Source: a virus
Length of the DNA stretch: 21,738 nt
Reading direction: 5' to 3' (one strand)
Virus record (IMG/VR): IMGVR_UViG_3300017991_000423
Span: 1-21,738 of that record
Of the stretch, positions 1 to 21,738 are shown in pieces. The stretch's first letter is position 1; each line of letters begins with the position of its first letter. The notes under the pieces were generated by a model, which ran no database searches, had not been told where the DNA came from, and worked only from the letters and a program-made list of their open reading frames with translations. Made by a program: the position numbers and the translations under genes.

Positions 1-86
1 GGGATGCGGCTGATCGATTCGACCTGGACAATCGAGTCGTGGTGATCCCTGATCGGTTCTGGAGCAAGGTCGGCGTCCCCGTATAG
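1..86 (+). CDS. C-terminal end of an upstream gene (partial, unknown product)
   Basis: Reading from base 3 gives 27 codons that end at the TAG at 84-86, with the end ...SKVGVPV. Codon choice (GAT, GTC, ATC, CGA) resembles the neighbouring + strand genes, and a terminator hairpin follows 22 bases later, as expected at a gene end. The start lies outside the window and too little is left to assign a function. Frame 1 also stays open to a TGA at 43-45 but gives a less gene-like end. Confidence 0.5.
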   Translation, partial: DAADRFDLDNRVVVIPDRFWSKVGVPV

Positions 87-107
87 ATCTGCTCCTGCCT
101 GGAGATC

Positions 108-144
108 AACGCCCCGTGGGGGAAAATCCCACGGGGCGTTTTCC
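108..144 (+). terminator. Rho-independent terminator before the AAA+ gene
   Basis: The arms 108-120 (AACGCCCCGTGGG) and 128-140 are perfectly complementary over 13 bp around a 7-base loop, and are followed by a short T run (GTTTT). It separates the upstream partial gene from the next promoter, which begins at 142 inside the T run. Confidence 0.8.
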
Positions 145-157
145 GTTAAGGCTATAG
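142..157 (+). promoter_or_regulatory. Repeated phage promoter, copy 1 (TCCGTTAAGGCTATAG)
   Basis: First of seven copies of the same 16-base element. If G157 is +1, the leader of the AAA+ gene is 34 nt and holds the CCACAGAGA motif and GGAG. The CTATAG end is what single-subunit phage RNA polymerase promoters show. Conservation between copies stops at the left T, so there is no shared -35 box. Confidence 0.75.
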
Positions 158-190
158 GATCAAAACTTTCCACAGAGAGAGGAGATCGAG

Positions 191-2047
191 ATGATGGTAG
201 CCCAGGATAACAAGCAGCAATGGTTTGAGGAGATGATCGGCAAGTATCGGGCGGCTGTCGCCCACACCTTCGCCCTCCACGGGGCGGTTGGGGATTATGT
301 GGCGGGGCATCGCCCCTTGCGGCACGCCCTGGATCAGATCCTCGTCAATTGGGATGCGGTGATCTATTATGACATCGCTAACGGGTGGAGGATCTCCACC
401 ACAGATGGCCGGCGTAAGGTTGAGAAGTACATCAGGGACTACAATGCGGCTAGAGTGGTGGATGAGGAAACGCCCCAGGCTAGCGGTCTTGATGAGGCCC
501 TGGCAGCATTGGGGATGGGTGGAGAGGCCAGCGGCGGCGTCCCTACAGATCCCGACGAATGGCCCACGGGCCCAGCGGCGGCGATGGGGATCATTGATAT
601 CCTCCTCCACGCTCCTGATGATCCGATCTCCACGGGATACGCTGACGAATCCCGTCCACGTTTCGCTGTGGTGATCGAGCACGCAGAGACGATCTTCCCC
701 CGGGCTGACATCGGTTCGATGCGGCCAGAGGAGAGGAAAGCACTCGTCCATCTCAAGACGTGGGCAAAGGATCAGAGCATAGGAGCCCGCTGGAATATGC
801 TGATCCTCATCACGTCAGAGCTGCACTCCCTGAACGATACGATCAGGGATAAAAACGCAGGGATCGAATCGGTCCATATTCCCCTCCCGAATCTGGTACA
901 GCGCAAGGCTTTCATCGAGCATATCCTCAGCATCGAGGAGGATCTGGCGGCATTCCTGGATGACGGGATGACGATCGATGATCTCGCCCGCGATACAGCG
1001 GCTCTCCAGAATGTTCACATCGAGGATCTGGTCCTCAGGGCCAAGGCAGACGGCGGCCGCCTCTCGTGGTCGATGGTCAAGGAACGCAAGGCAGAGGTGG
1101 TGAGCGCTGCATTCGGTGACGTGATCGAGATCATGCAGCCCCGATTCGGTTTTGACGCCATCGGGGGAATGGAGTATCTCAAGGAGTATTTCTCCAAAGC
1201 GATCTGCCTGGCGATGCGCAAGGGACGATATCACAGAGTTCCGAAAGCGGTCCTGATGGCTGGTCCTCCTGGGACGGGCAAATCGATCATGGCGGAGGCG
1301 ATCGCCAAAGAGTCCGGGATGAATGCCGTGAGCCTGGATATCGGCAGAATGAAAGGTAAGTATGTCGGCGAGAGCGAGGCCAAGACCGATCGAGCCTTTG
1401 AGGCGATCGAGGCCCTCGCCCCCGTGGTCGTATTCCTGGATGAGGTAGATCAGACATTCAGGAGAGGCGAGGGCAAGAGCGGCGATTCTGGAGTCTCTGA
1501 CTACATCTTCGGTCGGATGCTCCAGTTCATGAGCGATGATGCGAATCGGGGCCGGGTTGTGTTCGTCATGGCAACCAATCGCCCTGATCAACTCGACGCA
1601 GCGTTCAAGCGGGCCGGCCGGTGCGACAAGATCGTAGCGCTTCTGGCGCCATCGGCTCCAGATCGGGAGCAGATCCTCAGAGTGATGTTTGATGTGAAGT
1701 TCCAGTTCACGGAGGATCTAACGGATCAGGCGATCCAGGACTTCATCGAGAAAACCGAGGGGTACACCGGGGCAGAGATCGAGGAGATTGCCCGGAAGGC
1801 CATCGAGTTGGCAGATGATGACGATCGGGATTACGTCCAGGATGAGGATCTCGCCCGGGCGACGTGGGCGATCATCGCCAACACCGAGCAGGTCCAGTAC
1901 ATGACGGATCTCGCCCTGCGGGAGATCAACGATCGAGAGCTACTCCCCCCGGAGCATCGAGAGATCGCCGCAGATCGGAAAGAGCTGCGGCGGCGCATCG
2001 AGGAGAGAGAGGAGGAATTCACTCCCCGCAAGATCCGTGAGATGTAG
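191..2047 (+). CDS. AAA+ ATPase, Ycf46/FtsH-like, with a degenerate first ATPase domain
   Basis: The C-terminal half is a complete AAA+ module: Walker A GPPGTGKS at residues 358-365, Walker B ending VVFLDE with D417/E418, sensor-type ATNRPDQLD from 461, and arginine-finger-like AFKRAGR at 471-477. A helical lid follows (YTGAEIEEIARKA). The N-terminal half has the strand and helix pattern of an AAA domain (FAVVIEHAETIF about 158-169; LILITSELHSLND about 205) but no Walker A, so it looks like an inactive D1. This layout resembles Ycf46-type proteins of cyanobacteria and plastids. It probably remodels a protein or nucleoprotein complex; the substrate is unknown. The start is the first of two ATGs, 6 bases after GAGAGGAG. 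The nearby DUF3150-like gene may be a partner. Confidence 0.9.
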   Translation: MMVAQDNKQQWFEEMIGKYRAAVAHTFALHGAVGDYVAGHRPLRHALDQILVNWDAVIYYDIANGWRISTTDGRRKVEKYIRDYNAARVVDEETPQASGLDEALAALGMGGEASGGVPTDPDEWPTGPAAAMGIIDILLHAPDDPISTGYADESRPRFAVVIEHAETIFPRADIGSMRPEERKALVHLKTWAKDQSIGARWNMLILITSELHSLNDTIRDKNAGIESVHIPLPNLVQRKAFIEHILSIEEDLAAFLDDGMTIDDLARDTAALQNVHIEDLVLRAKADGGRLSWSMVKERKAEVVSAAFGDVIEIMQPRFGFDAIGGMEYLKEYFSKAICLAMRKGRYHRVPKAVLMAGPPGTGKSIMAEAIAKESGMNAVSLDIGRMKGKYVGESEAKTDRAFEAIEALAPVVVFLDEVDQTFRRGEGKSGDSGVSDYIFGRMLQFMSDDANRGRVVFVMATNRPDQLDAAFKRAGRCDKIVALLAPSAPDREQILRVMFDVKFQFTEDLTDQAIQDFIEKTEGYTGAEIEEIARKAIELADDDDRDYVQDEDLARATWAIIANTEQVQYMTDLALREINDRELLPPEHREIAADRKELRRRIEEREEEFTPRKIREM

Positions 2048-2068
2048 GGTAATCGGGTGCCCACGAAT

Positions 2069-2103
2069 GATGGCCCTCCAGCCTCGATAGGTGGAGGGCC
2101 ATC
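2069..2103 (+). other. Long hairpin after the AAA+ gene
   Basis: GATGGCCCTCCA (2069-2080) pairs perfectly with 2092-2103. The intervening bases can add CCT/AGG with one bulged G, giving about 15 bp. No T run follows (GAAAGGAGGG), so it is a poor intrinsic terminator. It may protect the 3' end of the transcript or mark a processing site. The rest of the 2048-2223 gap holds a second hairpin and the next leader. Confidence 0.6.
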
Positions 2104-2154
2104 GAAAGGAGGGAATCGTGTAGCCCGTTGGAGATCGGCAGGTCATTTGACAAC

Positions 2155-2183
2155 GCCCCCGGGGGGACCAACCCACCGGGGGC
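2155..2183 (+). terminator. GC-rich hairpin, probable terminator, before the 209-aa gene
   Basis: GCCCCCGG (2155-2162) pairs with CCGGGGGC (2176-2183), with additional GGG/CCC pairing inside the loop, and is followed by TATATTCCGTT. It resembles the hairpins at 108, 5011 and 9832, all of which end in GGGG(G)C followed by T-rich sequence and CGTT. The T tract is weak here. Confidence 0.55.
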
Positions 2184-2223
2184 TATATTCCGTTCTGAGA
2201 CTCACAGATAGAAAGGTCAAAAG

Positions 2224-2853
2224 ATGGACAAGAAAGAAAGCCCAGGCTACGAGAGTGCAGTCTTGGCATCGGGCAAATGGGTGCTTGATGCCCTGGCTGA
2301 TTATCTGTACGACTACTTTGGGAGCAAGGAGAGGTCCAACTCCCACAGCATGACGCTGGATCAGGCGATCATCGGAACCCTGGAGGAGCGAGGATTCGAT
2401 CTCGATCTGCGGCTCACCCTGCGGACGATGTTGGTGGAATACCTGATCAGGAACCCGGAGAAGGCGATCAAACTCTGTGACGCCTATCATCTGGAGAACG
2501 ATCTCCTCCGCCTCGTGGAGGCTGGAATCCCCCGTATTGCATGGGGGAGCGATGACGATGAGCCAGCGAGCAAGGGGCAAACCTTTTCCTCGATGTGGAC
2601 GATCGGGATCTGTGAAACCGAGCGAGAGGGACGCCCCTATCGATTCGTCCGCATGACGGAGACCTACGGCGGCAAAGAGACCAAAGTGGATCTCCACCTC
2701 TCGTCCTGCTCCGAGGAGATGAGCATCGTCTTCGCCACGGAGCCCCAGGAGGATAAGGAGGGGCATCAGATGGCCCTCGTCAATATCCCGTTGATGGTTT
2801 TCTCCTGTGCCCTGGAGATCCTCAAGGATGAGCAGGAAAAGCAGGAGTCCTGA
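2224..2853 (+). CDS. Hypothetical protein, 209 aa
   Basis: I do not recognise a family. The protein is acidic and apparently soluble, with a predicted helical first half (residues about 10-110, including a segment LRTMLVEYLIRNPEKAIKLCDAY cut here by family-free sequence) and a likely beta-rich second half with FSSMWTIGIC and YRFVRMTETYGG. The tail is charged (EILKDEQEKQES). The ATG follows AAAGG by 7 bases and the leader motif CTCACAGATA (2201-2210). No good copy of the 16-base promoter stands in front; only TTCCGTT is retained at 2188. It may therefore be read through from promoter 1. The stop codon is directly followed by promoter copy 2. Confidence 0.8.
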   Translation: MDKKESPGYESAVLASGKWVLDALADYLYDYFGSKERSNSHSMTLDQAIIGTLEERGFDLDLRLTLRTMLVEYLIRNPEKAIKLCDAYHLENDLLRLVEAGIPRIAWGSDDDEPASKGQTFSSMWTIGICETEREGRPYRFVRMTETYGGKETKVDLHLSSCSEEMSIVFATEPQEDKEGHQMALVNIPLMVFSCALEILKDEQEKQES

Positions 2854-2855
2854 GT

Positions 2856-2871
2856 TCCGTTAAGGCTATAG
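2856..2871 (+). promoter_or_regulatory. Repeated phage promoter, copy 2
   Basis: Exact copy of TCCGTTAAGGCTATAG, starting two bases after the stop codon of the 209-aa gene. It is the only copy with no hairpin between the preceding stop codon and the promoter apart from copy 3. Its leader is unusually long (130 nt) and structured. Confidence 0.75.
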
Positions 2872-2946
2872 AGGATCGGGAGATCCTCTCGTGTGTCCTA
2901 CTCTGTGGCTGCCCCGGTTCTGCCAGATGATCGGCAGGGCCGGGGC
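2871..2946 (+). other. Structured leader: two hairpins between promoter 2 and the 206-aa gene
   Basis: A 7-bp hairpin starts at the presumed +1 (GAGGATC 2871-2877 with GATCCTC 2882-2888). A second stem of 14 pairs runs from GCCCCGG at 2911 to CCGGGGC ending at 2946, including two T-G wobbles, around the loop AGATGAT(C). The second may be an attenuator or the real 3' end of something short. No T run follows. No open reading frame was convincing in the space between them. Confidence 0.5.
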
Positions 2947-3000
2947 CAGGGGCATACGTGTCTATAATGTCAAATACTCCCACAGATAGGAGCGGATCAG

Positions 3001-3621
3001 ATGGACGGCAAGACGTGGAGAGGCATGACGGAGGATCAGCGGGCAGAGTATATGGATCGGCTCAAGGCCGCTGTCGCTAGGGGGGATCTCGATCCCCGCA
3101 GGATTCCCCTCAAGAGCCGGCGCAATCATCGGGAGTTGTCCACGGGGTATGAGTGGCATTATCGCTACGATCCCACGGGGGATCGGATCATGCGGTTCGG
3201 GCCCGTCCTTAGAGGAGATCTCATCGTGGTCCCCTCTGACGTAATGCGGTTCAATCGCCCTTTGATCGAGGATCTCAAACGCAAGGGGTTCATCTGGCAC
3301 CCTGACGCCTACGAATGGCGGCGGTCCACCCTCCGTCCTTATAAGGGACGGATCTGGACACGTCGGCAATGGCTCATCGCCACCCGCCGGCTGTACTTCG
3401 AGTCCTGGATGGAATACGAGGATACAGTCCCCCCGGATCATCCTGATCTCGATGAGGATACCCGATGGGCGAATGATGAGTGGTGGGCCAGCGAGACGCC
3501 CCGCCCTCCCGCTGCGGACCCTGACGAGCAATTGGAGCGATTCCACGAGACCAAGGCAAAGGCGGCCAGGCTACGGGATGCAATTCTGACGGGGAAAGAA
3601 CTTGACGCTATAATCCGTTAA
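3001..3621 (+). CDS. Hypothetical protein, 206 aa; shares a domain with the 131-aa protein at 6950-7345
   Basis: The function is unknown. Residues about 75-145 (IVVPSDVMRFNRPLIEDL, KRKGF, YKGRIWTRRQWLIATRRLY) line up with the protein at 6950-7345 (IVIPTDV, GRRGF, YEGKRYSEIAWLRAARRLY), so the two are paralogues over that stretch. The protein is basic and Trp/Arg-rich, which would fit nucleic acid binding, but that is only an inference. The C-terminus is helical and charged. The ATG follows CCACAGATAGGAG by 8 bases. The TAA stop codon (3619-3621) lies inside promoter copy 3. Confidence 0.8.
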   Translation: MDGKTWRGMTEDQRAEYMDRLKAAVARGDLDPRRIPLKSRRNHRELSTGYEWHYRYDPTGDRIMRFGPVLRGDLIVVPSDVMRFNRPLIEDLKRKGFIWHPDAYEWRRSTLRPYKGRIWTRRQWLIATRRLYFESWMEYEDTVPPDHPDLDEDTRWANDEWWASETPRPPAADPDEQLERFHETKAKAARLRDAILTGKELDAIIR

Positions 3622-3629
3622 GGCTATAA
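3614..3629 (+). promoter_or_regulatory. Repeated phage promoter, copy 3, overlapping a stop codon
   Basis: TCCGTTAAGGCTATAA differs from the other six copies only in its last base. The upstream gene ends ATC CGT TAA, so the stop codon is part of the promoter. The leader to the next ATG (3675) is about 45 nt and contains CCACAGATA (3640-3648) and AAAGGAGG. Confidence 0.7.
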
Positions 3630-3674
3630 GGTGATCGGGCCACAGATAACGACACATCAAAGGAGGAACCAACG

Positions 3675-5003
3675 ATGACTGAGAATGCACTCGCTGGCGC
3701 ACGATCGATCTCAGAGGTAAAGGCTTCCGTTGAGGAGGCCACGGGGCATCAGGTGGCGACCCAGGGCATGACCGACGCCAATCTGATGATGGAAGTCTTG
3801 GCGGGGCAGCTCCTCCTCGTTGAGTTGCATATTGGGCAATGGGGAGCCAAGTCCCGCTGGACACCCTCAGAGTGGGGCATCGAGGGATTTGAGGAGATCC
3901 GTGATCCTGATCTCAGGGGAGCGGTCTCAGAGATCTACGGCTACGGCGAGAGGGCCCTCCTCCCGCCACATGTGGTGAAGGCGCTGACCAATGTGGCGAA
4001 CCGAGGGCGCAAGCTACTCTATCGCTCCTCCGTTGAGACTCCGATGGGTTACGCTATGTCAACCCACACTTACGAGAGTTTCAGGGGTGAGATCGCCGCC
4101 CTGCGGGATGAGTACATGGCTCTGGTCGATGATGTCTGCGATAACCTTGACGGCTATCTGGAGGAGATCTCAGAGACCTATCGTGTCCAGGCTGCCATCG
4201 CCTATCGGCGGGCATTCGGGATGGACATCAACGATCAGACGGCGATCCCCCCTGCTGGATTCGTCCAGGACTTCATCGACGACATCATCCGCAACGTTCC
4301 TCATCCTGACGACATCCGCCGCCGGTTCAATTGGGAAGTCAAAGTCACGATGCCCATCCTCCCCTCGATGGTAGAGGCGGAGAATCAACGGATCGAGGAG
4401 CTGCGCCAGGCCGGCTATCACAAGCGAACCCTCGATGAGCAGGATCTCGACGCAGAGCTCCGACGCCGCAGGGCGATCCAGGACGAGCTTGAGTCCCAGG
4501 CGCTCCAGCAAGCAAGGGATCTGGTCAAGGATGTGGTCAGGCAGATCAACTCCCACGTTTTCGATGTGGTGACGCAGGTCCAGAATTCTATCAAAACCAA
4601 TGACGGGAAACTCGTCGGACGCAGCGCCCTCGCCGTCAAGAACTTGCTAGCATGGGCAGAGGCAAACAACCCGACCACAAACGAGGATCTAGTGAAAGCC
4701 TTGACCGATCTGGAGTCCAAGTTTGGGATGGACGCCACAGATCGAGACGTGACGGAGATCTCAGGGGCCCTCAGGGGACTTGAGACGATCACCCGTCAGA
4801 AACTCCTCGATCTGGCATCATTCGATGAGCGACAGGTCAGAGAGATCCAGAAGGAGACCAAGGCCAAGCTCTCGATCGATCGGACGGATCTGCGCCGGCA
4901 TCGGCGAATGATCAGGGGCAAGACGGAGGATGAGATCATCCTCGATGGGTTGGTCCCTGAGGGACGGCAGATCAGGATCTCTGCCGTTGAGGATGAGAAG
5001 TAG
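3675..5003 (+). CDS. DUF3150-like protein, 442 aa
   Basis: The N-terminal part carries features I associate with DUF3150 proteins: VELHIGQWGAKSRW near residue 50, then LLPPHVVKALTNVANRGRKL with a following LLYRSSVETPMGYAM and a long helical segment. The second half is highly charged and probably coiled-coil (about 230-310, many E/R/Q), with a further helical domain and a basic tail segment (LRRHRRMIRGKTEDE). DUF3150 genes often sit near AAA ATPases in phages and bacteria, and an AAA+ gene lies 1.6 kb upstream here. Their biochemical role is unknown to me. The start is supported by AAAGGAGG, 8 bases before the ATG. A strong terminator follows, so promoter 3 probably makes a one-gene message. 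Confidence 0.75.
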   Translation: MTENALAGARSISEVKASVEEATGHQVATQGMTDANLMMEVLAGQLLLVELHIGQWGAKSRWTPSEWGIEGFEEIRDPDLRGAVSEIYGYGERALLPPHVVKALTNVANRGRKLLYRSSVETPMGYAMSTHTYESFRGEIAALRDEYMALVDDVCDNLDGYLEEISETYRVQAAIAYRRAFGMDINDQTAIPPAGFVQDFIDDIIRNVPHPDDIRRRFNWEVKVTMPILPSMVEAENQRIEELRQAGYHKRTLDEQDLDAELRRRRAIQDELESQALQQARDLVKDVVRQINSHVFDVVTQVQNSIKTNDGKLVGRSALAVKNLLAWAEANNPTTNEDLVKALTDLESKFGMDATDRDVTEISGALRGLETITRQKLLDLASFDERQVREIQKETKAKLSIDRTDLRRHRRMIRGKTEDEIILDGLVPEGRQIRISAVEDEK

Positions 5004-5010
5004 ATCAGAC

Positions 5011-5047
5011 GCCCCCGGGGGGATGATCCCCCCGGGGGCTCTCTTTC
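5011..5047 (+). terminator. Rho-independent terminator after the DUF3150-like gene
   Basis: The 13-bp arms 5011-5023 (GCCCCCGGGGGGA) and 5027-5039 enclose a three-base loop, followed by TCTCTTTCGTT. It starts 8 bases after the stop codon. The next gene has no clear copy of the 16-base promoter, only a loosely similar TTCGTTGAGG at the end of this element. Confidence 0.8.
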
Positions 5048-5062
5048 GTTGAGGAGGATACG

Positions 5063-5371
5063 ATGATCAGACAAGTCGAATGGTGGCAGGATATCAGAGA
5101 GATCCATCTATTCGCTGGCTACCAGAGGGCGGTCCGCCAGGTCGATATGGCAGCCTCGATCGAGAAACTAGGGCAATTGCTCCTGGAGGACTTCCGCCGA
5201 TTCATCGATGGACGGGCCCTCCTGGACGTGATCCTCACGGATCAGGAGCCCGATCCACCGAATCCCCACATCGAGGCAGATACGGCGGATCAGGCATCGA
5301 GGGCATCGATCGTCATCAGGGCCAGGGCGGAGCACGTCCGCCGATCCTGGAGATGGGTGGTGCTCAAGTGA
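5063..5371 (+). CDS. Hypothetical protein, 102 aa, upstream of the methyltransferase
   Basis: No family is recognised. It is a small, probably helical protein rich in Arg, Ile and Asp (EKLGQLLLEDFRRFIDGRALLD near residues 34-55). The start has a strong site, GAGGAGG, 5 bases before the ATG. Its stop codon TGA overlaps the GTG start of the methyltransferase, so the two are probably translationally coupled. It lacks the CCACAGA leader seen before most other genes of this half. Confidence 0.75.
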   Translation: MIRQVEWWQDIREIHLFAGYQRAVRQVDMAASIEKLGQLLLEDFRRFIDGRALLDVILTDQEPDPPNPHIEADTADQASRASIVIRARAEHVRRSWRWVVLK

Positions 5372-6069
5372 ATCTCATCCCAGGGCCCGAAAGTGACGGC
5401 ATCTACGCCGGCAAGTTCCAGGATCTAGCGAGGGAGATCCCTGCTGGATCGGTCGATCTGGTCTGGAGCGATCCCCCCTGGAGCCGGGATCTCGTGGATC
5501 TGTACTCCCTGGCTGCAGCGAGGGCAGTCCACATTCTCAGAGATGGTGGTCATGCGTTCTTTGTTGCCGGCCTGACGCATCTCCCTCAGATCATCCAGAG
5601 GATCATGCCCCATCTCTCCTACTACTGGACGATCGTCATCGATCAGCCAAACTCGAACGCCGTTTTCAACCCTCGACGCATCCTCAATAAGTGGAGGCCC
5701 CTCCTCTGGTTTACCAAGGGATTCGAGCCATCCAGGGGGAATCGATTCATCTCTGATCGGATCTTCGCCCCCAGGGATAAGCGGTTCCACGATTGGGGCC
5801 ACAGCTCCTACCTGCCGATCTACCTCCTCCATCGATTAGTCCCCCAGGGGGGACTTGTGGTCGATTTCTTTACTGGAGGCGGGACGATCCCCTCCGTTTG
5901 CAAGGCGGCGGGATATCGCTGGCTGGCGTTCGACGTTGATCCGACGACCGTCCTGGATGTACGGGATCGATTGAAACTCCAGACGCTTCGATTGCCCCTG
6001 GAGGGCGAGCTCCCTCCTCCCCAGGGGAAGATCTGGACGGATGACGAACTGGAGGAGATGAGAGGATGA
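5368..6069 (+). CDS. DNA methyltransferase, N6-adenine/N4-cytosine type, about 233 aa
   Basis: The catalytic motif DPPW is at residues 35-38 and the AdoMet-binding motif DFFTGGGT at 166-173, followed by GYRWLAFDVDP. The catalytic motif precedes the AdoMet motif, as in beta-class enzymes. PLLWFTKG (111-118) and HDWGHSS before the AdoMet motif match the usual phage methylase layout. It should transfer a methyl group to an adenine or cytosine amino group in DNA; the target site is unknown. No restriction partner is visible, which is usual for orphan phage enzymes that protect or mark the genome. The frame is open further upstream, but that part is out of character and overlaps the 102-aa gene, so I chose the GTG that overlaps its TGA. 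An ATG at 5353 is the alternative. Confidence 0.88.
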   Translation: MNLIPGPESDGIYAGKFQDLAREIPAGSVDLVWSDPPWSRDLVDLYSLAAARAVHILRDGGHAFFVAGLTHLPQIIQRIMPHLSYYWTIVIDQPNSNAVFNPRRILNKWRPLLWFTKGFEPSRGNRFISDRIFAPRDKRFHDWGHSSYLPIYLLHRLVPQGGLVVDFFTGGGTIPSVCKAAGYRWLAFDVDPTTVLDVRDRLKLQTLRLPLEGELPPPQGKIWTDDELEEMRG

Positions 6070-6251
6070 GCGAGAGGGACTACCAAGAGCAGGAGTCTGA
6101 TGAGCTGACGCCCCTCGATGTGCGGCTGGAGGCCAGGCTCAACTACTGCGCATCGTATGTTGCGGTTATGGTTTGGACGATCGTGATCTGTGGTTGTGTC
6201 GTAGTCTTCGCCTTCGCAGGTAATCCCCGCCTAAGTCTCACCTGGCCCTGA
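6066..6251 (+). CDS. Small single-pass membrane protein, 61 aa
   Basis: It starts at an ATG overlapping the methyltransferase stop codon (ATGA), with GGAGGAG upstream. The first 27 residues are acidic and soluble, followed by one hydrophobic segment (YVAVMVWTIVICGCVVVFAF, about residues 31-50) and a short tail NPRLSLTWP. This suggests an N-in or N-out membrane anchor. Phages encode many such small inner-membrane proteins, often toxic or superinfection-related; I cannot assign one of these roles. Confidence 0.7.
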   Translation: MSERDYQEQESDELTPLDVRLEARLNYCASYVAVMVWTIVICGCVVVFAFAGNPRLSLTWP

Positions 6252-6257
6252 CGCGCT

Positions 6258-6288
6258 GGAGCCGCCCCCGGATCAAAGGGACGGCTCC
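6258..6288 (+). terminator. Hairpin after the small membrane protein gene
   Basis: GGAGCCG (6258-6264) pairs with CGGCTCC (6282-6288), with CCC/GGG pairs possible inside. No T run follows; instead it runs directly into the leader motif CCACAGATA (6290-6298). It may be a weak terminator or a processed 5' end. Confidence 0.45.
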
Positions 6289-6312
6289 CCCACAGATAGA
6301 AAGGAGGATCAG

Positions 6313-6429
6313 ACGCCTGAGGATCATCAGGCACCCACCATCTCAAGGATACCACAGAATCCGCAGGAAGTCAATATCCTCGTCATCGAAACGGAAAACC
6401 CTGATCCTCTCAGTCCGTTAAGGCTATAG
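6313..6429 (+). pseudogene. 38-codon ORF with full leader and Shine-Dalgarno but ACG at the start position
   Basis: A hairpin, the CCACAGATA motif and AAGGAGG lead, with 5 bases of spacing, to ACG where other genes of this region have ATG. The frame stays open for 38 codons and reads like a protein end (QEVNILVIETENPDPL). Its TAG stop codon is the last three bases of promoter copy 4. Either it is a remnant that lost its start codon or a peptide using a rare ACG start. In the remainder of the 6252-6473 gap I see only the hairpin, this ORF and the next promoter and leader. Confidence 0.35.
6414..6429 (+). promoter_or_regulatory. Repeated phage promoter, copy 4
   Basis: Exact TCCGTTAAGGCTATAG followed by GGGG. 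With G6429 as +1 the message would begin with a hairpin (GGGGGA paired with TCCCCC around AAGATA), as T7 messages begin with a stem-loop. It is the first promoter of the regular promoter/ribozyme series. Confidence 0.8.
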
Positions 6430-6473
6430 GGGGAAAGATATCCCCCCATAGAATCCCCACAGAGGAGGATATC

Positions 6474-6860
6474 ATGCTGGCAGTCAAGGTGAGAATCAAG
6501 GTTCAGCCGCGAGATCTGACGACTCGACCATCCTGCGTCGAGGTCCGCCACGAGATGTACCGCTGGATGGATTCAGCGATTGGGATCAAGATCCCCCTCA
6601 GCCGCATCGATGTGGTGAGGATTGGCCCTAAGTACACGATTCGATTCTCTTTCGAGCCGACCCCTCTCCACCTGGAGGAATGCGAAGGTCTGGCGAAAGC
6701 ACATCGAGAAAAGCGAGAAGATGGTTTCGGGTTCACCAAGCCCGAGCGCTGGCTGGCTTACCTCTCCGAGGAGGGGACGATCGAGGCTCTCCACGATTCG
6801 GAGCTAGTCGAGCCGATCAGCAACACAGTATTGGCAACGGTCCACAGAGAGCAGGAATAG
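6474..6860 (+). CDS. Hypothetical protein, 128 aa (first gene of ribozyme unit 1)
   Basis: No family is recognised. It opens with a beta-like stretch (MLAVKVRIKVQPRD) and has a central YTIRFSFEPTPLHLEECEGL that suggests a small alpha/beta fold. The ATG follows CCACAGAGGAGG by 5 bases. It is the only gene between promoter 4 and hammerhead 1, and the last base of its TAG stop codon (6860) is the first base of ribozyme stem II. A terminating ribosome would therefore sit on the ribozyme's GAAA strand. Confidence 0.8.
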   Translation: MLAVKVRIKVQPRDLTTRPSCVEVRHEMYRWMDSAIGIKIPLSRIDVVRIGPKYTIRFSFEPTPLHLEECEGLAKAHREKREDGFGFTKPERWLAYLSEEGTIEALHDSELVEPISNTVLATVHREQE

Positions 6861-6927
6861 ACGAAACGGGGGGATCTGATCCCTCCGTCATCTCAGGATG
6901 GCTACCTGAGATCTGATGAGTCAAGCC
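6860..6927 (+). ncRNA. Type II hammerhead ribozyme 1
   Basis: All core parts are present in type II order. Stem II is GAC (6860-6862) with GTC (6920-6922). GAAA is 6863-6866. Stem III is 6867-6876 with 6878-6887 (one wobble; the loop is probably opened to 3-5 nt). The cleavage triplet GUC is 6887-6889, with the cut predicted between 6889 and 6890. Stem I is ATCTCAGG (6890-6897) with CCTGAGAT (6905-6912), and CTGATGA is 6913-6919. Loop I GGCT (6900-6903) can pair with AGCC (6924-6927), a pseudoknot as expected in this class. The cut would be 29 nt after the upstream stop codon and 60 nt before the next ATG. Confidence 0.93.
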
Positions 6928-6949
6928 TTATAGAGAGAGGATCAGGACG

Positions 6950-7345
6950 ATGCGACAGTATGCGGACCCATGCGTCCAGGCGAAAGCGGACGAGCGCCGA
7001 TCATGGGCAGCCACCCTCTGTCAAATCTCGATGGAGCGAGGGCCCGTGATCACGAACGTCTCTCCCACATATCGAGATGAGGATCAGCGCCGAGCGATCG
7101 TCATCCCCACGGATGTCTACAATCCAGAAGCCCCGAAGATCTACGGACGGCGAGGCTTCCGCTACGACAAGATCGAGGGAGGCCAGTGGTATCGGTTCCT
7201 CGATGAGCCCTACGAGGGCAAGCGCTACAGCGAGATCGCCTGGCTCCGGGCAGCACGCCGGCTGTATCGGCAGGTCTGGCCCCATTGGGAGCCCCCGTTC
7301 GATGTCCAGGGAGAGGAGGGATCAGGTGAATCGACGACAGGTTGA
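6950..7345 (+). CDS. Hypothetical protein, 131 aa; shares a domain with the 206-aa protein at 3001-3621
   Basis: Residues about 45-120 (IVIPTDV, GRRGFRY, YEGKRYSEIAWLRAARRLYRQVW) match the same motifs and order in the larger protein at 3001-3621, so these are paralogues; the function is unknown. The N-terminus here is unrelated. The start ATG is preceded by TTATAGAGAGAGG, a variant of the common leader, and lies 60 nt after the predicted ribozyme cut. Its end overlaps the next gene by 20 bases, so translation of the pair is likely coupled. Confidence 0.8.
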   Translation: MRQYADPCVQAKADERRSWAATLCQISMERGPVITNVSPTYRDEDQRRAIVIPTDVYNPEAPKIYGRRGFRYDKIEGGQWYRFLDEPYEGKRYSEIAWLRAARRLYRQVWPHWEPPFDVQGEEGSGESTTG

Positions 7346-7667
7346 GAAAGCGATGAGGATCTACGAGGAGGGCCAGGCAGGGAGGATCGATCTTGATCTG
7401 TGGGATCGGTTCTTCTCCGTGGATCGCCCCAGGATCGAAGTCCCCATCAGCCAGGCGGCCGCCCTCATCGGATGGCAGGCCATGCAATTTGATGGCAATT
7501 GGTCATCCTGGATGCTCAACGACATCCTGGACGCCGGCCTCCGTCATCGATGCCAGATCCTCGATGACTACACGCCGCCGGAAGTCCTGGCCCGCAGGGC
7601 CCGTGAGGCGGAGTTCGGAAAGCCCGTCCCCTCGATGCCGCTCCAGCGGCAGATCCGCCAATCTTGA
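7326..7667 (+). CDS. Hypothetical protein, 113 aa
   Basis: I chose the GTG at 7326, which has GAGAGGAGG 6 bases upstream; the frame is open further left but that part overlaps the previous gene and is not protein-like. The product looks helical and soluble (RRQVEKAMRIYEEGQAG at the N-terminus, then ISQAAALIGWQAM and a basic tail). No family is recognised. It is the last gene of ribozyme unit 1 and is followed by the first of three near-identical hairpin-promoter cassettes. Confidence 0.75.
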   Translation: MNRRQVEKAMRIYEEGQAGRIDLDLWDRFFSVDRPRIEVPISQAAALIGWQAMQFDGNWSSWMLNDILDAGLRHRCQILDDYTPPEVLARRAREAEFGKPVPSMPLQRQIRQS

Positions 7668-7674
7668 GAAATTC

Positions 7675-7704
7675 GATCCCCCTGGAGGAAAGGCCAGGGG
7701 GATC
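7675..7704 (+). terminator. Cassette hairpin A1
   Basis: GATCCCCCTGG (7675-7685) pairs over 11 bp with 7694-7704; the loop is AGGAAAGG. Nearly identical hairpins are at 8602-8631 and 9470-9499, each 3 bases before a promoter core. There is no real T run (ACTTCC), so it may end transcription imperfectly, or protect the 3' end of the message. Confidence 0.6.
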
Positions 7705-7707
7705 ACT

Positions 7708-7723
7708 TCCGTTAAGGCTATAG
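7708..7723 (+). promoter_or_regulatory. Repeated phage promoter, copy 5
   Basis: Exact TCCGTTAAGGCTATAG directly after cassette hairpin A1. The leader from G7723 to the ATG is 34 nt and contains CCACAGAGAATAGGAG. Confidence 0.8.
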
Positions 7724-7756
7724 AGGATAAATCTTTCCCACAGAGAATAGGAGAGG

Positions 7757-8113
7757 ATGATGAGTCTGGTCACAACCAATGATTATCTGGTCTGGATCGT
7801 GGGCAAGGTCAATACAGAGCTGTATGATAAGCTGGAGAAGCCCCGCACGGTCCTGGATCTGACGCAGGACGTCGATGAGACGGTCCAGTTCGCTATGGGC
7901 GGACGGGGGATGCTCTTTGAGCAGACCCAGGTTCAGGAGATCGGAGAGCATCGATTCTCATTCCTCCTGATGGTGGAGACGCCCAAAGATCCCCAGGATT
8001 TCAAGGATAACATCTCCGTTGCCCTGGAAGTCAGCGAGATCTTCTCCACGATGATGCGCCTCGATGTCGTCCTCCTGGGGACCTATCCCATAGGGAGCAA
8101 GCGAGAGCGATAA
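7757..8113 (+). CDS. Hypothetical protein, 118 aa (first gene of ribozyme unit 2)
   Basis: No family is recognised. It begins with a hydrophobic beta-like stretch (YLVWIVGKVNTELYDKLEK), carries an acidic middle, and ends VVLLGTYPIGSKRER. Two adjacent ATGs (7757 and 7760) are possible; the second has better spacing to AGGAG. The last base of the TAA stop codon (8113) is the first base of hammerhead 2, the same arrangement as in ribozyme unit 1. Confidence 0.8.
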   Translation: MMSLVTTNDYLVWIVGKVNTELYDKLEKPRTVLDLTQDVDETVQFAMGGRGMLFEQTQVQEIGEHRFSFLLMVETPKDPQDFKDNISVALEVSEIFSTMMRLDVVLLGTYPIGSKRER

Positions 8114-8182
8114 GGCGAAACGGAGGGTTGGAGGGCCCTCCGTCATCTCAGGATGGCTACCTGAGATCTGATGAGCCTAGCC
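8113..8182 (+). ncRNA. Type II hammerhead ribozyme 2
   Basis: Stem II is AGGC (8113-8116) with GCCT (8175-8178), the longest of the three at 4 bp. GAAA is 8117-8120. Stem III is CGGAGGG (8121-8127) with CCCTCCG (8136-8142). GUC is 8142-8144 and the cut is predicted between 8144 and 8145. Stem I is 8145-8152 with 8160-8167, and CTGATGA is 8168-8174. Loop I GGCT can pair with AGCC (8179-8182). The 40 bases 8136-8175 are identical to 6881-6920 in hammerhead 1, while the 5' arm of stem III differs yet still pairs. The cut is 31 nt after the stop codon and 60 nt before the next ATG. Confidence 0.93.
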
Positions 8183-8204
8183 CCACAGAGAGAGGATTCG
8201 ATCA

Positions 8205-8597
8205 ATGGAACCGAAACTACTGGCAGACATAGCGACCACAATCTACAAGTCCAAGGAAAGAAACGTCCAGGCCGCAGAGGATGATCCCATCTCTGAGGAG
8301 TTGGGAGTCACGGCATGGGCGGCTGGAGCAGCCCACAGCGCAGGCGTCAAGGCATTCGTCTCTGCCTGGAATGGCGCAGGGATCTCGTTCCGTGATCTGA
8401 TGGAAGTCCTTGAGGCCAGGATCTCCGCCGAATTGGCGGCGCTTGGCCGGCCCCTGGAGATCGACGACGAGCCCCCTCTGAGTTTTGAGGTAATGGGGTT
8501 CGTTTATGACATCCTCGCTAATCAACGACAGGGGGCGATCCTGGCGCAAGCGGATCTGACCTACATCTGGAACCCTGAGGATGAGGAGGTTCGCTAG
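8205..8597 (+). CDS. Hypothetical protein, 130 aa (second gene of ribozyme unit 2)
   Basis: The protein is probably all-helical and Ala-rich (LGVTAWAAGAAHSAGVKAF in the middle). A segment AFVSAWNGAGISFRDLMEVL resembles EIVKIWNEAGVPVADVIFYL in the next gene (8700-9071), hinting at distant paralogy. The function is unknown. The ATG follows CCACAGAGAGAGG by 9 bases, and the 5' end of its message would be made by hammerhead 2 rather than by a promoter of its own. Confidence 0.78.
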   Translation: MEPKLLADIATTIYKSKERNVQAAEDDPISEELGVTAWAAGAAHSAGVKAFVSAWNGAGISFRDLMEVLEARISAELAALGRPLEIDDEPPLSFEVMGFVYDILANQRQGAILAQADLTYIWNPEDEEVR

Positions 8598-8601
8598 ATT
8601 C

Positions 8602-8631
8602 GATCCCCCTGGAGGAAAACCCAGGGGGATC
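8602..8631 (+). terminator. Cassette hairpin A2
   Basis: GATCCCCCTGG (8602-8612) pairs with 8621-8631; the loop is AGGAAAAC. It is the second copy of the 11-bp cassette hairpin, preceded by ATTC after the stop codon and followed by ACTTCCGTTAAGG as at 7705. Confidence 0.6.
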
Positions 8632-8634
8632 ACT

Positions 8635-8650
8635 TCCGTTAAGGCTATAG
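8635..8650 (+). promoter_or_regulatory. Repeated phage promoter, copy 6
   Basis: Exact TCCGTTAAGGCTATAG followed by GGGG, as in copy 4. The start of the message can form a short hairpin (GGGGG with CCTCCC). The leader is 50 nt with CCACAGAGAGAGGAG (8677-8691). Confidence 0.8.
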
Positions 8651-8699
8651 GGGGAAAGACATCCTCCCATAGATTCCCACAGAGAGAGGAGCAAGGACG

Positions 8700-9071
8700 A
8701 TGACGCAGCATCAGAAAGCGGAGCAAACAGCGGCCAGGATGATCGCTCTATATCAGATGATGACCGAGGATCTTGAGACCAAATCGGAGGGCTCGATCCT
8801 GGAGATCTATCGGGAAGCGGAGACGGAGATCGTCAAGATCTGGAACGAGGCAGGGGTTCCCGTGGCGGACGTGATCTTCTACCTGGATCTGGCATCGATG
8901 GAGCAATGGATCGAGACGTCGCATCCTGATCGTGAGGGGTTCGTCCCGTGGGGGAGATCGACGTCCATCTTTTTGCGCCAGACGCTCACCGATGCGAAGC
9001 ATCTGGACATCGCCCCGATCCTCTCCGCAGCGGATCATGAGTTCCTCGCTGATCTGGAGGAGCAGAACTAG
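8700..9071 (+). CDS. Hypothetical protein, 123 aa (first gene of ribozyme unit 3)
   Basis: Soluble, acidic and mainly helical (EQTAARMIALYQMMTEDLE near the N-terminus). It shares a WNxAG-centred segment with the protein at 8205-8597. No family is recognised. The ATG is 8 bases after AGAGAGGAG. Its TAG stop codon ends one base before the first base of hammerhead 3 (stem II at 9073). Confidence 0.8.
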   Translation: MTQHQKAEQTAARMIALYQMMTEDLETKSEGSILEIYREAETEIVKIWNEAGVPVADVIFYLDLASMEQWIETSHPDREGFVPWGRSTSIFLRQTLTDAKHLDIAPILSAADHEFLADLEEQN

Positions 9072-9072
9072 A

Positions 9073-9137
9073 GCCGAAACTCCCCCTGAGGGGGGAGTCA
9101 TCCAGGGGCGGCCATCCTGGATCTGATGAGGCAGGCC
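9073..9137 (+). ncRNA. Type II hammerhead ribozyme 3
   Basis: Stem II is GCC (9073-9075) with GGC (9130-9132). GAAA is 9076-9079. Stem III is CTCCCCC (9080-9086) with GGGGGAG (9091-9097). GUC is 9097-9099 and the cut is predicted between 9099 and 9100. Stem I is ATCCAGG (9100-9106) with CCTGGAT (9116-9122), and CTGATGA is 9123-9129. Stems I, II and III all differ in sequence from copies 1 and 2 yet pair fully. The pseudoknot is GGCC (9110-9113) with GGCC (9134-9137), a compensated change from GGCT/AGCC. The cut is 28 nt after the stop codon and 63 nt before the next ATG. Confidence 0.93.
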
Positions 9138-9162
9138 ACCACAGAGAATAGGAGAGTTGATC

Positions 9163-9465
9163 ATGTGGTTGACAGTGAGTAGGACGGTCTTTGTGCGGGA
9201 CATCGATGGCATGCTCCATCAGAAATCGGACGAGGAGATTGCCATCCTCAGGGGCACCAACCCTTTGGGCGTCCAGATCGCCATCTTTGAGGCGATGATC
9301 AAGGAGGATGTCAAGGCAGCCGGAATCCACAAGGCAGAGGTCACGGTCGAGGAGCTGTACTCAGAGAGCAATCAGCACATCGACCCGATGGTCAAGGCGA
9401 TCCAGTTCACATCGCTTGAGGAGGGCGATGATCGAGAGATCCTCTATTCCCTGAGTGAGCGATAG
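9163..9465 (+). CDS. Hypothetical protein, 100 aa (second gene of ribozyme unit 3)
   Basis: I chose the ATG at 9163, 8 bases after AGGAG; a TTG two codons upstream is also possible. The product opens with a beta-like stretch (MWLTVSRTVFVRDIDGML) followed by helical acidic sequence (VTVEELYSESNQH). No family is recognised. The leader CCACAGAGAATAGGAG begins two bases after the ribozyme pseudoknot strand. Confidence 0.75.
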   Translation: MWLTVSRTVFVRDIDGMLHQKSDEEIAILRGTNPLGVQIAIFEAMIKEDVKAAGIHKAEVTVEELYSESNQHIDPMVKAIQFTSLEEGDDREILYSLSER

Positions 9466-9469
9466 ATTC

Positions 9470-9499
9470 GATCCCCCTGGAGGAAAGGCCAGGGGGATC
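9470..9499 (+). terminator. Cassette hairpin A3
   Basis: GATCCCCCTGG (9470-9480) pairs with 9489-9499; the loop is AGGAAAGG, identical to A1. It begins 5 bases after the stop codon and is followed by TTCTCCGTTAAGG. Confidence 0.6.
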
Positions 9500-9502
9500 T
9501 TC

Positions 9503-9518
9503 TCCGTTAAGGCTATAG
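9503..9518 (+). promoter_or_regulatory. Repeated phage promoter, copy 7
   Basis: Exact TCCGTTAAGGCTATAG. It drives the last + strand gene; the leader is 36 nt and can start with a small hairpin (GGGA/TCCC). The leader motif is the variant CCATAGAGAGAGGAG. Confidence 0.8.
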
Positions 9519-9553
9519 AGGGAAAGATCATCCCATAGAGAGAGGAGTCCAAG

Positions 9554-9820
9554 ATGGCAACACTACTCAAGGTGCAACGCGCAGCCGCATACTTCACAAG
9601 TCCAAAGGGCAAGCCCAATCATCGGATCATCCACGTCCACGAGGGCCCTGGAGATGCCTGGACCATCGAATTGATTGGAGGGCATCCACCCAGGACTAGA
9701 TCAGAGCAGACCACATTCACCCGGAGAGAAGCGCTGATGTACTACCTCATCGAGATCGGCAAGCTGGTCATGGCTGGCTATCAGCCAGAGACCGTGGACA
9801 AGTTCCCCCAGGAGATTTGA
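9554..9820 (+). CDS. Hypothetical protein, 88 aa
   Basis: A small basic protein with a beta-rich first half (HRIIHVHEGPGDAWTIELIG) and a helical second half (REALMYYLIEIGKLVMAGY). It resembles small DNA- or RNA-binding phage proteins in general build only, and I do not recognise a family. The ATG follows GAGAGGAG by 7 bases. It is the last gene before the convergent terminators and has no ribozyme after it. Confidence 0.75.
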   Translation: MATLLKVQRAAAYFTSPKGKPNHRIIHVHEGPGDAWTIELIGGHPPRTRSEQTTFTRREALMYYLIEIGKLVMAGYQPETVDKFPQEI

Positions 9821-9831
9821 GCAGAACAGAC

Positions 9832-9868
9832 GCCCCCCTCGCCTCATCGGCGAGGGGGGCTCTTTTTT
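9832..9868 (+). terminator. Strong terminator closing the + strand gene block
   Basis: GCCCCCCTCGCC (9832-9843) pairs over 12 bp with 9849-9860; the loop is TCATC, followed by TCTTTTTT. It is the best intrinsic terminator in the window and ends the whole + strand series. Confidence 0.92.
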
Positions 9869-9911
9869 CGTTCAACACATTTACCACGGGCTGCGTGCCT
9901 GATGTATCCAA

Positions 9912-9955
9912 CAGAGGAGGAGGGCGACACCGGTCCAGTCCGCCCTCCTCCTCTG
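9912..9955 (-). terminator. Long hairpin between the converging gene blocks
   Basis: CAGAGGAGGAGGGCG (9912-9926) pairs perfectly over 15 bp with 9941-9955, with a 14-base loop. It lies about 50 bases past the end of the last - strand gene and is the likely stop signal for that block, although neither side has a clear T run. The remainder of 9869-10005 shows only a weak AGAGAG/CTCTCT pairing. Confidence 0.6.
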
Positions 9956-10005
9956 CACCTCTCAAGTTTTAGAGAGCCCCTCCAGATAAATGGATCACCC
10001 CCTCT

Positions 10006-10347
10006 CTATTCGGTCGGTGGCTCTGGCTTACTCCAGAAGAAATTGCCAAGGATGTTGTGGAAGTAGTTCGATCCCCTCCCGATGAGGAGTCCCGTCAGGA
10101 TGTAGCCGACCCATGCCGGATCCGGCCGGATCTTGCTGATCTCTCCGATCACGTCCAGCTCATACGCCAAGGCAAGGATACATCCCACGAGGAGGGCCAG
10201 GTATTTCGGGATCTCTTTGATCCCAGGGAACCGCTGCCTCGATTCCTCTGAGAACCAAGGCTTGACGAAATACTCGACCGCCCCCTCCACCGTTGCGGCC
10301 AGGATGAATGCCACAAGCAAGGGCCCTGCCAATTCTGAGATCTCCAC
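10006..10347 (-). CDS. Holin-like membrane protein, 113 aa
   Basis: It has three hydrophobic segments: LLVAFILAATVEGAVEYFV (about 10-28), YLALLVGCILALAYEL (about 49-64) and WVGYILTGLLIGRGSNYF (about 79-96), with a charged tail. Size, topology and position at the end of the tail/lysis block fit a phage holin, which would make pores in the host membrane at the end of infection. The start is GTG with TAGGAGG 6 bases upstream. The preceding gene encodes another membrane-anchored protein, so the pair may work together. Confidence 0.7.
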   Translation of the reverse strand: MEISELAGPLLVAFILAATVEGAVEYFVKPWFSEESRQRFPGIKEIPKYLALLVGCILALAYELDVIGEISKIRPDPAWVGYILTGLLIGRGSNYFHNILGNFFWSKPEPPTE

Positions 10348-10357
10348 GATCCACCTC

Positions 10358-10735
10358 CTAGAAAATGCCGGCGAGTTTGGCGGCGATGATGCCCATCGCT
10401 AGACCTTGGAAGATATTCCATACGATCCCCCAATTCACCCCAAACCGCCTGACCTGCTCTTTGATTCTGCCTGAGTATTCCGGATCTGTGACGCAAGGGA
10501 GGCGCTCAAAGGATCGGGAGACGATCGCCATATCTGCCTGCTGATGAGCGAGGGTTTCTGCATGCTCCCGCACCGTCCCATTGATCCGATCTACCTTTGC
10601 CTCCACCCTACCTATCTGCCCCTCGATCCGATGGATCTGCTCCCGCCGCTTTTCAGCGCTCGAATCGATCTTCGCCTCAAGGAGTTCGCGCAGCATATCT
10701 AAATGCCGCATGAGTTGAGTTTCATCTAAAGCCAT
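10358..10735 (-). CDS. Coiled-coil protein with C-terminal membrane segment, 125 aa (XhlA-like)
   Basis: A long charged helix (about residues 1-85, LMRHLDMLRELLEAK and EGQIGRVEAKVDRING) is followed by a hydrophobic C-terminus (WGIVWNIFQGLAMGIIAAKLAGIF). This layout is that of haemolysin/XhlA-type proteins that accompany holins. I chose the ATG at 10735, which overlaps the upstream stop codon (TGATG) and has GAGG 8 bases upstream; an ATG seven codons earlier has no ribosome site. It probably helps lysis or anchors something to the membrane. Confidence 0.7.
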   Translation of the reverse strand: MALDETQLMRHLDMLRELLEAKIDSSAEKRREQIHRIEGQIGRVEAKVDRINGTVREHAETLAHQQADMAIVSRSFERLPCVTDPEYSGRIKEQVRRFGVNWGIVWNIFQGLAMGIIAAKLAGIF

Positions 10736-12444
10736 CACTCTATCCTCACCACCCATAGATCAACGACCGCATCTCCGATCTTGCCAAAGATCCTCCACCC
10801 ATCCTGCGGCGTCGGACTTGGCGTAGGTGTGGCTGTAGGTGTGACCGTCGTCGTAGGCGTCGCTGTCGCCGTGGCCGTCCCCGTCGATGAGGGAGAGGGC
10901 GAGGGCGTCGCCGTGCTGGTTGTCGTCGGTGATGGAGTATCCGTCGCTGTCGCCGTAGGCGTCGCCGTGGGGATCTCCAGAGGGCGCACTTCGACCCGGT
11001 GGACGTATTGATCATCCTCGATCATCACGGATCGTCCGTCCGGCTGCACCCATACATCCAGTCTGCCATTGGGCCGCATCACTCTGATCTCTGCTGGGCC
11101 CTCCACCGTCGTCGTCAGGACCACGGGGGCCCTGCGGGCAACCCATCCTCGATAAGATGTCGTCACATTCCATCCAAGACCGCTAGATGTTGCCGCTATA
11201 ACGTTCCTGGCCCAATCGCCTCTCTCTCCGCAATAAGCACCCCCTATCCCGTACCATGCCTCGCATCTCGACGTATCCAACTCCCTGGCTACCCACAGAG
11301 CCGCCTCAGGATGGGCCAGCATATACTCTGTGGTCTCCCGCCATTCCTGGCCCACAGAGGAGGCGAGGGTTTCCCTTTGAGCGTGGATCTGCTGGGCCCC
11401 GTGGGTGACTGCCCATAGCCAGGCCAGCGCTGCCATATCCCCCTCGTACTTCCAGGATTGCTCAGCCAGAAACACAGTTTGAGTATACACAAGCGGGACC
11501 ATCCAGTCAACGTTGAGAGGATCGACCGTGTTACAGACGCCGCCCCAGGAGTTGCCCCGGCATTGCCCAGGGTAGAGCCCGCTGGTCATCAGACCCATCC
11601 CCAGGCTGTCAATCGTGGCGGCCGCCCTCCCGATCTCCGTGGAGGAGAACCCGAATCCCGAGTAATGCCCCGCCACGAAAGATTCTGAGAACGCATCCTC
11701 CCATGTAGTATAGGCGGTGGTTTCGTATGTGGCCCACGTAGCAGAATTGAGGCCGGCGACCATGTAAGCAGTCCAGCACTCAGCCCCGACGTCCTTACAG
11801 AATCGCCGTTCCCCATCGTCACCGATGTTTGCCATGATCACGGGGACTTTCCCATCGTAGCGCCGACCGAATGCCCTGATCCATCGATAGATGAGGGCCC
11901 TGAGCTGAGGGTTGGCGTAATCGGGACCACAGCCAGGGCGAGGCCCTTGCCAGCAAACGGAGGGCCAATCCCCGGGCAGGGCCGGCGGGGCCCCCGTATA
12001 GGTCTCATTTTGCCACATCAGGCCCGGGACGTAGGTGATCCCCTGGACTTCTGAGTCCCTGAGGAGTTGATCCAGGACGGGGCAGATGAGCTGCTCCTCA
12101 TCGCCTACGCCCTCCAGCCCGCATTGCGATGCCGGCAATCTCTTTGCCGCCATCGAGATCCCATACTTGACGGCGATCTCTGGAGGGCTCTCCTGGGCGA
12201 CGAGGCCCCAGGGCAGATCGTTCGGTTCGGTCAAGATCGGCCAGCCGGGGTTTCCATTTGCTGCGGCGGACGGGGATGAGCCAGACATCCCGAAAACCGA
12301 CTCAACCCAGGGCAGGATTGTAGGCGAGGGCTCCGGGCCCGGCTCACCCCCGGCCGCATCAGCATATTGGAAAGATATCCCCGCTATAGCGAGGATGAGA
12401 ATCGCAAGACAAACGGCAACCTTGAACCTTGTTTCGGCATCCAT
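10735..12444 (-). CDS. Large secreted or membrane-anchored protein, 569 aa, glycosidase-like, with Thr/Pro linker
   Basis: The N-terminus has a signal sequence or anchor (VAVCLAILILAIAGISFQYADA, about residues 9-30). The main domain (about 60-430) has a pattern I associate with TIM-barrel glycosidases (LIYRWIRAFGRRYDGKVPVI, then GDDGE), but no family can be fixed by eye. Ten cysteines occur after the signal, so disulfides and an extracellular location are likely. Residues 492-547 are a Thr/Pro/Ser/Ala linker, followed by a 22-residue end. It lies between tail genes and holin-like genes, so it could be the cell-envelope hydrolase for lysis, or a protein that changes the host surface. The start has AGGAGG 8 bases upstream. 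Confidence 0.75.
   Translation of the reverse strand: MDAETRFKVAVCLAILILAIAGISFQYADAAGGEPGPEPSPTILPWVESVFGMSGSSPSAAANGNPGWPILTEPNDLPWGLVAQESPPEIAVKYGISMAAKRLPASQCGLEGVGDEEQLICPVLDQLLRDSEVQGITYVPGLMWQNETYTGAPPALPGDWPSVCWQGPRPGCGPDYANPQLRALIYRWIRAFGRRYDGKVPVIMANIGDDGERRFCKDVGAECWTAYMVAGLNSATWATYETTAYTTWEDAFSESFVAGHYSGFGFSSTEIGRAAATIDSLGMGLMTSGLYPGQCRGNSWGGVCNTVDPLNVDWMVPLVYTQTVFLAEQSWKYEGDMAALAWLWAVTHGAQQIHAQRETLASSVGQEWRETTEYMLAHPEAALWVARELDTSRCEAWYGIGGAYCGERGDWARNVIAATSSGLGWNVTTSYRGWVARRAPVVLTTTVEGPAEIRVMRPNGRLDVWVQPDGRSVMIEDDQYVHRVEVRPLEIPTATPTATATDTPSPTTTSTATPSPSPSSTGTATATATPTTTVTPTATPTPSPTPQDGWRIFGKIGDAVVDLWVVRIE
10804..10971 (-). repeat. Low-complexity repeat encoding the Thr/Pro linker
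   Basis: A run of short imperfect units (on the + strand, variants of GGCGTCGCTGTCGCC) encodes 56 residues made almost only of T, P, S and A. Such linkers separate domains in secreted proteins and are common in Chloroflexota. Repeats like this tend to vary in length. Confidence 0.8.
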
Positions 12445-12469
12445 CGGAGACTTCCTCCTGAGATCTTCG

Positions 12470-13804
12470 CTAGCTGTCCGTCCATAGCAATTTGAACCGA
12501 GGCGTGATGATCTCTCCGCCTGCCCTCGTGACTGAGACGTGGACTTCGATGATCCTGACGGCGAACTGATAATCCCGATAACGAGCCGTCACCAGATCCC
12601 CTAGATCCCAATGCTCCCGATACATAGCGTTGCAGTTCTTGAGGTAGTCAAACTGGAATTGGATCGTCCTCGTGTAACGGGCGAGGAAAGCGTCTCCCTC
12701 ATCCTGGAGCCTGGCCGTCGCTGTGAACTGGCGCCGATCGTAGAATGCCTCCCGCCGGCTCCACGGGGTTTCCGCCGTTGAGACGGCATCCTCTCGTTCG
12801 ACGATGGTCCTGGAGGCTCCTGATCCCCCTCCGCCGACGTAGATCAGGTTGCGGACGTTGAGCCAATCCTCGACCACCTCAGGATAGGCCATATTTGCCC
12901 GATCCACGGAGAAGATGACGGGATCATTCCCGTCCGTGTTTGTGACGGTCTTGTCTGCTCCCCTCCGTGGGTAATAGGCTCTGAACTCGTAGGTAGCAGG
13001 GCCCGTACCGATGATAGCGAAGTCCGCCCCGCTGTCGCTCAGATCTTGCATCGCCGTGAGCACGTTGATATAACGCCACTTCTTGCTCATCACGGGCCCT
13101 GTATGATCGTCTGCCTCCACAGCGAAGCCAGGAGCCTGCCGATCCAGGGATGCCCCTGCGCCAAGGTGAGAGTAAGCGAGATCTCGCATGATATCGGTCA
13201 GCTCATCCGGTCCGTACTCATCGTAGGGTTCATCGTCGGATGTCTGATAGATGTACGGGCCCTCTGGAGGAACCGTCACTCGCCTGGAGAGCAGCTCCTC
13301 GTAAGCCCGTCCGATGGATGAAAACATATCCCGATCACTCTCATCCATCCACCAGCGCCGGCGGCGATGGAAGCCCTCCCAATCGAGGAGCCAATCCCCT
13401 CCTGGAGTCCGCCTCCAGATCTCGACCTGCGCATCAGGGATGAAGTATTCGATCCGTGGATCATCCGCCACGAGGGGTAACTCATAGTAGCCGATGGCGT
13501 TGAGTTGCCGGCTGTACTCCAGCCTGGCCGTCCGATCCGTCAGGGGGATAACGGCAACCCTTTGCCCCGAATGGTTCTTGATCCAGACGGCGTAATCGGC
13601 ATCCTCGACCAGGCAATCCTCATAGACGAATGGTGGCGTGGGTTCCGCCTCCGCCGCATCGTACTCCACGTAGGCATCAGGGAAGGGATTCGCCCCCGTG
13701 AAGATGTTGAATTGCCCCGTTGATTTGGTCCGTGGAGGAGTCCCCCCAATCCATAGCGGAAGGCGTCCACCGATCCAAGAGTCAAAGTCTCCCCAATTCT
13801 TCAT
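12470..13804 (-). CDS. Tail protein, ReqiPepy6 Gp37-like (baseplate hub/Tal type), 444 aa
   Basis: A segment with ARLEYSRQLNAIGYYELPL, VEIWRR, and LDWEGFHRRRRWWMD followed by YEELLSRRVTV has the order of motifs typical of Gp37-like tail proteins and tail hub proteins of siphoviruses. The late part has beta-rich sequence ending FKLLWTDS. It would sit at the tail tip and link tail tube, fibres and spikes. Its ATG overlaps the stop codon of the first tailspike gene (TAATG). Confidence 0.75.
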   Translation of the reverse strand: MKNWGDFDSWIGGRLPLWIGGTPPRTKSTGQFNIFTGANPFPDAYVEYDAAEAEPTPPFVYEDCLVEDADYAVWIKNHSGQRVAVIPLTDRTARLEYSRQLNAIGYYELPLVADDPRIEYFIPDAQVEIWRRTPGGDWLLDWEGFHRRRRWWMDESDRDMFSSIGRAYEELLSRRVTVPPEGPYIYQTSDDEPYDEYGPDELTDIMRDLAYSHLGAGASLDRQAPGFAVEADDHTGPVMSKKWRYINVLTAMQDLSDSGADFAIIGTGPATYEFRAYYPRRGADKTVTNTDGNDPVIFSVDRANMAYPEVVEDWLNVRNLIYVGGGGSGASRTIVEREDAVSTAETPWSRREAFYDRRQFTATARLQDEGDAFLARYTRTIQFQFDYLKNCNAMYREHWDLGDLVTARYRDYQFAVRIIEVHVSVTRAGGEIITPRFKLLWTDS

Positions 13805-15225
13805 TAGTCCGCCTGGATGAATAGGTTATCCCACAGAGTCCCGTCAGCGCCGCCGTTCGTGTTCCTGGAGACCAGCTCCACCACAAACCAGGGGGGAGAG
13901 GCCGCAGGCGTCCAGGTGTGCGTCAGCTCATTCCAGGCCCCCGCCGCCCCTGCGTCAACGATCTCGATCGTGGTCTGGCCTGGCTGGATGATCCTGATCT
14001 GAGGATTCGAGCCGGCGTAGTTCGCCTCTCGATAGACTCGACAGGTCAGGGTGTGACTTGCCGCCTCCGCCTGAACCCAAAACTGCTGCCGGCCGGCGTC
14101 ATCCTCTCGATTCGATCCTGATCCCTCATAGACCGTCGTCTGCTCCAATTCCTTCGGCACCCACTGAACCGCCCCCGGTGTTATCTTGCTGGTTGTCACT
14201 GGCCTGGTTTTTCCAAAGAAGTCGCTGCTGGATGAACCTGCAAACCCATCTTGTTTAGCCGCAGACAGGTTGTCAGGCACCCACCATTCGCGCCAGGGCA
14301 TCATAAACCCGCCCGTCAACAGGTCCGGCGACCCATACATAGGTATTATAACTGTACTTGGGCCGCTGGTATTATGACCGCCGTCAGTCCCACCAAATAA
14401 GGGTAGCGCACACCCGTGCGCCCAGTTATAATCATAATCAACGTTATTTATCATGTACAGCCCATAGCTACCACCAAAGACGATGCTGTTGTTAATATCC
14501 CCATCGGCAACGGTACCCGAAAAACGAAGGCAATAGGAGTTAGGCCCCCAGTATCTCTGATGCACTGTGCAATTTCTTATGACTGACCCTGTATCAGTAT
14601 TATGTAGATTGACGCCACCGATGCCCGGGAACAAAAGCAGGCAATCCTCGACAACCCAATTCTCGTTATGGTCGCCCCATAACGTATACGAATAGATACC
14701 CTCCCCAACCTGTCCGTCTATGAAGCAACATCGGCGGATTTCCCAATCATCCGCCGAATCTCCGTTTGCCCCATCACAATAAATACCGCGGTCGTAGTCC
14801 TGGAACGTACAGTCCTCCACAACCCACCCATCAGAACCGTCGCCACCACCTACGTCGATAATGCGACCTGAGACCATGTCAAAGGTGAACCCGATGAAAC
14901 TTCTGTAATCGCGTTTCGCCGCTGTAGCGTCCACGCATGACGCCCTGGTTATTGCTTGGTCGTCATCCGAACCCGTGACACGCACCGCGCCACCGACCCC
15001 GTCCGTTCGGTGGCCTATCCAGTCACCCTCGTAGGCAATGAGATTCCCCGCACCGCCTGACACATCGACCGTAAGGGTTTCCCGGTATACACCCGGGCCT
15101 ACGATGACGAGATCCCCTGCTACGACCGGGATATCCTCAGCTCCATTGAGCGTGAGCTTTCGATCTGCCCAGGAGGTACCGGCGTTCCCATCATTGCCAC
15201 CCTTGCCGACGTAGTACGTTGTCAT
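13804..15225 (-). CDS. Right-handed beta-helix tailspike-like protein A, 473 aa
   Basis: It opens MTTYYVGKGGNDGNAGTSW and GDLVIVGPGVYRETL, the typical beginning of parallel beta-helix (pectate-lyase-like) proteins. It continues with repeated VVEDC/IRNC turns (residues about 125-260) and ends in a jelly-roll-like domain (DAGAAGAWNELTHTWTPA). It probably binds or cuts a host surface polysaccharide. I chose the ATG at 15225, which overlaps the upstream stop codon (ATGA) and has AGAGGTGG; a start ten codons earlier lies inside the previous gene. It is a tandem paralogue of protein B: both ends are alike, the middle is not. The middle is GATC-free, unlike the flanks. Confidence 0.85.
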   Translation of the reverse strand: MTTYYVGKGGNDGNAGTSWADRKLTLNGAEDIPVVAGDLVIVGPGVYRETLTVDVSGGAGNLIAYEGDWIGHRTDGVGGAVRVTGSDDDQAITRASCVDATAAKRDYRSFIGFTFDMVSGRIIDVGGGDGSDGWVVEDCTFQDYDRGIYCDGANGDSADDWEIRRCCFIDGQVGEGIYSYTLWGDHNENWVVEDCLLLFPGIGGVNLHNTDTGSVIRNCTVHQRYWGPNSYCLRFSGTVADGDINNSIVFGGSYGLYMINNVDYDYNWAHGCALPLFGGTDGGHNTSGPSTVIIPMYGSPDLLTGGFMMPWREWWVPDNLSAAKQDGFAGSSSSDFFGKTRPVTTSKITPGAVQWVPKELEQTTVYEGSGSNREDDAGRQQFWVQAEAASHTLTCRVYREANYAGSNPQIRIIQPGQTTIEIVDAGAAGAWNELTHTWTPAASPPWFVVELVSRNTNGGADGTLWDNLFIQAD

Positions 15226-16631
15226 GCGTCCACCTCTACTTTCAGGTCGTCCCAATTGACAGTGTAGTCACCCGCCCCCGCAGAATTTCTCGATTGAAGC
15301 ATGACCTGGACCCAGGGAGGAGAGGCCGCAGGTGTCCAGGTGTGGGTAAGGAGATTCCATGCCCCCGCTGCCCCCGCATCCACCACTTCGATCTCAGATT
15401 GCCCAGGCTGGCGGATCACGACCCGCGGATTTGAGCCGGCGTAGTTTGCCCCTCGACGAGCGTAGACTTCCAGGGTGGCGGAGGATGCCCCCACAGGGAC
15501 GAGGAAGGTCTTGATGCTGGCATCATTCATCAGACCCGATGCCCCTGAGGCCCCTCGATAGACCGATCCATCCCGCTCAAAATCCTGATACTGGATCGCC
15601 CCCCAGGAGCGCTTGCCATTCGTGGCAGGGAAGGGGAGCCCGAACAAGTCGCCGCCCGATGGCACCGTGCCCGAATCCGTCAACCGGCGATACGCCGACC
15701 ATTGCGACAGGAACGGAAAACGCACCGGCGTTTTTACACCCTCCTGTAGTAAGGGAGTTTCCCACAATGGAGCGTAGGTAACAGAGTTAGCTCCCACGGC
15801 TACATCTGCGTCTCGGTCTGCAGCGTTGTTGTACAAACCGTTATAATCTTCCACCAAATCACCCGGGGCCGCTGCTCTCATACCATAGAAATTTTGATTG
15901 AAAATGCAGTTTTCTACTGACATATATTGGGCTCCGCCGTTGTTTGCGGCCGCATTAACAGCGTCATAGCATCCGATGAACGTACAGTTAAGAACTTCCC
16001 ATGTGCCCTGGAAGACATAGAACCCGGTCGTGCTTGCATGTCCTCCCAAAAACACGCATGATTCTAATACGTCCCCCGTAGCCCCGTTGTGGGCACTTCC
16101 AGATGTGCGTATAGCGTATGTAACGGCGATAAACATGCATCGACGTATAGCCCAGTCATCCCCAATGGTACTGGCATAAATGCCGTGCGAATTGACGTTC
16201 ATAAAAACACAATCTTCTATAACCCAGCCATCCTTATCGCCCACACCGCCGTCTACTGCCATTATAGCGTCATCAGTCCATCCCATGATAAGATTGCGCC
16301 AGGTTCTGTAATGGAAAGCTACAAGTCCAGCCGTGTCAATGCAGTGTGTACGTACCTCCGATATATCGTCATCGGAACCCGTGATTATAACCTTGCCGCC
16401 GATGCCGTCGGTCCTATACCCCGAACGGTCCCCTTCGTAGGTTATCGGATTGCCGGCTGTGCCCGTGACATCACATTGCAGCGTTTCCCGATAGATACCA
16501 GGGCCGATTATCACCGTATCGCCAGGGACTACACGGACATCCTCTGCTCCATTTAGCGTGAGCTTACGTGTCGCCCACGATGTACCGGCGTTCCCATCAT
16601 TGCCGCCCTTGCCGACGTAGTAGGTGGTCAT
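15222..16631 (-). CDS. Right-handed beta-helix tailspike-like protein B, 469 aa
   Basis: Same build as protein A: MTTYYVGKGGNDGNAGTSW start, GDTVIIGPGIYRETL, a helix body with VIEDC, IRRC, LESC and VENC turns (about residues 130-265), and a C-terminal beta-sandwich with YAGSNPRVVIRQPGQ and DAGAAGAWNLLTHTW. The start has AAGGAG 8 bases upstream. From 15598 to 16679 there is no GATC, whereas flanking genes have one every 40-50 bases, which suggests foreign origin. No catalytic residues can be assigned by eye. It probably forms trimeric spikes for host recognition. Confidence 0.85.
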   Translation of the reverse strand: MTTYYVGKGGNDGNAGTSWATRKLTLNGAEDVRVVPGDTVIIGPGIYRETLQCDVTGTAGNPITYEGDRSGYRTDGIGGKVIITGSDDDISEVRTHCIDTAGLVAFHYRTWRNLIMGWTDDAIMAVDGGVGDKDGWVIEDCVFMNVNSHGIYASTIGDDWAIRRCMFIAVTYAIRTSGSAHNGATGDVLESCVFLGGHASTTGFYVFQGTWEVLNCTFIGCYDAVNAAANNGGAQYMSVENCIFNQNFYGMRAAAPGDLVEDYNGLYNNAADRDADVAVGANSVTYAPLWETPLLQEGVKTPVRFPFLSQWSAYRRLTDSGTVPSGGDLFGLPFPATNGKRSWGAIQYQDFERDGSVYRGASGASGLMNDASIKTFLVPVGASSATLEVYARRGANYAGSNPRVVIRQPGQSEIEVVDAGAAGAWNLLTHTWTPAASPPWVQVMLQSRNSAGAGDYTVNWDDLKVEVDA

Positions 16632-16643
16632 AGAAGCAACTCC

Positions 16644-16886
16644 TTACATTTTTAGCCGGAAACCAACTCCAGAGGCAGGGATCGACGATCCCATGCCAGA
16701 GAGCCCGCTGAGGCCATGATTGACCGTGATCGTGGAGACGTCATCATCGAAACCAGGGACGTCCTCCCCATCGCCTAGCCATTTGTCCCATCGCTTCATT
16801 GGGCCAGATTCAGGCTCCAGCGCATCGAAGTTCTTGTGCTTGGTGATCCATTTGTCGAACTTCTGTTCCCACGTTTTCTTTGCCAT
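16644..16886 (-). CDS. Small hypothetical tail-module protein, 80 aa
   Basis: The basic, Trp-rich N-terminal half (KTWEQKFDKWITKHKNFDAL) and the glycine/serine-rich end (GLSGLSGMGSSIPASGVGF) fit a small structural or assembly protein. I chose the ATG at 16886 with GAGG upstream; a TTG two codons before is less likely. The 125 bases before it (16887-17011) hold a hairpin (TCCGCC 16912-16917 with GGCGGA 16922-16927) and no gene that I can support. Confidence 0.65.
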   Translation of the reverse strand: MAKKTWEQKFDKWITKHKNFDALEPESGPMKRWDKWLGDGEDVPGFDDDVSTITVNHGLSGLSGMGSSIPASGVGFRLKM

Positions 16887-17011
16887 GAGCAATCCTCGAT
16901 AAATGGCCTTCTCCGCCCCGTGGCGGATTCTGGATCGAATTCGACGCCCGGTTGATCTACTCCTCGCTGCTAAAGCCCCAGGCTACTCAGGGGAGAGATT
17001 CTCAGGGGATC

Positions 17012-17659
17012 TCAGTCCACCGGGATGATCAGGGGGATAACGATCCTGTAGTAGATGTTGACGTTATCGCCCGACCATGCCACTTGCGTCTTTTGGGCCT
17101 CCAGCCTCAAGGTGTAGGTGCCGGCCGCTTGGGCGGCGAATAGCTCCTGGACAAAGTGGTGCTCCACGGTGGAGAGGGTGTTGCCGATGTTGCCCGTCCC
17201 CGTGGAGGAGCCAGTAACGCCAGCTCCACCGAGAGTCCATCGAAAAGCCTGTCCATTCGTCCTGGCCGCCGTCGAGTTATTCCATGTGACATCAGAGAGG
17301 ATCACCACATCCGACTTGCGCCTCAGGGTGATCGTGGTCGATTGGGTATCCTGCTGCCAGTTGTTATTGGCAGCCATATTCCAGGCTACTTGATTCTGCC
17401 AGAGGGCAGGGACGAAGGTTTGAGCCTCCAGGGTGAGCGCCCCGAATGAGACCACATCGGCAGGGAACTCCGCAGAGGCGTTGAGGGCGAGGAGATAGTT
17501 CGCCGTGGGAACCGCCGATGCGTGGAATCCATCCACCGTATCGGCATCCCCTCCGCCCCCGCCCTCTGCCTCAGTCTCCAGATGGGCAACTCTCATCCTG
17601 AGATCCTCGATCTCTCTGAGGATCGCTGAGAAGTCCGTCCGCCCCAGGGATTCCGTCAT
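17012..17659 (-). CDS. Fibre-like protein with coiled coil and C-terminal beta domain, 215 aa
   Basis: Residues about 8-33 (FSAILREIEDLRMRVAHLE) form a short trimerising coiled coil. GGGGGDADTVDGFHASAV follows, a motif very common in phage tail fibres. The rest looks like a beta-sandwich (TITLRRKSDVVILSDVTW; GTYTLRLEAQ; VNIYYRIVIPLI), comparable to C1q-like heads. It is probably a receptor-binding or accessory fibre. One base separates its ATG from the stop codon of the collar-fibre gene. Confidence 0.7.
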   Translation of the reverse strand: MTESLGRTDFSAILREIEDLRMRVAHLETEAEGGGGGDADTVDGFHASAVPTANYLLALNASAEFPADVVSFGALTLEAQTFVPALWQNQVAWNMAANNNWQQDTQSTTITLRRKSDVVILSDVTWNNSTAARTNGQAFRWTLGGAGVTGSSTGTGNIGNTLSTVEHHFVQELFAAQAAGTYTLRLEAQKTQVAWSGDNVNIYYRIVIPLIIPVD

Positions 17660-17660
17660 C

Positions 17661-18614
17661 CTACGCCGTCCTCATGATATAGCAGAGCGCATGGTAGGGC
17701 GGCAGCGAGGAGCTGCTCCCCGTATTCCCATTGACACCATGTTGGTGAGATACGCTGTTGCTTATGGCGTGATAATGGTTCGTTCCTGTACAGACGAGTG
17801 CTCCCGTTCCCTCCTGATAGAGCGTTATGGGCGCTGTAGCATAGGCCGTTTGGCCCCCATGGTTATGGACGCCGCCCAGGTCGCTGGGAATCGCTACCGT
17901 ATGGGTATGGGTGACGGCTCCGCCTGTCGCCCCGACCGCATAGCCGGATCCGGCACCGACCACGAACTTATCCTGGAGATCTGGTGTTCCTCCAGTCCCA
18001 TCGCAGAGCTGCCAGTTCGTAGGGATCGCCCCCACAGCGCCCGACCAGAGGATGATCCCCCCAACGGGGACGAATACCCCGTCAGCGAGCTTGGCTTCTG
18101 TGACCGCCCCGTCCTCGATGTTGGCGGTCCCGATCTCGATTGGAGGGCGTGCCCATCCTCTCTGATCGGTGATCGTCATCACGGCAAGGGTGGTGATCGA
18201 GACTTGACAGAGGGGGAGATCCCAGGTGACGCCATCGGTCTGCGTCAGCGCCGGCGCTCCAGCGCCCTCGACGCCAGCGATGCGGGTGATCCGCACCGTC
18301 TGAGCCGCCCATCCCTTCCTAAGAACGATCCTGTCAACCCGCGTATCGCCAACGGGCGTCGGGATGTTGACATTGACCGCCGTCGAGTTGCGATAGCGGG
18401 AGCCATCCACCCATCCGCCGCCCGTATCTATCTGGATCGTATTGGCCCCAGCGTTGGTGGGTTCAAGTTCGTTGAGGAATCCCTTAGCGATCCCCCGGGT
18501 AGCCTGCTCGTCCCCGTTCCATTCCATCTGGAGCATATCGGTCCAGTTGTCGTCTGAGTAGGGACCGTCATCCCCTGCTACACTTCCAGTCCACGGCAAA
18601 CTCGTCTCAGCCAT
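17661..18614 (-). CDS. Tail fibre with phage tail collar domain, 317 aa
   Basis: The C-terminal half has the collar-domain signature: GGIILWSGAVGAIPTNWQLC, CDGTGGTPDLQDKFVVGAG, then THTHTV, HNHG, HYH and HQHG metal-binding-like histidine clusters and the end LPPYHALCYIMRTA. The first 170 residues are a beta-rich shaft (QIDTGGGWVDGSRY) of the kind found at the base of such fibres. It would bind the host surface. The start has GGGAGG 9 bases upstream. Confidence 0.88.
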   Translation of the reverse strand: MAETSLPWTGSVAGDDGPYSDDNWTDMLQMEWNGDEQATRGIAKGFLNELEPTNAGANTIQIDTGGGWVDGSRYRNSTAVNVNIPTPVGDTRVDRIVLRKGWAAQTVRITRIAGVEGAGAPALTQTDGVTWDLPLCQVSITTLAVMTITDQRGWARPPIEIGTANIEDGAVTEAKLADGVFVPVGGIILWSGAVGAIPTNWQLCDGTGGTPDLQDKFVVGAGSGYAVGATGGAVTHTHTVAIPSDLGGVHNHGGQTAYATAPITLYQEGTGALVCTGTNHYHAISNSVSHQHGVNGNTGSSSSLPPYHALCYIMRTA

Positions 18615-18632
18615 CTTTCACATCCTCCCGCT

Positions 18633-19562
18633 CTAGATAGCGAGGTATCGATCTTCCCATCTGATCGTCAGCCTCGTGCTGGCCGTCGTATTGCCGGCCG
18701 ATAATGTAAAGGAGTTGAGCCCATCGGTTGCTACGGGATCGATCTCCAGATGGAATGTGGTCAGGTCCGAATCTGTGGTCAGGTATCCCACGATGTTGCC
18801 CGCCGTATCGCTCTCGACGGTCTTGAAACCAAAGCGGGTATCGAATGTGACGGTCTCTCCGTCAGCGATCTCGTAATCCAGTTCAAGCTTCTCTCCTGTC
18901 GTGTTATTCGTCAGGAGCATATCATCCGCAGGCCCTAGAATCTGGATGACGGGATAGGCAGGCCATGAGCCATCATAGGTGATCGAGAAGGTCCGGGAGG
19001 CGAGACTACCTCCTCCGCCGAATTCCAGTGTATCGAAGTCCCGATTGCCCGCTAGGCCAGGGTTGAGCGGAAAGATGAAAGCGATCCCCGTAGAGACTCC
19101 GGGGGCCTCCGTTTGGGCATGATCATCGCCCCACCAGACCGGATCTTCGGCGATGAATCGAGTCACAGCCCGGAAGAAGTTCGGCTCCTCGTTGACAGTC
19201 TCCAGTTCGGTCCCCAGGCCAGAATCGTAGATGACGTTCCTCAGCTCCCTGATCCGGCCATCTGGCAGAAACGTCCTCCAGGTGAACGGGCCCAGGTGAG
19301 GGTTGATCACCCTGGAGAAAGCATCCCTCAGATCAAACATCGCCCGCCTGTCGCATGTGCGGCTGAACCAATTGAGGATGATATCCCGTGGTTGGAGGAC
19401 GGTGGCTAGCCAGGTTGCCCCATGCTGGAATGGCGCAGCCTGCGTCCGATGGAGCATGGGCGGCATCATCAGGCCGGCGACGTTGACCCATCGATGAGAT
19501 CTGGCGTCCAGATGGACCTTGCCCCCGTAGGCGTTCTCGATGAGATGATTCTCAGCTCCCAT
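18633..19562 (-). CDS. Distal tail protein (Dit-like), 309 aa
   Basis: The sequence plan is that of siphovirus distal tail proteins: an N-terminal beta domain around HRWVNVAGLMMPP and LQPRDIILNWF with RRAMFDLRDAF, and after about residue 170 a galectin-like domain (NRDFDTLEFGGGG, SWPAYPVIQILGP, GEKLELDYEIADGETVTFDT). It forms the ring joining tail tube and tip. Its gene lies directly downstream of the tape measure gene, as usual, and overlaps it by one base (TAATG). Confidence 0.8.
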   Translation of the reverse strand: MGAENHLIENAYGGKVHLDARSHRWVNVAGLMMPPMLHRTQAAPFQHGATWLATVLQPRDIILNWFSRTCDRRAMFDLRDAFSRVINPHLGPFTWRTFLPDGRIRELRNVIYDSGLGTELETVNEEPNFFRAVTRFIAEDPVWWGDDHAQTEAPGVSTGIAFIFPLNPGLAGNRDFDTLEFGGGGSLASRTFSITYDGSWPAYPVIQILGPADDMLLTNNTTGEKLELDYEIADGETVTFDTRFGFKTVESDTAGNIVGYLTTDSDLTTFHLEIDPVATDGLNSFTLSAGNTTASTRLTIRWEDRYLAI

Positions 19563-21738
19563 TATCGGCTCCCCTCAAGGCGCATCAGCATCGAGAGATC
19601 CTGCCTGATCGACGTCGGACTCTGTGCGTTCGCATAGTTGGCATTGACGGTATAGTTGGCGCTTCTATTGACCGTTTGGTTGCTGACCGATCGCCCTCCT
19701 GGATCACCAGCGACGGTGTGCCTGATCGATCCCCCTGGATCGAATGCGGAGAGAGAGGCAGAGACGATCCTTGCCGCTTCGCCCAGGCCACCGAGCATCC
19801 AGGCTCCCCAATTCGGAGTATCCCGCAGGGGCCCTCGTTGGGCAGGGCTTCGGGGGAAATATTCCGCCAGTATAGCCAGGGCCCGATCGATGTTGGGTAA
19901 CCCCTCAACCAGTCCTGAGGCGAGGCCCTCCAGCCATTGCTTCGCTGCCTCGTAGCCGGCATCATACCAGCCGCCCCGGCCCCCCGCCTCCTGATCCATC
20001 GCATCGAGCAGAGACTTGATGATCTCGTGCATGGCATCGAGGGCGGCCCTTGCTGCCTGGAGGGTTCCATCGATGAGCCCCTGTATTGCGTTGATGCCAA
20101 GATCCTCGAATTCCTTTGAGGGAGAGGCGACGGCGAGCCCTCCTGCCGCCTCATCGAGCATCCCCGTGACTGCGTAGCGGACGGCAGCGAGGAGCTGCGG
20201 AACCATCGAGACCACCCCATCTACCATGCCTTGCATCCAGGAGACGGTGATCTGGAGGCCCATCGTGTACATCTGCGCCGGCTCCGGGATCGATGGCTGA
20301 TCGCCCAGGTTGAAGATCTCCTCCAGCGCTTCCAGGATCTTGGCAACCACGGTCCTGACACCCTCCACAAACTGCGTCACCTTCTCATTCGTGGGCGGGA
20401 CGAACTTCGCCAGATCCGCCATGAATTGCAGCGCGGTGGAGACGGAGGAGACGATCTCCTGGACGCCCTCCGCAAAGGCGAAGACATCAGGGAGAGCCTC
20501 CGCATCGATGATAGTTCTCATCTCATCGAACTTGGCAACGATCGTCCCAATGTGAATCATAAAGCCCTCAGCATCGACGGCGGCCGCAGCGAATCCCTCC
20601 TCCGTGTAGTCGGCGAGGGCGACGAGAGCCTTGACCGTGTTGGTGAGAGCCTTGCCGATCTCCTCCACCACATCAGCGAATTCCTTGATCTCAGGATAGA
20701 GTTCCGCATCGACCACGATCCTGGCTGCAGCGAAGTCGAGGACGATCTCTTTCATCGCCTCCACGAACGCATCGAGATTCGCCCGCGCCTTGTTGGCAGT
20801 CTGGAGGGAGAGATCCGCCAGCTCATTGAGCCCCTTGACGCCCTTCTCAATCGCCTTGCCGACTTCCTCCGTGGCATCGGCGAACTTCTTGGTCAGGGCG
20901 ACCACATCTTGATCAGTCCCCTCGCCCGTGAAGGTGAGAGCCGCTTCCTTGAACTTCTCGACGAGAACCTGGATCTGCTGGACGAACAGATCAGCGAGGA
21001 TTCCCACGTCCGGGATCGTCCTGCGGCGTCCCAGGGCGACGAGAGCCTCCAGGCCCTCACTGACCGCCCCTGCCACGTCGCCGGCAGTCTCAGCGAATGC
21101 CGATGCGTGGGTGAGCATCTCAGGAAGGAAATCCTCTGACGCCATCTGGAACTTCTCGACGATGAGCTGGATCTGCCGAGCAAACTCATTGATCGCTGCG
21201 TCGATGTCTGGCAGAATGCCCGCCTTAGCCAGGGAGATGATCGCCTCGATCCCCTCGCTGATGACCCCTACGACTTCCCCGGCTGCATCGGCAAATGCCT
21301 TCGCTGCATCGAGGGCCCCATGCGCCCACCCTGTCCCAGCATCCTCAAAAGCCTCCACGATGATCTTGAGGAGATCTCCGAATCGCTGAGAGAACGAGTA
21401 GATCTGGATGAGCTGCGGCCATTCCTCCATTGTAGCGAGGGCGATCAGACCCTCAAGGCCATCCACGATGACCCCTACGACTTCCCCTGCTGCATCGGCA
21501 AATGCCTTTGCCGCATCGAGGGCCCCGTCTGCCCATCCCGTGCCGGCGTCCTCAAAAGCCTCCACGATGATCGCCAGGAGTTGAGCGAATCGCTGAGAGA
21601 ATGAGTAGATCTGTATATGCTGCGGCCATTCCTCCATTGTAGCGAGAGAGATCAGGGCCTCGATCCCCTCTCCCACGACGCCCACCACAGCCTGCGCTGC
21701 CTCTGAGAATTCCTTGATCCGGTCGTATTGCTTCTCGA
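19562..21738 (-). CDS. Tail tape measure protein (C-terminal part, runs off the window)
   Basis: The frame stays open through the right edge, so the N-terminus is missing; the GTG at 21688 is only an internal codon. The visible 724 residues are helical and Ala/Glu-rich, with tandem repeats of about 69 residues (SFSQRFxxLLxIIVEAFEDA, GALDAAKAFADAAGEVVGV). Then come the typical tape measure end signals ASPSKEFEDLGINAIQGLIDG and RSPAQRGPLRDTPNWG. It sets tail length and is ejected into the host cell during infection. The position before the Dit-like gene supports this. Confidence 0.88.
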   Translation of the reverse strand, partial: EKQYDRIKEFSEAAQAVVGVVGEGIEALISLATMEEWPQHIQIYSFSQRFAQLLAIIVEAFEDAGTGWADGALDAAKAFADAAGEVVGVIVDGLEGLIALATMEEWPQLIQIYSFSQRFGDLLKIIVEAFEDAGTGWAHGALDAAKAFADAAGEVVGVISEGIEAIISLAKAGILPDIDAAINEFARQIQLIVEKFQMASEDFLPEMLTHASAFAETAGDVAGAVSEGLEALVALGRRRTIPDVGILADLFVQQIQVLVEKFKEAALTFTGEGTDQDVVALTKKFADATEEVGKAIEKGVKGLNELADLSLQTANKARANLDAFVEAMKEIVLDFAAARIVVDAELYPEIKEFADVVEEIGKALTNTVKALVALADYTEEGFAAAAVDAEGFMIHIGTIVAKFDEMRTIIDAEALPDVFAFAEGVQEIVSSVSTALQFMADLAKFVPPTNEKVTQFVEGVRTVVAKILEALEEIFNLGDQPSIPEPAQMYTMGLQITVSWMQGMVDGVVSMVPQLLAAVRYAVTGMLDEAAGGLAVASPSKEFEDLGINAIQGLIDGTLQAARAALDAMHEIIKSLLDAMDQEAGGRGGWYDAGYEAAKQWLEGLASGLVEGLPNIDRALAILAEYFPRSPAQRGPLRDTPNWGAWMLGGLGEAARIVSASLSAFDPGGSIRHTVAGDPGGRSVSNQTVNRSANYTVNANYANAQSPTSIRQDLSMLMRLEGSR
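21241..21738 (-). repeat. 207-bp tandem repeat within the tape measure gene
   Basis: Identical words recur 207 bases apart: GATGACCCCTACGACTTCCC at 21260 and 21467, and ATTCCTCCATTGTAGCGAG at 21421 and 21628. Two near-identical units (about 21241-21447 and 21448-21654) and a diverged third at the window edge are seen. Older, weaker copies of the same 69-residue unit continue to about 20280. This is a recent in-frame duplication that would lengthen the tail. Confidence 0.85.

Follow-up and report, generated by a model that had tools for sequence, protein, structure and literature searches.

Three type II hammerhead ribozymes lie within 2.3 kb, between co-directional genes, in a phage contig that carries tail genes, and they probably act on a transcript of two or three genes while it is being made, cutting it between the first gene and the second, a reading that we draw from sequence. 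The contig is IMG/VR record IMGVR_UViG_3300017991_000423, of which positions 1–21,738 (21,738 nt, hereafter the window) were analysed. All three ribozymes are found within cassettes of the order promoter, gene, ribozyme, gene or genes, hairpin, as the first-pass annotation of this DNA had correctly described, and phages in general place type II hammerheads right behind stop codons. Between-gene processing is the best-supported function, helped by this placement, by arrays of up to 24 ribozymes and by conserved junctions in isolated phages. The features of the ribozyme-bearing region are the following.

6414..6428, + strand, promoter element 4, 15-mer TCCGTTAAGGCTATA (exact repeat)
6429, + strand, predicted transcript start (G6429) for promoter element 4, with a 5' hairpin at ~6429–6446 (leader folding)
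6474..6860, + strand, gene before ribozyme 1, 128 aa, no known family (ORF)
6859..6931, + strand, type II hammerhead ribozyme 1, predicted cut 6889/6890 (RF02276, core search, stems)
6950..7345, + strand, gene after ribozyme 1, 131 aa (ORF)
7326..7667, + strand, second gene after ribozyme 1, GTG start at 7326 (sequence reading, codon-position GC)
7675..7704, + strand, unit-end hairpin 1, without a T run (hairpin comparison)
7708..7722, + strand, promoter element 5 (exact repeat)
7757..8113, + strand, gene before ribozyme 2, 118 aa, no known family (ORF)
8113..8186, + strand, type II hammerhead ribozyme 2, predicted cut 8144/8145 (RF02276, core search, stems)
8205..8597, + strand, gene after ribozyme 2, 130 aa (ORF)
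8602..8631, + strand, unit-end hairpin 2
8635..8649, + strand, promoter element 6, with a 5' hairpin at ~8650–8668 (exact repeat, leader folding)
8700..9071, + strand, gene before ribozyme 3, 123 aa (ORF)
9072..9140, + strand, type II hammerhead ribozyme 3, predicted cut 9099/9100 (RF02276, core search, stems)
9163..9465, + strand, gene after ribozyme 3, 100 aa, alternative TTG start at 9157 (ORF)
9470..9499, + strand, unit-end hairpin 3
9503..9517, + strand, promoter element 7, single-gene unit without a ribozyme (exact repeat)
9554..9820, + strand, last gene of the rightward block, 88 aa (ORF)
9832..9860, + strand, intrinsic terminator, 12 bp stem and T run

The proteins of 128 aa (6474..6860) and 118 aa (7757..8113) gave no match in Pfam or PHROG; the codon-position GC of the former gene resembles that of other genes. 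The gene at 7326..7667 overlaps the preceding gene, 6950..7345. A near-identical hairpin, GATCCCCCTGG...CCAGGGGGATC, closes three units and is located directly 5' of promoters 5, 6, and 7. Because the three cassettes encode dissimilar proteins, duplication of whole cassettes was rejected as the origin of the repeats.

Searches with the Rfam model RF02276 (Hammerhead_II), an approach proposed in the first-pass annotation, confirmed all three elements, on sequence and predicted structure, as type II hammerhead ribozymes. Scores were 53.8 bits for ribozyme 3, 38.5 for ribozyme 2, and 31.9 for ribozyme 1, the last being below the Rfam gathering score of 37 bits (single-family E 1.2e-6), and RF02276 had no further match in the window. 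Independently of the model, the pattern CGAAAC-GTC-CTGATGA matched exactly three times in the window, in each case a ribozyme, where shuffled sequences lead one to expect 0.02 matches. Type II cores are defined by CUGANGA, GAAA, and UH, with stem III closing the GAAA and UH strands. The core (CUGAUGA, CGAAAC, and the GUC cut site) is intact in all three elements, with the strand order stem II 5', GAAA, III, UH, I, CUGAUGA, stem II 3'. Stems I and III are loop-closed and stem II is open, with lengths of 3–4, 7–9, and 8 bp for stems II, III, and I. Stem II is always paired, by a different sequence each time (GAC/GUC, GGC/GCC, GCC/GGC).

Pairing between loop I and the 3' tail could form pseudoknots of 4, 5, and 4 bp in ribozymes 1, 2, and 3: GGCU/AGCC (6900–6903 with 6924–6927), GGCUA/UAGCC (8155–8159 with 8178–8182), and GGCC/GGCC (9110–9113 with 9134–9137). 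Pseudoknots of ~4 bp or more are common in type II hammerheads, albeit not universal. With the pseudoknot omitted, minimum-energy folds of all three elements compete with the hammerhead fold by 4–6 kcal/mol, and in ribozyme 3 the competing fold disrupts stem I. The cut sites given earlier were exact as positions, and the near-constant geometry was borne out: the predicted cuts lie 29, 31, and 28 nt past the stop codon and 60, 60, and 63 nt ahead of the next ATG in ribozymes 1, 2, and 3. Other Rfam matches (His_leader, MIR528, GlsR13) were below threshold and look like terminator, hairpin, or chance matches.

The putative promoter is the 15-mer TCCGTTAAGGCTATA, present in seven exact copies in the window, all on the + strand, where shuffles give an expectation of 0.19 even at up to 3 mismatches. 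It is a contiguous element of ~15 bp with sharp edges, and its CTATA end lies directly before the presumed start; the base that follows is G in 6/7 copies and A in the other. Hairpins in the 5' leaders after the promoter copies are more stable than those of shuffles. Judged by sequence, the element is built like the promoters of single-subunit phage RNA polymerases, such as those of T7 (TAATACGACTCACTATA+G) and VSW-3 (TTAATTGGGCCACCTATA+G; PMC9624206), which it resembles in its contiguous layout and presumed start position. It differs from both in sequence, and the window phage has long-tail genes. PF00940, the single-subunit RNA polymerase family, had no match in the 21.7-kb fragment in a search whose own control was silent. 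Sigma-70 promoters at the repeated motif were discarded, as the one match near any copy was marginal and ended at the edge of copy 3. The regular pairing of ribozyme and promoter that had been claimed is real here, but one-sided, because promoter units 1, 2, 3, and 7 (4/7) are without a ribozyme.

Relatives of the phage were sought with the 7757–8113 protein, the ATPase, and the DUF3150-like protein as queries, and none was found; isolated phages showed no DNA match to it. A tail-protein relative (L271) contained neither ribozymes nor the promoter motif. Matches to the promoter 16-mer in six contigs, one copy each, look like chance.

Under between-gene processing, each cassette would be driven by its own copy of the phage promoter, and the ribozyme would fold while emerging from the polymerase and cut 28–31 nt past the first stop codon. 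We infer the end chemistry from the known hammerhead reaction: the upstream message would be left with stem III as its terminal hairpin and a 2',3'-cyclic phosphate end, and the downstream message with stem I as its leading hairpin and a 5'-hydroxyl. Most pieces would thus be bracketed by hairpins, namely the 5' hairpin of the primary transcript (in most units), the ribozyme stems, and the unit-end hairpin, so that neighbouring genes of one promoter could differ in stability and translation, which would be the benefit. RNase III sites of T7-like phages similarly allow a multi-gene transcript to be cut between genes, leaving hairpin-protected ends. The predicted cut in the window shares its between-gene position and protected ends with these sites, but would be made by the RNA itself, with 5'-OH and cyclic phosphate ends and no host protein. 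In RiboJ-type insulators a hammerhead trims away the RNA on its 5' side and a hairpin stays in front of the gene, which makes expression less dependent on context; RiboJ was engineered from a satellite-RNA hammerhead and is sited after a promoter. The window hammerheads are likewise predicted to shed upstream RNA and place a hairpin before the next gene, although they are natural, of type II, and located between genes.

Placement was surveyed across 231 non-redundant type II hammerheads, 140 of them from viral contigs and 91 from bacterial genomes, by asking whether the ribozyme starts 0–10 nt past the stop of an ORF of at least 60 codons. This was the case for 100/140 in viral contigs and 66/91 in bacterial genomes, i.e. 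71–73% compared to 3.9–4.2% of random sites. Because further ribozymes of the arrays were among the remaining CGAAAC sites, a first control that used these was replaced by look-alike CGAAAC sites outside ribozymes, 4.7–7.4% of which were stop-adjacent. Such placement makes the cutting of multi-gene messages into single ones likely. Neither the placement rule nor its scale was found in the open literature.

The same placement raises the possibility, which we regard as unlikely but worth stating, that cleavage is restricted to poorly translated or run-off messages, making the ribozyme a translation-sensitive switch and not a constant processor. With the ribozyme starting within the stop codon or immediately after it, the GAAA strand would be covered by a ribosome that is terminating, and the ribozyme would be held open. 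G6860, the final base of the TAG stop, can serve as the outermost stem II base of ribozyme 1, and stem II of ribozymes 2 and 3 begins 0–1 nt past the stop; the GAAA strand lay upstream of the stop in 0/166 cases. Anchoring also persists where there is spare room, 10/19 hammerheads in gaps with at least 100 nt free still being at most 10 nt from the stop (1.4 expected). However, stop proximity may merely mirror compact genomes or a need for short 3' tails, many ribozymes of the phages Marav and Salutena start 15–44 nt past the stop, and type II hammerheads can cut fast, possibly ahead of the first ribosome. Extended to phages at large, this idea would make type II hammerheads a general translation-gated punctuation, in which the ribozyme is joined directly to the stop and ribosome occupancy decides whether messages separate, with some phages using one per gene as their main route to single-gene mRNAs and the present one adding a phage-polymerase promoter per cassette; we consider that extension quite doubtful.

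The first-pass annotation held between-gene use of these ribozymes to be undescribed, which was wrong for the general idea. The main text of Perreault et al. 2011 (PMC3088659) reports clustered hammerheads flanking prophage genes, proposes processing into single-gene mRNAs, and describes three tandem arrays that cleave in vitro, including one that does so in E. coli as well. In the window, too, several same-strand hammerheads border single genes or short blocks of genes, and the agreement with that description (RF02276) extends to ribozyme class, pseudoknot type, and clustering around phage genes. The window differs in having one ribozyme per promoter-defined cassette, at a fixed position. We found neither the stop-codon rule nor very long arrays in that main text.

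The longest array comprised 24 hammerheads in 7.6 kb of one contig, on a single strand and nearly all one per gene. Where arrays are tightly packed, short gaps between genes also account for much of the stop-codon rule. Isolated Streptomyces phages carry 8–14 type II hammerheads apiece; counts among isolated phages were 14 in Marav, 12 in Salutena, 11 in Alvy, 8 in Hank144, and 1 in RcWaterboi. Every piece released from the 24-ribozyme contig would carry two ligatable ends (5'-OH and cyclic phosphate), as required if hammerhead products were joined into circular messages in the manner of retrozymes. We consider such ligation highly improbable, since with one ribozyme per promoter unit no primary transcript of the window would yield a piece with two ribozyme ends, barring read-through of the hairpin and the next promoter, and Perreault et al. 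sought circular and spliced products in the work they describe and saw none (PMC3088659).

The role of bacterial and phage hammerheads has been termed an open question (PMC6155905). It becomes a matter of mapping RNA ends, given that placement follows a strict rule, that arrays reach 24 ribozymes, and that Streptomyces phages carrying 8–14 copies can be cultured. If between-gene processing is true, there are phages in which RNA-based mRNA processing has replaced the protein-based kind at almost all the gene junctions within an operon.

RNA motifs that are selfish or merely hitchhike would also end up between genes, since copies landing anywhere else would destroy a gene. Local copying does occur, as ribozymes 1 and 2 have an identical stem I and are therefore probably copies, and the ribozyme-free promoter units manage without one. 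That the elements have no present function is nevertheless very unlikely: all three have intact cores and compensated stems, and, given room, the bias towards the stop exceeds what intergenic location alone would produce. In Marav 13/13 ribozymes are wholly between annotated genes (10% at random), and in Salutena 10/12 (6% at random). At orthologous junctions of these divergent phages a ribozyme was present in both at 10, in one only at 1, and in neither at 14 (p = 3.4e-6), and the shared ribozymes show two-sided, compensatory stem changes.

The window, a fragment 21.7 kb long, comes from a tailed phage. On the left, a rightward block encodes an AAA ATPase, a DUF3150-like protein and a DNA methyltransferase, together with small proteins that match no known family; on the right, a leftward block encodes a tape measure, a distal tail protein, minor tail proteins and beta-helix proteins. 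An Infernal search of the window with all Rfam families confirmed the three type II hammerheads proposed in the first-pass annotation (one below the curated cut-off) and gave no fourth Hammerhead_II match anywhere in the window. All three fall at 6414-9868, within the final third of the rightward block:

6859-6931, + strand: ribozyme 1, Hammerhead_II, 31.9 bits, under the curated cut-off of 37
8113-8186, + strand: ribozyme 2, Hammerhead_II, 38.5 bits
9072-9140, + strand: ribozyme 3, Hammerhead_II, 53.8 bits

The core pattern CGAAAC-GTC-CTGATGA occurs at the same three sites only (0.02 expected in shuffled sequence), and the cuts predicted at first pass (6889/6890, 8144/8145 and 9099/9100) and their spacings were exact. 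Stem II has 3-4 bp, stem III 7-9 bp and stem I 8 bp. Stem II is paired in every ribozyme but varies in sequence (GAC/GUC, GGC/GCC and GCC/GGC in ribozymes 1, 2 and 3), and stem III differs in each, which is the pattern left by selection on structure. Stem I is identical between ribozymes 1 and 2, and these two are probably copies. A pseudoknot between loop I and the 3' tail is possible in all three (4, 5 and 4 bp); Perreault et al. 2011 describe this contact as speeding many type II hammerheads (PMC3088659). Thermodynamic folding without the pseudoknot favoured alternatives by 4-6 kcal/mol, and in ribozyme 3 the favoured alternative disrupts stem I. Judged from sequence, the three elements are genuine ribozymes and add to a class already known.

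A 15-mer, TCCGTTAAGGCTATA, has seven exact copies in the window, all on the + strand and each preceding a gene. Its flanks are not conserved, and the base directly after it is G in 6/7 copies and A in 1/7. In format, the 15-mer matches promoters used by single-subunit phage RNA polymerases, such as those of VSW-3 (TTAATTGGGCCACCTATA, start at G) and T7 (TAATACGACTCACTATA) (PMC9624206), and we infer that it may be such a promoter. Downstream of the presumed start, the RNA forms more stable folds than shuffled sequence does (summed energy -45.3 vs -18.0, sd 4.6), with base 1 or 2 paired in the predicted folds of 5/7 leaders. No polymerase gene was found in the 21.7-kb fragment by a search whose own control was silent. 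Copies 4-7 start at 6414, 7708, 8635 and 9503; units are numbered after the copy that heads them:

142-156, + strand: promoter copy 1, ahead of the ATPase gene, overlapping the T run of a terminator-like hairpin
2856-2870, + strand: promoter copy 2, ahead of the gene at 3001
3614-3628, + strand: promoter copy 3, ahead of the DUF3150-like gene, with the preceding gene's stop codon inside the copy
7675-7704: end hairpin of unit 4, without T run, next promoter 3 nt on
8602-8631: end hairpin of unit 5, likewise
9470-9499: end hairpin of unit 6, likewise
9832-9860: intrinsic terminator, end of the rightward block

The cassette order described at first pass was recovered, with promoter, gene, ribozyme, gene(s) and hairpin in units 4, 5 and 6, and promoter, gene and terminator in unit 7. 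The claimed pairing of promoter and ribozyme holds in units 4-6 but not in units 1-3 and 7, where the ribozyme is absent; the promoter thus does not require it. This layout varies a known arrangement in a new way. A strong terminator (5011-5039) stands behind the DUF3150-like gene, and the next gene, the methyltransferase, has no copy of the motif ahead of it. The proteins at 3001-3621, 3' of promoter 2, and 6950-7345, 3' of ribozyme 1, are related (33% over 86 aa, E 4e-7).

Type II hammerheads were gathered by pattern from IMG/VR, with GTDB genomes as an independent set; both are samples rather than censuses, obtained with exact core patterns fixing the cut-site GUC, plus the 3' tail GCAGCC in larger scans. 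ORFs for placement counts were assigned mechanically, without a gene finder, as open frames of at least 60 codons. Among the matches listed, GAAA lies 0-10 nt past a stop codon in 100/140 non-redundant viral ribozymes and in 66/91 from genomes. The same placement was found for 3.9% (viral) and 4.2% (genome) of random same-strand sites, for 5.8% and 4.7% of look-alike CGAAAC sites outside ribozymes, and for 4.7% and 7.4% of [AG]GCGAAAC sites outside ribozymes. Among the matches listed, the next start codon lies a median of 20 nt past the end of CUGAUGA, so that the ribozyme occupies the space separating two genes. Part of the stop-codon rule is compactness, since these gaps are tight; where free room amounts to 100 nt or more, the ribozyme still lies no more than 10 nt from the stop in 10/19 of the matches listed, vs 1.4 expected. 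The ribozyme abutting the stop codon also suggests gating by the ribosome, as a rival or an addition to cutting, which we consider rather unlikely.

The densest array met in the survey, in contig IMGVR_UViG_3300017605_000570 (8500-19500), has 24 significant matches within 7.6 kb, all on the same strand. Read one by one, nearly all neighbouring matches have a short gene between them, almost always one ribozyme per gene; the stop of this gene falls at the first bases of the ribozyme, and the next start follows within about 2-11 nt. Further records hold 4-11 matches each. Among isolated phages, the Streptomyces phages Marav, Salutena, Alvy and Hank144 have 14, 12, 11 and 8 matches, within one block of small genes per genome; the single match in Rhodobacter phage RcWaterboi lies between the gp19 stop and the gp20 start. 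The examined stretches of these five records carry no ribozyme annotation. By independent annotation, 13/13 examined ribozymes in Marav and 10/12 in Salutena are wholly intergenic, vs 10% and 6% of random 65-nt stretches. Across 25 genes orthologous between these two phages, a ribozyme follows the gene in both for 10, in one only for 1 and in neither for 14 (Fisher p = 3.4e-6), and several orthologous ribozymes show two-sided changes preserving stems I and III. Shared junctions and two-sided changes together indicate that the structure is maintained at given junctions.

Co-transcriptional cutting between genes is the most likely mechanism, and the first-pass annotation was probably correct on this function. 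Cyclic phosphate and 5'-OH ends are established hammerhead chemistry. On the upstream message, the stem III hairpin and a cyclic phosphate would form the 3' end, 28-31 nt past the stop; on the downstream message, a 5'-OH and the hairpin of stem I would form the 5' end. Most cut pieces would then be flanked by hairpins at both ends, and we infer that neighbouring genes would thereby gain independent stability and translation. Circularisation of the cut pieces is disfavoured in the window, since each promoter unit has at most one ribozyme; moreover, in the experiments of Perreault et al. 2011, no circular or spliced products were seen (PMC3088659).

The first-pass view that between-gene use was undescribed does not stand, as the same paper, which found type II hammerheads, describes clusters flanking prophage genes, proposes processing into single-gene mRNAs, and reports three tandem arrays that cleave during in vitro transcription, one of them also when expressed in E. 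coli (PMC3088659). A 2017 review treated the prokaryotic role as an open question (PMC6155905). In the open-access literature, with subscription journals and preprints largely outside this coverage, we found neither the stop-codon rule nor arrays of such length described, which is weak evidence of novelty. With the comparative rule and culturable phages, the functional question becomes directly testable.

In the leftward block, the beta-helix proteins at 13804-15255 and 15222-16631 (- strand) are in tandem, 41% identical, and probably represent duplicated tail-associated proteins. The protein at 10735-12444 (- strand) has a long Thr/Pro linker (TPTATATDTPSPTTT...). Such linkers are a style common in Chloroflexota, and this one is a possible hint at the host. 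L271, a contig sharing a distant tail gene, encodes at 8431-9483 (- strand) a candidate protein resembling a type III CRISPR RAMP (Cas7-like).
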